A DNA stretch of 64,000 nucleotides. It comes from Candidatus Faecalibacterium faecigallinarum (lineage in GTDB: Bacteria; Bacillota; Clostridia; Oscillospirales; Ruminococcaceae). A model generated the notes under the pieces. The model worked only from the letters and a program-made list of their open reading frames with translations, searched no databases and had not been told where the DNA came from. The stretch covers positions 25,631 through 89,630 of the forward strand of contig DWWN01000047.1 in assembly GCA_019119685.1 (NCBI GenBank), given 5' to 3'. Each line of letters begins with the position of its first letter. Position 1 is the stretch's first letter. Below are positions 1 through 64,000 of this stretch, one piece after another. The translations under genes were made by a program, and so were the position numbers.

Positions 1-320
1 GCGCAGGTGCCCGAGAAGGTCTCGCGGCGGACGTACCGGCCGTTCTGGCCCGACTCGTTGTTGGTGTGGCTGCGGACGGCCTGAATGGTCAGATAACCGT
101 CCTCCAGCTGCATCTTCACGTCCTCTTTCTTGCAGCCGGGCAGGTCCACATCCATCTCGTAACCGCCCTCAACTTCCTTGACGTCGGTCTTCATCATGTT
201 GGCGGCGCGGTGGCCCATGGTGTTGCGGGCCTCGCGGTTCAGTTCGCGGTCCATGTTCTCGAAGAACGGATCAAACCAATCATCAAACAGATTTTCATGG
301 AAAACAGCAGGCAGTAACAT
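1..320 (-). CDS. hsp20: Hsp20/alpha-crystallin small heat shock protein (3' end cut by window start)
   Basis: Minus-strand translation MLLPAVFHENLFDDWFDPFFENMDRELNREA... closely parallels the complete Hsp20 at 673..1137. Confidence 0.85.
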   Translation of the reverse strand, partial: MLLPAVFHENLFDDWFDPFFENMDRELNREARNTMGHRAANMMKTDVKEVEGGYEMDVDLPGCKKEDVKMQLEDGYLTIQAVRSHTNNESGQNGRYVRRETFSGTC

Positions 321-439
321 AAGTCAAACCTCCAATCAACAGCCCCGAAGGCTGGTAAAACAACTTTGCCCGCCCAGCGGGGAAGGCGCTTTCCCGGGGG
401 CCTTGTTCCCCCTGTGCCCTTCCTCCTGAGCACGGCTAT

Positions 440-468
440 AGTATAGCACCAATTTTTAGCACTGTCAA
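440..468 (-). promoter_or_regulatory. Sigma-A-type promoter of hsp20 copy 1
   Basis: Minus strand TTGACA (463-468) - 17 nt - TATACT (440-445). Confidence 0.75.
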
Positions 469-482
469 GCATAGAGTGCTAA
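456..482 (-). promoter_or_regulatory. CIRCE element (HrcA operator)
   Basis: TTAGCACTG-TCAAGCATA-GAGTGCTAA; one mismatch to TTAGCACTC-N9-GAGTGCTAA; overlaps the -35. Confidence 0.9.
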
Positions 483-605
483 TGTTAATTAAAAGTTCAC
501 AATTCCAAGTTTGCCGTAAAATTTCTTTTGTGTATCCGTTTGTTTTTCTACGAATACGGGATATTCTGGCATATTTTAAGCGTATCTGCCAGCAGAAAGC
601 GCAAA

Positions 606-641
606 ATGCCCCCGGAGGGCCTTGCGGTCCCCCGGGGGCAT
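606..641 (-). terminator. Intrinsic terminator of hsp20 copy 2
   Basis: ATGCCCCCGG...CCGGGGGCAT stem followed by TTTT on the minus strand. Confidence 0.7.
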
Positions 642-672
642 CTCAGTGCGCTGTTTCAGCGCGCACCAGCCG

Positions 673-1137
673 TTACTCGATCTCGATCAAGTTCGAGTTG
701 GCGGCGGGCAGCTCCTTCTTCTGCTCAGCATGAGGCAGCGTGATCTTCAGCACGCCATCCTCAAACTTTGCGTGGACGTCCTCTTTCTTGACGTCCTCGC
801 CGACGTAGAAGCTGCGGGCACAGGTACCGGAGAAGCTCTCCCGGCGCACATAGCGGCCGTTCTTGTCGGTCTGGTCCTGATTGTGGCTGCGGACAGCCTG
901 GATGGTCAGATAGCCGTTGTCCAGCTCCATCTTGACGTCCTCTTTCTTGCAGCCGGGCAGATCGACGGCGACCTCGTAGGCGCTGCCGGTATCCTTAACG
1001 TCGGTCTTCATCATGTTGGCGCCGCGCTTACCAAAAACCTGGCGGGATTCGCGGTTCAGTTCGCGATCCATATCCTCGAAGAACGGATCAAACCAATCGT
1101 CGAACAGATTCTCATGAAAAACAGCAGGCAGTAACAT
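673..1137 (-). CDS. hsp20: Hsp20/alpha-crystallin family small heat shock protein
   Basis: 154 aa ORF with alpha-crystallin domain (VAVDLPGCKKEDVKMELDNGYLTI...DGVLKITLPHAE). Confidence 0.95.
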   Translation of the reverse strand: MLLPAVFHENLFDDWFDPFFEDMDRELNRESRQVFGKRGANMMKTDVKDTGSAYEVAVDLPGCKKEDVKMELDNGYLTIQAVRSHNQDQTDKNGRYVRRESFSGTCARSFYVGEDVKKEDVHAKFEDGVLKITLPHAEQKKELPAANSNLIEIE

Positions 1138-1257
1138 AAGTCAAACCTCCAATCATGGCCCCGAAAGGGCCAACAGGTGCTTCCGGTGGGGCGGGCCCGG
1201 GGATCTTGTTCCCCGTGCCCTTTCCTCCTGGGCACGTCTATACTATAGCACCTATTT

Positions 1258-1284
1258 TTAGCACTGTCAAGCATAGAGTGCTAA
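1258..1284 (-). promoter_or_regulatory. CIRCE element (HrcA operator), second copy
   Basis: TTAGCACTG-TCAAGCATA-GAGTGCTAA, identical to the first copy; overlaps TTGACA(1265-1270)-17-TATAGT(1242-1247). Confidence 0.9.
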
Positions 1285-1412
1285 AATTAACCTTTCTATC
1301 ACAGATAAGACATATTTCATGCAATTTTGCCGTTTTCGGGCCCCGCATGGCAAAAAAACACGCCCAGCCGCTTTGGGCTGGACGTGTCCAATCAAAGTTT
1401 TGCAGGCATTCC

Positions 1413-2612
1413 TCAGTGGAACAGGCTGTCGTGGATGGCGCTGACGGCGCGGTCGGCCTCCTCGCGGTCGATGATGCAGGAGATCTTGATCTCGCTGGTG
1501 GAGATCATATGGATGTTGATGTTGTTGTTGGCCAGCGCCTCGAACATACTGGCGGCCACGCCGCTGTGGCTCTGCATACCGGCGCCCACGATGGACACCT
1601 TGGCGTAGTCGTTGGAGCAGGTCACCTGGCTGAACTTCTCGCTCTCCCGCAGGGCGCGCAGCGCGATGGGCGCGTCGCCCTGGGAGCAGGTGAAGATCAC
1701 GTCCTTCTTGCCGTCGCGGCCGGTGGACTGCAGGATGATGTCCACGTTGACCTTCTTCTGGGCCAGCATCCCGAAGATCTTAAAGCTCATGCCCGGCTCG
1801 TCGGGGACGTTCAGGATCGAAATGACGGCCACGTCGGTGTCCTTTGCAACACCCTTGATCAGCATACCTTCCATATCTTTTGCAACCTCCTTGACCACAG
1901 TGCCGGGCACCGGGTTCAGGCTGGAGAGCACCTCCAGCTCCACATTGTATTTCTTGGCCAGCTCTACGCTGCGGTTGTTCAGCACCTGGGCGCCCAGGCT
2001 CGCCAGCTCGAGCATCTCGTCAAAGGAGATCTCGGGCAGCTTGCGGGCATTGCGCACCTTGCGGGGGTCGGCGGTGTAGACGCCTTCCACATCGGTGTAG
2101 ATCTGGCACCGGTCGGCGTGCAGGGCGGCCGCGATGGCCACCGCGCTGGTGTCCGAGCCGCCGCGGCCCAGGGTGGTGATGTCGTCCAGCTTGTTGATGC
2201 CCTGGAAGCCCGCCACCACTACGATGCGGTTGCGCTCCAGCTCGGATGCGATGCGCTCCACGTCCATCCGCTTGATGCGGGCCTTGGTGTAAGCCCGGTC
2301 GGTGTGGAAGCCCGCCTGCCAGCCGGTCAGGCTGGTGGCATGGCAGCCGATCTCGTTCAGGGCCATGGCCAGCAGGGCAATGCTGATCTGCTCGCCGGTG
2401 GCCAGCAGCATATCCATCTCCCGGGCGGAGGGGTTGTGGGTGATCTCCGCCGCCTTTGCGATCAGGTCGTCGGTGGTGTCGCCCTGGGCGGATACCACGA
2501 CCACCACGTCGTTGCCCGCGTTGTGGGTCTGCGCTACGATGCGCGCCACGTTGAAAATACGCTCGCGGTCCCGGACCGATGAGCCGCCGAACTTTTGTAC
2601 GATCAACGCCAT
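1413..2612 (-). CDS. lysC: Aspartate kinase
   Basis: MALIVQKFGGSSVRD start, aspartokinase motifs, C-terminal ACT region. Confidence 0.95.
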   Translation of the reverse strand: MALIVQKFGGSSVRDRERIFNVARIVAQTHNAGNDVVVVVSAQGDTTDDLIAKAAEITHNPSAREMDMLLATGEQISIALLAMALNEIGCHATSLTGWQAGFHTDRAYTKARIKRMDVERIASELERNRIVVVAGFQGINKLDDITTLGRGGSDTSAVAIAAALHADRCQIYTDVEGVYTADPRKVRNARKLPEISFDEMLELASLGAQVLNNRSVELAKKYNVELEVLSSLNPVPGTVVKEVAKDMEGMLIKGVAKDTDVAVISILNVPDEPGMSFKIFGMLAQKKVNVDIILQSTGRDGKKDVIFTCSQGDAPIALRALRESEKFSQVTCSNDYAKVSIVGAGMQSHSGVAASMFEALANNNINIHMISTSEIKISCIIDREEADRAVSAIHDSLFH

Positions 2613-2685
2613 ATACTTGTCACTCTCCTCTTTCGCTATCCTCTATAACCAGAGGGTGAAGGTGCAAAACGTCCCTGTTCCTCTG

Positions 2686-3591
2686 TCATTCAACCGTCGC
2701 GCCGGCGTTGTCCGCGTCCAGGCGCAGCAGTGTAAATGCTTCACATCCGTCCAGGCCTTCGAGGGCCACCAGGCCCTGTTCCAGCCTCTGATAAAATTCC
2801 TCTGCCCCGTCGCGCTCGGCCACCGCCATCACGGTGCTGCCCGCGCCCGACACATAGACCGCCAGGGCTCCGCACTCCTTTGCCAGGGCAAACACTTCCT
2901 TCGAGCCGGGCATCAGGGGGATGCGGTAGGGCTGGTGCAGCTTATCCTCGGTGGCGATGGGCAGCAGGTCATGCCGGCCGTCGCAGAAGGCCGCCGGCAG
3001 CAGCGCCGCCCGGGACAGGTTGTAGACCGCGTCCTTGTGGGGGATCTGCCCCGGCAGGGCGGCGCGGGCCGCCTCGGTCAGCAGTTTGTAGTCGGGCACC
3101 ACCGCCGCAAAGCAGAGGCTGGGGTCCACTTCCCGCTTGACCGAATACACTTCCCCACCCTCAAAGACGCTGGTGGTCAGCCCGCCCAGCAGGGCCGGGG
3201 CCACGTTGTCGGGGTGGCCCTCGATGGCGGTGGCCAGGGTCAGCAGCTCCTGAGTGTTGAGCACGTCCCCCAGCATCCGGTTGGCCCCCAGCAGGCCGGC
3301 GATGATGCAGGCCGACGAGGAGCCCAGGCCCCGCGCCATGGGGATGGGGTTGGTCTGGACGATCTTCAAAGGCGGGATGCGCTTGCCCACCCGGTCGAAC
3401 AGGCTCTTGGCCGAGCGGTAGATCAGGTTGGACTCGCCCCGAGGGATGCGAGTGCCGTCCGCCGCCGAGATGTCCAGCTTGTCGCTCTCCTCAAAGGTGG
3501 CGGTGTTGTACAGGGTGACTGCCAGGCCCACCGCGTCGAAGCCGGAGCCCACGTTGGCGCTGGTGGCCGGGACCGAAACTTTGATCTTCAT
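2686..3591 (-). CDS. thrB: Homoserine kinase
   Basis: GHMP kinase motifs VPATSANVGSGFDAVGLAV, PMARGLGSSSA. Confidence 0.95.
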   Translation of the reverse strand: MKIKVSVPATSANVGSGFDAVGLAVTLYNTATFEESDKLDISAADGTRIPRGESNLIYRSAKSLFDRVGKRIPPLKIVQTNPIPMARGLGSSSACIIAGLLGANRMLGDVLNTQELLTLATAIEGHPDNVAPALLGGLTTSVFEGGEVYSVKREVDPSLCFAAVVPDYKLLTEAARAALPGQIPHKDAVYNLSRAALLPAAFCDGRHDLLPIATEDKLHQPYRIPLMPGSKEVFALAKECGALAVYVSGAGSTVMAVAERDGAEEFYQRLEQGLVALEGLDGCEAFTLLRLDADNAGATVE

Positions 3592-3602
3592 GGCGCCCTC
3601 CT

Positions 3603-4838
3603 TCAGTCGTCCGCAGGCAGGCGGCGCAGCACCAGCTTGACGCTGCCCCCCACCGCCTCGATCTTGCGGGCTGCCGCTTCCAGGGCGGCGGCATCCGCCT
3701 GCCCGATCATATAAGCGCAGCCGTCATAGTGCTCGGCCACCAGCTGGCCGGGGCCATAGATGGCTTCCACCACAGCGGGGGCAGCCCCCTCCACACGCAC
3801 ATAGTATGCCGCCGGGGCCGGGTCGGTGAGCATCCCTTCGGCGGGCTCGGCCGGCTGCCAGAACAGGCTGTCGTGCATCTTCACCCCGTGTTTGAGGGCG
3901 TCCACCACATCGGCCACCACGGCGCTGGCGGTGGGCAGCTTGCCCGCGCCCTTGCCGTAAAAGACCACGTCGCCCAGCATATCGCCCTTGACCTTGACGG
4001 CGTTGAACACGTCGTCCACGCCGGCCAGCTGGTTCTCGTGGGGCACCAGGCAGGGCTCCACCCCTGCGGCCACACCGCCGCCGGGCAGCAGCTTCATCCA
4101 GGCAATCAGCTTGATGACGCAGCCCAGCTTGGCCGCGGCCTGGACGTCGGCCACCGTGATGTCACGGATGCCCCGGGTGGGGATGTTCTGGGGGTAGATG
4201 TGGTGCCCGCAGACCAGCGACGCCAGAATGGCGATCTTGCGGCAGGCGTCCCGGCCGTCCACATCGTCGCCGGGGTCCTTGGTCTCGGCGTAGCCCAGCT
4301 GCTGGGCGATCTTCAAAGCCTCGTCAAAGCCCATGTTCTCCCGGGCCATCTTGGTCAGCATGAAGTTGGTGGTGCCGTTGACGATGCCCTCCACCTCGGT
4401 GATGACGTTGGCCGCCAGGCACTGGTGCATCGGGGTGATGATGGGGGTGCCGCCCCCCACCGACGCCTCGAACAGAAACGCACAGTTGTGGCTCTTGGCC
4501 AGGGCCAGCAGCTCGGCGCCGTAGGTGGCCACCATCTCCTTGTTGGAGGTGCAGACGCTGCGGCCGCTCTCCAAAGCCTGCCGCACATAGGGGTAGGCAA
4601 AGCGGGTGCCGCCGATGGTCTCCACCACCACCTTGACCTCGGGGTCGGCGAGGATGACGTCGATGTTCTTGACGAACAGATGGGCGTCGGGCCGGTCCGA
4701 GAAATCCCGCACGTCCAGGATATACTTCACTTCCACCGGTTCGCCGGCACGGCGGGCAACGCTCGCCGCGTTCCGGTTCAGGACCTCATACACGCCGCTG
4801 CCCACGGTGCCAAAGCCCAAAATTGCGATCTTTGCCAT
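3603..4838 (-). CDS. hom: Homoserine dehydrogenase
   Basis: MAKIAILGFGTVGSGVYEVL, TSNKEMVA, VNGTTNFMLTKM, C-terminal ACT. Confidence 0.95.
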   Translation of the reverse strand: MAKIAILGFGTVGSGVYEVLNRNAASVARRAGEPVEVKYILDVRDFSDRPDAHLFVKNIDVILADPEVKVVVETIGGTRFAYPYVRQALESGRSVCTSNKEMVATYGAELLALAKSHNCAFLFEASVGGGTPIITPMHQCLAANVITEVEGIVNGTTNFMLTKMARENMGFDEALKIAQQLGYAETKDPGDDVDGRDACRKIAILASLVCGHHIYPQNIPTRGIRDITVADVQAAAKLGCVIKLIAWMKLLPGGGVAAGVEPCLVPHENQLAGVDDVFNAVKVKGDMLGDVVFYGKGAGKLPTASAVVADVVDALKHGVKMHDSLFWQPAEPAEGMLTDPAPAAYYVRVEGAAPAVVEAIYGPGQLVAEHYDGCAYMIGQADAAALEAAARKIEAVGGSVKLVLRRLPADD

Positions 4839-4872
4839 AGTCTCCTCGCTCCTATCCTTTCAGAAATGTGCC

Positions 4873-5313
4873 TTACGCATCGTAGCTCAGCCGGACCCCC
4901 ACCACCGTACTCTGCCTGGAGAGCATGGCGGCCAGCTCGTCGGGGGACATCTGCATGGTGTCGGTGCGGATGGTCACCGCCACCTGGGCGGTGCCGTTTT
5001 CCGGCGTGGCCTGGTTGATGGTGACGATGCTGGCCCCGGCGCTGCTGATGCCGGCCAGCAGGCTTTGCAGCGCGCCGGTCTGATCCCGCAGGGTGGCCAT
5101 GACGGTGATCAGCTCCCGCCCGTTTTCCGAATCAAAGATGCAGTCCTTGTATTTGTAATAGGCGCTGCGGGACAGCCCCACCGCCCGTGTGGCGGCCGAA
5201 ATGTTCCGTGCCTGGCCGCTGGCCAGCAGCTCCTTGGCCCGGATGACTTTCAAAAAGACTTCCGGCAGCACCTGCGCGTCCACAAGATAAAATCGGCGCT
5301 CCAACTTGTTCAC
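4873..5313 (-). CDS. ACT domain-containing protein (PheB/UPF0735-like)
   Basis: HTH-like SAYYKYKDCIF followed by ACT domain; next to hom. Confidence 0.85.
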   Translation of the reverse strand: MNKLERRFYLVDAQVLPEVFLKVIRAKELLASGQARNISAATRAVGLSRSAYYKYKDCIFDSENGRELITVMATLRDQTGALQSLLAGISSAGASIVTINQATPENGTAQVAVTIRTDTMQMSPDELAAMLSRQSTVVGVRLSYDA

Positions 5314-5345
5314 CTCTCAAGCACAACTGTATTCACGGGAAATAT

Positions 5346-5388
5346 AATAGCATCCGCCCTCCCGCATTGCAAGAGGGCGGATGCTATT
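5346..5388. repeat. Perfect inverted repeat (16-bp arms, 11-nt loop) overlapping a minus-strand promoter
   Basis: AATAGCATCCGCCCTC ... GAGGGCGGATGCTATT; minus TTGCAA (5367-5372) -17- TATTAT (5344-5349). Confidence 0.75.
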
Positions 5389-5550
5389 TTGGCAGTTTCG
5401 ACAGTTTTTCCACGGGACGCGGCGCTTCTGTTGCCGAAAGTGCAATACACAAAAGCGCCTTTTGGGGGCGGCCGCCGCGGCCGGACTGTCCGCCTGGGGC
5501 AGCACACTGTCTCTGTCCCGCGGATGCAGGCCCGGGCCTCAGGGCGCCGC

Positions 5551-8094
5551 TCAGTCGGTGATGACGCCTTCGGTGTCCACCTGGCTGGAGACGATGCCGC
5601 CGCTGTGGTCGTAGTTGCAGGTGGCGGGCAGGTCGTCGGCCTTGTAGTAGCCGGTGGCGCGGCCGGGGCAGCCCGGGCCGGCCAGCAGGCCGCTCTGGGT
5701 GCAGTAGGAGCGCTGGACCACGCCTTCCGCCATGGGGAATTCCCTGGTCTCATACCCCTCCTGGACGGTGTTCATCAGGGCCCGCCACGCTTCGACGCAG
5801 GTGCGGGTCCTGGCCTGGCTGCCCAGGGTCAGGGTCATGTCGTAGGGGGAGTCGTAACCCCACCAGACGGCGGTCACATAGTATGGGGTGCCGCCCACGA
5901 ACGACAGGTCGCGCTCGTCGGTGGCGGTACCCGTCTTGCCGAAGGACCGCATATTGCCCGCCGTGGGGTACCGGCCGCCCGCCGTGCCCACGCTGCTGTA
6001 CAGGACGTTCTGCAGCAGCTGGTTCATGATGGAGGCGGTCTGGGGGGTCAGGGCCTGGTAGCTGGTGGCGTTGTTTTCCAGATAGATGTTGCCGTCCCGG
6101 TCCAGCACACGGGTGTAAAGGTGGGGGGTGGTGTACTGGCCGTCGTAGAAGATCTGGAACGCCGCCGCCAGGTCCATGGGTGTGACGCCGTGGGTCTGGC
6201 TGCCCATGACCAGGGGGGCAAGGCCCACATCGTTGACCGGGTCAAGGGTGTCCAGCTGCAGGGTGTTGTAAAGGAAGTTGAAGATGGTGTTCGCCCCCAC
6301 CAGGTCGCCCACCCGGGCGGCGATGGTGTTCAGGGAGCGGGCCAGGCCGTTCCACAGGGGGACGTCGGTATTGTCGCCGTAGTTGCCGCCGTAGTTCTTG
6401 GGCCAGCTGCGCCAGGCGTTGGGGTAGGCCCGCAGCGCCTCGTCCGACAGGCCCGACAGGCCGTTGCGGCGGCAGTAGTCATCGTCCCGGATCACCATGT
6501 CGCTCTTCAGGTAGAGGGGGGAGTTGTTCAGCATGGTGGACCAGTTGACCAGCCCGTACTCGATGCCCAGCGCGTAGGCGCCGATGGGCTTGATGGCTGA
6601 GCCGGTCTGCCTTGTCACGCTGTAGGCGCGGTTCAACGTCAGGTCGCGGGTCTTTTCGCCCAGGCCGCCCACCATGGCCACCACGTTGCCGTCGTAGTCC
6701 AGTGTGACCATGGCGGCCTGGGTGCGCACGTTGCGGTAATAGGTGACGGTGCCGTCCTCCGCCGTGGTGGTCTTGAGGGTGCCGTCGGCGTTGTAGACGG
6801 GCACGTCGTCCTCCGACAGGCTGGACACCGGTTCTTCGTGCCAGCCAGCCGGGAAGTACTGGTCGTTCGTGTTGAGCATCAGCTCTTCCATCTGGGCCTG
6901 GATCTTGGGGTTGACGGTGGCCTCGATGGTAAAGCCGCCGGTGTACAGCATCTGCTGGGCCGCGGACTCGGTGATGCCCTCCTTCTCCATGATGTCCTGC
7001 ACCACTTCCTCAAAGAGGGCGTCGGTGAAGTAGGAGTTGTTGGTGGCGGTGGTCCTGGAGGTGTCCTCCTCGGCCAGGACCAGCGGCTGGGCCGCGGCGT
7101 CGCGGTATACCTCCTCCGAGATGACCCCTTCCTGCCACATATTATAAAGGATATAGTTGCGGCGGTTGATGAGGTTCTCGGGGTTGGTGCGGGGGTTGTA
7201 GTTGGTGGGGTTTTTGGTGATGGAGGCAATGGTCGCGCATTCCCACAGGGTCAGCTGGCTGACCTCCTTGCCAAAATATTCCAGCGAGGCCGTCTGCACG
7301 CCCTGGATGGTGCCGGTAAAGCTGATGGTGTTCAGGTAGGCTTCCAGGATGGTCTCCTTGGAGTAGTTGCGGTAGAGGGTATAGGCGCGGTAGATCTCGC
7401 GCAGCTTGCGCAGCGCGCCCTCGATGCCGCTGGCGCTGTCGTCATCGGTCAGGTTCTTGATGAGCTGCTGCTCGATGGTGGACGCGCCCTGCTTGGAGCT
7501 GTAGATGGGCACGATATACTCGTTGATCATCGCGCCCACCGTCCGCTTGAGGTTGAAGCCGGGCTCCGAGTAAAAGTCCTTGTCCTCGGTGCAGATAAAG
7601 GCGTACTGCAGATACTGGGGGATCTGTTCCAGGTCCACCCACATCCGGTGGCTGTTGGAGGAGCGCAGGGTGGCGTATTCGATCTGCGCGCCGGTGTCGG
7701 GGTCGGTGGCCACCACCACGCTGGACTGGCTCAGCTCGATCTGGTCCAGGTTGAGCAGGTCGCCGTCGTTGGCCGTGGCCTGCACCACATAAAACACCAT
7801 GCACACCGCCAGCGCGCACCCCGCCATCACCCCCACGCAGAACAGGGTGGCAAAGATGCGGAAGAGCGCCCGCAGGACCGGATGCTTTGGCTTTTCCTTT
7901 TCAGGCTTTTGCTTTTTGGGGCCGCGGCCGCCCTGGGGTGCGCCGGCATGGCCTGTCCCCCGGCCGCCGCCGGAGGACGGGGGCGGCGCGGACTCCCGTC
8001 TGCTGCGGGTGGTGTCCACCATGCGGTGCCGCGGCGCCGCGGCGCTGTGAGCACCCGCGCCGTCGCTGCGGTGGATGCGCCTCATTTCATTCAT
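5551..8094 (-). CDS. Class A penicillin-binding protein (transglycosylase/transpeptidase, PBP1A-like)
   Basis: GT51 motifs (ICTEDKDFYSEPGF, STIEQQLIKNL) and transpeptidase motifs (RQTGSAIKPIGAY, FGKTGTA). Confidence 0.93.
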   Translation of the reverse strand: MNEMRRIHRSDGAGAHSAAAPRHRMVDTTRSRRESAPPPSSGGGRGTGHAGAPQGGRGPKKQKPEKEKPKHPVLRALFRIFATLFCVGVMAGCALAVCMVFYVVQATANDGDLLNLDQIELSQSSVVVATDPDTGAQIEYATLRSSNSHRMWVDLEQIPQYLQYAFICTEDKDFYSEPGFNLKRTVGAMINEYIVPIYSSKQGASTIEQQLIKNLTDDDSASGIEGALRKLREIYRAYTLYRNYSKETILEAYLNTISFTGTIQGVQTASLEYFGKEVSQLTLWECATIASITKNPTNYNPRTNPENLINRRNYILYNMWQEGVISEEVYRDAAAQPLVLAEEDTSRTTATNNSYFTDALFEEVVQDIMEKEGITESAAQQMLYTGGFTIEATVNPKIQAQMEELMLNTNDQYFPAGWHEEPVSSLSEDDVPVYNADGTLKTTTAEDGTVTYYRNVRTQAAMVTLDYDGNVVAMVGGLGEKTRDLTLNRAYSVTRQTGSAIKPIGAYALGIEYGLVNWSTMLNNSPLYLKSDMVIRDDDYCRRNGLSGLSDEALRAYPNAWRSWPKNYGGNYGDNTDVPLWNGLARSLNTIAARVGDLVGANTIFNFLYNTLQLDTLDPVNDVGLAPLVMGSQTHGVTPMDLAAAFQIFYDGQYTTPHLYTRVLDRDGNIYLENNATSYQALTPQTASIMNQLLQNVLYSSVGTAGGRYPTAGNMRSFGKTGTATDERDLSFVGGTPYYVTAVWWGYDSPYDMTLTLGSQARTRTCVEAWRALMNTVQEGYETREFPMAEGVVQRSYCTQSGLLAGPGCPGRATGYYKADDLPATCNYDHSGGIVSSQVDTEGVITD

Positions 8095-8347
8095 AGCGAA
8101 GCAGATCGCCTCCTTCAAAACAAAACCGTTGTGCTTCCTGCCTTGTGATCCTTCCCCACGCTGCCGGGCGGTCAAAGCGCGGGCGCACACAGTCCGGGCT
8201 CAGGTTCAAATTCCGATACTTGGTTATTATAGCACACTTGCCCCCGGAAAGTACAGCGTCCCGGGGTGAAATTTGGCCTTTATTTGGCGTTGATTGTGTG
8301 AAAACCGCCCTTTTCGTCCATACTATCACAGAAAGGAGCCCGGCTTT

Positions 8348-8740
8348 ATGCGTAAATTGTGGTATTTTCTCTTTTACGGCCTGTGTGCCTTTACCATCGC
8401 TTTCAGCCTGTACTGGATGGCCGCCGTCCCGCCGCGGGCCGCCCGGCCGGGGCCCGCTTCCAGCGCCGGCAGCGGCAGCCAGAGCAGCAGCCCCTCCCTG
8501 CGGGCGGGCGCGGCGCTGTCCGGCGTGCCGGAAGGTGAAGAAGGCTACTACCTCTGCGATGAGGGCGGGCGGCTTTCGGTCTACCGCTGCGACGCCGGCG
8601 GCACCCCCCGCCAACTGCTGGAACGCACCGACATCTATGTCAACCTCCTGCCCGAGGCCGACGCCCTGCGCTATAAATCCGGCTACTACGTCTGGAGCCG
8701 CCAGGAACTGGAAACTCTGCTGGAGGACCTGGGCGCCTGA
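8348..8740 (+). CDS. Membrane-anchored small protein with BofC C-terminal-like domain
   Basis: N-terminal TM segment; YYLCDEGGRLSVYRC...LPEADALRYKSGYYVWSRQELETLLEDL resembles BofC_C. Confidence 0.6.
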   Translation: MRKLWYFLFYGLCAFTIAFSLYWMAAVPPRAARPGPASSAGSGSQSSSPSLRAGAALSGVPEGEEGYYLCDEGGRLSVYRCDAGGTPRQLLERTDIYVNLLPEADALRYKSGYYVWSRQELETLLEDLGA

Positions 8741-8819
8741 CCGGCCGTCCAGTTGACAGCCCGGCCTTGTTAGGTTATACTGACTGAAAGTATCTTCAAC
8801 AAGACAGGAGGGGCTTTCC

Positions 8820-9491
8820 ATGTCCAAAACCTATCTCATCACCGGCGCGACCTCGCCGCTGGGGCTGGCCTTGATGGGCCGGCTGCTGCCCGCCCTGGAG
8901 GAGGGCGACCTGATCCTGGCCCAGGGCTGCGGCGACCTTGCCCGGCTGGCCGGGCTGTGCCAGGCCAGGCCCGGCTTCATCCGCCCTTACGATGCGGATT
9001 TCACCCAGCCGCTGGCGGTCCGCGCCTTCCTCAGCGACCTGACCGACACCTACCCCACCCCCACCCACCTGGTCCATCTGGCCGGGCTGCGCCCCATCGA
9101 AGCGCCTTACGCCCACTTTGACGAGGAGCGCTTTGTCCAGGAGCGGGCCGTCACGCTGGACAGCGCCCTGGTGCTGTGCAAGGCCATCCTGCCCAAAATG
9201 GCCCAGGCGGGCTTTGGCCGGGTGGTCTTTCTGGACAGCCGGGCCTCCACCCGCGCCGTCTCGGCCAACATCCTGCAGGGCGCTTTGAACGGGCTGGCCC
9301 TTTCCCTGGCCGCCGAGTACGCTTCCGCCGGCGTCACCGTCAACTGCATCGCCCCCGGCCCGATGGCCTCCGATGCCGAGGCGGACGCCGCCGCCTTCAC
9401 CCCCGACCGGGCCGCCGCCCTGCTCGGCTTTTTGCTCAGCGAGGACGCCGGCCCCCTCACCGGCGCCACCCTGCCGGCAGGTCTGTTCTGA
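8820..9491 (+). CDS. SDR family oxidoreductase
   Basis: Rossmann start YLITGATSPLGLALMG; VNCIAPGPM motif. Confidence 0.85.
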   Translation: MSKTYLITGATSPLGLALMGRLLPALEEGDLILAQGCGDLARLAGLCQARPGFIRPYDADFTQPLAVRAFLSDLTDTYPTPTHLVHLAGLRPIEAPYAHFDEERFVQERAVTLDSALVLCKAILPKMAQAGFGRVVFLDSRASTRAVSANILQGALNGLALSLAAEYASAGVTVNCIAPGPMASDAEADAAAFTPDRAAALLGFLLSEDAGPLTGATLPAGLF

Positions 9492-9494
9492 GAT

Positions 9495-9781
9495 CCTTTA
9501 GGGGGAACCCATTTCTGCGCGCAGTCGCGCGGCAGAAATTCCTTCCCCCTAACTCTCTTGCGCTTAGCCGGTTTTCGCGGCGCGCGAGCGCTTGCGAAAA
9601 TCGGAGCGCTGCGCCAGCGGCGGCTCGCTGTTTCGTCCACTGGACGCGCTTCACCGCCGCTGCCCCTGGGGACAAAATTTGGCGCTGACCCGCGCACTCG
9701 CCGCAAAGCGGCTCGCACACTCTCAGCGCCAAATTTCCCTGGTTGTGTCCCGGCCGTACGCGCATGTCGTCCGGCCGGGAC
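9495..9781 (+). repeat. Structured dispersed repeat, copy B (long form)
   Basis: Near-identical inverted copy at 10092-10376, shorter copy at 63830+. Hairpins 9498-9552, 9675-9736 (14/14 bp), 9747-9781; starts 3-4 nt after SDR stop, ends hairpin + GTTTT. Confidence 0.9.
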
Positions 9782-9793
9782 GTTTTGCAATGT

Positions 9794-9910
9794 TCACCCA
9801 TTTAATTCTTCCATGGCTTCGCGGACGGTGTCGGCAGAGAAGAGGAATGCCCCGCCCCTGCTGTACACTTCCACATGGCCGCCAACGTACCGGATCTCAT
9901 AGTCACTCAT
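9794..9910 (-). CDS. 38-aa small ORF of unknown function
   Basis: MSDYEIRYVGGHVEVYSRGGAFLFSADTVREAMEELNG; SD GAGAGGAG upstream; lies between repeat copies B and A; absent from supplied ORF track (too short). Confidence 0.5.
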   Translation of the reverse strand: MSDYEIRYVGGHVEVYSRGGAFLFSADTVREAMEELNG

Positions 9911-9969
9911 GCTCTGCCGCTCCTCTCTGTCTTGTCTGCGGGAAGGGGTCCTTCCCCTTCCCTCTGTAG

Positions 9970-9995
9970 ATAGGATAGCAGAAACAATATCCTAT
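9970..9995. promoter_or_regulatory. Candidate operator: perfect 8-bp inverted repeat
   Basis: ATAGGATA-N10-TATCCTAT in AT-rich stretch upstream of the 38-aa ORF. Confidence 0.4.
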
Positions 9996-10038
9996 AATTT
10001 GTACTTTGAAAAGTTTTTTGCAGTTTTTGCGCAAAAAA

Positions 10039-10064
10039 TTCGCCCCCGCCAGGGCGGGAGCGAA
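10039..10064 (-). terminator. Intrinsic terminator (minus strand)
   Basis: TTCGCTCCCGCCCTGGCGGGGGCGAA followed by TTTTTT on the minus strand. Confidence 0.6.
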
Positions 10065-10091
10065 AAGAGATCCGTTCAGACTGTTAAAAAA

Positions 10092-10376
10092 GTCCCGTCC
10101 AGCCGACATGTGCGGATGGACGGGACACCGACAGGGAAATTCAGCGCCGAGAGTGTGCGAGCCGCCTTTGCGGCGAGTGCGCGGTTCGGCGATGAATTTT
10201 GTTCCCAGGGGCAGCGGCGGTGAAGCGCGTCCAGTGGACGAAACAGCGAGCCGCCGCTGGCGCAGCGCTCCGATTTTCGCAAGCGCTCGCGCGCCGCGAA
10301 AACCGGCTAAGCGCAAGAGAGTTAGGGGGAGGAATTTCTGCCGCGCGGCTGCGCGCAGAAATGGGTCCCCCCTAAA
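10092..10376 (-). repeat. Structured dispersed repeat, copy A (long form)
   Basis: Same modules as copy B in opposite orientation; on the minus strand follows the CBS gene stop and ends with hairpin 10126-10092 + TTTTTT. Confidence 0.9.
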
Positions 10377-10397
10377 GCGTGTCGGCAGACACGCTAT

Positions 10398-10862
10398 TTA
10401 GTTTTGGGCTGCGGCCAGGACGGGGGCGCTGTTCTGGGCGCGGCGGCTGCCCGCCTCTGCCCGGCGGGACTTGTCGTAGCAGTATTTGATGATGGCCTGC
10501 CGCCGGACGATGCCGATGAACACGCCCCGGTCGTCCACCACCGGGACAAAGTTCTGGTTCATGGCCGCTTCCACCAGCTGGTCCATGCTGGTGTTGACGG
10601 TGACGGGCAGGTAATCCCGCTTGCGCTCAAAGCTGCGGATGGGGATGTCCTCGGCCCCTTCGATGTCCAGGCCGTGGTACCGCTTGAGGCCCCAGAGGAT
10701 GTCCCCCTCTGTCAGGGTGCCCACATACTCCCCCTTCCGGTTCAGGATGGAGATGGAGGCATAGCGGTTGTTCTCCCACTTTTCGAGGGTCTGCCGGAGG
10801 GTGAAGTCGTCATAGACATACATCAGATCCTGCTTGGGAGAGAGGAAAAACAAAATGTTCAT
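10398..10862 (-). CDS. CBS domain-containing protein
   Basis: MNILFFLSPKQDLMYVYDDFTLRQTLEKWENNRYASISILNRKGEYVGTLTEGDIL; paired CBS motifs. Confidence 0.88.
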   Translation of the reverse strand: MNILFFLSPKQDLMYVYDDFTLRQTLEKWENNRYASISILNRKGEYVGTLTEGDILWGLKRYHGLDIEGAEDIPIRSFERKRDYLPVTVNTSMDQLVEAAMNQNFVPVVDDRGVFIGIVRRQAIIKYCYDKSRRAEAGSRRAQNSAPVLAAAQN

Positions 10863-11211
10863 ATACTCAAGAGCTCCTGCTTTATGTGATTTGCCGCAAT
10901 CTGTCCGGGTCGGGCTGCTGTTGGGTCTGCGGCGGTGGCCGCAGGGTTTTCACATCCATGATGTCCATCCCCTTTCTCTTTTATTTTAGCACTTTTGCCC
11001 AGCGAAATAAAGTTGCGCACAGTTTTTTTAGATTTTATTCACAACTCTTTTTCACGTTTTGCGAAAATCCATCCCAAATCCATGCACAAGCGGCTGTTTT
11101 GTGCTATACTAAGGATAATTACTGCTTTTGCCCCGTCCGGGCTCCTGCTCCGCTACCCAGTATAGCAGGCCCCGTTGTCGGGAAAGCTCGAACGGAAGGA
11201 GTCCGGCCCCC

Positions 11212-12759
11212 ATGGTTCTGAAACATTCCCTCTGCCGGCGGGCAGCCGCGGCGGCGCTGGCCGGCCTGCTGCTGGCGGGCTGCACCCGGCCGGCGGTGCT
11301 CCAGCCCTCCTCGTCGTCCCCGTCCTCGCAGCCGGCGGCGTCCGGCTCCTCCGCGCCTGAGACGGGCAGCGGCACGTCCCAGCCCGCCCGGTTTGCCATT
11401 GCCGTCAGCGAGGGCAGCTATAACCCCTACCTGAACGCCAACACCCTCACTGAGCAGGTGGCGGGTCTGCTGTTTGAAAAGCTGGTCCGCATCTCCCCCC
11501 GCATGGAGCTGGAAATGCGCCTGGCCGACTCGGTGGTGTCCAGCGGCCTCACCGTCACCATCCGGCTGCGCAGCGGCTGCACTTTTGCAGACGGCACGCC
11601 CCTCACCGCGTCCGACGTGGCCGCCAGCCTGCTGGCCGCCAAGGCCAGCGCCCACTACAGCGGCCGGCTGGCCAACATGACCGACGCCCAGGCCCCCGAC
11701 GCCAGCACCGTGGTGCTGACCCTGGCCGAACCGGACAGCCTGTTCGCCTACCTGCTGGACCTGCCCATCCTCAAGGCCGCCGAGACGGCCTCCCCCCAAC
11801 CCACCCCCTGCGGGCGGTACACCTACGGCACCCAGGCGGACACCCTCACCCCCAACCCCCGGGCGCCCTTCCCCGAGGAGGGGCCCGCCACCATCTGGCT
11901 GACCCCCGTCAGCGATTACGCCGAACTGGTCAGCCAGCTGGCCATGGGGGAGATCAGCTTCTACCTGGCCGAGGAGGCCGCTTCGTCGGCGGTGGCCACC
12001 TCCGAGCGCTATTTCCGCACCAACACCCTGCTGTTCCTGGGGGTGAACGGCAGCGCCAACAACCCCCTGTGCGCCACGCCCCAGGGCCGGGGCGCCCTCA
12101 GCGCCGCCCTCTCCCGGGAGGAGCTGGCCGGCCGCTTTGCCAGCGCCAGCCCCGCCACCGGCGTGCTGAACAGCCTCTACGAGTGCGTCCGCGGCCAGCA
12201 GGTCATCGCGGAGGGGGCCGACCCCGGCCAGCTCTCCACCCTGATGGCCGCCCTGGGCTACCACTGGGACGAGGCGTCTGCCCTCTACTGCGGCGCGGAC
12301 GGGCAGCCCGCCAGCGTCAGCATCTTGGCCTGCGGCAGCTCGGCCGACCGGGTCTATGCGGCCCGGCTTTTGCAGCAGCAGTGGGAAAAAGCCGGCATCC
12401 AGGTCACCCTCACCCTTGCCGATGACTTCGGTGCTTACCTGCAAATGGTACAGGACCGACAATTTGAACTGTACATCGGTGAAATGAAGTTGTATAATAA
12501 TAATGACCTCTCCCCTTTCTGGACCGGCAGCGCCCGCTACGGCCTGGCCGTCACCCAGCAGCTGCTGGACGCCTACGCCCTGATGCGGGCCGACAGCGCC
12601 GCCGCCCCGGACTTTGAGCGCGCCTTTGCCGGCCAGATGCCCTATATCCCCCTGTTGTGGCGGGGCGGGGTGACGGTGTCCAACCGGCGCACCAGCGGCG
12701 TTATTTCCAGCGTCAGCGACCTTTACTATTCCCTCGCCGGCCTTTCCATCGCGCAGTGA
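11212..12759 (+). CDS. ABC transporter substrate-binding lipoprotein (SBP_bac_5/peptide-binding-like), orphan
   Basis: Lipobox LAGLLLAGC; Ser-rich linker; DppA/OppA-like domain; no permease or ATPase adjacent. Confidence 0.82.
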   Translation: MVLKHSLCRRAAAAALAGLLLAGCTRPAVLQPSSSSPSSQPAASGSSAPETGSGTSQPARFAIAVSEGSYNPYLNANTLTEQVAGLLFEKLVRISPRMELEMRLADSVVSSGLTVTIRLRSGCTFADGTPLTASDVAASLLAAKASAHYSGRLANMTDAQAPDASTVVLTLAEPDSLFAYLLDLPILKAAETASPQPTPCGRYTYGTQADTLTPNPRAPFPEEGPATIWLTPVSDYAELVSQLAMGEISFYLAEEAASSAVATSERYFRTNTLLFLGVNGSANNPLCATPQGRGALSAALSREELAGRFASASPATGVLNSLYECVRGQQVIAEGADPGQLSTLMAALGYHWDEASALYCGADGQPASVSILACGSSADRVYAARLLQQQWEKAGIQVTLTLADDFGAYLQMVQDRQFELYIGEMKLYNNNDLSPFWTGSARYGLAVTQQLLDAYALMRADSAAAPDFERAFAGQMPYIPLLWRGGVTVSNRRTSGVISSVSDLYYSLAGLSIAQ

Positions 12760-12805
12760 AGCGTAACAGCTTTTGAAAAATCTATACAAAAGGAGCAGAG
12801 CGATT

Positions 12806-13156
12806 ATGATCACTACCCATTTTCCCTTGGGCGATGTCCGCTTTTCCGCCGAATACTTTTCGACTCTGGTAGGCGAAGCCGCCAAGAACTGCTACGGCGT
12901 GGCCGCCATGGCCCCCCGCGGGGTGGCCGATGCGGTCCGCAGCCTGGTCCGCGGCGAGGACTCCTCTGACAAGGGCGTCCGCGTCACCTCCGAGAACGGC
13001 CGCCTCGTCATCGAGATCCACATCGCTGTCGGCTATGGGCTGAACATCGCCACCGCAGCCCAGAGCATCACCCACCGGGTGCAGGACGAAGTCGAGCGCT
13101 CGACCGGCCTGCGGGTCGCCCGGGTGGTCGTGTCGGTGGACGACGTGATCGCCTGA
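12806..13156 (+). CDS. Asp23/Gls24 family envelope stress response protein
   Basis: 117-codon ORF; IHIAVGYGLNI...VQDEVERSTGLRVARVVVSVDDV; directly upstream of fakA-like gene. Confidence 0.9.
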   Translation: MITTHFPLGDVRFSAEYFSTLVGEAAKNCYGVAAMAPRGVADAVRSLVRGEDSSDKGVRVTSENGRLVIEIHIAVGYGLNIATAAQSITHRVQDEVERSTGLRVARVVVSVDDVIA

Positions 13157-13228
13157 CCCATCCGCACCCCCGACTGAGGAACTATGATCCCCGGGCACGC
13201 CCCTGGGCAGGACAAGGAGTTAAAAACA

Positions 13229-14935
13229 ATGATTAGTGGTAAAATTCTGCGTGACGCCATCATCTCAGGCGCAAACAACATCAACAACCAGCGTTCCCGC
13301 GTGGACGAGCTGAACGTCTTTCCCGTGCCGGACGGCGACACCGGCACCAACATGGGCATGACCATCGGCGCGGCCGTCCCCGAGCTGGAAGCGCTGGCTG
13401 ACGACTGCACCGTGGGCGAGGCCGCCAAGACCGCTGCCTCCGCTATGCTGCGGGGCGCGCGGGGCAACTCGGGCGTCATCACCAGCCTGCTGTTCCGCGG
13501 CTTCTCCAAGGCGCTGGAGGGCAAAAAGGAGGCCGGCGCCGAGGACCTGGTCGTCGCCCTGGAAAAGGGCGTCGAGGCCGCCTATAAAGCCGTCATGAAG
13601 CCCACCGAGGGCACCATCCTGACGGTGGCCCGCATCGCCTCGGAGGAGGCCCGCGCCAGCGGCATCGCCGATGTGGACGAGCTGTGGGACCTGGTCCTGT
13701 CCGCCGGCCAGCGCGCCCTGGACGACACCCCCAACCTGCTGCCCGTGCTGAAAAAGGCCGGCGTGGTGGACGCCGGGGGCCAGGGCATCCTGATCATCTT
13801 TGAGGGCATGGGCAAGGTGTTCCACGGCGAGGGCATCGTCCCCGCCGCCGGCAGCACCCAGAACAAGGCCAAGCTCTCCACCGCCAACGCAGGCCGCGGC
13901 GTCTTTACCGACGACCTGATGAAGGTGGAGGACATCAAAAACGGCTACTGCACCCAGTTCCTCATCCACAAGGAGGACGGCGCCAGCGCCGCCAAGATGC
14001 GCGCCTTTGCCGAGTCCAACGGCGACAGTGTGGTCTGCATCGAGGACGATGACGTCATCAACCTCCACGTCCACACCGCCGACCCCGGCAAGATCCTGTC
14101 CGAGGCCATCAAGTACGGCTACCTGACCAACTTCAAGATCGAAAATATGCACGAGCAGTTCCTGGCCCGCCAGAAACAGGGCAAGAGCCTGGAAAAGCAG
14201 GCCGAGGCCGAGCAGAAGCAGCGCGCCTCCGACGCCATCGCCAGCGAGTTCATCTACGCCGCCGTCGATCCCAGCCGGGACTACGGCTTTGTGGCGGTGG
14301 CCGCCGGCGAGGGCCTCAAGGCTGTCTTTACCGACCTGGCGGTGGACGCCGTCGTCTCGGGCGGCCAGACCATGAACCCCGCCACCGAGGACATCCTGGC
14401 CGCCGTCCAGAGCGTGCCGGCCAAGACCGTCTTTGTCCTGCCCAACAACAAGAACATCATCATGGCCGCCGAGCAGGCCGAAAAGCTGGCCGACCGCCGC
14501 GTGGTGGTGCTGCCCACCCGCACCATCCCCATGGGCATCACCGCCATGCTCAACTTTGACCCCACCGCCTCGGTCGAGACCAACACCATCAACATGATGA
14601 AGGCTGCCGACAACGTCTCCACCGGCCTGATCACCTACGCCGCCCGCGACAGCGAGTACGACGGCAAGCGGATCCGCAAGGGCGAGATCATGTCCCTCGA
14701 AAACGGCAAGATCGTGGCCACCTCCAACGACCTGACCAAGGCCGCCTACCGCCTGGCCCGCAGCATGTGCAAGAAGGATTCCAGCTTTGTCACCGTCATT
14801 TCGGGCTGCGACGTCAGCGACGAGGACGCCGAGCGCACCACCGAGATCATCAAGTCCAAGTGCCCCAGCCATGTGGAAGTCAGCCACATCCGCGGCGGCC
14901 AGCCGGTCTATTATTATATGATCAGCGTGGAGTAA
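13229..14935 (+). CDS. fakA: DAK2 domain fatty-acid kinase catalytic subunit (FakA/YloV)
   Basis: VFPVPDGDTGTNMGMT, DAGGQGILIIFEGM motifs; asp23-yloV synteny. Confidence 0.92.
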   Translation: MISGKILRDAIISGANNINNQRSRVDELNVFPVPDGDTGTNMGMTIGAAVPELEALADDCTVGEAAKTAASAMLRGARGNSGVITSLLFRGFSKALEGKKEAGAEDLVVALEKGVEAAYKAVMKPTEGTILTVARIASEEARASGIADVDELWDLVLSAGQRALDDTPNLLPVLKKAGVVDAGGQGILIIFEGMGKVFHGEGIVPAAGSTQNKAKLSTANAGRGVFTDDLMKVEDIKNGYCTQFLIHKEDGASAAKMRAFAESNGDSVVCIEDDDVINLHVHTADPGKILSEAIKYGYLTNFKIENMHEQFLARQKQGKSLEKQAEAEQKQRASDAIASEFIYAAVDPSRDYGFVAVAAGEGLKAVFTDLAVDAVVSGGQTMNPATEDILAAVQSVPAKTVFVLPNNKNIIMAAEQAEKLADRRVVVLPTRTIPMGITAMLNFDPTASVETNTINMMKAADNVSTGLITYAARDSEYDGKRIRKGEIMSLENGKIVATSNDLTKAAYRLARSMCKKDSSFVTVISGCDVSDEDAERTTEIIKSKCPSHVEVSHIRGGQPVYYYMISVE

Positions 14936-14971
14936 AAAGGCGTTTGTTTCACACTTGTACGGAATTGTCCA

Positions 14972-15000
14972 TTGACAAATATCCCTCCATCCTCTATAAT
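14972..15000 (+). promoter_or_regulatory. Consensus sigma-A promoter with inverted repeat over the -10
   Basis: TTGACA (14972-14977) -17 nt- TATAAT (14995-15000); CCCTCCAT (14983-14990)/ATGGAGGG (14999-15006). Confidence 0.85.
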
Positions 15001-15010
15001 GGAGGGCACA

Positions 15011-15146
15011 TGAGGGAGTAATTCCGCGTGAGCGCGCGCGGCTGGCCCGTCAAGACGAATCCTTTTCCCAAAGGGTTCCGGGCAGCCTGATCGAATGGAG
15101 AATGAGACTCATGCACCGGAAGTACATCCAGTGCATGGGTCTTTTC
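15011..15146 (+). ncRNA. yybP-ykoY family (Mn2+) riboswitch
   Basis: GAGGGAGTAATTCCGCG...GGCCCGTCAAGACG...CCGGGCAGCCTGATCGAATGGAGAATGAGACTCATGCAC...GTGCATGGGTCTTTTC; upstream of P-type ATPase. Confidence 0.85.
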
Positions 15147-15221
15147 TTTTCCGCATCTCGCAGCGGGAACGCGCCCTTGCACCGTCCCCACTGTACACTG
15201 TCAGGAGGAGTAAACCAAAAC

Positions 15222-17873
<2,652 letters not shown>

Positions 17874-17912
17874 ACCGCGCTTTTTCCCGCCGCGCAGCTT
17901 TGACCATGCAAC

Positions 17913-17959
17913 AACGGGCCTGTGTTCCCCCCTTTTGGACTGGGGCGCAGGCCCGTTTT
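17913..17959 (+). terminator. Intrinsic terminator of P-type ATPase
   Basis: AACGGGCCTG ... CAGGCCCGTT + TTT. Confidence 0.7.
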
Positions 17960-18166
17960 CTAAAGCGGCGATGTGGAAACAGAAAAAATTTCAGCCAAAT
18001 CTATCCAAAAAGCAAAAAAATCCCCTTCCCTTTTGGTTATTTCCTGCTATACTATGGGGTGTCCGGGCAAGTCAGTTTTTTGAACAAAACGTCCTGCCCG
18101 GCCGGTCCCCAGTCTTAAATGGCGCGGCCTGCCCCGGCGGGCCGCAGCGGCAAGCAAGGAGATTTT

Positions 18167-19465
18167 ATGTTTGAGTTCATCAAAAAGCAGTCGCCGGTGC
18201 GGGTCATTGCCCTGGGCTTTGCGCTGGTGATCCTGCTGGGGTCGGTGCTGCTCATCATGCCTTTCAGCGTACAGGAAGGCGTGGATGTGGCCTACATCGA
18301 CACCCTGTACACCTCCACCAGCGCGGTCTGCGTCACCGGCCTGATCGCGACGGATGCAGGCGACACCTTCACCTTTGTCGGGCAGCTGATCCTGGCGGCC
18401 CTCATCCAGGTGGGCGGCCTGGGCGTCACTTCGGTGGGCGCGGGCATCATCCTGGCCATGGGCCGCAAGATCAACCTGAAGGAGCGCAGCGTCCTGCAGG
18501 AAGCCCTGAACCTGGATTCGGCCCAGGGCATCCTGCGCTTTCTAAAAAGCATCTTCCTGATGACCCTCTGCTTTGAGGGCGTGGGCGCGGCGCTCAGCTT
18601 CCTGGTGTTCGTGCAGGATTACCCGCCCCTGCAGGCGCTGTGGATCAGTATTTTCCACTCGGTGGCAGCCTTCAACAACTCGGGCTTCGACATCCTGGGC
18701 AACTACCAGAACCTGATCCCCTACCGGGACAACGTCCCCCTGAACCTCATCACCTGCGGGCTCATTATCTTTGGCGGCATCGGCTTTTTGGTCATCCGGG
18801 ACGTGCTGAACCACCGCTTCCGCTGGAAGAAGTTCTCGATGCACACCAAGGTGGTCATCAGCGTCAGCGCCGTGCTGATCGTGGTGGGCGCCATCCTGCT
18901 CAAGCTGACCGAGAACATCACCTGGCTGGGCGCTTTCTTCCACAGCGTTTCGGCCCGTACCGCCGGCTTCTCCACCTACCCTCTGGGCGAGTTCAACAGC
19001 GCCGGCCTGCTGGTGCTGATCGTGCTGATGTTCATCGGCGCTTCGCCCGGATCGACCGGCGGCGGCATCAAGACCAGCACCTTCTTCGTCCTGCTGCAGG
19101 GCATCAAGTCCGCCGCCACCAACCGGGGCGAAAAAGCCTTCCGCTACTCCATCCCCTCCGGCGCTTTCCGCAAGGCGGCGGTCATCACCCTGATCGCCGT
19201 CAGCGTGGTGCTGACCGGCACCTGGCTGCTGCTGGTCTTTGAGCCCCAGCTGCGGCTGGTGGACGCCCTGTTCGAAATCACCAGCGCCTTTGGCACGGTG
19301 GGCCTTTCCACCGGCATCACCACCACGCTGGGCGTACCCGCCAAGCTGGTGTCCATCCTTATCATGTACATCGGCCGCCTTGGCCCGCTGACCATCGCCT
19401 CGGTCTGGTATTTCGACAAGGGCGAGCGCGTCAGCTACCCCGAAGGCAACATCGCCATCGGTTGA
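18167..19465 (+). CDS. ktrB: TrkH/KtrB family potassium uptake protein
   Basis: TSTSAVCVTGLIATD, SVSARTAGFST, GASPGSTGGGIKTST selectivity-filter motifs. Confidence 0.92.
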   Translation: MFEFIKKQSPVRVIALGFALVILLGSVLLIMPFSVQEGVDVAYIDTLYTSTSAVCVTGLIATDAGDTFTFVGQLILAALIQVGGLGVTSVGAGIILAMGRKINLKERSVLQEALNLDSAQGILRFLKSIFLMTLCFEGVGAALSFLVFVQDYPPLQALWISIFHSVAAFNNSGFDILGNYQNLIPYRDNVPLNLITCGLIIFGGIGFLVIRDVLNHRFRWKKFSMHTKVVISVSAVLIVVGAILLKLTENITWLGAFFHSVSARTAGFSTYPLGEFNSAGLLVLIVLMFIGASPGSTGGGIKTSTFFVLLQGIKSAATNRGEKAFRYSIPSGAFRKAAVITLIAVSVVLTGTWLLLVFEPQLRLVDALFEITSAFGTVGLSTGITTTLGVPAKLVSILIMYIGRLGPLTIASVWYFDKGERVSYPEGNIAIG

Positions 19466-19479
19466 CAGGAGGAAACAAA

Positions 19480-20160
19480 ATGTTTGGTAAAGCAAAGAAA
19501 GCAAAAGCTTCCTACGGCATCGTGGGCCTGGGCCGTTTCGGCATGGCGCTGGCCATCGAGCTGGCCGAGGCCGGCGAGGACCTGGTGGTCCTGGACCAGG
19601 ACGAGGAGAAAGTCCGCGCCCTGCGGGACTACACCGAGGCCGCCTATGTGGTCAAGGCCCTGGACAAAAAGACCCTGGAGGAGACCGGCATCCAGAACTG
19701 CGACGTCGCCGTGGTCTGCATCGGCGAGAAGATGGACGTCTCCATCCTGACCACCCTGCATCTGGTCAGCATGGGCATCCCCACCGTCATTGCCAAGGCC
19801 GCCAGCGAGGAGCAGGGCCAGGTCCTGCGCAAGCTGGGCGCCCAGGTGGTCTACCCCGAGCACGACATGGCCATCCGGCTGGCCCACCGGCTGGAGACCA
19901 CCGGTATGCTGGACTTTGTCCAGCTGAGCGAGCAGGTCAGCATTTCCAAGCTGGCGGTCCCCGCCAAGATGATCGGCAAGACGGTCGTGGACGTCAACCT
20001 GCGCGGCCAATTCGGCCTGAACATCATCGCCATCGAGAACGCCGGCAAGGTGAACGAGTCGGTCGGCCCCAATACCGTTTTCCAGAACGGCGACATCCTC
20101 TTTGTCTCGGGCGGCAAGAACGCCGTCAACAAGATGGCCGACTGGCTGGACAACCAGTAA
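19480..20160 (+). CDS. ktrA: TrkA/KtrA family potassium uptake regulatory protein
   Basis: RCK N-domain YGIVGLGRFGMALA plus TrkA_C. Confidence 0.92.
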   Translation: MFGKAKKAKASYGIVGLGRFGMALAIELAEAGEDLVVLDQDEEKVRALRDYTEAAYVVKALDKKTLEETGIQNCDVAVVCIGEKMDVSILTTLHLVSMGIPTVIAKAASEEQGQVLRKLGAQVVYPEHDMAIRLAHRLETTGMLDFVQLSEQVSISKLAVPAKMIGKTVVDVNLRGQFGLNIIAIENAGKVNESVGPNTVFQNGDILFVSGGKNAVNKMADWLDNQ

Positions 20161-20183
20161 CCCCTTAAACTGAAACTACATCA

Positions 20184-20226
20184 AAAAACCTGCCCCTTCA
20201 GCCAGAAGCCGAAGGGGCAGGTTTTT
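20184..20226. terminator. Bidirectional intrinsic terminator
   Basis: AAAAACCTGCCCCTTC...GAAGGGGCAGGTTTTT. Confidence 0.85.
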
Positions 20227-20231
20227 CTCTC

Positions 20232-20543
20232 TCAAAGATACTTTTGATAATCCTGTGAACCGTGGAAAATGCGCGCGATCCACACTTTTTGGTTTTTCGC
20301 ATCGATCAAATAGAGGGCAACATAATTTCCGATCAGAAATTTGCGGTACCCTCTGGCCCGCAGCAGAGGCTCTTGGGAGAATTCGTACATTTCCGGCGTT
20401 TCCTGCAAGTGGCGCAGACATTCGTCCAGGCGCCCGACAAAGGACGCGACTGCCTGGCGGGAATGCAAAACGTCTCCCAGATAGTGCACGATTTCTCCAT
20501 AGTCCTGCTCGGCATACGGGGTCACGATCACTTCATATCCCAT
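20232..20543 (-). CDS. RelE/ParE family toxin
   Basis: MGYEVIVTPYAEQDYGEIVHYL...LIGNYVALYLIDAKNQKVWIARIFHGSQDY. Confidence 0.88.
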   Translation of the reverse strand: MGYEVIVTPYAEQDYGEIVHYLGDVLHSRQAVASFVGRLDECLRHLQETPEMYEFSQEPLLRARGYRKFLIGNYVALYLIDAKNQKVWIARIFHGSQDYQKYL

Positions 20544-20802
20544 AGGCGTTCCGTGTCTCGTCCAACAGTTCTGCCAGGGGGCGGCCCTGGCCGGCCTGGA
20601 TCTGCGCTTCGGCAGCGCCCAGCTTGGCAAAAACATCCGCCAGGGCGCACTGCCGCTCGTAGGTCTCCATGCTCATGATGACCATATCTCCATATCCATT
20701 TTTGGTAATATAGATCGGTTCCTGGCTGTCATGGCAACGCTGCGAGATGACGTTGGTGTTTTTCAGGTCTCGGATCGGTATGATCTGCGGCATTCTGCGC
20801 AC
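20533..20802 (-). CDS. Phd/YefM family antitoxin
   Basis: IIPIRDLKNTNVISQRCHDSQEPIYITKNGYGDMVIMSMETYE; overlaps toxin start. Confidence 0.9.
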   Translation of the reverse strand: MRRMPQIIPIRDLKNTNVISQRCHDSQEPIYITKNGYGDMVIMSMETYERQCALADVFAKLGAAEAQIQAGQGRPLAELLDETRNAYGI

Positions 20803-20847
20803 CTCCTTTATGGTCTTATTATACCACGATTATGCCACACAAGCAAT

Positions 20848-20893
20848 AAAAACCTGCCCCTGCGGCTAAACGGAGCCGAGGGGGCAGGTTTTT
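20848..20893. terminator. Intrinsic terminator (polC, minus strand)
   Basis: AAAAACCTGCCCC...GGGGCAGGTTTTT with inner CGGCT/AGCCG; outer stem identical to 20184-20226. Confidence 0.85.
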
Positions 20894-20912
20894 GCTTGGA
20901 TGGTCCGGGCGC

Positions 20913-23900
20913 TCAGAAGAAGGACACCTGGCTGCTCTCGGGCAGGTCGCCCAGGGCGCCCACCTGGCGCAGCCGGTCAACGACCGCGCTCGAGACGCCG
21001 GCGGCCTGCTGCAATTCCTCCACCGAGAGGTATTCCTCGCCGTGGATGGTCACATTTTCCAGCGCCAGCGCCGCGCTTTCGCCCAGGCCCTTGAGGGCCG
21101 CGAAGGGCAGGCGGACCTTGCCGTCCTCCAGCACATACTTCACGCCGCGGCTCTTGCCCAGCTGGATGGGCAGGAACTCGTACCCGCGCACCAGCATCTC
21201 GTTCACCAGCTGCAGAGAGACCAGCAGGTCCTCGTCCTTGGCGTTCTTTTCCTCTTTCAGGCGGCGGGCCACCTCGTTCATGTGGGCGCGGGCCACGTCG
21301 GGGCCGCCTACGGCGGCTTCGTAGTCGATGTCGTCTCCACGGACTGTAAAATACACCGCATAAAATGCCTGTGGGTAATACAGTTTATACCACATCAGGC
21401 GGATGGCGCTCATCAGATAGGCCACCGCGTGGGCTTTGGGGAACATATACTTGATCTTGCGGCAGGACTCGATGTACCAGTCGGGGACGTCGTGTTCCCG
21501 CATGGCCTCCTCCCAGCCAGGCTGGAAGCCGCCCTTCGCCACCTTGCCCTTGCGGACCGCCTCCATGATGTCGAAGGCCATCTTGGGCTCAAGGCCCTTG
21601 CGGATCAGGTACAGCATGATGCTGTCGCGGCAGCCGATGACCTCCGCGATGGTGCAGGTGCCGCTGCGGATCAGCTCGTCGGCGTTGTTGGTCCACACGT
21701 CGGTGCCGTGGGACAGGCCCGAGATCTGAATCAGCTCCGAGAAGTTCTTGGGCCGGGCTTCCACCAGCATCTGGCGGACAAAGTTGGTGCCCATCTCGGG
21801 GATGCCGAAGGTGCCGGTCTGGCTGTCGATCTGCTCGGGGGTGACGCCCAGCTCGGCCGGGCTGGTCAGCAGGCTGTAGACCCTGGGGTCGTTCATAGGG
21901 ATGCTGTCCACCGGGATGCCGGTATACTCCTCAAAGTATTTGTAGAAGGTGGGCATATCGTGGCCCAGCTCGTCCAGCTTGAGCAGGGTGTCGTGGAGGT
22001 ACTTGAATTCAAAGTGGGTGGTCAGCAGGCCGCCGGCCACGTCGTCGGCGGGGTGCTGGATGGGGCAGAAATCGTAGATTTCGCTGGTATCGGGCACGAC
22101 CACCATGCCGCCGGGGTGCTGGCCGGTGGTGCGCTTGACGCCGGTGCAGCCCAGGGTGAGCCGGTTCTCCTCGGCGTGGTTGACCGTTTTGCCCCGCTCC
22201 TCCAGGTAGCGCTTGACGTAGCCGTAGGCGGTCTTGTCCTGGATGCCCGAGACGGTGCCCGCCTTAAAGACGTTCTCCTTGCCGAACAGTTCCTCGGTGT
22301 AACGGTGGACGTTGCTCTGGTATTCGCCCGAGAAGTTCAGGTCGATATCCGGCTCCTTGTCGCCGTAAAAACCCAGGAAGGTCTCAAAGGGGATGTCGTG
22401 ACCATCCACCAGCATGGGAGTGCCGCAGACGGGGCAGTTCTTGTCGGGCAGGTCAAAGCCGTCCTCCACGCTGCCGTCGGTGATGAACTCGCTGTGCTTG
22501 CACTTGGGGCAGCGGTAGTGGGGCGGCAGGCTGTTCACCTCCGAGATGCCCGAGAAGTGAGCCACTGCCGACGAACCGACCGAGCCGCGGCTGCCCACCT
22601 GGTAGCCGCCCGCGTTGGAAAAGGCCACCAGCTTGACCGCGATGACGTACAGCACCGCGTACCCGTGGCCGCAGATGGAGTCCAGCTCCTTTTGCAGCCG
22701 CTCCCGCACCAGGTCGGGCAGGGGGTCGCCGTAGTCCTCTTTGGCGCGCTTCCAGGTGGCGTCCCGCAGCTGCTGCTCCGCCCCCTCGATGCTGGGGGGA
22801 TAGGTGCCCCGCGGGATGGCCCGGACGTTGTTGTCGATCATGGCCGCCACCTTGTTGGGGTTGGTGATGACGATCTCCCGGGCTTTTTCGGGGGGCAGGT
22901 AGTCGAACTGGGCCAGCATATCCTCGGTGGTGCGGTAGTAGAGGGGCGGCTGGTGGTCGGCGTCCTTGTAGCCGCCTGCCGCCTGCATCACCGAGCGGTA
23001 GACCGCGTCCTCCGGCTCCTGGAAATGGACGTCGCCGGTGGCGATCACCGGCTTGTGCAGGTCCTCTCCCAGCCGGATGATGGTGCGGTTGAAGTCTTTG
23101 ACCCGCTCGATGCTGTCCACGCGGCCCTCCCGGACCATGTATTCGTTGTTGCCCAAAGGCTGCACTTCCAGCAGGTCATAATAGGCGGCGATCTTTTTCA
23201 GTTCCTCGTAGGGGCGGCCTTCCACCACGGCGCGGTACAGCTCGCCGGCCTCGCAGGCCGAGGTGATGATGAGCCCTTCGCGGTACTGGTTCAGCAGGCT
23301 GCGGGGCACCCGCGGCTTTTTGAAAAAGTAGTCCAAATGGGCCTTGCTGACGATCTTGTACAGGTTTTTCAGCCCCGCCTGGTTCTTGACCAGCAGGATG
23401 ATGTGGTAGTATTTTTTGCGCAGCACCTCCCGGTTGCCGCCAAGGCCGGTGTTGATGCCGCTGATGTCGGTGATCTGCTTTTCCTCCAGATCACGGAGCA
23501 TGACGCAGAAGATGCGGCCCAGGGCCCCGGCGTCCTCGCAGGCGCGGTGGGCCTCGTAGGGGGGCAGTTCCAGGTGCTTGTTGATGGTGCCCTGCTTATA
23601 GTTGTGCAGGCCGGGGTACATGGTCTGGGCCATGGTCAGGGTGTCGATGTAGGTGGGCTCGAACTTGATGCCGCTGCGCCCCGCCGCCGCCCGCAAAAAG
23701 CGGATGTCGAAGCCGTTGGCGTTGTGGGCTACCAGCACCCGGCCCCCGGCAAAGTCCAGAAACGCCTGCAGGGCCTCCCCTTCCGTGGGGGCGTCGGCCA
23801 CCATCTCGTTGGTGATGCCGGCCAGCTCGGTGATCTTGGGGGTGATGGGCTTGGGGGGCTTGACGAAGGTGTCGAACTCGTCCACCACCTGGCCGTCCCG

Positions 23901-25202
23901 CACCAGCACCGCGCCGATCTCGGTCAGGTACTCGCAGCCGGGGTCAAGGCCGGTGGTCTCGGTGTCAAAGACGCAGAACTCCCCCTGCAGGGGCTGGTCC
24001 TGCACGCCGTAGACGCAGGGGACCATGTCGTCCACAAAGTAGGCCTCGCAGCCGTAGATCAGCTTGAACGCGGGGTCCTTCTTATGGATATCGTCGGCGG
24101 CCAGCATGGCCTCGGGGTAGCCCTGGCAGACCCCGTGGTCGGTGATGGCGATGGCGGGGTGCCCCATCTTGTGGGCCAGCCGGACGATGCCGCCGGGGTC
24201 GCAGAATCCGTCCAGCGCAGAGAGCTTGGTGTGCAGGTGCAGTTCCACCCGCTTTTCGGGGGCGTGGTCCTCCCGGCGGCGGCGCTCCACGATCAGCACG
24301 TCGTAGGGGTAAATGATGTAGTCATGCTCGTACTTATCGTAGGCGCAGTCCCCCCGCACCAGCAGGGTGGTGCCGTTTTTCAGCCCCTCCCACTTGGAGC
24401 AGTCCTCCCCTTCCTGGGCGCGGATCTTCAGGTTGATGGAGCCGGTATAGTCGGTGATGGAGACGGAATAGATCTTGCGGAAATTGCCCTTGACCTCGGT
24501 GGCAAAGACGTCGCCCCAGATCATGCACTTGCCGCCCTCTCCCCCCAGGTCTTTGAGGGGGGTCAGGTCTTTGGGCTTGAACATCTTGCCGTGGAAGATC
24601 TGGACCGGCTTGTCGGTCAAGTCGAGCCCTTCCACCTGCAGGGGCGGCGCGGTGCGCTTGGCCTCGAACTGGATCACCGGCGGGGCAGCCTTTTCTTCCA
24701 GTTTCTTTTCCAGCTCGCGGCGTTCGGCCTCGCCGGCGGCCGAGACGAGACGCACCGCCGGGCGCTGTCCGGTGTGGGCCTCGATACGCTCGGCCAGCAG
24801 GTCCTCAAATTTCAGGTCCTGCAAAAAGCCGGTGCCGTTGCGGGCCCCCACCGTGATCTGTTCATCCTCGATGGACAGCGTGCACCGGTCGAGAAAGCCG
24901 TTGATGGGCACGCCGTCCCCTTTCATCTCCTCAAAGATGCCCAGCAGGGCCTCCTCGTTCAGGGCGGCATAGGGGTAGTGGTTCTCAATGGAGAGCTGGT
25001 AGCCCTCATAATCGGGCTGCAGGGACGCCAAAAGCCGCGCACACAGGCCCTTGTCCAGCGGCGCGGCACTCTGCAGGGTAAAGATCACCTTCTGCCGGGC
25101 CCGCAGCATCAGGGCGTGTTCCACCACCACCTTGCCGAAACAGGCGGCAAAGTCCGGGTCTGCCATGAACTGGGGCCACAGCTGGGATACCAGTGGTTTC
25201 AA
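20913..25202 (-). CDS. polC: DNA polymerase III PolC-type alpha subunit
   Basis: 1429 aa; exonuclease FCVFDTETTGLDPG, PHP and polymerase domains. Confidence 0.97.
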   Translation of the reverse strand: MKPLVSQLWPQFMADPDFAACFGKVVVEHALMLRARQKVIFTLQSAAPLDKGLCARLLASLQPDYEGYQLSIENHYPYAALNEEALLGIFEEMKGDGVPINGFLDRCTLSIEDEQITVGARNGTGFLQDLKFEDLLAERIEAHTGQRPAVRLVSAAGEAERRELEKKLEEKAAPPVIQFEAKRTAPPLQVEGLDLTDKPVQIFHGKMFKPKDLTPLKDLGGEGGKCMIWGDVFATEVKGNFRKIYSVSITDYTGSINLKIRAQEGEDCSKWEGLKNGTTLLVRGDCAYDKYEHDYIIYPYDVLIVERRRREDHAPEKRVELHLHTKLSALDGFCDPGGIVRLAHKMGHPAIAITDHGVCQGYPEAMLAADDIHKKDPAFKLIYGCEAYFVDDMVPCVYGVQDQPLQGEFCVFDTETTGLDPGCEYLTEIGAVLVRDGQVVDEFDTFVKPPKPITPKITELAGITNEMVADAPTEGEALQAFLDFAGGRVLVAHNANGFDIRFLRAAAGRSGIKFEPTYIDTLTMAQTMYPGLHNYKQGTINKHLELPPYEAHRACEDAGALGRIFCVMLRDLEEKQITDISGINTGLGGNREVLRKKYYHIILLVKNQAGLKNLYKIVSKAHLDYFFKKPRVPRSLLNQYREGLIITSACEAGELYRAVVEGRPYEELKKIAAYYDLLEVQPLGNNEYMVREGRVDSIERVKDFNRTIIRLGEDLHKPVIATGDVHFQEPEDAVYRSVMQAAGGYKDADHQPPLYYRTTEDMLAQFDYLPPEKAREIVITNPNKVAAMIDNNVRAIPRGTYPPSIEGAEQQLRDATWKRAKEDYGDPLPDLVRERLQKELDSICGHGYAVLYVIAVKLVAFSNAGGYQVGSRGSVGSSAVAHFSGISEVNSLPPHYRCPKCKHSEFITDGSVEDGFDLPDKNCPVCGTPMLVDGHDIPFETFLGFYGDKEPDIDLNFSGEYQSNVHRYTEELFGKENVFKAGTVSGIQDKTAYGYVKRYLEERGKTVNHAEENRLTLGCTGVKRTTGQHPGGMVVVPDTSEIYDFCPIQHPADDVAGGLLTTHFEFKYLHDTLLKLDELGHDMPTFYKYFEEYTGIPVDSIPMNDPRVYSLLTSPAELGVTPEQIDSQTGTFGIPEMGTNFVRQMLVEARPKNFSELIQISGLSHGTDVWTNNADELIRSGTCTIAEVIGCRDSIMLYLIRKGLEPKMAFDIMEAVRKGKVAKGGFQPGWEEAMREHDVPDWYIESCRKIKYMFPKAHAVAYLMSAIRLMWYKLYYPQAFYAVYFTVRGDDIDYEAAVGGPDVARAHMNEVARRLKEEKNAKDEDLLVSLQLVNEMLVRGYEFLPIQLGKSRGVKYVLEDGKVRLPFAALKGLGESAALALENVTIHGEEYLSVEELQQAAGVSSAVVDRLRQVGALGDLPESSQVSFF

Positions 25203-25708
25203 ATCGTTTCTCCTTCTAGTGCTTTTTCAAAGCAGTCAAAGTCGGTGTCATAAAGATGGGCGACGCCCACCCGGGCAAAGCCCTGCCCGGCATAGGCCCG
25301 CAGGGCCCGGTGGTTATCGTGGGCCACCAGGATGCGGCAGCTCCGGCAGCCCCTACGGGCCAGGCGGGCCACGGCGTCGGCCAGCAGCCGGCCGCCCAGC
25401 CCCTGGTTTTCACAGGATGCGGCCACCAGCAGCCGCACCACTTCCCCGGCGGGCTCCAGGCGGCGGTCCCAGAAGGTCAGGGCCTCGGTGCCCTCGTCGT
25501 GAAAGGTGAGGGCATAGGCCCCCATCACCCGGCCCTCCGGGTCCTTGGCGCAGAACAGCCGGCCTTCTGCCAGGTCTGCCTGCAGGGTGGCCCGATCGGG
25601 ATATTCTTCGTTCCAGGGGCAGTCGGGCCGGGCCGCCGCCGCCCGGTACAGGGGCAGCAGGCAGTCCAGATCCGTCTGGGTCGCCTGCCGGATGGTGTGC
25701 TGTATCAT
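25199..25708 (-). CDS. GNAT family N-acetyltransferase
   Basis: VVRLLVAASCENQGLGGRLLADAV motif; 4-bp overlaps with both neighbours. Confidence 0.88.
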   Translation of the reverse strand: MIQHTIRQATQTDLDCLLPLYRAAAARPDCPWNEEYPDRATLQADLAEGRLFCAKDPEGRVMGAYALTFHDEGTEALTFWDRRLEPAGEVVRLLVAASCENQGLGGRLLADAVARLARRGCRSCRILVAHDNHRALRAYAGQGFARVGVAHLYDTDFDCFEKALEGETI

Positions 25709-26751
25709 AATTTGTAGATCTCCTCCATGAACTGGTCCAGGATGTTGTCGCCGGTCAGCTTGCGCACCGGCTGGCCATGGACAAAGAGGACAGCCTCCCC
25801 CTTGCCGCCGGCGATGCCGATGTCGGCCTCCCGGGCTTCGCCGGGGCCGTTGACCACACACCCCATCACCGCCACCTTGATGGATTTCTTATAGCCCTGC
25901 AGGCGGCGTTCCACCTCGTTGGCGATCTCGGTGCAGGGGTACTGGGTGCGCCCGCAGGTGGGGCAGGTGATGACCTCGGGCCCCGCCACCGGGAAGCCCA
26001 CCGCCCGCAGGATGTTGAACCCGGCCTCCACTTCCTTTTCGGGGTCGGCGGCCAGGGACACGCGGATGGTGTCGCCGATGCCTTCCAGCAGCAGCCCGCC
26101 GATACCCATGCCCGATTTGAGCAGGCCCATCTGGTAGGTGCCCGCCTCGGTGACGCCCACATGGAGGGGGTAGTCGGTGACGGCCGACAGCTGGCGGTAA
26201 GCCTCCATCATCCGGGGCACATTGGAGCTCTTGATGGAGATGACAATGTCGTTGAAATCGAACTTTTCCAGCAGGCGGACGTGGTAGAGGGCGCTTTCCA
26301 CCATAGCCTCGGGCACCGGCGCGCCGTACTTGGCCAGGATATGCTTTTCCAGGCTGCCGCCGTTGACCCCGATGCGGATGGGGATGTGCCCGGCCTGGCA
26401 GGCCCGCACCACTTCCTTGACGCGGTCGTCGCTGCCGATGTTGCCGGGGTTGATGCGGATCTTATCCACCCCCACCGCCGCGCAGGCCAATGCCGCACGG
26501 TAATCAAAGTGGATGTCCGCTACAATGGGTATATTCACTGCCTTTTTGACCGCCTCGATGCACCGGGCATCGGCGGGGGTGGGGCAGGTCACGCGCAGGA
26601 TCTGGCAGCCAGCGGCCTCGCACCGCCTGGCCTGGGCCACGTTGCCCTCGATGTCCTCCACCGGGACGTTGAGCATGGTCTGGACCGCGATGGGGTTGGA
26701 CCCGCCGATGGTGACATTGCCGATTTTTACTTCACGCTTGCGCACGCGCAT
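25705..26751 (-). CDS. ispG: (E)-4-hydroxy-3-methylbut-2-enyl-diphosphate synthase
   Basis: VKIGNVTIGGSNPIAVQTM; C-terminal Fe-S cysteines; SD-supported start at 26751. Confidence 0.95.
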   Translation of the reverse strand: MRVRKREVKIGNVTIGGSNPIAVQTMLNVPVEDIEGNVAQARRCEAAGCQILRVTCPTPADARCIEAVKKAVNIPIVADIHFDYRAALACAAVGVDKIRINPGNIGSDDRVKEVVRACQAGHIPIRIGVNGGSLEKHILAKYGAPVPEAMVESALYHVRLLEKFDFNDIVISIKSSNVPRMMEAYRQLSAVTDYPLHVGVTEAGTYQMGLLKSGMGIGGLLLEGIGDTIRVSLAADPEKEVEAGFNILRAVGFPVAGPEVITCPTCGRTQYPCTEIANEVERRLQGYKKSIKVAVMGCVVNGPGEAREADIGIAGGKGEAVLFVHGQPVRKLTGDNILDQFMEEIYKL

Positions 26752-26771
26752 GGGGACACCTCCGTTTGGGA

Positions 26772-27890
26772 TCATAACGCGCCTGTGAACAGGCGGATCA
26801 CGTCGTTGTAGGTGGCGAAGATCATCAGCCCGAACAGCAGGATGAAGGTCGCCAGGGTCAAATTTTCCTGCACGCGCTCGGACACCGGGCGGCGGATCAC
26901 CGCCTCCACCGCCAGGAACACCAGCCGGCCGCCGTCCAGCGCCGGGATGGGCAGCAGGTTGAACACCCCCAGGTTGACGGTGATCAGCACCAGCATCTCC
27001 AGCACATCGGTCAGGCCATAGCTGGCCGCCTGGCTGATGGCCGAGACGATGCCCACCGGGCCCGAGAGGTTGTTGATGCTCTCCCGGCCCCGCAGCAGGT
27101 CGGCCAGGGAGGTAAAGATGATGCGGCTGTAATAAAGCTCGCTGTTCACGCTCTCTTTCAGGACGTTGGCGGGGGTCTTGGCCAGGGCGTAGACGGTAAA
27201 GCCGATGTCCATCCGGGTGCTGCCGTCCTCGTCGGTGTAGCTGTCGAACTGGACGTCCGGCAGCTCGACGAGCTTGCCGTCCCGCCGGACGGTGAAGTCG
27301 GCCTGGGTGTCCCGGGTGCGGGCCAGCTCATACAGGATATCGTTGGTTACAAAGCACCGCCGGCCGTTGACGGCCACGATCTCGTCCCCGGCCTCGAGGC
27401 CGGTCTGGGCGGCGAGGGAGCCTTCCTCCACCTCATAGATGATCCGGCTGGCGATGGGCTCTGCCCGGAAGGCGGTCAGCCCCAGCAGCACCACAAAACC
27501 CAGCACAAAATTCATGAGGGGGCCGGCCGCCATGACGATGGCCCGTTTCCAGACCGCCGCCTCGGGGAAGGGGATGCCGGTGCGCTGTTCCGGCGGGATG
27601 GGGTTTTCCCCGGCGGGCGGTTCGTCCCGATTGTCCCGGTCCCGCCCGGCCTGGTTGGACTCGGGGCTGCCCTCCCCTTCCATGGCCACATAGCCGCCCA
27701 CCGGCAGCAGCCGGAGGGTGTATTGGGTGCCCCCGGCGATCTTTTTCCAGAGGGCGGGGCCCATCCCGATGGAAAATTCGTTCACCTGGATGCCTGAGAG
27801 TTTGGCCGCTGCAAAGTGCCCAAACTCATGGATCGCGATCACGGCGCCGAACACCAGGAGCGACGCCAGAATGGTGATGATGATGGTCAT
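26772..27890 (-). CDS. rseP: RIP/site-2 metalloprotease
   Basis: HEFGHF zinc motif, PDZ domain, PALDGGRLVF. Confidence 0.94.
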   Translation of the reverse strand: MTIIITILASLLVFGAVIAIHEFGHFAAAKLSGIQVNEFSIGMGPALWKKIAGGTQYTLRLLPVGGYVAMEGEGSPESNQAGRDRDNRDEPPAGENPIPPEQRTGIPFPEAAVWKRAIVMAAGPLMNFVLGFVVLLGLTAFRAEPIASRIIYEVEEGSLAAQTGLEAGDEIVAVNGRRCFVTNDILYELARTRDTQADFTVRRDGKLVELPDVQFDSYTDEDGSTRMDIGFTVYALAKTPANVLKESVNSELYYSRIIFTSLADLLRGRESINNLSGPVGIVSAISQAASYGLTDVLEMLVLITVNLGVFNLLPIPALDGGRLVFLAVEAVIRRPVSERVQENLTLATFILLFGLMIFATYNDVIRLFTGAL

Positions 27891-27947
27891 ACTTTCCCTT
27901 TCTGCTCTCGCCGCCGCGCAGTCAGAACGGCCCGGCGGAGAGGAGGA

Positions 27948-29099
27948 TCACAAATGTGCGTGGACAAAGGCCCGGGCCATCCGGTCGCACTCGTAGACGT
28001 CGGGCAGGGTGTAGCTGCCGCCGAAGCTGTCGCTGTCCACCACGGCCTCCACCAGGCGGCCGATGTCCAAAAAGCCGATCTTATCCTGCAGGAACAGTTT
28101 GACCGCTTCCTCGTTGGCGCCGTTGGCGGCGCAGGGGCCCAGGCCCCCCTTGGCGATGGCCTTTTTGCAGGCGGCCAGGCAGCGGAAGGTCTCCTCGTCG
28201 GCCACATCGAAGGTCAGCACCTTGAGGGCGGCAAAGTCCAGCTCGGGGGCCGCCGGCCCGCCCCGCCGGGGCCAGGTCAGGGCGTACTGGATGGGGATGC
28301 GCATATCCGGCACCCCCATTTGTGCCAGGATGGAGTGGTCGCTGAACTGCACCGCCGAATGGATGATGCTCTGCCGCTGGACCACGATCTGGATCTTTTC
28401 CGGCGGCAGGCCGAACAGCCACACCGCTTCGATCAGCTCCAGGCCCTTGTTCATCAGGGTGGCGCTGTCTATGGTGATCTTGGCGCCCATGTTCCAGTTG
28501 GGGTGGCGGAGGGCGTCCTCTTTCTTTTTGTTTTTCAGCTCATCGGCTTTCATCCCGAAGAAGGGCCCGCCCGAAGCCGTGAGCAGGATCTTGGTCAGGG
28601 ATTTGGCACTCTCGGCGTCCTGCAGGCACTGGAAGATGGCCGAGTGCTCGCTGTCCACCGGCAGCAGCTTGACGCCATGCTGTTCCACCGCCTGGGTGAC
28701 CAGGTGCCCGCCGGTGACAAGGCTCTCCTTGTTGGCCAGGGCCAGGTCGTGGCCGCTCTCGATGGCGGCCAGGGAGGCCCCCAGCCCAGCAATGCCCACC
28801 ACGCTGTTCAGCACCACGTCCGGCCCCTGCATGGCGGCCAGCTCCCGCAGGCCCTCGGGGCCGCGCAGCAGCAGCGGCGCGCCGGCCCGGCCGGCCAGGG
28901 CGGCGTCCAGCTTTTGGGCGGCCGCCGGGTCGGTGACGCAGACGGCGCGGGGATGGAATTCTTCGATCTGCGCAAGCAGCAGGTCCACATGGCTGTGGGC
29001 CGACAGGCCGAATATCTCAAACCCCTCGGCCCGGACCACGTCCAGGCTCTGGGTGCCGATGGAGCCGGTAGACCCCAGCAGGGTGATCTTCTTTGCCAT
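27948..29099 (-). CDS. dxr: 1-deoxy-D-xylulose-5-phosphate reductoisomerase
   Basis: MAKKITLLGSTGSIGTQSLDVV. Confidence 0.96.
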   Translation of the reverse strand: MAKKITLLGSTGSIGTQSLDVVRAEGFEIFGLSAHSHVDLLLAQIEEFHPRAVCVTDPAAAQKLDAALAGRAGAPLLLRGPEGLRELAAMQGPDVVLNSVVGIAGLGASLAAIESGHDLALANKESLVTGGHLVTQAVEQHGVKLLPVDSEHSAIFQCLQDAESAKSLTKILLTASGGPFFGMKADELKNKKKEDALRHPNWNMGAKITIDSATLMNKGLELIEAVWLFGLPPEKIQIVVQRQSIIHSAVQFSDHSILAQMGVPDMRIPIQYALTWPRRGGPAAPELDFAALKVLTFDVADEETFRCLAACKKAIAKGGLGPCAANGANEEAVKLFLQDKIGFLDIGRLVEAVVDSDSFGGSYTLPDVYECDRMARAFVHAHL

Positions 29100-29116
29100 A
29101 GGGCAGCCCCTCCTTT

Positions 29117-29977
29117 TCAGCTGTAAAACACAGCGGTGATGACCATCGAGACAAAGGGCGCGATGAACATGACGCTGTCAAAGCGGTCCAGGATGCCGCC
29201 GTGCCCCGGGAAGATGGTGCCATAGTCCTTGATGCCGCACTGCCGCTTGACCACGCTGGCGAACAAATCGCCGTAGATACCCAGCACCGCGGCCACCACC
29301 CCCAGCAGGGCGATGATGAGGTACATCGACACTCCGATGTTGCTCTGGGTGAACGCCTCGGTGCGGTCGGCGATGACCGAATACGCCACCGTGATGATGA
29401 CGCCGAACAGCATGGTGCCCAGCACCCCGCCGACGGCCCCTTCCACCGTCTTTTTGGGGCTGACCTTGGGGCACAGCTTATGCTTGCCGAAGGCGCGGCC
29501 CGCGAAGTAGGCGCAGGTGTCCCCGCCCCAGGCAAAGCAGAGGATGAGCAGGATGAAGAAAATGGCGTCGTAGCTGTATTCCGACACCGGCAGCAGGATC
29601 TTCAGGTGGATCAGGGAATAAAAGCAGAACAGGATGATGCCCGAAAAAAAGACCAGACCGCTGACCTTTTGATAGCTGACGCTGCCGTTGCGCACCACCA
29701 GGTAGATGCAGTAGAACAAAAGCAGCGCAAAGGACACCGGCATCATGCTCCGCCGCGCCGCCTGGTAGCTGGACAGCATGACCAGTAAGGTATAGGGCAC
29801 CTGGACAGCGTAGAGCAGCCAGTCCTTCTTGTCAAAGCCGAGGGCGGCGTACACCTCGTGCATCCCGATCAGGGCCACCGCCGCCACGATCAAATTGAAA
29901 AGCAGGGTGTTGAAGGTCAGCATGACCAGCACCAGGACGCCGATGCCCACGACGGCTGTAATCACTCGTGTTTTCAT
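29117..29977 (-). CDS. cdsA: Phosphatidate cytidylyltransferase
   Basis: Polytopic membrane protein; KKTVEGAVGG...KRQCGIKDYGTIFPGHGGILDRFDS. Confidence 0.95.
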   Translation of the reverse strand: MKTRVITAVVGIGVLVLVMLTFNTLLFNLIVAAVALIGMHEVYAALGFDKKDWLLYAVQVPYTLLVMLSSYQAARRSMMPVSFALLLFYCIYLVVRNGSVSYQKVSGLVFFSGIILFCFYSLIHLKILLPVSEYSYDAIFFILLILCFAWGGDTCAYFAGRAFGKHKLCPKVSPKKTVEGAVGGVLGTMLFGVIITVAYSVIADRTEAFTQSNIGVSMYLIIALLGVVAAVLGIYGDLFASVVKRQCGIKDYGTIFPGHGGILDRFDSVMFIAPFVSMVITAVFYS

Positions 29978-30003
29978 GGTTTCTCCTTGTAGGTGTGCAA
30001 AAC

Positions 30004-30720
30004 TTAGATGCCGCCGAACCGGCGGGAGCGCCGGTTGTACTCCTCAATGGCGGCGTCCAGGTCGGCGGGGGTAAAGTCCGGCCACAGGACGTCCATCTCC
30101 ACCAGCTCGGCGTAGGCCGCCTGCCAGAGCATGAAGTTGGACAGACGCTTTTCCCCGCTGGGGCGCAGGATCAGGTCGGGGTCCTTCTGGCCGGCGGTGT
30201 ACAGATGAGCGGACAGCATCCGCTCGTCGATGGCGGCGGGGTCCAGCTGGCCGGCGGCGGCCTGCCGGGCCAGGGCCTGGGCCGCCCGGACGATCTCCTG
30301 GCGGCCGCCGTAGTTCACCGCCACGTTCAGCACCATGCCGGTGCGGTCGGCGGTTCCCTCCTCGATCTCGTTCATCAGTTCCTGATAGCGCGGCTCCAGG
30401 GCCGTGCGGTCGCCCAGAAAGACGATCTTGTTGTTGCGGCTCTTGTAGTCAAAGGCGCGGATCAGGTACTCCCCCAGCAGTTTCATGATGGCGCCCACCT
30501 CCTCGGCGGGACGCTTCCAGTTTTCGGTGGAGAAGGCGTAAAAATACACCGACGCCAGCCCCAGCTGGTCGCAGTAGTCGGCGATCTGCTGGAACACTTC
30601 GGCCCCCTTCTTGTGGCCGGCGGTGCGGGGCAGGCCCCGCTTTTTGGCCCAGCGGCCGTTGCCGTCCATGATGATGCCCACCGAGAGCCCCTTTGCAAAA
30701 TCTTCAGGATGCTGCGGCAT
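30004..30720 (-). CDS. uppS: Isoprenyl transferase (undecaprenyl diphosphate synthase)
   Basis: GIIMDGNGRWAKKRGLPR...DLILRPSGEKRLSNFMLWQ. Confidence 0.96.
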   Translation of the reverse strand: MPQHPEDFAKGLSVGIIMDGNGRWAKKRGLPRTAGHKKGAEVFQQIADYCDQLGLASVYFYAFSTENWKRPAEEVGAIMKLLGEYLIRAFDYKSRNNKIVFLGDRTALEPRYQELMNEIEEGTADRTGMVLNVAVNYGGRQEIVRAAQALARQAAAGQLDPAAIDERMLSAHLYTAGQKDPDLILRPSGEKRLSNFMLWQAAYAELVEMDVLWPDFTPADLDAAIEEYNRRSRRFGGI

Positions 30721-30824
30721 AACTTTCCTCCCAGGCGCTGGCGCGCTTTGTATCGCAAAAAGTGCCGCGCACCTCCCAGCGCACGGCACCTCCCGTTTGT
30801 CTGCGGCGAACTGCCGGCCCAAAA

Positions 30825-31379
30825 TCAGACCGACATGATCTCCTTCTGCTTTTCCTCGACGGCCTTATCCACCAGCTTGATATACTTGTCGGTGATCTTC
30901 TGGACGTCTTCTTCCATGGTCTTCTGGCTGTCCTCGGTCAGCTCGCCGGCCTTCTTCATGGCCTTGGCCTTGTCCATGGCCTCGCGGCGGACGTTGCGGA
31001 TGGCCACCTTGGCCTCCTCGCCCATCTTGGACACGTCCTTGGCCAGCTGGCGGCGGCGCTCCTCATTGGGGGCGGGGAAGTTCAGCCGGATGGTCTGGCC
31101 GTCGTCGATGGGGTTGATGCCCACGTCGCTGGCCTGGATGGCCTTGCTGATGGGGCGCAGCAGGCTGCGGTCCCAGGGGGTGATGGTCAGGGTGCGGGCC
31201 TCGCTGACGGCCACCGACGCCACCTGCTGGATGGGGGTGGGCGCACCGTAGTAGTCCACCGTCACCTTATCCAGCACGGCAGGATTGGCCCGGCCTGCGC
31301 GGACGGAGGCAAGCTCCCGCTCCAGATGCTCCACCGAGTTTTTCATCTTGTCCTCGAATACCTTGGTATTGCTGCTCAT
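30825..31379 (-). CDS. frr: Ribosome recycling factor
   Basis: 184 aa; RAGRANPAVLDKVTVDYYGAPTPIQQVA. Confidence 0.97.
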   Translation of the reverse strand: MSSNTKVFEDKMKNSVEHLERELASVRAGRANPAVLDKVTVDYYGAPTPIQQVASVAVSEARTLTITPWDRSLLRPISKAIQASDVGINPIDDGQTIRLNFPAPNEERRRQLAKDVSKMGEEAKVAIRNVRREAMDKAKAMKKAGELTEDSQKTMEEDVQKITDKYIKLVDKAVEEKQKEIMSV

Positions 31380-31463
31380 AGTCGTTTATCTCCTGTTCGT
31401 TATCGTATCCTGCCGGGCTGGGCAGCCCAGTTTTCACCGTGATAATGGTAGTATACCGTCCCG

Positions 31464-32174
31464 TCAGCCTTCGTAGACCAGGGTACCCACATTTTCGCCC
31501 TGGACAGCCCGGGCGATGTTGTCGGGGTCGGCCAGGTCAAACACCAGGATGGGCAGCTTGTTGTCGCGGCAGAGGGTGGCTGCGGTGCCGTCCATGACGG
31601 CCAGCTGGTCCTCCAGCACCTTGGAGAAGGTGAGGGTGTCGTACTTTTTGGCGTCGGGGTACTTGTGGGGGTCCTTGTCGTAGACGCCGTCCACCATGGT
31701 GGCCTTGAACATCACGTCGGCGGACACTTCCACAGCCCGCAGGGCGGTGGCGGTGTCGGTGGAAAAGAAGGGGTTGCCGGTGCCGCCCCCAAAGACGGCC
31801 ACCTTGCCCGCCTCCATGGCGGCCAGGGCCGCCTTGCGGTCGAACACCGGGGCCACCTTAGGCATCTCGATGGAGGAGAACACCTCGCTGGGCACCCCCA
31901 GCTGGGCCAGCTTGTCCGAGACGGCCAGCGCGTTCATGACGGTGGCCAGCATCCCGATCTTGTCGGCCAGGGTGCGCTCCATCTTGCCGCTGGTGCGGCC
32001 GCGCCAGAAGTTGCCGCCGCCCACCACGATGCCGATCTGCACGCCCAAGTCATACGCCTTTTTCACGCCGCCGCAGATGGCGTCCATGGCGGCCTCGTCG
32101 AAGCCGGCGCCCTTTTCGCCGCCCAAAGCCTCGCCGCTGATCTTGAGAAGGATACGGTTATATTTCAATCCCAT
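31464..32174 (-). CDS. pyrH: UMP kinase
   Basis: YNRILLKISGEALGGEKG...IVVGGGNFWRG. Confidence 0.97.
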   Translation of the reverse strand: MGLKYNRILLKISGEALGGEKGAGFDEAAMDAICGGVKKAYDLGVQIGIVVGGGNFWRGRTSGKMERTLADKIGMLATVMNALAVSDKLAQLGVPSEVFSSIEMPKVAPVFDRKAALAAMEAGKVAVFGGGTGNPFFSTDTATALRAVEVSADVMFKATMVDGVYDKDPHKYPDAKKYDTLTFSKVLEDQLAVMDGTAATLCRDNKLPILVFDLADPDNIARAVQGENVGTLVYEG

Positions 32175-32260
32175 AACAGTTCACTCCACCTACAAAATAT
32201 CTCATTGTGCCTATTTTACAATAAAACGCGCTCAAAGTAAACAGGCAAACGGCCTTCCGC

Positions 32261-32968
32261 TCATAAACCTTTTGTGAACGTGCCGCGCAGCGCCCGCAGG
32301 GCCTGTTTCTGCTCCGGCGTGATGCGCCGGCTCTCCAGCGCCTTCTGGACCGCCTTGGCCCGCACCCAGGGGTCGAGGCGGGGTTCTGCCAGCCAGGGCC
32401 AGGCTGCCCGGGGCTGTTTGGCCAGCGCGGTGGCAAAGTACCAGGCCGCCATCATTCGCACATAATATTCCTCCGAGCGCACCGCCCCCGCCCATGCCAG
32501 GTACTCGGGCCGGAACGCGCCGTCCAGATAGTAGCGCATCAGCATCCCCAGCCCATAGCGGACGGTGTAGGTCTGCCCCGACCCGATCCACCGCCGCACC
32601 GGCTCCAGCAGCTCGGCGGTATGCCGGGCGAACACCGGCGGGCTGAAGGTGTCGCAGGTGGCCCAGTTGTCTATGTAGGGCAGGAAGGCTTCCGCCCCCG
32701 CCAGCGCGGCGGAAAAGTCCCGCTCCCGTTCCAGCACAAAGGCGTGGAGGTTGTTTTCCTCATAGTACCGGTGAGGCGCCGCCGCGAGGAAGGCCGCGGC
32801 CTCCCCGCTGCCGGCCAGCTCCCGGGCATACCGGCGCAGGTCCGGCGTCCGCACCCCGATCACCGCCTCCGGCGGCAGGCTGGGCAGCAGTTTCTGCTGG
32901 AACGCCTGGTACTGCTGATCCTGCATGGCGAACAGCCGCCCGCGGACTTTTTCTTCGATGGCAGACAT
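32261..32968 (-). CDS. DNA alkylation repair protein (AlkD-like)
   Basis: HEAT-like protein; IGVRTPDLRRYAREL...NWATCDTFS. Confidence 0.88.
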   Translation of the reverse strand: MSAIEEKVRGRLFAMQDQQYQAFQQKLLPSLPPEAVIGVRTPDLRRYARELAGSGEAAAFLAAAPHRYYEENNLHAFVLERERDFSAALAGAEAFLPYIDNWATCDTFSPPVFARHTAELLEPVRRWIGSGQTYTVRYGLGMLMRYYLDGAFRPEYLAWAGAVRSEEYYVRMMAAWYFATALAKQPRAAWPWLAEPRLDPWVRAKAVQKALESRRITPEQKQALRALRGTFTKGL

Positions 32969-33095
32969 GGCCTTTCCCCCTTTCGGCCTGCTTCCCTCTT
33001 ATCTTACCGGAAAGCGCCGCCGGTGTAAAGGCCGGATTTTGCAATTTTGCCTCTGGACTTTTGGCTTTGTCCATGGTATAATATCTGCCATAAGT

Positions 33096-33170
33096 GCGGG
33101 TATAGTACATCGGCTAGTATAACAGCCTTCCAAGCTGTGGAGGTCGGTTCGATTCCGATTACCCGCTCCA
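33096..33170 (+). tRNA. tRNA-Gly (anticodon TCC), CCA encoded
   Basis: GCGGGTA...CTTCCAA anticodon loop...GGTTCGATTCC...TACCCGC-T-CCA. Confidence 0.96.
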
Positions 33171-33172
33171 CT

Positions 33173-33212
33173 AAAAAGCAGCCTAGAAACGTAAATTTCT
33201 AGGCTGCTTTTT
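33173..33212 (+). terminator. Intrinsic terminator after tRNA-Gly
   Basis: AAAAAGCAGCCTAGAAA...TTTCTAGGCTGCTTTTT. Confidence 0.9.
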
Positions 33213-33300
33213 CTTTCGTGTACCGCACTTTGTACACACTTTTGAAATGTTCCCTGCGTTATGCCGCTTTAGCGGGGCGTTTTTTTGTTCTGCTGCCGGT

Positions 33301-33690
33301 TTATCCGATGTTCAGTTTCCGTTTCAGGGCTTCCTGCAGGACGCCGGAAAAGTTGATGTGGGCGGCTTCGGCTTCCTCGTTCAGCCAGGAAGGGATGGAC
33401 AGCGTCTTTTTGACCGCGCGGTTGTCCCGCCGGCGCTTAAAGGCCAAGGCGTCGAACGGTATGGCCACCACAAAATCTCCCTGTTCGAGGCGAAGCTGTG
33501 CCGGGTCGGACGGCACAGGCGGCTCTGCGCAGTCCTCCAGCATCAGGCCGACGGCATCCTGCGCCATCTCCACCGCTTCCTCGAGGGTGTCCCCCTGCGT
33601 GAAGCATCCCTCAATATCCGGGAACGAGACGGAATAGCCCACAGCTTCGGGATGAAAAACTGCAGGATAATAACGGATGTTCTTCATCAT
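33301..33690 (-). CDS. hicB: HicB family antitoxin
   Basis: YYPAVFHPEAVGYSVSFPDIEGCFTQGDTLEEAVEMAQDAV. Confidence 0.9.
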   Translation of the reverse strand: MMKNIRYYPAVFHPEAVGYSVSFPDIEGCFTQGDTLEEAVEMAQDAVGLMLEDCAEPPVPSDPAQLRLEQGDFVVAIPFDALAFKRRRDNRAVKKTLSIPSWLNEEAEAAHINFSGVLQEALKRKLNIG

Positions 33691-33717
33691 ACAGCTCCTC
33701 CTTTTCATCGGGGCAGG

Positions 33718-33906
33718 TTATTTCAGCCCTGCCATTTTCAGGATGCTTTTCTCCGTGCCGGGTTTCAAATCCTTTGCGTGGAACGGGACGATCACCGTCT
33801 TGCCGGTCTGCGGATTTCGGTACTTCCGGTGCGAGCCGGTGGAACTTACATAGACAAATCCATTCGCCTGCAGCAGTTTGACGATTTCTTTCGGCGTCAT
33901 CGGCAT
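33718..33906 (-). CDS. hicA: HicA family toxin
   Basis: MPMTPKEIVKLLQANGFVYVSSTGSHRKYRNPQTGKTVIVPFHAKDLKPGTEKSILKMAGLK. Confidence 0.92.
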   Translation of the reverse strand: MPMTPKEIVKLLQANGFVYVSSTGSHRKYRNPQTGKTVIVPFHAKDLKPGTEKSILKMAGLK

Positions 33907-33934
33907 TTCAACGCACCTCCGTTCCATTATCTTT

Positions 33935-33963
33935 ATAATAGCACGTATGATACGTATTGTCAA
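33935..33963 (-). promoter_or_regulatory. hicAB promoter with palindromic operator
   Basis: Minus TTGACA (33958-33963) -17- TATTAT (33935-33940); palindrome ACGTATGATACGT at 33943-33955 in the spacer. Confidence 0.75.
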
Positions 33964-33964
33964 G

Positions 33965-33993
33965 AAAAGCCCGGGGGCGTCCCGGGCTTTTTT
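33965..33993. terminator. Intrinsic terminator downstream of abi gene
   Basis: AAAAGCCCGGG...CCCGGGCTTTTTT. Confidence 0.85.
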
Positions 33994-33995
33994 GC

Positions 33996-34892
33996 TTAGG
34001 CATATTCCGCTTCGCTTTTCAACAGCTGTTTGTAATTTTGGGGAAAGCCAATACATTCCAATACGATGTGAGACCGGTATTTTTCTATGCAAACACACAA
34101 TTCCGCGCAAAACTTTTCTTTCGCTTCCCGTGCAGGCAAAAACCGAACGAGCGCCAAAACAGCCGCAAACAAGGTATCGACAAGCACTTCCGGGTGATTT
34201 TTCAAGTAATACCGTCCAAGCTGCACGGATGGACGGAATACTACATTGTACAATCTGGCCCCATGACAGCATTTGTTCCGCAGTACAGACAGCACGTGCA
34301 TATGATTTGCAAAAACCATCCGTGTCTTTCCACAGGAGGCGGCGATCGCATTTTGTTCAGAACTATACATCGCGCGGTATAATGTAGACAGCGAAGACAT
34401 CGAGAGCAGCTCAACCATCACCCAGAGCGGCATCTTATCGTCATATTTATCTTGATGATGCTTGATGACAAGACTGTCCTGATGTCTTTTTTCTTCTTTT
34501 TGCAGTGAATCCAAGACGAGCTTATGCAGTTCCGGCCTGAAAAAATTTGCCGGATCGTAATGACCAGCATAGGGAGGCTCCATGCACTTTGCCATGGCAA
34601 AGCCGTTTGCGATTCGAGCTCGAAGCATCGTTTCCACGCATTCCAGTCCATCCCGCAAAATACCACGCAACGCTTCATCAAAAAGGTAAATCTCTTTGAC
34701 CTGTTCAAAAGATGTTCCTTCTATGTAATCCTGCCCGTTCTTTGCACGGAACTGCAGCGCATATCCTGTAAATCTATAATAGTTTACATTCGACAGAAAT
34801 GTCACTGCATCAGATTTGGAATCCAGATACATTCCATGTTCCACAAGGCGGTCTACCTGCTGTTGGAACGACAAAGGCTTTTTCAAATCCAT
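33996..34892 (-). CDS. Abi_2/AbiD-AbiF family abortive infection protein (HEPN)
   Basis: MDLKKPLSFQQQVDRLVEHGM...NVNYYRFTGYALQF...; HEPN-type RNKCCH (Rx4H); SD GGAGG before ATG at 34892. Confidence 0.88.
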   Translation of the reverse strand: MDLKKPLSFQQQVDRLVEHGMYLDSKSDAVTFLSNVNYYRFTGYALQFRAKNGQDYIEGTSFEQVKEIYLFDEALRGILRDGLECVETMLRARIANGFAMAKCMEPPYAGHYDPANFFRPELHKLVLDSLQKEEKRHQDSLVIKHHQDKYDDKMPLWVMVELLSMSSLSTLYRAMYSSEQNAIAASCGKTRMVFANHMHVLSVLRNKCCHGARLYNVVFRPSVQLGRYYLKNHPEVLVDTLFAAVLALVRFLPAREAKEKFCAELCVCIEKYRSHIVLECIGFPQNYKQLLKSEAEYA

Positions 34893-34907
34893 GACTTTCC
34901 TCCACAA

Positions 34908-34978
34908 TAAGGAAGGCCGGGCATCCTGCGACGCCCGGCCTTGGCCCCCGAAAGGATATTCCCACGGGCAGCTCTGTT
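34908..34978 (-). ncRNA. Candidate abiF-type structured RNA 5' of the Abi gene
   Basis: Minus promoter TTGCTA (35008-35013) -17- TATACT (34985-34990). RNA GCUGCCCGUGGGAAUAUCCUUUCGGGGGCC + hairpin AAGGCCGGGC-N10-GCCCGGCCUU (34913-34942). Confidence 0.65.
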
Positions 34979-35053
34979 ATAGATAGTATACTCCAAATCT
35001 TTTTCCATAGCAACTCTATCGGAAAAATTTTACAAATTTCTATAGGTTGCGCA

Positions 35054-35080
35054 AAAAGCCCGGGAAGTTCCCGGGCTTTT
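35054..35080. terminator. Bidirectional intrinsic terminator
   Basis: AAAAGCCCGGGAA-G-TTCCCGGGCTTTT palindrome. Confidence 0.85.
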
Positions 35081-35089
35081 GCCGTCTTT

Positions 35090-35848
35090 TCACATCACCG
35101 CCAGGCGGAGCAGGCCCAGCGCCAGCAGGTGGGCCGGGTAGAACCAGTAGAAAAACCACTTGGCGAAGCGCTGGCCGTGCTCTGCGCGCCGGCCATTGTA
35201 GAGGTACAGGATGGCCGCGGCGGCCAGGGCCACGCCCGCCGCGCCGCCCAGGCTGGCCAGCAGCTGGAGCCAGATCGGCCGGCCCGCGCCGCTCAGCCAG
35301 AGCAGCCACCAGAACAGGAGCACTGCCCAGAAAAAGGCCCACCTGGCCTTCCGGCGGCTGCCTTTCGCCCAGGCGAACAGCAGGGTGTAAGCCGGCGCCA
35401 GCAAACTCCAATCGCTGGGCAGGATGACGGTGAGCAAAGTCAGCCCGGCCTGCGCCAGACGCCGCAGCAGGCCGGAGCGGATCTTCTCCCCCGCTTCCAA
35501 AATCAGAAAGCAGACCAGCAGGGTGAAGATCATGTTCATGCCGCAATAGTCCAGCACGGCCCCTTTGGTAAAGGCCAGGCAGAAGGGCACTTCGGACAGC
35601 GCCGCAAAGGCGGCCAGCCGCAGCCCGTACCGCCTTTTCGAGCGGGTGTAGCCGTACCCTTCCACCAAAAACCAGCACATGACCGGCGCGGTGAAATACC
35701 CCACGTCGGTAAAAACTTCGGTCCAGAAAGCCCCCGGCGTCATGAAAATCTGGGCGATATGGTTGAGCAGCATGGTGAACATGGCGATGTACTTGATGGC
35801 GTCCCGGCTGAGGACGCCGCGCCCGCCGGCCTGTTCCTGTGTATCCAT
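35090..35848 (-). CDS. TraX family membrane protein
   Basis: RDAIKYIAMFTMLLNHIAQIF...VMCWFLVEGYGYTRSKRRYGLRLAAFAALSEVPF. Confidence 0.85.
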   Translation of the reverse strand: MDTQEQAGGRGVLSRDAIKYIAMFTMLLNHIAQIFMTPGAFWTEVFTDVGYFTAPVMCWFLVEGYGYTRSKRRYGLRLAAFAALSEVPFCLAFTKGAVLDYCGMNMIFTLLVCFLILEAGEKIRSGLLRRLAQAGLTLLTVILPSDWSLLAPAYTLLFAWAKGSRRKARWAFFWAVLLFWWLLWLSGAGRPIWLQLLASLGGAAGVALAAAAILYLYNGRRAEHGQRFAKWFFYWFYPAHLLALGLLRLAVM

Positions 35849-35915
35849 TCCAAACGCGCCTCCCTTTTCTTCTATGATACCACGCCTTCCTTGAGATGGG
35901 CTTGAGATTTCGCGC

Positions 35916-36932
35916 TCAGGCCCGCCGGTTCTTTCCGGCGGCGTCCTGCACCAGGCCCAGAACGGTGACAGCCGCCCCGTACAGGATGCCCGCCACCGGC
36001 CAGACCAGCCAGGAATAGGCCCAGTTTCCGGTCGGGATGCTGTAGGCCAGGTATCCGGCCACCACGACCAGCCAATAGATCAGGCTGACCGCTTCCACCA
36101 CCTGTTTGCGGGCCTTGTTGCGGCGGGTGTAATCCCCTTCTTCCAGCAGGCGCTGCATGGCTTCCCAGCGGGTCCCGCCATACACCAGCGCGAACACCCC
36201 CAGCCCAAACAAAGCCAGCAGGGCGCAGACGGATGCCGGGAACCAGGGGCTGTATTCCTCCTGTCCGGCAGGCGAAACGGCCAGCACCATAAACAGGGGC
36301 ACCGCCGCCAAAATACACAGGCAGACACCAACTGTATTCAGCCGGGTATAATGCCGGCGGAAGTCCTGTTGGCGCTGGCGCACCATCCCGGCCACGCCGT
36401 ACTCGGTCTCAAAGGGTTCCTTTTCCAAAAAGTGAAAAGGTTCCATTTTTGCGTCGCAGGCAATGAAGAGCGCCACCGCCGCGGCCACCATCAACAGCAG
36501 GATCACGATCCCGATGCCGCCGGCGGCGTTCTCGGTCAGGCGTGCGTCGGGCGCTTCGCTCAGGCCGCCCAGCATCAGCAGCACAATGGGTGAAAAGATA
36601 CACAGCGCCACCCCCAAGGCCAGCCACGGCGCGTTGCGCCGGCTCAGGTCCAGATAGGCCGAGGCTTCTTCCATCGTCACCCGGCGCAGGGGGCTGTCCC
36701 CGCTGTCGGGCAGGAGGGAAATGTCCGGGACCTCCAGCTCGTCTTTCAAAAGATAGTCGGTGCTCACGCCAAACAGGTGGCTCATCTGAAGGATGCGCTC
36801 CAGGTCGGGCACCGACTGTGCTCCCTCCCACTTGCTGACCGACTGGCGGCTGACGTTCAGCTGCTGAGCCAGCTCCTCCTGGGACCAGCCCGCCTTCTTG
36901 CGCAGGGCAATGATCTTATCTGCCAAAATCAT
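35916..36932 (-). CDS. XRE family transcriptional regulator with membrane domain
   Basis: HTH MILADKIIALRKKAGWSQEELAQQLNVSRQSVSKWEGAQSVPDLERIL plus TM segments. Confidence 0.9.
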   Translation of the reverse strand: MILADKIIALRKKAGWSQEELAQQLNVSRQSVSKWEGAQSVPDLERILQMSHLFGVSTDYLLKDELEVPDISLLPDSGDSPLRRVTMEEASAYLDLSRRNAPWLALGVALCIFSPIVLLMLGGLSEAPDARLTENAAGGIGIVILLLMVAAAVALFIACDAKMEPFHFLEKEPFETEYGVAGMVRQRQQDFRRHYTRLNTVGVCLCILAAVPLFMVLAVSPAGQEEYSPWFPASVCALLALFGLGVFALVYGGTRWEAMQRLLEEGDYTRRNKARKQVVEAVSLIYWLVVVAGYLAYSIPTGNWAYSWLVWPVAGILYGAAVTVLGLVQDAAGKNRRA

Positions 36933-37067
36933 GGTTCGTTCCTCCTTTGTCCGTGCAGCAGCGTGCCGGTTTGTGTTCTGGCTATATTGTACACAAACGC
37001 GCGGTTTCAGGGAAGAAAGCGGGCTTGGCAATCTGTCAACCAGCAGTTGCGGACCGCCGAAACCGGC

Positions 37068-37742
37068 TCACCATCCACGGGCGGCGGGGTCCAGCTGGCC
37101 GGCGGCGGTGTAGAGCAGGGCGTTGCAGATGGCGGCGGCGACGCTGCTGCCGCCCTTGCGTCCCATGGCGGCGATGGCCGGGACGCCGAGGCGCTGGCAG
37201 ACTGCCATCAGGCGCTCTTTGCTCTCCACCACGTTGACAAAGCCCACCGGCACCCCGATGACGAGGGCGGGGCGGAAGTCTCCCTGCTCCATAGCGTCGC
37301 AGAGGGCAAACAGGGCGGTGGGGGCGTTGCCCACCGCAAAGACGGCCCCCGGGTGGGCTGCCGCCGCATGGTGCATGGCGGCCACCGCGCGGGTGGTGCC
37401 GGCGGCTTTGGCGGCTGCCGCCACTGCCGGGTCGGCCATGTAGCAGTAAGCCGCGCCCCCCAGCTTTGCCAGGGTGGGCTTGCTCACCCCGGCCAGGGCC
37501 ATGTTGGTGTCGGTGACGATGACGCCGCCGGCGGCCAGGGCCGCCGCGCCCTTGGCGGCGGCGCCGGGGGTAAAGCGGAGGGTCTCCGCATAGTCAAAAT
37601 CGGCGGTGGCGTGGATGACCCGGCGGACCACCGCCTCCTGCTCGGGCGGGACGGTGACGCCCCGCGCCGCCAGCTCCTGCGCGATGATGGCAAGGCTGGT
37701 CCGCTCGATGTCGCCGGGCAGATGATGCTGAACAGTGCTCAA
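37068..37742 (-). CDS. cbiC: Precorrin-8X/cobalt-precorrin-8 methylmutase
   Basis: RVIHATADFDYAETLRF...VGNAPTALFAL. Confidence 0.93.
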   Translation of the reverse strand: MSTVQHHLPGDIERTSLAIIAQELAARGVTVPPEQEAVVRRVIHATADFDYAETLRFTPGAAAKGAAALAAGGVIVTDTNMALAGVSKPTLAKLGGAAYCYMADPAVAAAAKAAGTTRAVAAMHHAAAAHPGAVFAVGNAPTALFALCDAMEQGDFRPALVIGVPVGFVNVVESKERLMAVCQRLGVPAIAAMGRKGGSSVAAAICNALLYTAAGQLDPAARGW

Positions 37743-38251
37743 AATTCCACCCCCTTGCGGGCGGTGACGCCCTTTTCATACGGGTGGCGGCAGCACCGCA
37801 TCTCGGTGGAATAGTCGGCCAGCTCCTCCATCCAGGGGGCGGGGGCGCGGCCGGTCAGGACCACTTCCTGCCCGGCGGGGCGCTCCCGCACCGCCCGTTC
37901 CAGCAGCGCCCGATCCACCATGTCCAGCTGCCAGGCGGCGCACGCCTCGTCCAAAATCAGCAGGTCGGCCGGGCGGGCCAGGGCAGCGGCGAGGTTTGCG
38001 TTCTGCACGGCGCGGGCGGCGGCCTTTTCCGCCTCGTCCATCTGAAAGACGAACTTCTGTCCCGCCTTGCCCCGGTAGATCTCGGCCCCCAGCTGGCGCA
38101 GCAGGGGCACTTCGCCGGTGTCCGCCCCTTTCAAAAACTGGACGATCACCACACGGCAGCCGTTGCCCAGCGCCCGCAGCGCCAGGCCCATGGCGGCCGT
38201 GGTCTTGCCCTTGCCCTCGCCCCAGTAAAGGTGTACCAGTCCAAGCTCCAT
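37739..38251 (-). CDS. cobO: Cob(I)yrinic acid a,c-diamide adenosyltransferase
   Basis: HLYWGEGKGKTTAAMGLALRALG...VVLTGRAPAPWMEELADYSTEM. Confidence 0.93.
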   Translation of the reverse strand: MELGLVHLYWGEGKGKTTAAMGLALRALGNGCRVVIVQFLKGADTGEVPLLRQLGAEIYRGKAGQKFVFQMDEAEKAAARAVQNANLAAALARPADLLILDEACAAWQLDMVDRALLERAVRERPAGQEVVLTGRAPAPWMEELADYSTEMRCCRHPYEKGVTARKGVEF

Positions 38252-38252
38252 A

Positions 38253-39758
38253 TCAAACCTCCATCATGCGGTAAATGGCGTCCATGTCCAGCGCGCCGCG
38301 CACTGCGGCGGCCAGACGGTCGAATTCCTGTTCCTGAAAGGCGGCGTGGGACAAAGGCGCGGCCTTGACCGGGTCGATGCCCTTGCGCCGGCACAGCGCG
38401 TCCGCCAGGCGGGCGGTGGCCTCGCCGGTGTCGAACAGGCCGTGCAGGTAGGTGCCGCAGGCAGAACCCGCCGCACAGCCGTCGGTGCGGCCGTCCGCCA
38501 GGCGGCAGAAGGGTTCCCCGCCGCGCACCTCGGTGCGGCCCATGTGGATCTCGTAGCCTTCCAGTCTGGCCCCGGCAAAGGGACCGGCCAGGGCCGTGCC
38601 TGTGACGCGGGTGCGGGTCTTTTCGGGGTAGAACACGGTGTCCGCCGGCAGCAGGCCCAGCCCCCGCATCACGGCCCCCGCCTCGCCTTCGGCGCCGCCG
38701 GGGTCGGCGATGGTGCGGCCCAGCATCTGGTAGCCGCCGCAGATGCCCAGCACCGGCGTGCCGGCGGCCGCCAGCTTCAAAATGGCGGCTTCCAGCCCGC
38801 TCTCGCGCAGCCACAGCAGGTCGGACAGGGTGCTCTTGGTCCCCGGCAGGATGACCGCGTCCGGCTTTCCCAGCGCCCGCGCCCCCGTCACATACCGCAC
38901 CCCCACCAGAGGGTGCTGTTCCAGCGGCGCAAAGTCGGTAAAGTTGGAGATGCGGGGCAGCCGGACGACCGCCACGTCCAGGGGCTTGTGAGCCTCGGTG
39001 CACGCCAGGCCGGGGGCCAGGGAGTCCTCGTCGTCGATCTCCACCTGGACGTAGGGCACCACCCCCACCACCGGGACGCCGGTCTTTTCTTCCAGCGGGG
39101 CCAGGCCGGGGCGGAGGATCTCCACGTCCCCGCGGAACTTGTTGATGACCAGCCCCTTGATGCGGGCCCGCTCCTCAGGCTCGAGCAGGGCGACGGTGCC
39201 GTACAGCTGGGCGAACACCCCGCCCCGGTCGATGTCGCCCGCCAGCAGGACGGGGGCGTCCACCAGTTTGGCAAGGCCCATGTTGACGATGTCGTCCGCC
39301 TTCAGGTTGATCTCGGCGGGGCTGCCCGCCCCCTCGATGACGATGACGTCGTATTCGGCGGCCAGGCTCTCGTAGGCCGCCAGGACCTCGGGGATCAGCT
39401 GCTTTTTATAGCGGAAGTATTCCCGGGCGGGCATCTGGCCCCGCACCTGTCCCATCACGATCACCTGGCTGCCCACGTCGCTGGAAGGTTTGAGCAGGAT
39501 GGGGTTCATCCGCACGTCCGGTTCCACCCCGGCGGCGGCGGCCTGCACCGCCTGGGCCCGGCCCATCTCGAGGCCGTCCCGGGTGACGGCGCTGTTCAAG
39601 GCCATGTTCTGGCTTTTGAAGGGGGCGCAGCGCAGCCCGTCCTGTTTGAAGATGCGGCACAGCGCCGCGCACAGCAGGCTTTTGCCCGCCCCGGACATGG
39701 TGCCCTGCACCATGATGCAGCGGGCCCGGCGGCCTGCCGGACGATTCAGTTCCCGCAT
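38253..39758 (-). CDS. cobQ: Cobyric acid synthase
   Basis: MVQGTMSGAGKSLLCAALCRIFKQDG...APFKSQNMALNS; glutaminase GICGGYQMLG. Confidence 0.95.
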   Translation of the reverse strand: MRELNRPAGRRARCIMVQGTMSGAGKSLLCAALCRIFKQDGLRCAPFKSQNMALNSAVTRDGLEMGRAQAVQAAAAGVEPDVRMNPILLKPSSDVGSQVIVMGQVRGQMPAREYFRYKKQLIPEVLAAYESLAAEYDVIVIEGAGSPAEINLKADDIVNMGLAKLVDAPVLLAGDIDRGGVFAQLYGTVALLEPEERARIKGLVINKFRGDVEILRPGLAPLEEKTGVPVVGVVPYVQVEIDDEDSLAPGLACTEAHKPLDVAVVRLPRISNFTDFAPLEQHPLVGVRYVTGARALGKPDAVILPGTKSTLSDLLWLRESGLEAAILKLAAAGTPVLGICGGYQMLGRTIADPGGAEGEAGAVMRGLGLLPADTVFYPEKTRTRVTGTALAGPFAGARLEGYEIHMGRTEVRGGEPFCRLADGRTDGCAAGSACGTYLHGLFDTGEATARLADALCRRKGIDPVKAAPLSHAAFQEQEFDRLAAAVRGALDMDAIYRMMEV

Positions 39759-40837
39759 CCCAGCACCTCCCCAAGGGCCGCCAGCAGGCGGTCGTTTTCG
39801 GGCCCGGTGCGCACCGCCGTGCGGTACCAGCCGGGGCCGAGGCCGTGGTAATTGCCGCAGCTGCGCAGCAAAATGCCGCGCCGGCGCAGCGGCTCGATCA
39901 GGGGCGTTTCGCACCGGAACAGCAGGTAATTGGCCTCCCCAGGGACCACCCGGCAGCCCAGAGCCTTCAGGCCCGCCGCCAGCCGGGGCCGCTGGGCCGC
40001 GATCAGCGCCTGGACGGCCTCCACATAGCCGGTCTCCCGCAGGGCCGCCAGGCCGGCAGCCTGGGCCGGGGTAGAGACCGCCCAGGGCTGACCCGCCGCC
40101 CGCAGCTTTGCCAGCAGGGCGGTGCCGGCGCACAGGGCGTACCCCAGCCGCACCCCGGCCATCCCGTACAGCTTGGTGAAGGCTTTCAGGATCAGCAGGC
40201 TGCCCCCGTCCAGCGCCCCTTTCAGGGTGTGGGCGGCGGGATCGGCCAGGAAATCCCCAAAGCACTCGTCCAGAACCAGCAGGGCCCCCGCCTGCCGGCA
40301 GCGTTCCAGCACCCGCAGCAGCAGGGGCCGCGGGCTGGTCAGCCCGGTGGGGTTGTTGGGCTCGCAGAGAAAGACCATCCCCACCCCCGGCCGGATGGCC
40401 TCCAGAAAGCCCTCGTCCAGCCGGAAGCCCTCCGCCTCCCGCAGCAGATACCGCTCCACCGTGCAGCCCACGGCGTCCAGCGCGGCTTCGTACTCGGCAA
40501 AGGCCGGGGCCGTGACCAGCGCACGGCCCGGCCGCAGGGCCAGCGCCGCCCGCCAGATCAAATCGGCCGCGCCGTTGCCGCACAGCACCCATTCCGCCGG
40601 CACCCCTTCGGCCTGCCCAATGGCCTCCGACAGGGCCCGGCAGAGGGGGTCGGGGTAGCGGTCGCAGCCGGGGGCGCAGGCGGCCAGCGCCGCCGCCACC
40701 CCCGCCGGCATCCCCAGCGGGCTGACGTTGGCCGAAACATCCAGCAGCGGGGCTTTTGCGCCGTATTCGGCGGCAAAGCCGGCCCAGTCCCCGCCGTGGG
40801 TCAGGACGGTTTGGTTCGTTTTTCTGGTCATATCCAC
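39746..40837 (-). CDS. cobD: Threonine-phosphate decarboxylase (PLP aminotransferase fold)
   Basis: HGGDW...[22 protein letters not shown]; within cob operon. Confidence 0.9.
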
Positions 40838-41802
40838 CTCAAAAGGGCCAGGACGCCCAGGCGCAGCGCCAGCCCCAGCCCCAAAGCCAGAAAGCCCGCC
40901 AGGTACAGCATCCGGTTTGCCCGCAGGATGTCCGCGGGTTCCACCGGGCGGCTGCTGTCGCCGATGGTGGGCTTATCGTAGTATTCTCCAAAATAGAAAG
41001 CCGGCCCGGCCAGCCGGACCCCCAGCGCCCCGGCGCAGGCAGATTCGGTCTGGGCCGAGTTGGGGCTGGCATGGCAAAAGCGGTCCCGCCGCCAGATGCG
41101 CCAGGCGTTTTTCGCGTCGAAGCCCGCCAGGCCCGCCGCCGCGATCCAGAGCAGGGCCGCCAGCCGGGCGGGCAGGAAGTTGGCCGCGTCGTCCAGATGG
41201 GCCGCCGCCCGGCCAAAGTCGATATAGCGCTTGTTCTTGTAGCCCACCATGCTGTCCATGGTGTTCACCGCCTTATAGGCCAGGCCCAGGGGCGCGCCCC
41301 CGATCAGCAGGTACAGCAGCGGGGCCGCCACCCCGTCCGAGAAGTTTTCGGCTACCGTCTCGACGGCGGCTTTCGTCACTCCTTCGGCGGTGAGGGCGGC
41401 GGTGTCCCGCCCCACGATCCGGCTGACGGCTTTGCGGGCGGCGGGCAGGTCGTCCCGGGCCAGCTCGGCATACACCTTGCCGCTCTCGTCGGCCAGGCCG
41501 CGCAGGGCCAGCGCCTGCCAGCTCCACAGCAGTTCCAGCGCAAAACCCGCCGCCGGGTGCAGCCGGTAAGCCAGCGCCACGGCCAGCGCCGCCGCCGCAA
41601 ACGTGCCTAGGGGCAGCGCCGCAGCCAGCACCCGGCCGGCCGCCCGCTCCCCTGCCGGCGTGGCCGGGAACAGCCTGCGCAACAGCTTTTCCAGCGCCGT
41701 GATGGCCCTGCCCATCCCCACCACCGGGTGAGGCATCCAGGCGGGGTCGGCCAGCAGCAGGTCCAGCCCGAAGCCCCCCAGCACCGCCAGGGCGGTCAGC
41801 AT
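40828..41802 (-). CDS. cbiB: Adenosylcobinamide-phosphate synthase
   Basis: LLLADPAWMPHPVVGMGRAI...VAENFSDGVAAPL...KAVNTMDSMVGYKN. Confidence 0.95.
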   Translation of the reverse strand: MLTALAVLGGFGLDLLLADPAWMPHPVVGMGRAITALEKLLRRLFPATPAGERAAGRVLAAALPLGTFAAAALAVALAYRLHPAAGFALELLWSWQALALRGLADESGKVYAELARDDLPAARKAVSRIVGRDTAALTAEGVTKAAVETVAENFSDGVAAPLLYLLIGGAPLGLAYKAVNTMDSMVGYKNKRYIDFGRAAAHLDDAANFLPARLAALLWIAAAGLAGFDAKNAWRIWRRDRFCHASPNSAQTESACAGALGVRLAGPAFYFGEYYDKPTIGDSSRPVEPADILRANRMLYLAGFLALGLGLALRLGVLALLRWI

Positions 41803-42419
41803 CCTGCCTCCCCGGCCCGCCGGGCGTCCTTGGTGTACTGGACCGGGGCCAGGCACTGCAGGGTGTGGTCTTTGGCCCAGACGGCGGGGTCCGCCTCAAG
41901 GATGTAGCCGCCGGCATTGGGGCCGAGCCATTCGTGGTACTCCTTCCGGGGCAGGGCGAAGCGCTCCATCACCGACATCTGGGTGCCGCCGTGGGCCAGG
42001 ATGACCAGCTGCTCCCGCCCGGCCGCAAAGGCGTCGTCCACCAGTTTGGCGAACACCGCGCAGGACCGGCGGCAGAAGTCGTCTTTCCGCTCCCCGTCGG
42101 GGCAGGCGCTCTCACAGTTGGAGTCCACCCAGGCGCGGTAGTCGGGGTCGTTTTCCATCTCGATGTAGTTGCGGCCCTCAAAGGTGCCGAAGTCCATCTC
42201 CCGCAGCCCCGGCACCACGATCTGTTTTGCCCCGGGGAACAGGATGTGCGCGGTCTGCCGCGCCCGGGTCATGGGGCTGACATACACCACGTCGGGGCAG
42301 AAATCGGCCTGGCACAGCGCCTCCCGCCCTTTGGTGGAAAGCGGGATGTCCCGCTGGCCCTGGTAGCGCTTTTCGGTGTTGTAATCGGTGGTACCGTGCC
42401 GGAGAAGATAAATGTTCAT
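41796..42419 (-). CDS. cobC: Histidine phosphatase (alpha-ribazole phosphatase-like)
   Basis: MNIYLLRHGTTDYNTEKRYQGQRDIPLS; within cob operon. Confidence 0.88.
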   Translation of the reverse strand: MNIYLLRHGTTDYNTEKRYQGQRDIPLSTKGREALCQADFCPDVVYVSPMTRARQTAHILFPGAKQIVVPGLREMDFGTFEGRNYIEMENDPDYRAWVDSNCESACPDGERKDDFCRRSCAVFAKLVDDAFAAGREQLVILAHGGTQMSVMERFALPRKEYHEWLGPNAGGYILEADPAVWAKDHTLQCLAPVQYTKDARRAGEAGC

Positions 42420-42763
42420 AGCTTGCACTCCCCTTTCAAAACAAGCGGCAGGCCGCAGAAGACCCGCACCACACAGCCGGCCCGCTCTGCCAGCAGGCAG
42501 GCCAGACGGCCGGCGGCCTCCCGGGCCGCCCGCTGGGCCGGGTCGGCGGGGACGACGCCCCCGCCCTCCTCGGTCAGGATCACGGCCTCATGGGCGGCCA
42601 GCCGGTCGGCCAGCGCTTCCAGCCCGGCCTGGCCCGGACAGCCGGCGGCCAGCTCCTGCACATCCCAGACAGCCCGGACGGACAGCTCCTCCCGGGTGCA
42701 GCCCAGCAGGCGGCAGGCAAAATCACGTTTCCCGCTCCACAGCGGGCCGGTGATGAATATCAT
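42416..42763 (-). CDS. Short CobU-like P-loop protein
   Basis: MIFITGPLWSGKRDFACRLLG...CVVRVFCGLPLVLKGE parallels CobU termini; 115 aa. Confidence 0.65.
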   Translation of the reverse strand: MIFITGPLWSGKRDFACRLLGCTREELSVRAVWDVQELAAGCPGQAGLEALADRLAAHEAVILTEEGGGVVPADPAQRAAREAAGRLACLLAERAGCVVRVFCGLPLVLKGECKL

Positions 42764-43650
42764 AACAAATGCGCCTCCAACAGCTGGCCGGCCACCAGGG
42801 CCCCCAGCATCCACAGTTCACACCGCTGCAAAAACCACCCGGCCAGGTCCCCGGTGATGCCCCCGAAGTCCCGCCGGGAGACGGCGGCGTACCGCCACAG
42901 CGCGGCCAGGGCCGCAGCCAGCATGGCCCAGCCCGACACCCCGCCGAAGCCCACCAGCAGCATCGAGACGGCCAGGATGACCCCGGTCAGGATCAGCTTG
43001 ACCCGCTGCCGGGCCGCCGCGGTGGAAAAGGTATGGGCAAGGCCGGTGTTTTTGGCCAGGGGCAGAGCGGCCACCGCCCAGCCCGAAATGGCCCGTTCCA
43101 GCACAAAGCCCAGCTGCATACAGCCCACCGCACGGGTGGTCAGGGGCAGGGCAGCGCACAGGCCCAGATCGGCCGCGAACCAGCTGCACAGCCGGATCAC
43201 CGCAAAAGCCCCGCAGTGGGGGTCCTTGAGGATGGCCAGGCGCTTTTCCTGCCCGCCGTAGCTGGCCAGGGCGTCGCAGGTGTCGGCGTAGCCGTCCAGA
43301 TGGATGCCCCCGGTGATCCAGACCGGCAGCAGGCAGAAGCCCGCCGCCCGCAGCAGCACCGGCAGGTCCAGCGCCGCCGCCGCCCATCCCCAGCACCCAA
43401 AGGCCAGGGCGATCACCACCCCCACCAGCGGGAAGGCGCAGAGGGCGTACTTCATGTTCTTTTCGTTCCAGGCGGGCTGGGGCGCCGGCACCGCCGAAAA
43501 CATCCCGAAGGCCACCGCCGCCGTCTGGCCCGCGGTGGACAGCCAGCCCGGCAGACGGATCTTTTTGGCCCGGCCGGCCGCCCCGGCCTTTGCCTGTGCG
43601 GCGCGGGCTTTGATCTGCCGGGCCCGGCCCTTCCAACTTTCCCAATTCAT
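42760..43650 (-). CDS. cobS: Adenosylcobinamide-GDP ribazoletransferase
   Basis: Polytopic; GGIHLDGYADTCDAL motif. Confidence 0.95.
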   Translation of the reverse strand: MNWESWKGRARQIKARAAQAKAGAAGRAKKIRLPGWLSTAGQTAAVAFGMFSAVPAPQPAWNEKNMKYALCAFPLVGVVIALAFGCWGWAAAALDLPVLLRAAGFCLLPVWITGGIHLDGYADTCDALASYGGQEKRLAILKDPHCGAFAVIRLCSWFAADLGLCAALPLTTRAVGCMQLGFVLERAISGWAVAALPLAKNTGLAHTFSTAAARQRVKLILTGVILAVSMLLVGFGGVSGWAMLAAALAALWRYAAVSRRDFGGITGDLAGWFLQRCELWMLGALVAGQLLEAHLL

Positions 43651-44174
43651 GGTCTTTCTCCCTTATAGTAGATGGGCAGCCCGCAGGCCACCTCGCAGAC
43701 ATTGTCCGCCAGGGCCGCGAGCGCCCGGTGCGCGTCCGCCAGCAGCCGCAGATAAACATCGGTGCCCGGGGCATAGTCCCGCCCGCCGGCAAAGATCTCG
43801 TTGGAGACCACCACCAGCCCGCGGCACTCCGCCCGCAGATGCCGGACCCCTTCCACCACCGCTTCCAGCGCGCCGTCCGGGCCCGCCCCCGCGGGGCTGT
43901 ACAGCTCGTTGGCGGCCAGGTTGCCCAGGTCCTCCAGCAAGACGTCCCCCCGCGCCGGCAGGGCCAGCCCTCTCAGGTCCACCGCCCGCTCGATGGTGGC
44001 AAAGCCTTTGCCGGCCCGCAGGGCGCGGTGCCGCTCGATGCGGGCGCGGCACTCGCCGTCCGCCGACGGCTCCATCGTGGCCAGGTAATAGCGGGGACCG
44101 GGGCGGCCCAGCAGCAGGCTCTCGGCATATTCGCTCTTGCCCGAAGTCGCCCCGCCGATGACCAGTGTGAACAT
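43647..44174 (-). CDS. cobU: Adenosylcobinamide kinase/adenosylcobinamide-phosphate guanylyltransferase
   Basis: MFTLVIGGATSGKSEYAESL...VVVSNEIFAGG...CGLPIYYKGE. Confidence 0.94.
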   Translation of the reverse strand: MFTLVIGGATSGKSEYAESLLLGRPGPRYYLATMEPSADGECRARIERHRALRAGKGFATIERAVDLRGLALPARGDVLLEDLGNLAANELYSPAGAGPDGALEAVVEGVRHLRAECRGLVVVSNEIFAGGRDYAPGTDVYLRLLADAHRALAALADNVCEVACGLPIYYKGERP

Positions 44175-44175
44175 A

Positions 44176-45252
44176 TCACCCTCCCTGCGGCTGGTAGGCT
44201 TCCACGCCGCACTGTGCAAAACTGTAGCTCTCGGCATACACCGCCCGGGCCATGTCCCACAGGGGGATGGAGGCCACCGCGCCGGTGCCCTCGCCCAGGC
44301 GCATCCCCGCCGTGATGAGGGGCTTTTTGCCCAGCGCATCCAGGACAGCGCGGCCTGCCGGCTCGGCCGAAACGTGGCTGGCAAAGACGGCTTTGGCCGC
44401 GCCAGGGCAGAGCCGGACCGCGCACAGCGCCGCCACCGTGCTGATGAGCCCGTCGGCCAGCACCGGCACCCGGCAGGCCGCCCCGCCCAAAAACACCCCG
44501 CACAGCCCCGCCAGATCGAAGCCGCCCACCTTGGCCAGAACGTCCAGCGGGTCGGCAGGGTCGGGGCGGTTGACTGCCAGCGCCTTTTGGATGGCGGACA
44601 CCTTGCGGGCCAGCCCCGCGTCGGACAGGCCGGCCCCCCGCCCGGTGAAGTCCTCCGCCGGACGGCCCAGCAGGGCGCAGGCCACTGCCGCCGAAGTGGT
44701 GGTGTTGCCGATGCCCATTTCGCCGGTGGCCAGCAGCCGGACCCCAGCCGCAGCCTGGCGGGCCGCCAACGCCGCCCCGGTCAGGACGGCCTGTTCGGCC
44801 TGGGCGCGAGTCATGGCGGGGCCGGCGGTGATGTCGCCGGTGCCGTTGCCCACCCGGCAGGAGAGGATGCCCTCCACCGGGGAAAAGTCGAGGATGCCCA
44901 TGTCCACCGGCACCACCTCGCAGCGGGCGGTGCGGGCCATCCGGCAGACCGGGCTCTGCCCTGCCGCCAGCCCGCGGGCCACCGCCGCCGTGGCCTCTGG
45001 GCCGGTCTGGGTCACGCCCTGGGCTACCACCCCGTTGTCGGCGCAGAGGACCAGTACCGCACGGCGGTCAAAATCCAGCTCCGCGCTGCCGGTGAGGGCG
45101 GCGGCGTCCTCCAGCATGGTCTCCAGCAGGCCCAGGCTGCCCAGCGGATGGGCCAGCGAGGCCCAGCGCCGGTGGGCTTCCCGGCGGGCAGCCTCGTCCG
45201 CCGGGGCCGAAGCCGCCCTGCAGAGGGCGGCGATGGTATCAAACTGCTGCAT
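44176..45252 (-). CDS. cobT: Nicotinate-nucleotide-dimethylbenzimidazole phosphoribosyltransferase
   Basis: VLCADNGVVAQGVTQTG...GEMGIGNTTTSAAV...GMRLGEGTGA. Confidence 0.95.
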   Translation of the reverse strand: MQQFDTIAALCRAASAPADEAARREAHRRWASLAHPLGSLGLLETMLEDAAALTGSAELDFDRRAVLVLCADNGVVAQGVTQTGPEATAAVARGLAAGQSPVCRMARTARCEVVPVDMGILDFSPVEGILSCRVGNGTGDITAGPAMTRAQAEQAVLTGAALAARQAAAGVRLLATGEMGIGNTTTSAAVACALLGRPAEDFTGRGAGLSDAGLARKVSAIQKALAVNRPDPADPLDVLAKVGGFDLAGLCGVFLGGAACRVPVLADGLISTVAALCAVRLCPGAAKAVFASHVSAEPAGRAVLDALGKKPLITAGMRLGEGTGAVASIPLWDMARAVYAESYSFAQCGVEAYQPQGG

Positions 45253-46600
45253 GATGGTTTTCCTTTCTGTATGCCGCGGCGGCGTCCACAAAGCGGGCGG
45301 CCAGCTCGGGCCGGCCTGCCCAATAGAGGTGCGGGAACGCCGCGTACAGCCTGGCCGACACAAAGCCGCACCGCCAGGCCCGGCCGTCCGGCTTTTGGGC
45401 CGCCAGGGCCGCGCCGGGGCAGGTGCTGTCCCAGTGGTGGAACTCGTGGGCCGGGACAGCCTCCCCCTTGCGGAACAGGAGGCTGTCCTCCTCCGCCGTC
45501 AGGCTGGCATAGCCGAAGCGGACCAGCCCTCTGGCGGCAAAGCCCTCCCCCGGCAGGACGCCCGCCATCGGCCAGCGCTTTCCTTCCTCGTCGGCCAGGG
45601 CCTGCCCCAGATAGAGGAAGCCCCCGCACTCGGCCACCGTGGGCATCCCGCTTTGCACCGCCGCCGCAACGGCGCGGCGCATGGGTCGGTTCTGGCTCAG
45701 AGCGCCGGCGTAAAGCTCCGGGTAGCCCCCCGGCAGATAGAGCCCGCCGGCTGCGGGCAGGGCAGTGTCTTTCAGCGGGCTGAAAAAGACGCATTCGGCC
45801 CCCGCCGCCCGCAGGGCGTCCAGACTTTCGGGGTAGCAAAAGCAGAAGGCCGCGTCCCGCGCCACCGCGATCTTTGCCCTGACCGGCGGCAGGGCTTCCG
45901 CCGCGGCCTCGGGCGCCGGGCGGCGGCAGAGGTCCAGCAGGCGGTCCAAACTGGCGTTTGCTTCCAGCGCGTCCGCCAGGGCGTTCAAACGCCCGGACAG
46001 ATTGTCGATCTCGGCGGCGGTGTACAGCCCCAGATGCCGGCTGGGCAGGCGGGCTTCTTCCAGCCGGGGCAGACAGCCGATGACCGGCAGGCCCGTCTCC
46101 CGCTCCAGCAACGGGGCCAGACGCGCCGCGTAGCCGGGCGAACATTCATTCAGGAGGATGGCCGCCAAATGGCTGTCGGGACGGAAGGCGCGCAGCCCCC
46201 GGATCTGGGCTGCCAGCGTCAGGCTGGCCCCGCCGGGGCGCACCACCAGCAAAACCGGCAGGCCCAGGGTATCGGCCACCTGCCAGGCGCTGGCCGCATC
46301 GGTGAGGGCCGCGCCGTCGTAATAGCCCATGACGGCCTCTACAACGGCTGCCCCGTGCCCCGCCAGATGCCGGGCGTAGAGCTGCCGCAGTCGGGCGGGC
46401 CGGGTCAAAAACAAATCCAGGTTGCAGCTGTCCACCCCCAGCGCGGCCCGGTGGAACATGGGGTCGATGTAGTCGGGCCCGCACTTGAAGGCGCAGGGGG
46501 CCAGCCCACGGCGGCGCAGAGCGGTCAGCAGGGCGCAGGCCGCCGTGGTCTTGCCGCTGCCCGACGCCGGGGCCGCCACCATGATTTGAGGCAGGTTCAT
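45239..46600 (-). CDS. cbiA: Cobyrinate a,c-diamide synthase
   Basis: MVAAPASGSGKTTAACALL...KCGPDYIDPMFH; glutaminase VAECGGFLYLG. Confidence 0.95.
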   Translation of the reverse strand: MNLPQIMVAAPASGSGKTTAACALLTALRRRGLAPCAFKCGPDYIDPMFHRAALGVDSCNLDLFLTRPARLRQLYARHLAGHGAAVVEAVMGYYDGAALTDAASAWQVADTLGLPVLLVVRPGGASLTLAAQIRGLRAFRPDSHLAAILLNECSPGYAARLAPLLERETGLPVIGCLPRLEEARLPSRHLGLYTAAEIDNLSGRLNALADALEANASLDRLLDLCRRPAPEAAAEALPPVRAKIAVARDAAFCFCYPESLDALRAAGAECVFFSPLKDTALPAAGGLYLPGGYPELYAGALSQNRPMRRAVAAAVQSGMPTVAECGGFLYLGQALADEEGKRWPMAGVLPGEGFAARGLVRFGYASLTAEEDSLLFRKGEAVPAHEFHHWDSTCPGAALAAQKPDGRAWRCGFVSARLYAAFPHLYWAGRPELAARFVDAAAAYRKENHHAAV

Positions 46601-47799
46601 ACCTTCTCCTTTGCTGTGAGGATAAACACCGGGTTCTCGGCCCGCAGCAGGTGCAGGCGGCCGGGGCCCCCGGCATGGGCGGCCGCGATCTGGACGGCAT
46701 CCGCCTTCCGTCCCCGGGCGGCGAAGGCTTCCAGCGCGGCGGCCAGCGTTTCCAGCGCGATGGCGGTCAGACAGACCCGGGCGGCGGGGTTCGCGGCCCA
46801 GACCGCGTCCAAAATGGGCCCCAGCTCTCCCCCTGTGCCGCCGAGAAAAACGGCGTCGGGAGCGGGCAGGCCCGCGAGCGCCTGCGGCGCGCTGCCCTGC
46901 ACCACCCGGACGTTCCAGCCGCCCAGACGGCGGCGGTTTTCTTCCAGGACGGCGCAGGCGGCGGGCAGGCGCTCCACCGCCCAGACCGGGGCCCCTCCGT
47001 TGGCATAGGCCATTTCCAGGCTGACGCTGCCCGTCCCGGCCCCCACGTCCCAGACTGTCTCGCCGGGGCAAAGGGCCAGCTGGGCCAGCACCTGGGCCCG
47101 GATGGCCTGCTTGGTCATGGGGATGCCCTCCGCCCGGACGAAGGCGCCGTCGGGCCAGCCGGGGGTCCGGGCCGGCAGGCGGAAGGCCGGCTCAGCCAGA
47201 AGGACCGCCAGCGGCCCGAACTGCGCCCCGGCCGCCTGGGCGGCGGAGCCTGAAAATATCTTTTGGGAGGCAAGGCCGAGGTCCTCCCCCACTGCGACGG
47301 AGAGCCCGCCGAGGCCGGCGTCCGCCAGCTTTTGGCAGAGGGCCGCGGGGCCGCTCTCCCCCACGCCGGTGAGGAAAAAGGCCGGTTTGCCCCCGCAGAC
47401 GGCGGCCACCGGGTCGCAGGGGCGGCCGTGGGCCGAGACCAGTTTCCAGTCCTGCCACGGGCGGCCAAGGCGGGCCGCCAGCAGCTGGACGCTGGACAGG
47501 CCCGGCTGCAGCTCCACCTGCACCTGCCGGCCCCGGAGCCGTTCCAGCAGGGCCGGGGCCCCCGAGTAAAAGCCGGTGTCCCCGCTGTAGAGCACCGCAG
47601 CCGAACAAGCGCCTTCCAAAGCAGATAAAATCTCCTCCGGTTTGACCGCCGGGATGCGTTCCGCCGCAATTTCCGGGGGCAGGGCCTCCAGCAGGCGGCG
47701 GGCTCCCGCCACCCGTTCGGCCCGGCGCAGGGCGTCCCAGCCTTCGGCGGTCAGGGTGGCAGCCGAGGCCCCCATCCCGATCAGGGTGATCTTTTGCAT
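46597..47799 (-). CDS. cobL: Precorrin-6Y C5,15-methyltransferase (CbiE-CbiT fusion)
   Basis: N-terminal tetrapyrrole methylase, C-terminal VWDVGAGTGSVSLEMA. Confidence 0.93.
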   Translation of the reverse strand: MQKITLIGMGASAATLTAEGWDALRRAERVAGARRLLEALPPEIAAERIPAVKPEEILSALEGACSAAVLYSGDTGFYSGAPALLERLRGRQVQVELQPGLSSVQLLAARLGRPWQDWKLVSAHGRPCDPVAAVCGGKPAFFLTGVGESGPAALCQKLADAGLGGLSVAVGEDLGLASQKIFSGSAAQAAGAQFGPLAVLLAEPAFRLPARTPGWPDGAFVRAEGIPMTKQAIRAQVLAQLALCPGETVWDVGAGTGSVSLEMAYANGGAPVWAVERLPAACAVLEENRRRLGGWNVRVVQGSAPQALAGLPAPDAVFLGGTGGELGPILDAVWAANPAARVCLTAIALETLAAALEAFAARGRKADAVQIAAAHAGGPGRLHLLRAENPVFILTAKEKV

Positions 47800-48539
47800 G
47801 GGTCCACCGCCTTTCTGCAGGCGTCCAGGGCCTGCTCATAGGATAAGCCGTCTGTTTCTTCCTCCGGCCGGCGGATGACCACCAGCCGCGCCCCGGCGGC
47901 GCGGGCGGCGGCGGCCTTTTCGGCAAAGCCGCCGGGGGCCCCGCCGTCCTTGGTGACGAACCAGCGGGCCCCGTACTGCTTCAGCAGCGCCTCGTTCAGC
48001 GCCTGGGTGAAGGGCCCCTGCATGGCGATGATGTTGCGGGCCGGGATGCCCGCCGCCGCACAGGCGTCGAGGGCCGCGTGGGTGGGCAGCACCCGGGCAA
48101 ACAGCCGCGCCCCACCCAGATGCGCAAAGGCGGGCAGCTCCTTCATGCCGGTGGCCAGCAGGACGCCGCCCTCGGTCCCTTCCAGCAGGCGGGCCGCCGC
48201 GGGGGCGTCGGGGGCGGTCAGGGCGTCCCCGGGCAGGGGGCTGGCCGGCCGCAGCAGCCGCAGATACCCCACCCCCGCCAGGGCGCAGGCCTCCCGGATG
48301 TTCTCGCTGGCCTGCCGGGCGTAGGGGTGGGTGGCGTCCACGCAGAGCGCCGCCCCTCTCAGCAGGGCGGCCATCTCCCCGGCCTCCATCCGGCCGGTGT
48401 GGACGGCAAGGCCGGGGGCCGTCCCCTGCTCCGCCGCGCCGTATTCGGTGGCGACGCAGACGGTGACGGCCACGCCTTCGGCGGCGAGCTGATGGGACAG
48501 CCGCCGGCCCTCGGTGGTGCCGCTGAAAACGACGATCAC
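47781..48539 (-). CDS. cobK: Precorrin-6A/cobalt-precorrin-6A reductase
   Basis: MIVVFSGTTEGRRLSHQLA...CVDATHPYARQASENI. Confidence 0.93.
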   Translation of the reverse strand: MIVVFSGTTEGRRLSHQLAAEGVAVTVCVATEYGAAEQGTAPGLAVHTGRMEAGEMAALLRGAALCVDATHPYARQASENIREACALAGVGYLRLLRPASPLPGDALTAPDAPAAARLLEGTEGGVLLATGMKELPAFAHLGGARLFARVLPTHAALDACAAAGIPARNIIAMQGPFTQALNEALLKQYGARWFVTKDGGAPGGFAEKAAAARAAGARLVVIRRPEEETDGLSYEQALDACRKAVDPCKRSP

Positions 48540-49267
48540 TTTTTGTACCCCCGCGGGGTGATGAGCCTGCCGCGCTCCATCCGGGTGGAGGACGCCCCCA
48601 CAAAGACGGTGGTGAACATATCCACCTCTGCCTCCTGCAGCTGGGCCAGCGTCAGCAGACAGGTGGTCTGGCCGGCCCGGCCGATGTTGCGCACCCAGCC
48701 GCAGGGGGTGTCCGGGCTGCGCCCTGCCTCCAGCAGGATGCCGCAGGCGCGGCGCAGGGTGTCCTTCCGGCGGCGGGAAGCGGGGTTATACAGGCAGAGG
48801 ACAAAGTCCCCCGCCACAGCCGCCCGCAGCCGCTTTTCGATGACCTGCCAGGGGGTCAGCAGGTCGGACAGGGAGACGGTGCAGAAATCGTGTCCCAATG
48901 GCGCGCCCAGCACCGCGGCCCCGGCCAGGGCCGCCGTCACGCCGGGGATCACCTCCACATCCACCTCCGGGTAAGAGGCCGCCAGCTCCAGCAGGGGCGA
49001 GGCCATCCCGTAGACCCCCGCGTCCCCGCTGCACACCATGGCGGTGGTCCGGCCCTCGTTGGCCAGTTCCAGCGCCATGGCGCAGCGGTCCAGCTCTCTG
49101 GTCATGGGGGTGGACCGCAGTTCCTTGCCGGGGGTCAGGGGCGCGATGAGGTCCAGATAGACCGTGTACCCGCAGATCACCTCGGCTTCTTCCAGGGCGG
49201 CCCGGGCCGCGGCGGTCATCCCATAGGCGCCGCCGGGGCCAATGCCGATCACATATACTTTCTTCAT
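48536..49267 (-). CDS. cobJ: Precorrin-3B C17-methyltransferase
   Basis: MKKVYVIGIGPGGAYGMTAAA...VCSGDAGVYGMASPL. Confidence 0.94.
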   Translation of the reverse strand: MKKVYVIGIGPGGAYGMTAAARAALEEAEVICGYTVYLDLIAPLTPGKELRSTPMTRELDRCAMALELANEGRTTAMVCSGDAGVYGMASPLLELAASYPEVDVEVIPGVTAALAGAAVLGAPLGHDFCTVSLSDLLTPWQVIEKRLRAAVAGDFVLCLYNPASRRRKDTLRRACGILLEAGRSPDTPCGWVRNIGRAGQTTCLLTLAQLQEAEVDMFTTVFVGASSTRMERGRLITPRGYKK

Positions 49268-50259
49268 TCCGTCCAGTTCCAATCCGGCCCAAAGGCCCTT
49301 GCGGCCAGGGCCAGCGTGACGCCGCCCCCGGCCTGTTTGCCCACGAGCAGCGCCCCGCCCTCTGCCCCGCAGACGGCGGCCCGCTCGCATACGTTATCCA
49401 CCCCCACCGTCTGCGCCACAAAGGCCGATGGGGTAAACCGGCCCGGCGCCTGTGCCAGCCGGGCCGCGGTGTATGTCTCCAGCGGCCAGCCGTGGGCCGC
49501 GCAGAACGCCAGCAGCCCCGGCTCGCCGGCCTTGCGGTCGATGGTGCACACCTTGCAAATGCTCTTGACGCAGAGCTTTTCCCGCTCGAGCAGGGCGGCC
49601 AGCGCTTCTTCCAGCGCGGCAGCAGGGATGCCCCGGCGGCAGCCCACCCCCAGCGCCAGCACCCGCGGCGCCAGCCAGAGGGCCGGGCCGGGGTCCGTGA
49701 GGGTCAGCGCCGCGCTGCAGCCGGCTTTGTCCGCCGTCAGGGCCACCCCGGCGGGGGGCGTCCCGGCGATGGGCCAGTCGCTGTACAGCCGGAGGGTCCG
49801 GCCCGCCAGCAGTGCCGCCGAGACGTCTTTGATCTTGTGGACATCGGCCACGGCGCAGCCCTGGCGGCGGGCCCAGTCGTCGATGGGGAACAGCCCCCCG
49901 GCGTCGGTGGCCGTGGTCAGGACCGGCTGCGCCCCGCACACGCTGCCGATGGCGCGGGCCAGGGCGTTGGCCCCGCCCAGGTGCCCCGACAGCAGGGGGA
50001 CGGCCCAGGTCCCCTGCTCATCCACCGCCACCACGGCGGGGTCGGTCTCCTTGCTGCAAAGGCAGGGGGCCACCGCCCGCACCGCGATGCCGCAGGCCCC
50101 CACATAGACAAGGCCCGCGCCGGTGCGGAAATGTTCGTCCGTCCAGCCGCGCAGGGTGACGGGGCCGCCGCAGCGGACTGCCTCGCCTCCGAGGGCCCCG
50201 GCCAGCTTTTGGGCCAGGGCCAGCCCCCGGGCGCTGAAGGCCAGATAATACAGCTTCAC
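49264..50259 (-). CDS. cbiG: Cobalt-precorrin 5A hydrolase
   Basis: LSGHLGGANALAR...LALGVGCRRGIP. Confidence 0.94.
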   Translation of the reverse strand: MKLYYLAFSARGLALAQKLAGALGGEAVRCGGPVTLRGWTDEHFRTGAGLVYVGACGIAVRAVAPCLCSKETDPAVVAVDEQGTWAVPLLSGHLGGANALARAIGSVCGAQPVLTTATDAGGLFPIDDWARRQGCAVADVHKIKDVSAALLAGRTLRLYSDWPIAGTPPAGVALTADKAGCSAALTLTDPGPALWLAPRVLALGVGCRRGIPAAALEEALAALLEREKLCVKSICKVCTIDRKAGEPGLLAFCAAHGWPLETYTAARLAQAPGRFTPSAFVAQTVGVDNVCERAAVCGAEGGALLVGKQAGGGVTLALAARAFGPDWNWTE

Positions 50260-51014
50260 GCCCGGCCCTCCCGGTATCCGGTGGTAAAGGCGGGGTCGTA
50301 GAGCTTGCTGCGCTCGTAGCCGCCCCGGCCCAGAAAATCCCCCACCAGCACGAGGGCAGTCTTGCGGATGCCGGCGGCGGCCCCGCGCGCGGCCAGGTCC
50401 GCCACCGTACAGCGGACCAGCTTTTCCTCCGGCCAGGTGGCCTTGTACACCAGGGCCGCCGGGGTCTCGGGCGGGTAGCCGCCGGCCAGCAGCTGGGCCT
50501 GGACCTGTTCCAGCATCCCCGCCGACAGGAAGATGACCATCGAGGCCCGGTGAGCGGCCAGCGCGGCCAAACGCTCCCGCTGCGGCACCGGGGTGCGCCC
50601 GGCCAGCCGGGTGATGATGACGCTCTGGCTGACGCCGGGCAGGGTGTATTCCGCCCCGAGGGCCGCAGCCGCCCCGCAGAAGCTGGACACGCCGGGGGTG
50701 TCGTCCCAGAGGATGCCCAGCGCGTCCAGCGCGTCCATCTGCTCTTTGACGGCCCCATAGACGCAGGGGTCCCCGGTGTGCAGCCGGACGGTGTCCACCC
50801 CGGCGGCCTCCGCTTTCTGGACGGCTTCCAGCACCTGCTCCAACGTCATTTCGGCGCTGTTGTAGATGGCGCAGCCGTCCTTCGCCCGGGCCAGCAGGGC
50901 CGGGTTGACCAGGCTGCCGGCGTAGATGATGCAGCCAGCCTGTTCCAGCAGGGCCGCGCCCCGCAGCGTCAGCAGGTCGGGCGCGCCGGGGCCCGCTCCC
51001 ACAAAATGTACCAT
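50256..51014 (-). CDS. cobM: Precorrin-4 C11-methyltransferase
   Basis: MVHFVGAGPGAPDLLTLRG...RLHTGDPCVYGAVKEQMDAL. Confidence 0.95.
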   Translation of the reverse strand: MVHFVGAGPGAPDLLTLRGAALLEQAGCIIYAGSLVNPALLARAKDGCAIYNSAEMTLEQVLEAVQKAEAAGVDTVRLHTGDPCVYGAVKEQMDALDALGILWDDTPGVSSFCGAAAALGAEYTLPGVSQSVIITRLAGRTPVPQRERLAALAAHRASMVIFLSAGMLEQVQAQLLAGGYPPETPAALVYKATWPEEKLVRCTVADLAARGAAAGIRKTALVLVGDFLGRGGYERSKLYDPAFTTGYREGRA

Positions 51015-51016
51015 CC

Positions 51017-51721
51017 TCAGCCCTCCTTCACGATCACGGTGACGAAATAGCCCGCGTCCAGCGCCGCGCCGGCGTCGGGGCCGTCCAGGCCGGACAGGGC
51101 CAGCTCGCCGGGCAGGCCGCAGTTGGCCACCAGCGCGCTGCGCCCGGCCAGCCCCTCGGCCCGCAACGCCTTGAGCACGGCGGGCAGGCGGCGGGCGCTC
51201 TTCATCAAGATTTTGGTCCCCGGCTGGCCGAGGGCGGCGGAAAGGTCCTCCTCCTCGGCGGCGGGGTAGATGTGCAGCGGGGTGTCGATGCCGGTCAGGC
51301 TGGTGTTCAGCCGGGCCGCCGCCGCGCAGAAGCTGGGCACCCCCGCCACCCGGGCGGTGGCAAAGCCCTCGGCCGCCAGCTGTTCCAGCAGATAGGAACA
51401 GGTGGCGTAGATGGACACGTCCCCGATGTTCACCATGGCCACGTCGAGGCCCGCTTCCAGCTTTTGGCGTACCAGCGCCGCGGCCGCCTGCTGGGCCGCT
51501 GCCCGTTTGGCCGGGTCGGGGGACATCGAAAAGTCGAGCGGCAGGATCTCCTTGCCCGCGAGGTCCACCGCCTGCCGGGTGATGTCCAGGGCCACCATCC
51601 TGCCGCCGGCGGTGCGGGGCGCGGCCACCACCGGGCACGCCCCGATGACCCGCGCCGCCTTCAGGGTCAGCAGCTCGGGGTCCCCCGGGCCGACGCCCAC
51701 TGCGTAAAACGTACCACTCAT
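51017..51721 (-). CDS. cobI: Precorrin-2/cobalt-factor II C20-methyltransferase
   Basis: MSGTFYAVGVGPGDPELLTLKA...NIGDVSIYATCSYL. Confidence 0.94.
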   Translation of the reverse strand: MSGTFYAVGVGPGDPELLTLKAARVIGACPVVAAPRTAGGRMVALDITRQAVDLAGKEILPLDFSMSPDPAKRAAAQQAAAALVRQKLEAGLDVAMVNIGDVSIYATCSYLLEQLAAEGFATARVAGVPSFCAAAARLNTSLTGIDTPLHIYPAAEEEDLSAALGQPGTKILMKSARRLPAVLKALRAEGLAGRSALVANCGLPGELALSGLDGPDAGAALDAGYFVTVIVKEG

Positions 51722-52866
51722 TGCCTGTCGTTCCTCCATTGTCCGATCAGTTCCAGGGCGGCGGGGCTGGCGCCCAGCGGCCCGTATTCGTTGGAAAACA
51801 GTTCCACCCCCACCCGGTAAGCCCCTGCGGCCCGCCGCTCGAGGTGGCGCTGGGCCGCCGCCGTCAGGCTGTCGAGGACGGCCGCCCGCAGCCCCGCGGT
51901 ATCCAGCAGGGCGATGCAGGCGTCGGTGGTGGGGGCGTCCAGCAAAGCCCGGCACAGCGCGGTGGACGCCCCGGCCGCGGCGGCGTGGGCGCAGAACAGT
52001 TCGGTGCGGCAGTCGGCGCTGCGGGAGTGGGTGTTCATGATCCCGCCCGCCAGCTTGACCAGCTTGCCGATGTGCCCCACCAAAAGCACCGCGCTGAACC
52101 CCTCGGCGGCCGCCATGTCCAGCGCTTCCCCGATGAAGTTGGAGCACCGGACCACCGGCACGCCCAGCGCGTCGAGGCCGTTTGCGGCCAGAAAATCCGC
52201 CCCGTAGTTGCCGGGGGTCAAGATCAGGCGGCCCTGGGGGCAGGCGCAGAAAGCCTGCCGCAGCTCCACCCCGATGGTGTCCACGATGGCCTGTTCGCTC
52301 ATGGGTTCCACCACCCCCGAGGTGCCCAGGACGGACAGCCCGCCCTCGATGCCAAGCAGGGGGTTGAAGGTGCGGCGGGCCCGCTCGGCCCCGCCGGGGA
52401 TGGAGACGACCACCTCGGCCCCGCCGGCCGCCCCGGCGGCGTCCAGCTCGGCCTGCACCGCCCCGGCGATCATCCGGCGGGGCACCCGGTTAATGGCCGC
52501 GGCCCCCACCGGCTGATCCAGGCCGGGCCGGGTCACGCGGCCCACCCCTTCGCCGCCGTCGATGCGGATCTCCGGCGCTTCGATCCGGCGGACCGCCGCC
52601 CAGACCAGCATCCCGTCGGTGACGTCGGCGTCGTCCCCGGCGTCCTTGCGGACGGCGCAGCGGGCCGTCCCCTCTGCTGCTTCCAGCGCGGCGGGCTCGA
52701 CCTCCACCGGCCAGCCCTTGGGGGTGCGCAGGCAAAGCAAAGCAGGCCGCTGCCCTGTCAGCAGCAGCCTGGCAGCCCCCGCCGCGGCCAACGCCGCACA
52801 GGTGCCGGTGGTGTAGCCGCAGCGCAGCATCTTCTGCCCGCTGCGGATATAGTGTTCAAAAGCCAT
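51718..52866 (-). CDS. cbiD: Cobalt-precorrin-5B C1-methyltransferase
   Basis: LRCGYTTGTCAALAAAGAA...VGHIGKLVKLAGGIMNTHS. Confidence 0.96.
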   Translation of the reverse strand: MAFEHYIRSGQKMLRCGYTTGTCAALAAAGAARLLLTGQRPALLCLRTPKGWPVEVEPAALEAAEGTARCAVRKDAGDDADVTDGMLVWAAVRRIEAPEIRIDGGEGVGRVTRPGLDQPVGAAAINRVPRRMIAGAVQAELDAAGAAGGAEVVVSIPGGAERARRTFNPLLGIEGGLSVLGTSGVVEPMSEQAIVDTIGVELRQAFCACPQGRLILTPGNYGADFLAANGLDALGVPVVRCSNFIGEALDMAAAEGFSAVLLVGHIGKLVKLAGGIMNTHSRSADCRTELFCAHAAAAGASTALCRALLDAPTTDACIALLDTAGLRAAVLDSLTAAAQRHLERRAAGAYRVGVELFSNEYGPLGASPAALELIGQWRNDRQ

Positions 52867-53640
52867 TCAATCAACCAGTTCTTCGCACAGGCGGTCCGCA
52901 TACATCTGCCGGACGGCCTGCTCCGCGGCCAGGCCGTGCAAAACGCACTCCACCTGATAGCCTTCCGCCGCGAGGACGTTCTTCCAACTGTCGGGGCCGT
53001 CCCCGGCCATATCGTTCAGGACGTGGTCCCCAGCGGCCAGCATCAGGGGGGCCAGCTTGACCCGGCTGACGCCGGGCCGGACCGCCAGCTGCCCGCAGAC
53101 TTCCGCCAGGGTGGGCCAGCCTTCCACCGTGCCCACCCGGATATCGGGCCGGCCGGCCAGGTCAAAGACGGCCTGCATGGCCGGATAGACCAGGTTGGCC
53201 CCGGCCGTGGTGCCGTGGCCCATCAGGACAACCGCCTGCCCCTCCTGCGCCGGATACAGCCCGGCCAGGATGCCGGCCAGCTGCCGCACCGCGGCGGTGC
53301 CGTCCAGCAGAGGGCGTCCCACCCGCAGCCGGGCAAAGCCGGACGCCATAGCCCCGGCTTCGGCTTTCAGCTTGTCGTACTCGACGCCGCACAAAAAGTG
53401 GGTGGGCTGGACAAAGACCTCCTCCACCCCGGCGGCTTTCAGGCGGGACAAAGCCCCGGCTACGCTGTCCACCGGCTGGCCCCGTCCGGCCAGGATGCGG
53501 CGGACCATGCCGCTGGTGTACGCCCGGGCCATGGTCCAGCCCGGCGCGGCGTCGGCCAGCGCGGCTTCCAGCGCGGCCAGCTCCTGGGCGGCATGGGGCA
53601 CGGTGGTGCCGAAGCCGGCGGCGAGAAGCGCTTGTTTCAT
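52867..53640 (-). CDS. cbiK: Sirohydrochlorin cobaltochelatase
   Basis: ALLAAGFGTTVPHAAQEL...VLMGHGTTAGANLVYPAM...APLMLAAGDHVLNDMAGD. Confidence 0.94.
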   Translation of the reverse strand: MKQALLAAGFGTTVPHAAQELAALEAALADAAPGWTMARAYTSGMVRRILAGRGQPVDSVAGALSRLKAAGVEEVFVQPTHFLCGVEYDKLKAEAGAMASGFARLRVGRPLLDGTAAVRQLAGILAGLYPAQEGQAVVLMGHGTTAGANLVYPAMQAVFDLAGRPDIRVGTVEGWPTLAEVCGQLAVRPGVSRVKLAPLMLAAGDHVLNDMAGDGPDSWKNVLAAEGYQVECVLHGLAAEQAVRQMYADRLCEELVD

Positions 53641-53665
53641 AAAAATGGTTCCTTTCATTCAAAAC

Positions 53666-53697
53666 GCCCCTGCTCTTCCCGGAGAAGGGCAGGGGGC
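53666..53697 (-). terminator. Terminator- or attenuator-like hairpin between dus and cbiK
   Basis: Minus GCCCCCTGCCCTTC...GAAGAGCAGGGGC followed by GTTTTG. Confidence 0.5.
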
Positions 53698-53709
53698 AGC
53701 TTGTTTTAT

Positions 53710-54711
53710 TCAATCCGTAAGTTTGCGCTGGGCCGTGAACACCGTGTCGATCAGGCTGTCCAGGTCGGACAGATAGGTCAGGCTGCAGGCGGCGCGGCGG
53801 AGGGCGGCGGCGCCCTTCAGGCCCTTCATATAGTGGATGGCCTGGGCCCGGGCCTGGGGCATGGCGGTGTACTCCCCTTTCAGGTCCACCATTTCCTCCA
53901 CCTGGCGGCGGAGGGCGTTCATCCTCGCCTGCAGGTTGGGGGCAGGGGGCTCGGGCAGGCCCTCGATGGCGGCGTTGACCCGCTCGAACAGCCAAGGGTC
54001 GCCCAGGGCGGCCCGTGCGATCATCACGCCGTCGCAGCCGGTCTGGCGCAGCATGGCCAACGCGTCCTCGGGCGACGCAATGTCCCCGTTGCCGATCACC
54101 GGGATCTCCACCGCCTCTTTCACTGCCCGGATGATATTGAGGTCGATGCCGGGGATGTACATTTGGGCCCGGGTGCGGGCGTGGACGGTGATGAGGGCCG
54201 CGCCGGCCTGCTGGCAGGCTTTGGCGCACTCCACGGCGGTGACGTGTTCATCGTCCCAGCCCTTGCGCATTTTGACTGTAACGGGCCGGGAGGTGTGGGC
54301 CTTGACCTGGGCCACGATCTCGCCGCACAGCTCGGGGTGGAGCATCAGCTTGCTGCCCGCCCCGCCCGAGACGATCTTGGGCGCGGGGCAGCCCATATTG
54401 ATGTCCAGAAAGTCGAAGTCCTCCCCTTCGATCATGGCGGCGGCCTGGCCCATGATCTCGGGCACCTCGCCAAACAGCTGCACGCCGTAGGGCGCGCCCT
54501 TGGTGGCGGGCCGCAGCAGACTGAGGGTCTTGTGGTCGCGGTAGGTCAGGGCGCGGCTGGACACCATCTCGCTGACGGTGAAGCCCGCCCCATGCTCGGC
54601 CATCAGGCGGCGGCAGGGCGCGTCGGTAAAGCCCGCCATCGGCCCGAACACGGCCTTGTGGGGCAGGGTGAGCGCCCCGATGCGGATCGGTTCCATGGGT
54701 TCTCCTGTCAT
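53710..54711 (-). CDS. dus: tRNA-dihydrouridine synthase
   Basis: AVFGPMAGFTDAPCRRL...DINMGCPAPKIVSGGAGSKLM. Confidence 0.95.
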   Translation of the reverse strand: MTGEPMEPIRIGALTLPHKAVFGPMAGFTDAPCRRLMAEHGAGFTVSEMVSSRALTYRDHKTLSLLRPATKGAPYGVQLFGEVPEIMGQAAAMIEGEDFDFLDINMGCPAPKIVSGGAGSKLMLHPELCGEIVAQVKAHTSRPVTVKMRKGWDDEHVTAVECAKACQQAGAALITVHARTRAQMYIPGIDLNIIRAVKEAVEIPVIGNGDIASPEDALAMLRQTGCDGVMIARAALGDPWLFERVNAAIEGLPEPPAPNLQARMNALRRQVEEMVDLKGEYTAMPQARAQAIHYMKGLKGAAALRRAACSLTYLSDLDSLIDTVFTAQRKLTD

Positions 54712-55403
54712 TCTTTTTTCTCTGCGGCAGGCGCGGAGGCCGGCTCCCCCAGGTGGATGCGGGCCAGGGTCTGCTCGGCCTTGTCCCGGGCCAGCTCCAG
54801 ATGGTGGGTCAGGGCGGCGGCAGCGCCGTCCCAGTCCCCTTCCAGCGCCGGGCGGAGGATCGCCAGATGTTCCTCACAGGTCGCCGTGCGGCTGATCATC
54901 CCCACTTTGCCCGTCATGATGCGGAAACGGGTGTTCTGCCCGGTGATGGAATCATGGGCCGAGCGGAGGTACTTATTGGGCAGCGTGCTGATGAGCAGGT
55001 CGTGGAACGCGTCATCCGCCGCGTAAAAGTCGGGGATCGTCTCGGGGTTCTCCATCAGGTAGACGAACTTTTCCAGTTCCTCCCTGGGCAGCAGGCTGCC
55101 GTAGACCCGCAGGGCGTAGGGCTCGACCAGCAGCCGCACCTCGTAAATGCTGTGGACGTCCTCGTCGGTGATGGGGGAGACCATCAGGCCCTTTTTGGGC
55201 AGAATGGCGATCAGCCCCTCCTGCTCCAGCCGGCCCAGAGCGTCCCGCATGGGGGTGCGGCTGATGTTGCCCATCTCAGCGCAGAGTTTCTGCTCGTTCA
55301 AAAACTGGCTGGGGGCATACTCGCAGCTCAAGATCCTGCTCTTTAAGTAGTGGTAAGCCTGCAGCTTCAAGCTGGGCTTTGCGGTCGTGTCTGTCTCTTT
55401 CAT
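54708..55403 (-). CDS. GntR family transcriptional regulator (FCD)
   Basis: N-terminal wHTH LNEQKLCAEMGNISRTPMRDALGRLEQEGLI, C-terminal FCD. Confidence 0.92.
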   Translation of the reverse strand: MKETDTTAKPSLKLQAYHYLKSRILSCEYAPSQFLNEQKLCAEMGNISRTPMRDALGRLEQEGLIAILPKKGLMVSPITDEDVHSIYEVRLLVEPYALRVYGSLLPREELEKFVYLMENPETIPDFYAADDAFHDLLISTLPNKYLRSAHDSITGQNTRFRIMTGKVGMISRTATCEEHLAILRPALEGDWDGAAAALTHHLELARDKAEQTLARIHLGEPASAPAAEKKE

Positions 55404-55539
55404 GTCCTTCTCTGCCTTCCATATCCTGCGGGTCTCTCACAACCGCCCGCACTGGCCGGCCCTGCTGCCGGCGCTTCAAGCCGCTGGCCCTATGCGGTGC
55501 TCCGTTTGGCCGGCATGCTCTTTCATTTTATTATTTCAC

Positions 55540-55554
55540 AATTCCGTCGGAATT
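55540..55554. promoter_or_regulatory. Candidate operator palindrome upstream of gntR
   Basis: AATTCCG-T-CGGAATT in the spacer of minus TTGTAA (55553-55558) -17- AATAAT (55530-55535). Confidence 0.5.
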
Positions 55555-55781
55555 ACAAGGTTTCGGGCGAGGTTTCTCTTTCCTTCCACATTTTATACAA
55601 AAAAAACGCCCTGCTTTTTCCGCTTTTGCGCAAGTTTTGTGTACTCTGTTCAAACAGTTGTGCATTCTGCCCGGCCTGCGCCTTTGGCGCGGTCCCGCCA
55701 CGGAGCGGCGGCGTTTTTGACAGCCCAGCGCGGCCATGCTATACTAGGGTATATCTCAACAAAGGAAGTGTACCCCTCTCC

Positions 55782-56231
55782 ATGGCACGCAGCACCAGCT
55801 ACAACACCCGCACCCGGCAGCTCATCCTGGACTACCTGACCGCCAACCGGCGGCACGCCGTCAGCGCCGCCGACATCGTCGCCCACCTGGAGGCCGAGGG
55901 CGAACGCACCAACCCCACCACCGTCTACCGCTATCTGGACAAGCTGGCCGGCGAGCACCGGGTGATGAAGTACGTCGCCGGCAAGGGCGAGCGGGCCGTC
56001 TACCAGTACGCCGACGAGGCCCACCACTGCCACGAGCACATCCACCTCAAGTGCACCTGCTGCGGCGAGATCTTCCACATGGACTGCCATTTCATGGACG
56101 AGGTGCGCCAGCACCTGCTGGCCGAGCATGGCTTCACCCTCCAGTGCGAGGGCAGCATCCTGTACGGCGTCTGCCGCCGATGCGCCGGACAGCAGCCGCC
56201 GGAGCAGGACGCGCCTTCCGGCAAACCCTGA
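55782..56231 (+). CDS. Fur family transcriptional regulator
   Basis: TTVYRYLDKLAGEHRVMKY...HIHLKCTCCGEIFHMDC and CRRC metal sites. Confidence 0.93.
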   Translation: MARSTSYNTRTRQLILDYLTANRRHAVSAADIVAHLEAEGERTNPTTVYRYLDKLAGEHRVMKYVAGKGERAVYQYADEAHHCHEHIHLKCTCCGEIFHMDCHFMDEVRQHLLAEHGFTLQCEGSILYGVCRRCAGQQPPEQDAPSGKP

Positions 56232-56269
56232 CAAAAACCGCCCGCAGGGACGTTCCCCGCGGGCGGTTT

Positions 56270-56599
56270 CTATTTGGTCCGGCCGCAGTCTTTGCAGAAA
56301 GCGGCGGCCGATGTATTCAGGGTCCCGCAGTCCGGGCAGTACCAGCGGCCGTCGGGCAGAGGGTCCGCCGGCACGGCCGGCTTCTTCTGCCGCCCCGGCG
56401 CGGGTCTCGGCCCCAGCACGGTATAAAGGGCCGCAAAGTTGCTGTCCCGGCGGCCCGCGCCGGCCAGGCTGCTCGGGTCCCAGGAGCGGATCTCATCCCG
56501 CAGGGTATGCCGCGGCCTGAGCGCGCAGCCGCAGCGCTGGCAGTACCGGACGCCCGCGGCGTTCGGGTGGCCGCACCGGCCGCAGACAAGAGCTTGCAC
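56270..56599 (-). CDS. Double zinc-ribbon protein
   Basis: CGRCGHPNAAGVRYCQRCG and CPDCGTLNTSAAAFCKDCG. Confidence 0.85.
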   Translation of the reverse strand: MQALVCGRCGHPNAAGVRYCQRCGCALRPRHTLRDEIRSWDPSSLAGAGRRDSNFAALYTVLGPRPAPGRQKKPAVPADPLPDGRWYCPDCGTLNTSAAAFCKDCGRTK

Positions 56600-56617
56600 G
56601 GCAGGGCACCTCCCTTT

Positions 56618-57496
56618 TCAGTCCGCAAAGGAAACATCCACACTGCCAAGACGGACGTGGAAGTCGATGGACTTGCCGCTGCCGTCCCCGGGCTGGTCTT
56701 TCAGACTGCTCACGCCCCAGTCCCAGTCGAGGTCCACCGAGATGCGGTAGGCCGCCTGGTCTCCCTGCAGGGTGCCCTGGATGCTCCCCGTCGTTACTTC
56801 GCACTTGTACACCGAGGCACTGGCCTTTTCAAAGCCGATGCTGCCGGTTTTCAAGCCGGCCTGAAGGGTCCCGGCTGTCACGTTCCGGAATTTGATTTTG
56901 CCGTTGCCAGCCTCTGTCCGGAGCGTGCCGGCTGTCACATCCATGGCCAGCGTGCTCCCGTTTTCTATTTTGGTTTGGACCGTGTCCGCCTTTACATTTT
57001 GGACCGCGACGTTTCCGTTCTTCACCTCAGCCTGGAGCGCATCCGTCTCCACATCCGCAAACCGAATGCCGCCATTGTCCACTTCGGCGCAAAGGCTTGC
57101 ATACGTTTTTGCAGGCAGGGTGACGGTGATGGTATTATCGTAGGTGCGTCCGTATGTAGTATGGACACCGAAGCGGTCGGTTTCCCGGCTGTAAACTTCT
57201 TCCGGCTCGATCGCATCCACATCGACGGTCAACACACCATCTTTGACGGAAAAGCCATAGGTGTATGTCCCTTTGCTGTCGGCGGCGGATTCCACCGTGA
57301 TTTTGTCGGTCTGGCCCGCCTGGATCACCAGCCTTGCGTTTTCCACGTTGGCCTCCACCGCGCTGACCGGCTGGGCCGTCTCATATTGCAGGATGCGGGC
57401 TTCTTCCGCTTCGGCGGCGGACGCCGGCAGGATGCATCCCCAGACAAGCCCCGCCGCCAAAACGGCGGAACCGATACGTTTGGCAAGCCTTGTCAT
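56618..57496 (-). CDS. DUF4097-type beta-strand repeat exported protein
   Basis: Signal peptide; repetitive beta pattern (VQTKIENGSTLAMDVTAGTLRTEAGNGKIKF). Confidence 0.82.
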   Translation of the reverse strand: MTRLAKRIGSAVLAAGLVWGCILPASAAEAEEARILQYETAQPVSAVEANVENARLVIQAGQTDKITVESAADSKGTYTYGFSVKDGVLTVDVDAIEPEEVYSRETDRFGVHTTYGRTYDNTITVTLPAKTYASLCAEVDNGGIRFADVETDALQAEVKNGNVAVQNVKADTVQTKIENGSTLAMDVTAGTLRTEAGNGKIKFRNVTAGTLQAGLKTGSIGFEKASASVYKCEVTTGSIQGTLQGDQAAYRISVDLDWDWGVSSLKDQPGDGSGKSIDFHVRLGSVDVSFAD

Positions 57497-57511
57497 GGTT
57501 CCTTCCTCCTC

Positions 57512-58273
57512 TCAGGCAGTGAAATCAACGTCAATATCTCCGTGCTCCATATTGAAGGCCAGCGCGTGAACGCCGTCGCCGATCTGGGCGCGCAGGTTGC
57601 TGTCACCATATTCAACGGCGGTCGAGGTCGAATAGCTGCTCTGACTGCCTGCGATGGTGCCGGTGACATCGCCGTACTTTGTCGTACCCTCGCACTGAGT
57701 CACAGCCGCCTGGTCAAACACGACGTCGCCGTACTTGCTTTCAAGCGTAAGTTTCTGCGGCTGGGCGCCGGACAGCACGATGTCCCCGTACTCGGTGGTC
57801 AGCCAGGCGGTCTGGCTCTGGACATCCCGCATCCGAATGTTATCGTGGCCGACTTTGACCCGGATGCTGTCGTACAGTTTACTCGGCAGGGTGACGGTGA
57901 TCGTGTTCTTCAAAATGCTCCCGTACTGGTTCAGGAACCGGAAGGGGCCGATCTGGATGTAGTCGCGGAATTCCTCTCCCTCGATGCCCTCCACATTTAC
58001 CTTCAGCACGCCGTCCGCCACCGTGCAGTCGTAGCTGTACTCGCCCTTGGCGTCTGCGGCGGACTCCACCGTGATGCGGTCGGTCTGCCCCGGCTGGATG
58101 ACCACATCGGCGTATTCCGTATCCACCACCACTGAGCTGACTGGCTCGGCCGTCTCATACTGGAGGATGCGGGGTTCTTCTTCCGCTTCGGCGGCGGACG
58201 CCGGCAGGATGCACCCGCACACCAGCCCCGCCGCCAGAACGGCGGAACACATACGTTTTGCAAGCTTTCTCAT
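57512..58273 (-). CDS. DUF4097-type beta-strand repeat exported protein (paralog)
   Basis: Near-identical signal region to 56618..57496; TEYGDIVLSGAQPQKLTLESKYGDVVFDQ. Confidence 0.82.
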   Translation of the reverse strand: MRKLAKRMCSAVLAAGLVCGCILPASAAEAEEEPRILQYETAEPVSSVVVDTEYADVVIQPGQTDRITVESAADAKGEYSYDCTVADGVLKVNVEGIEGEEFRDYIQIGPFRFLNQYGSILKNTITVTLPSKLYDSIRVKVGHDNIRMRDVQSQTAWLTTEYGDIVLSGAQPQKLTLESKYGDVVFDQAAVTQCEGTTKYGDVTGTIAGSQSSYSTSTAVEYGDSNLRAQIGDGVHALAFNMEHGDIDVDFTA

Positions 58274-58336
58274 TTTTTCTACCTCCTGTTCGTGATGCGG
58301 GCGGCGGAGCGGGCGCTCCGCTTTCTTCTGTAAAGC

Positions 58337-58364
58337 AGTATAACGCTACCCCCCCCGGTGTCAA
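58337..58364 (-). promoter_or_regulatory. Promoter with G8 homopolymer in the spacer
   Basis: Minus TTGACA (58359-58364) - CCGGGGGGGGTAGCGT (16 nt) - TATACT (58337-58342). Confidence 0.8.
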
Positions 58365-58490
58365 GAGGGAGTTTAGCGTTCTGTCCTTTTTGCTTTCTTT
58401 TGGAAAGCCGGCCCGTTTTTTCAGTATAGCACAAACGGGGCCGTCTGTGGGCGTTTTGCAGTGAAATGGGGGTTTTTTGCTGTGAAATGG

Positions 58491-59690
58491 TTATTCCTTA
58501 ACCATTTCGTAGATGTCCGCGCCGCCCCAGTGCTCGAAGTAGCCCCGCAGCTCGAAGTTTTTGTTCCACTTGTCCTGCGGGTAGTCGCCGTAGCGGCGGC
58601 GGACGTCCTCCATCCGGGCGGCCATGTCCACCGGGCCGTCGGTGCCGGCCAGCGTGTCGCAGAGCTGGATGAGGCGGTCGTAGTCGTCGTAGGTGACGGC
58701 GGAAAGGGCGGCGTCCAGCTCGGCTACCGCCTCGGGCGGGATGTCGTAGTTGCCGATGTAGGCGCCCAGCCGCTGCACCTGGAATGAATGGGTCAGACAG
58801 ATGCGGGCCACATCGTCGTAGCCCAGCTCGTTCATATACTTCCAGCCATAATAGACGTGGCAGAGGTGGCCGTCGCCGTACCACCGGCCGATGTCGTGCA
58901 GCAGGCCCAGCACATACGCCTTGTCCGGGTCGAGGCCGGGGCACCGGGCCGCGATCTTTTCGGCGCAGCGGGCCGCGGTGCGGCAGTGGTCGTCCCAGCG
59001 GCCATGGGTCTTGCTCACCTGGTCGTAGCGGGCTTTGGCGCCGGCCAGGATGCGTTCGGCTTCCTCACGGGCAGGATACATAGCGGTCTCTCCTTTCTTC
59101 GGCGGCGCGGGCAGGGCCTCGATGTTCTGGGCCGCCCGGCTGATGGCCCCCAGCGTCTGCACCAGGGTGCGGTCGTCCACCCGGCCGCTGTTGTTTTTGT
59201 ATGCGCTGAAGCCCCCCTGCACGCAGAAGGACAGCAGCACCCGGCGCACCGGCTTGTCCCAGTATGCGGGGTCCTCCCGCAGGACCGTTTCCGCCAGGCC
59301 CTGCTCGATGCGGTCCACCAGCAGGACCTTGCGCCCGCCGTGGAACAGGGTCTCCACCAGGCGCTCGTTGTCCACAAAAGCCTCGTACAGCCGCCGGGTC
59401 AGCTGCTCGGGACGCAGCCGCAGGTCCTCGGGGCTGATCTGCCCCGCGCTGGCCAGGATGGACTGGACCAGCTCTTCCTCCATGGCGGCGGCCAGGGCGT
59501 ACAGGTCGGCGTAATGGGCGTAAAAGGTGGACTTGTTGATGCCGGCCTTTTCGCACAGATCCCGCACCCGGATCTTTTCCAGGGGCTTTTGGGCCCGCAG
59601 GGCCAGAAAGGCTTCCCGGATGGCCCGCCGGGTGCGGACGATGCGCCGGTCCACCGGGTCCCCCTGTTGTTTTCCTACTTTTTTAGACAT
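58491..59690 (-). CDS. TetR-type HTH fused in frame to HD-domain phosphohydrolase (or two products from one frame)
   Basis: N-term RTRRAIREAFLAL...LCEKAGINKSTFYAHYADL; C-term HGRWDDHCRTAA...LGLLHDIGRW; internal SD + ATG at 59081. Confidence 0.8.
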   Translation of the reverse strand: MSKKVGKQQGDPVDRRIVRTRRAIREAFLALRAQKPLEKIRVRDLCEKAGINKSTFYAHYADLYALAAAMEEELVQSILASAGQISPEDLRLRPEQLTRRLYEAFVDNERLVETLFHGGRKVLLVDRIEQGLAETVLREDPAYWDKPVRRVLLSFCVQGGFSAYKNNSGRVDDRTLVQTLGAISRAAQNIEALPAPPKKGETAMYPAREEAERILAGAKARYDQVSKTHGRWDDHCRTAARCAEKIAARCPGLDPDKAYVLGLLHDIGRWYGDGHLCHVYYGWKYMNELGYDDVARICLTHSFQVQRLGAYIGNYDIPPEAVAELDAALSAVTYDDYDRLIQLCDTLAGTDGPVDMAARMEDVRRRYGDYPQDKWNKNFELRGYFEHWGGADIYEMVKE

Positions 59691-59779
59691 TCGTCGGTTA
59701 TCCAACTCTTTTCTGTTTTTGCCGCTGGACAAGCCCTCCCGCTCCCGATACAATAGGAGGTAGAGGGGACGGAAAAGTC

Positions 59780-60298
59780 TTACTCTTTCTCGTACAGCAC
59801 CCCGGCCTCGGCCAGGGCTGCCTGGATGCGGCGGAAGGCCGCCTCGTCGGCGCAGCGGATGGTGTGCAGGTGGACCCCGCCGGTCATGCGGGACAGCAGA
59901 CTGGCGGGCGAGCCCTCGGCCTGGCGGACGAAGGCGTCCGCATCGTACCGGCTGGCCACGTTCAGGTTGGCGCGTATCTCGCCGTAGAGGGCGTTTTCCA
60001 CAATGACGTCCACCACCACGCCCCCCTGGTCCACCACGGCGTACAGCTCGCGGCGCATCCCCTCGGTGGTGCTGTGGCAGCAGGCAGCCAGGCCGGTATA
60101 ACCGGCGGCCGCCGCCCGCAGCAGATAGCCCCGCGGGGTGGCGTCGATCTGGGCGCCGGCGGCCCGCAGCAGGGCCACATCCCCCACCACGATCTGCCTT
60201 GACACCCCCAGCTGCCCCGCCAGCGTCGAAGCGCTGACCGGCCCGCTGCTCTGGCCCAGTTTTTGCAGGATGGCTTCCCGCCGGGCAGATGCGTTCAT
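59780..60298 (-). CDS. HTH + 3H domain transcriptional repressor (NiaR-like)
   Basis: RREAILQKLGQSSGPVSASTLAGQLGVSRQIVVGDVALLRAAG plus 3H region (H residues in CCHSTTEG, GGVHLHT). Confidence 0.85.
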   Translation of the reverse strand: MNASARREAILQKLGQSSGPVSASTLAGQLGVSRQIVVGDVALLRAAGAQIDATPRGYLLRAAAAGYTGLAACCHSTTEGMRRELYAVVDQGGVVVDVIVENALYGEIRANLNVASRYDADAFVRQAEGSPASLLSRMTGGVHLHTIRCADEAAFRRIQAALAEAGVLYEKE

Positions 60299-60312
60299 GC
60301 AGGCACCTCCCT

Positions 60313-61683
60313 TCACTGGCTCAGGCCCAGGACGGTGCCGTAGTTGCCGGGCAGCTCCACGATCAGGCGGCCGTTTTCAACGCGGGCCGCCACGTCCTGG
60401 CTGCCGGCGCAGTCCGCCAGCAGGTCCTCCGCGTCTTCGGCGGGCACCGGCAGCGGCAGTTCCAGCCGGGCCGGGGCGTCGGCGTTGTTCAGGACGGTGA
60501 CGAGGGCGCGGCCGTCCAGCACCCGGGCAAAGGCATAGCGCTCGGTGGTCAGCAGCAGCTCCTGCGGCTTGCCGTAGGTCAGGGCCGGCTCAGCGGCTTT
60601 CAGCCTGCCCAGCGCCGCGTATACGCTGGTGATGGGGTTCGCCTCGAGGGCGCCCTCATAGTCTGCCAGGTCCAGGCAGGGGCGCAGGGGCCAGTCGCTG
60701 CCCCACTCCTTCTTGCCCTCGATGCCAAATTCCGAACCGTAATAAATGGACGGGATGCCCCACAGCGTATACACCAAAATGGCGATGTGCCGGATATGGG
60801 CGCGGTTGCGCAGCTTGTTGGGCAGGCGCTCCACGTCGTGGTTGTCCGAAAAGGTGTACAGCCGGGTGTCCCCGCACAGCCCCTGCAGCCGGCGCATGGT
60901 GTGGGCGATCTCGAAATAGTTGTGGTCGTTGTGGCTGCTCCACAGCCCCTTGTGCAGCTCGTAGTTGGTCACTGAATGGAGCATTGCGGGGTTGGCCCAC
61001 CGGCTGTAATCCCCGTGGATCACCTCGCCCATCAGCCAGAAATCGGGCTTGAGCCCCTCGGTGAAGCGGCGCAGGTTCTGCATAAAGCCAAAGTCCAGCA
61101 CGTCGGCGGCGTCCAGCCGGATGCCGTCGATGTCGAACTGTTCCACCCAGAACCGGACGGTGTCGAAGTGGTACTGCTGCACCGCGGGGTTGCGCTGGTT
61201 CAGCTTGACCAGCAGGTTGTGGCCGCCCCAGTTGGCGTAGGAAAAGCCGTCGTTGTACTCGTTGTTGCCCCAGAAGTTCACATCGCAGAACCAGTCCCGG
61301 TAGGCCGAGCCTTCCCGGTGCTCCTGCAGGTCCCGGAAGGCGAAAAAGCCCCGGCCCACATGGTTGAACACCCCGTCCACGATCACCTTCTGGCCGCGGG
61401 CATGGCAGGCCGCCACCCAGGCGGCGAACTCCTCGTTGGCGCCCAGGCGGCGGTCCACCCGGCGGTAGTCCACCGTATCGTAGCCGTGGCTGCCGCTCTC
61501 GAACAGCGGGCCAATATAGATGGCGCTGCAGCCCAGCTCAAAGGCGTGGGCGGCCCAGGCGTCCAGTTTCTGGAACGCGCCGGGCACGGCCTGACCATCG
61601 TTCTTGTGGGCGCAGCCGCACAGCCCCAGAGGGTAGATATGATAAAAAACAGCGCTGTCATACCAAGGCATAAAAAGATCCAC
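60313..61683 (-). CDS. GH13 alpha-amylase family protein
   Basis: VDGVFNHVG, IDGIRLDAADVL, FSDNHDVERL. Confidence 0.92.
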   Translation of the reverse strand: MDLFMPWYDSAVFYHIYPLGLCGCAHKNDGQAVPGAFQKLDAWAAHAFELGCSAIYIGPLFESGSHGYDTVDYRRVDRRLGANEEFAAWVAACHARGQKVIVDGVFNHVGRGFFAFRDLQEHREGSAYRDWFCDVNFWGNNEYNDGFSYANWGGHNLLVKLNQRNPAVQQYHFDTVRFWVEQFDIDGIRLDAADVLDFGFMQNLRRFTEGLKPDFWLMGEVIHGDYSRWANPAMLHSVTNYELHKGLWSSHNDHNYFEIAHTMRRLQGLCGDTRLYTFSDNHDVERLPNKLRNRAHIRHIAILVYTLWGIPSIYYGSEFGIEGKKEWGSDWPLRPCLDLADYEGALEANPITSVYAALGRLKAAEPALTYGKPQELLLTTERYAFARVLDGRALVTVLNNADAPARLELPLPVPAEDAEDLLADCAGSQDVAARVENGRLIVELPGNYGTVLGLSQ

Positions 61684-61845
61684 TCCTGTATCGTCTATCG
61701 GATTTCAGGCCGCCGGGCGGCAGCCTGTGGGAACAGTATACCACAATTTTGGATGATATGCACCAGTTCTTCCCAGTTTCAGCAAAAAAATATTGCTTGT
61801 TTAACAAAGTTTAACTAAAATTTTGCAGGTAAGGAGAATCACAGT

Positions 61846-63807
61846 ATGTATCAGTTCATGGTCCCCCAGTCTTTTTGGGACGGCGAATGCTTCGACGCCT
61901 ACCGCTGGATGGGCGCGCACCCGGAGGCAGGGCCCCGCGGCGAGGCGGGCTGGCAGTTCACCCTGTTCGCCCCTGCCGCGCAGGCGGTCTCGGTCTGCGG
62001 CAGCTGGCCCGGCGGCGAGGACGTCCCCATGGAGAAAAACGAGGCCGGCTTCTGGCGCGTGTACATCCCCGGCCCCACCGAGGGCGATACGTACCAGTAC
62101 CGCATCACCAAGGCGGACGGCTCGGTCCAGATGCACGCCGACCCCTACGCCTTTGCCAGCGAGCTGCGGCCGGGCACGGCCAGCCGGCTGGCGGTGCTGT
62201 CCTTCCCCTTTGACGACGGGGAGTGGATGGCCCACCGGGACAAGTGCCGCAACCTGCCCATGAACATCTACGAGATGCACGCCGGCAGCTGGAAGCGCCA
62301 TCCCGACGCCCCCGCCCCCGACGGCGGCGAAGGCGGCTGGTACAACTACGAGGAACTGGCCCGGGAGCTGATCCCCTGGCTGACCGAACACCACTACACC
62401 CATGTGGAGCTGCTGCCCCTGGCCGAGCACCCCTTTGACGGCAGCTGGGGCTACCAGACCACCGGCTATTTCTCGGTCACGAGCCGGTACGGCACGCCGG
62501 CCCAGTTCGCCTACTTCGTCAACGCCTGCCACCGGATGGGCATCGGGGTCATCATGGACTTTGTGCCGGTCCACTTTGCCGCCGACGCCACCGGCCTGGC
62601 CAACCTGGACGGCACCTGCCTGTACGAGTACGACAGCGACGTGGGCCAGAGCGAATGGGGCACCCACAATTTCAACTACTACCGGGGCGAGGTGCGCAGC
62701 TTTTTGAGCAGCGCCGCCGCCCTCTGGATGGATGTGTACCACTGCGACGGCATCCGCATGGACGCCATTTCCCGGGCCATCTACTGGCTGGGGGACCCGG
62801 CCCGCGGGGTGAACCAGGGTGCGCTGGACTTTCTGCGCGGGCTGAACCACGGCCTGAACCAGCGCTGGCCCACCGGTGTCTACATCGCCGAGGACTCCAC
62901 CAACTACCTCAAGATCACCGCGCCCACCCGGTACGACGGCATCGGCTTCGACTACAAGTGGGACATGGGCTGGATGCACGACACGCTGGACTATTTCGCC
63001 ACCCCCTTTGGGGAGCGGCCGGCCCAGTACGGCAAGCTGCTGTTCAGTATGCACTACTTTTACAACGAGCTGTACCTGCTGGCATTGAGCCATGACGAGG
63101 TGGTGCACGGCAAAAAGACCATCATCGACAAGCTCTGGGGCACCTATGAGGAAAAGTGCAGCCAGCTGCGCACCCTCTATTTTTATATGTTCACCCACCC
63201 GGGCAAAAAGCTGAACTTTATGGGCAACGAGCTGGCCCACTTCCGGGAGTGGGACGAGAAAAAGCAGCTGGACTGGAATCTGCTGGGCTATCCCTTCCAC
63301 GACAGTTTCCAGAAGTTTTTCGCCGAGCTGGCCCGGCTGTACGCCAGCGAGCCCGCCCTCTACGTGGGCGAGTACGACCAGCGCTGTTTCGAGTGGGTGG
63401 CCTGCGAGAGCAGCGACGAAGGCGTCTACGCCTGGCTGCGCCGGGGCCGGGGCCAGTGCCTGCTGTGCGTGATGAACACCCAGGACAAGCCCCACAAGCA
63501 GTTCCCCCTCTACCTGACCGTCCCGGCCGCCGCCGGGGAGCTGCTGAACACCGAGGCCCCCCAGTGGGGCGGCAGCTTCGAGGGGCCGGGCGCCCTCCAC
63601 ACGGTGGACGGGGGCGTCTTTGGGCGGGACTACACCCTCTTTGCCGACCTGCCCGCCATGGGCAGCCGGCTGTTCCGCCTGACGCTGGAAGCGCCCCACC
63701 CCGACGCGGCCAAGGCCAGCGCCGCCAACGCCGCCAAAAAAGCCCGGGCCGCCAAAGCCCGCGCTGCCCGCGCCGCCAAAAAAGCCGCCGGCACGGCCAA
63801 AAAGTAA
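61846..63807 (+). CDS. glgB: 1,4-alpha-glucan branching enzyme with Ala/Lys-rich C-terminal tail
   Basis: Branching-enzyme signatures ([58 protein letters not shown]). Confidence 0.95.
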
Positions 63808-63829
63808 AAACAAACTTTTCTATTGAAAC

Positions 63830-64000
63830 GTCCCGCCCGGACGACATGTGCGTACGGGCGGGACACATACAGGGAAATTTGCCGCTGAGAGTGTGCGAGG
63901 CCGCCAGGCCGAGTGCATGGTTCAGCGGCAAATTTTGTCCCCAGGGGAATATTAGGGGGAAGGAATTTCTGTCGCGCGACTGCGCGCAGAAATGGGTTCC
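63830..64000 (-). repeat. Structured dispersed repeat, copy C (short form, truncated by window end)
   Basis: Hairpin 63830-63864 and perfect 14-bp stem 63875-63935, then TTAGGGGGAAGGAATTTCTG...CAGAAATGGGTTCC; ~115-nt central module of A/B absent. Confidence 0.88.

What the first reader, a model, noticed from the sequence alone, without database searches (positions are those of the whole stretch)
9495..10376. Dispersed structured element with covarying hairpins (candidate undescribed RNA/DNA repeat family)
Three copies: B 9495-9781, A 10092-10376 (inverted), C 63830-64000+. Reading all as H1-first, the terminal hairpin is GTCCCGTCCA-gCCGacatgtgCGGa-TGGACGGGAC (A), GTCCCGGCCG-gACGacatgcgCGTa-CGGCCGGGAC (B), GTCCCGCCCG-gACGacatgtgCGTa-CGGGCGGGAC (C). 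Pair 7 is T-A, G-C and C-G in the three copies, and pair 10 and an inner pair also change together, while loop ACATGYG is conserved. The second stem covaries too: AAATTCAGCGCCGA (A, one mismatch), AAATTTGGCGCTGA (B), AAATTTGCCGCTGA (C), each with its complement. Several independent compensatory changes imply selection on base pairing rather than on protein or primary sequence. I know of no named family matching this but could not search.
Basis: seen in the sequence. Interest (0 to 1): 0.85.

Follow-up and report, generated by a model that had tools for sequence, protein, structure and literature searches.

The report
Terminator-invading mobile element with folded core
The three repeats are copies of an unnamed small mobile DNA element, about 60 copies in this gut bacterium, that inserts into transcription terminators (often duplicating the whole terminator hairpin) and carries a core that folds on one strand and is conserved in several related genera.

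Summary
The copies lie where stated, and the own genome holds about 59. In a tree-aware test on 123 unique copies, all 11 covarying column pairs are stem pairs. No Rfam, phage or plasmid match was found.

Many copies end in imperfect inverted repeats, CAGNCTGTCAAAAA...TTTTTcGACAcgCTGA. They sit at intrinsic terminators and are often flanked by two copies of the entire terminator hairpin (20-42 bp); an unfilled site has one. An intact IS1182-family IS in a relative has matching ends and the same hairpin duplication. IS1182-family IS1272 is published as targeting stem-loops (PMC5678879).

What remains unexplained is the core, AGUGUGCGAG...CGAGUGCRYGGUU, plus an apical motif RYRUGYRC. These are shared by elements in several genera whose other hairpins differ. 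In H1 and H2, stem changes go to G.T far more often than to A.C on one strand only (92 against 19); unpaired sites show no such bias. So one strand folds as RNA or ssDNA. New variant of a known kind.

The parts
10077..10092 (+). Left end of copy A, CAGACTGTTAAAAAAG; read on the - strand it supplies the T-run after H1
   Evidence: shared left end
10092..10126 (+). H1 of copy A, apical motif ACATGTGC
10134..10206 (+). H2 of copy A, containing the conserved core
10149..10187 (+). Core of copy A: GAGAGTGTGCGAG..CGAGTGCGCGGTTC (wobble helix, tandem G-A pairs)
   Evidence: covariance model R1
10212..10259 (+). Optional hairpin module alpha, inserted between H2 and H3
   Evidence: also occurs outside the element
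10262..10319 (+). Optional hairpin module beta
10322..10375 (+). H3 of copy A
10376..10395 (+). Right-end hairpin AGCGTGTCGGCAGACACGCT of copy A
   Evidence: unfilled site in L109
9498..9552 (-). H3 of copy B, starting 7 bases after the stop codon (9489-9491) of the short-chain dehydrogenase gene
9553..9660 (-). Modules beta and alpha of copy B (approximate limits)
9669..9739 (-). H2 of copy B; core at 9687-9724
9747..9781 (-). H1 of copy B, followed by GTTTT on the + strand; no conserved left end
63830..63864 (+). H1 of copy C (no conserved left end)
63872..63941 (+). H2 of copy C; core at 63887-63923
63952..64000 (+). H3 of copy C, cut off by the contig end

Best explanation
A, B and C are copies of a non-autonomous mobile element (MITE) moved in trans by transposases of the IS1182 family. 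Inferred mechanism: the transposase recognises the CAG..TGTCAAAAA inverted ends and inserts the element at the foot of an intrinsic terminator hairpin, probably extruded as a cruciform. Because the strands are joined at the two feet, gap repair copies the whole hairpin, so the target duplication is as long as the hairpin. The element then lies in 3' untranslated regions, and in its commoner orientation H1 plus the T-run of its left end can act as a new terminator for the neighbouring gene. The H1/H2 core is kept because the element, or its transcript, folds on the H1-first strand. Whether that strand is RNA or ssDNA, and what binds it, is not shown.
For: Repeat and fold: 59 copies in the own genome, significant covariation, no Rfam match. 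Mobility, from unfilled sites: L043 has two copies of a terminator hairpin around the element, while L047/L091 have one hairpin and no element; window copy A is absent from the matching site of L109. Structure-defined duplication: in G061, 15 of 17 copies with both ends located have 20-36 bp duplicated hairpins; in G223, 4 of 5, and others are visible. In Faecalibacterium, 18 of 89 copies with the right-end hairpin score >=30, against 0.13% of mismatched flanks. Transposase: the intact IS1182-family IS in G190 (385 bits, 1496 bp) has ends CAGTTTGTCAAAAAA and is flanked by ACAGGTCCGGCATTTCAAATGCCGGACCTGT on both sides. IS1182-family pieces in G062, G063 and G223 end in CAG[TA]CTGTCAAA next to hairpins. 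Precedent: IS1272 (IS1182 family) targets stem-loops, and the authors' model predicts whole-stem-loop duplication if joined at the 5' feet (PMC5678879). Location: 120 of 126 copies with both neighbours called have at least one gene ending at the element; convergent sites are enriched over divergent ones (p=1.4e-7); tandem orientation 49 to 16 (p=5e-5). Strand-specific fold.
Against: No intact IS with exactly these ends was seen in a Faecalibacterium genome that carries the element. G020, which lacks the element, has an IS1182 with ends CAGACTGTCTAAC. G190, which has the matching intact IS, carries core copies with other ends. Most Faecalibacterium copies no longer show a clear hairpin duplication, and copy A shows none against its unfilled site. 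B and C lack recognisable left ends. A plain transposon interior need not have a conserved, strand-specific core, so the model does not explain that part. H3 shows no strand bias (9 G.T against 10 A.C).
Confidence: 0.82

Rival explanations
1. A functional non-coding RNA or 3'-UTR RNA element: the core is a protein- or ligand-binding RNA motif kept for the host, and mobility is secondary.
For: Core invariant in 40 diverse sequences including U.G and G.U wobble pairs; H1 motif RYRUGYRC in all families; the H1-first strand folds much more stably than its complement; G.T over A.C bias; T-run after H1 commoner in convergent than in tandem contexts (50 of 55 against 32 of 49, p=0.0017).
Against: Patchy presence (11 of 31 Faecalibacterium species) and copy numbers 0-76 are not those of a needed host RNA. 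The neighbouring gene is mostly transcribed on the other strand than the one that folds. No promoter or expression evidence.
Confidence: 0.25
2. A retroposon (bacterial SINE-like): the H1-first RNA is reverse transcribed by an enzyme in trans and inserted at terminator hairpins, as group IIC introns are.
For: Strand-specific fold; duplications of variable length; orientation bias in tandem contexts.
Against: Inverted ends at both sides, shared with an IS1182 DNA transposon that makes the same duplication. No group II intron match in the Rfam scans.
Confidence: 0.06
3. A REP/BIME-like repeat, moved by a RAYT (Y1) transposase, with ordinary REP roles (attenuation, mRNA protection).
For: High copy number, palindromes, 3'-end intergenic location.
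Against: Inverted ends and hairpin-long target duplications. RAYT genes were not searched for.
Confidence: 0.05
4. Covariation is a by-product of hairpin-templated repair (quasi-palindrome correction) or conversion between copies, not of selection on a folded strand.
For: Orthologous sites differ in whole stems at once, e.g. L057 against L221.
Against: Template repair would remove the conserved mismatches (G-A tandem in 35 and 37 of 40, wobble pairs in 40 of 40) and would not prefer G.T to A.C on one strand.
Confidence: 0.15

Closest known systems
IS1182-family insertion sequences (e.g. IS1272, PMC5678879)
   Same: Target stem-loops; an IS1182-family IS in G190 has matching ends and the same hairpin duplication
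   Different: No transposase gene, about 200-300 bp, carries the folded core; IS1272 is reported to replace the stem-loop rather than duplicate it
BOX, RUP and SPRITE repeats of pneumococcus (PMC3049150)
   Same: Small, modular, folded, mobile-looking, enriched between convergent genes; RUP is hypothesised to be moved by an IS in trans
   Different: Other sequence, host and ends; no terminator-hairpin duplication seen in the passages read
REP/BIME elements
   Same: Many intergenic palindromes near gene ends
   Different: Here inverted ends and long target duplications; no RAYT link tested
Group IIC introns
   Same: Prefer intrinsic terminator hairpins (from own knowledge; the papers listed were not read)
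   Different: No intron structure found by Rfam; DNA-transposon-like ends

Membership tests
MITE | short, non-coding, multi-copy | tested here: met
   178-650 bp, 59 copies
MITE | terminal inverted repeats | tested here: met
   CAGNCTGTCAAAAA / TTTTTcGACAcgCTGA in Faecalibacterium, G223 and (as variant) G061; imperfect, and missing in many old copies
MITE | target site duplication | tested here: met
   terminator hairpins; not seen at every copy
MITE | related autonomous IS | tested here: met
   ends of IS1182-family IS; not in the same genome with identical ends
IS1182-family-mobilised element | moved by an IS1182 transposase | not testable with these tools
   needs a transposition assay
IS1182-family-mobilised element | palindromic targets | tested here: met
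Rfam RNA family | score over gathering threshold | tested here: not met
REP/BIME | RAYT transposase in the genome | not tested
BOX element | boxA/boxB/boxC sequences | not tested
   only architecture compared, from PMC3049150
Group II intron | domain V/VI and intron RT | tested here: not met
   no Intron_gpII match; RT not searched

The most novel reading that the evidence does not exclude
The core is a new class of mobile structured RNA: a transcript of the H1-first strand whose H1 apical motif and wobble/G-A core are bound by the transposase or a host factor and are needed for, or guide, insertion at terminators; or it is a host-beneficial 3'-end RNA that spreads by hitch-hiking on IS1182-type ends.
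Probability: 0.3. Interest if true: 0.9.

Novelty: new variant of a known kind. Interest (0 to 1): 0.72.

Why it matters
It gives dozens of natural insertions, with some unfilled sites, in which a whole terminator hairpin of 20-42 bp is duplicated. This is an outcome drawn as a possibility in the published model of stem-loop-directed IS1182-type transposition (PMC5678879), so cruciform-guided insertion becomes directly testable. It also exposes an unnamed strand-specific folded motif conserved across several Oscillospirales genera, and a way in which gut bacteria such as Faecalibacterium have their gene ends rewritten many times per genome.

Tried and rejected
Known RNA family: rejected. Phage or plasmid origin: no matches. 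Autonomous IS found through inverted ends in G061 (C1:102060-104876) or G223: only MITE copies. IS1202-type fixed 24-29 bp duplication, recalled from memory: unlikely, because the length follows the hairpin (20-36 bp, 42 bp). A first gene caller picked wrong strands and was retrained; contexts are. The cross-family alignment A2 misaligned H1 and was not used for a model. The core was not found in the 390 other genomes drawn from the class.

Full report
What was checked. The window lies on contig 61 of a 2.06 Mb assembly. Records of the same genus that carry the repeat are named Faecalibacterium, mainly from poultry, so the genus is inferred to be Faecalibacterium. The repeat has 59 copies in this genome, 76 in G004, 65 in G013, 23 in G021 and fewer in others; 20 of 31 genomes of the genus have none.

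Anatomy, read H1 first. Left end CAGACTGTCAAAAAAG; H1, whose stem varies with compensation and whose tip RYRUGYRC does not; H2, whose outer and inner stems vary while the core AGUGUGC-GA-stem loop-GA-GUGCRY-GG-UU is nearly invariant; optional hairpin modules; H3; and a right-end hairpin AGCGTGTCG..CGACACGCTGA. Copies A and B are the long form. Copies without the two ends exist (B, C); many of these abut a stop codon.

Covariation and strand. A tree-aware null gave 11 significant pairs, all in stems. In single changes from Watson-Crick pairs, H2 went to G.T 63 times and to A.C 10 times, H1 29 and 9, H3 9 and 10. Unpaired positions showed no matching bias (96 against 111). This says that the H1-first strand of H1 and H2 folds as a single strand. 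It does not say RNA or ssDNA. The invariant wobble and tandem G-A pairs look more like RNA (inference). Limits: home-made test, parsimony on one tree, and likely exchange between copies.

Wider family. A covariance model of the core found it in 6 of 394 genomes of the order, in 4 genera of 2 families, and in none of the 390 other genomes drawn from the class. A DNA pattern also found it in other Oscillospiraceae assemblies (G061, G062, G063). In G061 and G223 the flanking hairpins are quite different in sequence, but the core, the H1 tip and the kind of ends are the same.

Insertion at terminators. In 90 Faecalibacterium copies, 13 had flanking direct repeats of 24-42 bp scoring far above mismatched flanks, each containing a terminator-like hairpin. 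Unfilled sites confirm insertion: L043 against L047/L091 (two hairpins against one) and window copy A against L109. In G061 15 of 17 copies and in G223 4 of 5 have such duplications, 20-36 bp, following the hairpin; a few pairs are inverted relative to each other (L145, L345; L311 by eye). The variable, hairpin-bound length argues for a structure-guided target (inference).

Transposase. Searching for IS1182-family transposases (a lead from memory that this family has long, variable duplications) found an intact one in G190 whose IS has ends CAGTTTGTCAAAAAA and sits between two copies of a complete terminator hairpin. Pieces in G062, G063 and G223 end in CAG[TA]CTGTCAAA beside hairpins. Wan et al. 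[quoted passage not shown] The exact partner in the element-bearing Faecalibacterium was not found: the IS1182 copies examined there have other ends, and the own genome's copy carries a stop and was not matched to these ends.

Context. Of 126 copies with both neighbours called, 55 lie between convergent genes, 65 between tandem genes and 6 between divergent ones. In tandem contexts the H3 side faces the upstream gene 49 times against 16. The T-run after H1 is commoner in convergent than in tandem contexts (p=0.0017). Gene calls are from a simple codon model and are approximate.

Conclusion. Shown: repeat, covariation, strand bias, insertion, hairpin duplication, IS with matching ends. Inferred: movement by IS1182 transposase, cruciform target, terminator function. 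Open: what the conserved core does.

Noticed in passing
window 10212-10319 and 9553-9660; L079, L096, L104, L107, L109, L121: The alpha and beta hairpin modules inside the long form also occur on their own and in arrays elsewhere, with conserved inner motifs (CGTCCNGYGGACGAARCAG) and varying outer stems; present in 10 of 46 genomes searched, all same genus. Possibly a second structured repeat family.
   Followed up: partly
L079 about 7031-7531, L109 about 5515-6015: An alpha-beta pair sits inside another MITE-like element with ends TAGGGCGTATCTGAAAACTC (seen at both ends in L079).
   Followed up: no
window 9498-9781 against L109: The same gene-end site holds copies in opposite orientation in two species, apparently independent insertions.
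   Followed up: partly
window 9794-9910, minus strand: Small open frame of about 38 codons (MSDYEIRYVGGHVEVYTSGAGAFLFSADTVREAMEELNG) between copies B and A; a similar stretch is present in L109.
   Followed up: no
window 63952-64000: The contig ends inside copy C; many contigs of this and related assemblies end in copies of the element, so copy numbers are probably underestimates.
   Followed up: no
G000:C50:25470-26915 (L371): IS1182-family transposase of the own genome with one in-frame TAG.
   Followed up: no
L290, L301, L063, L135, L064: Non-Faecalibacterium elements carry a further conserved hairpin before H1 (GCCTCGCAGAGTT, then a stem with loop around CCGCAG) that Faecalibacterium lacks.
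   Followed up: partly
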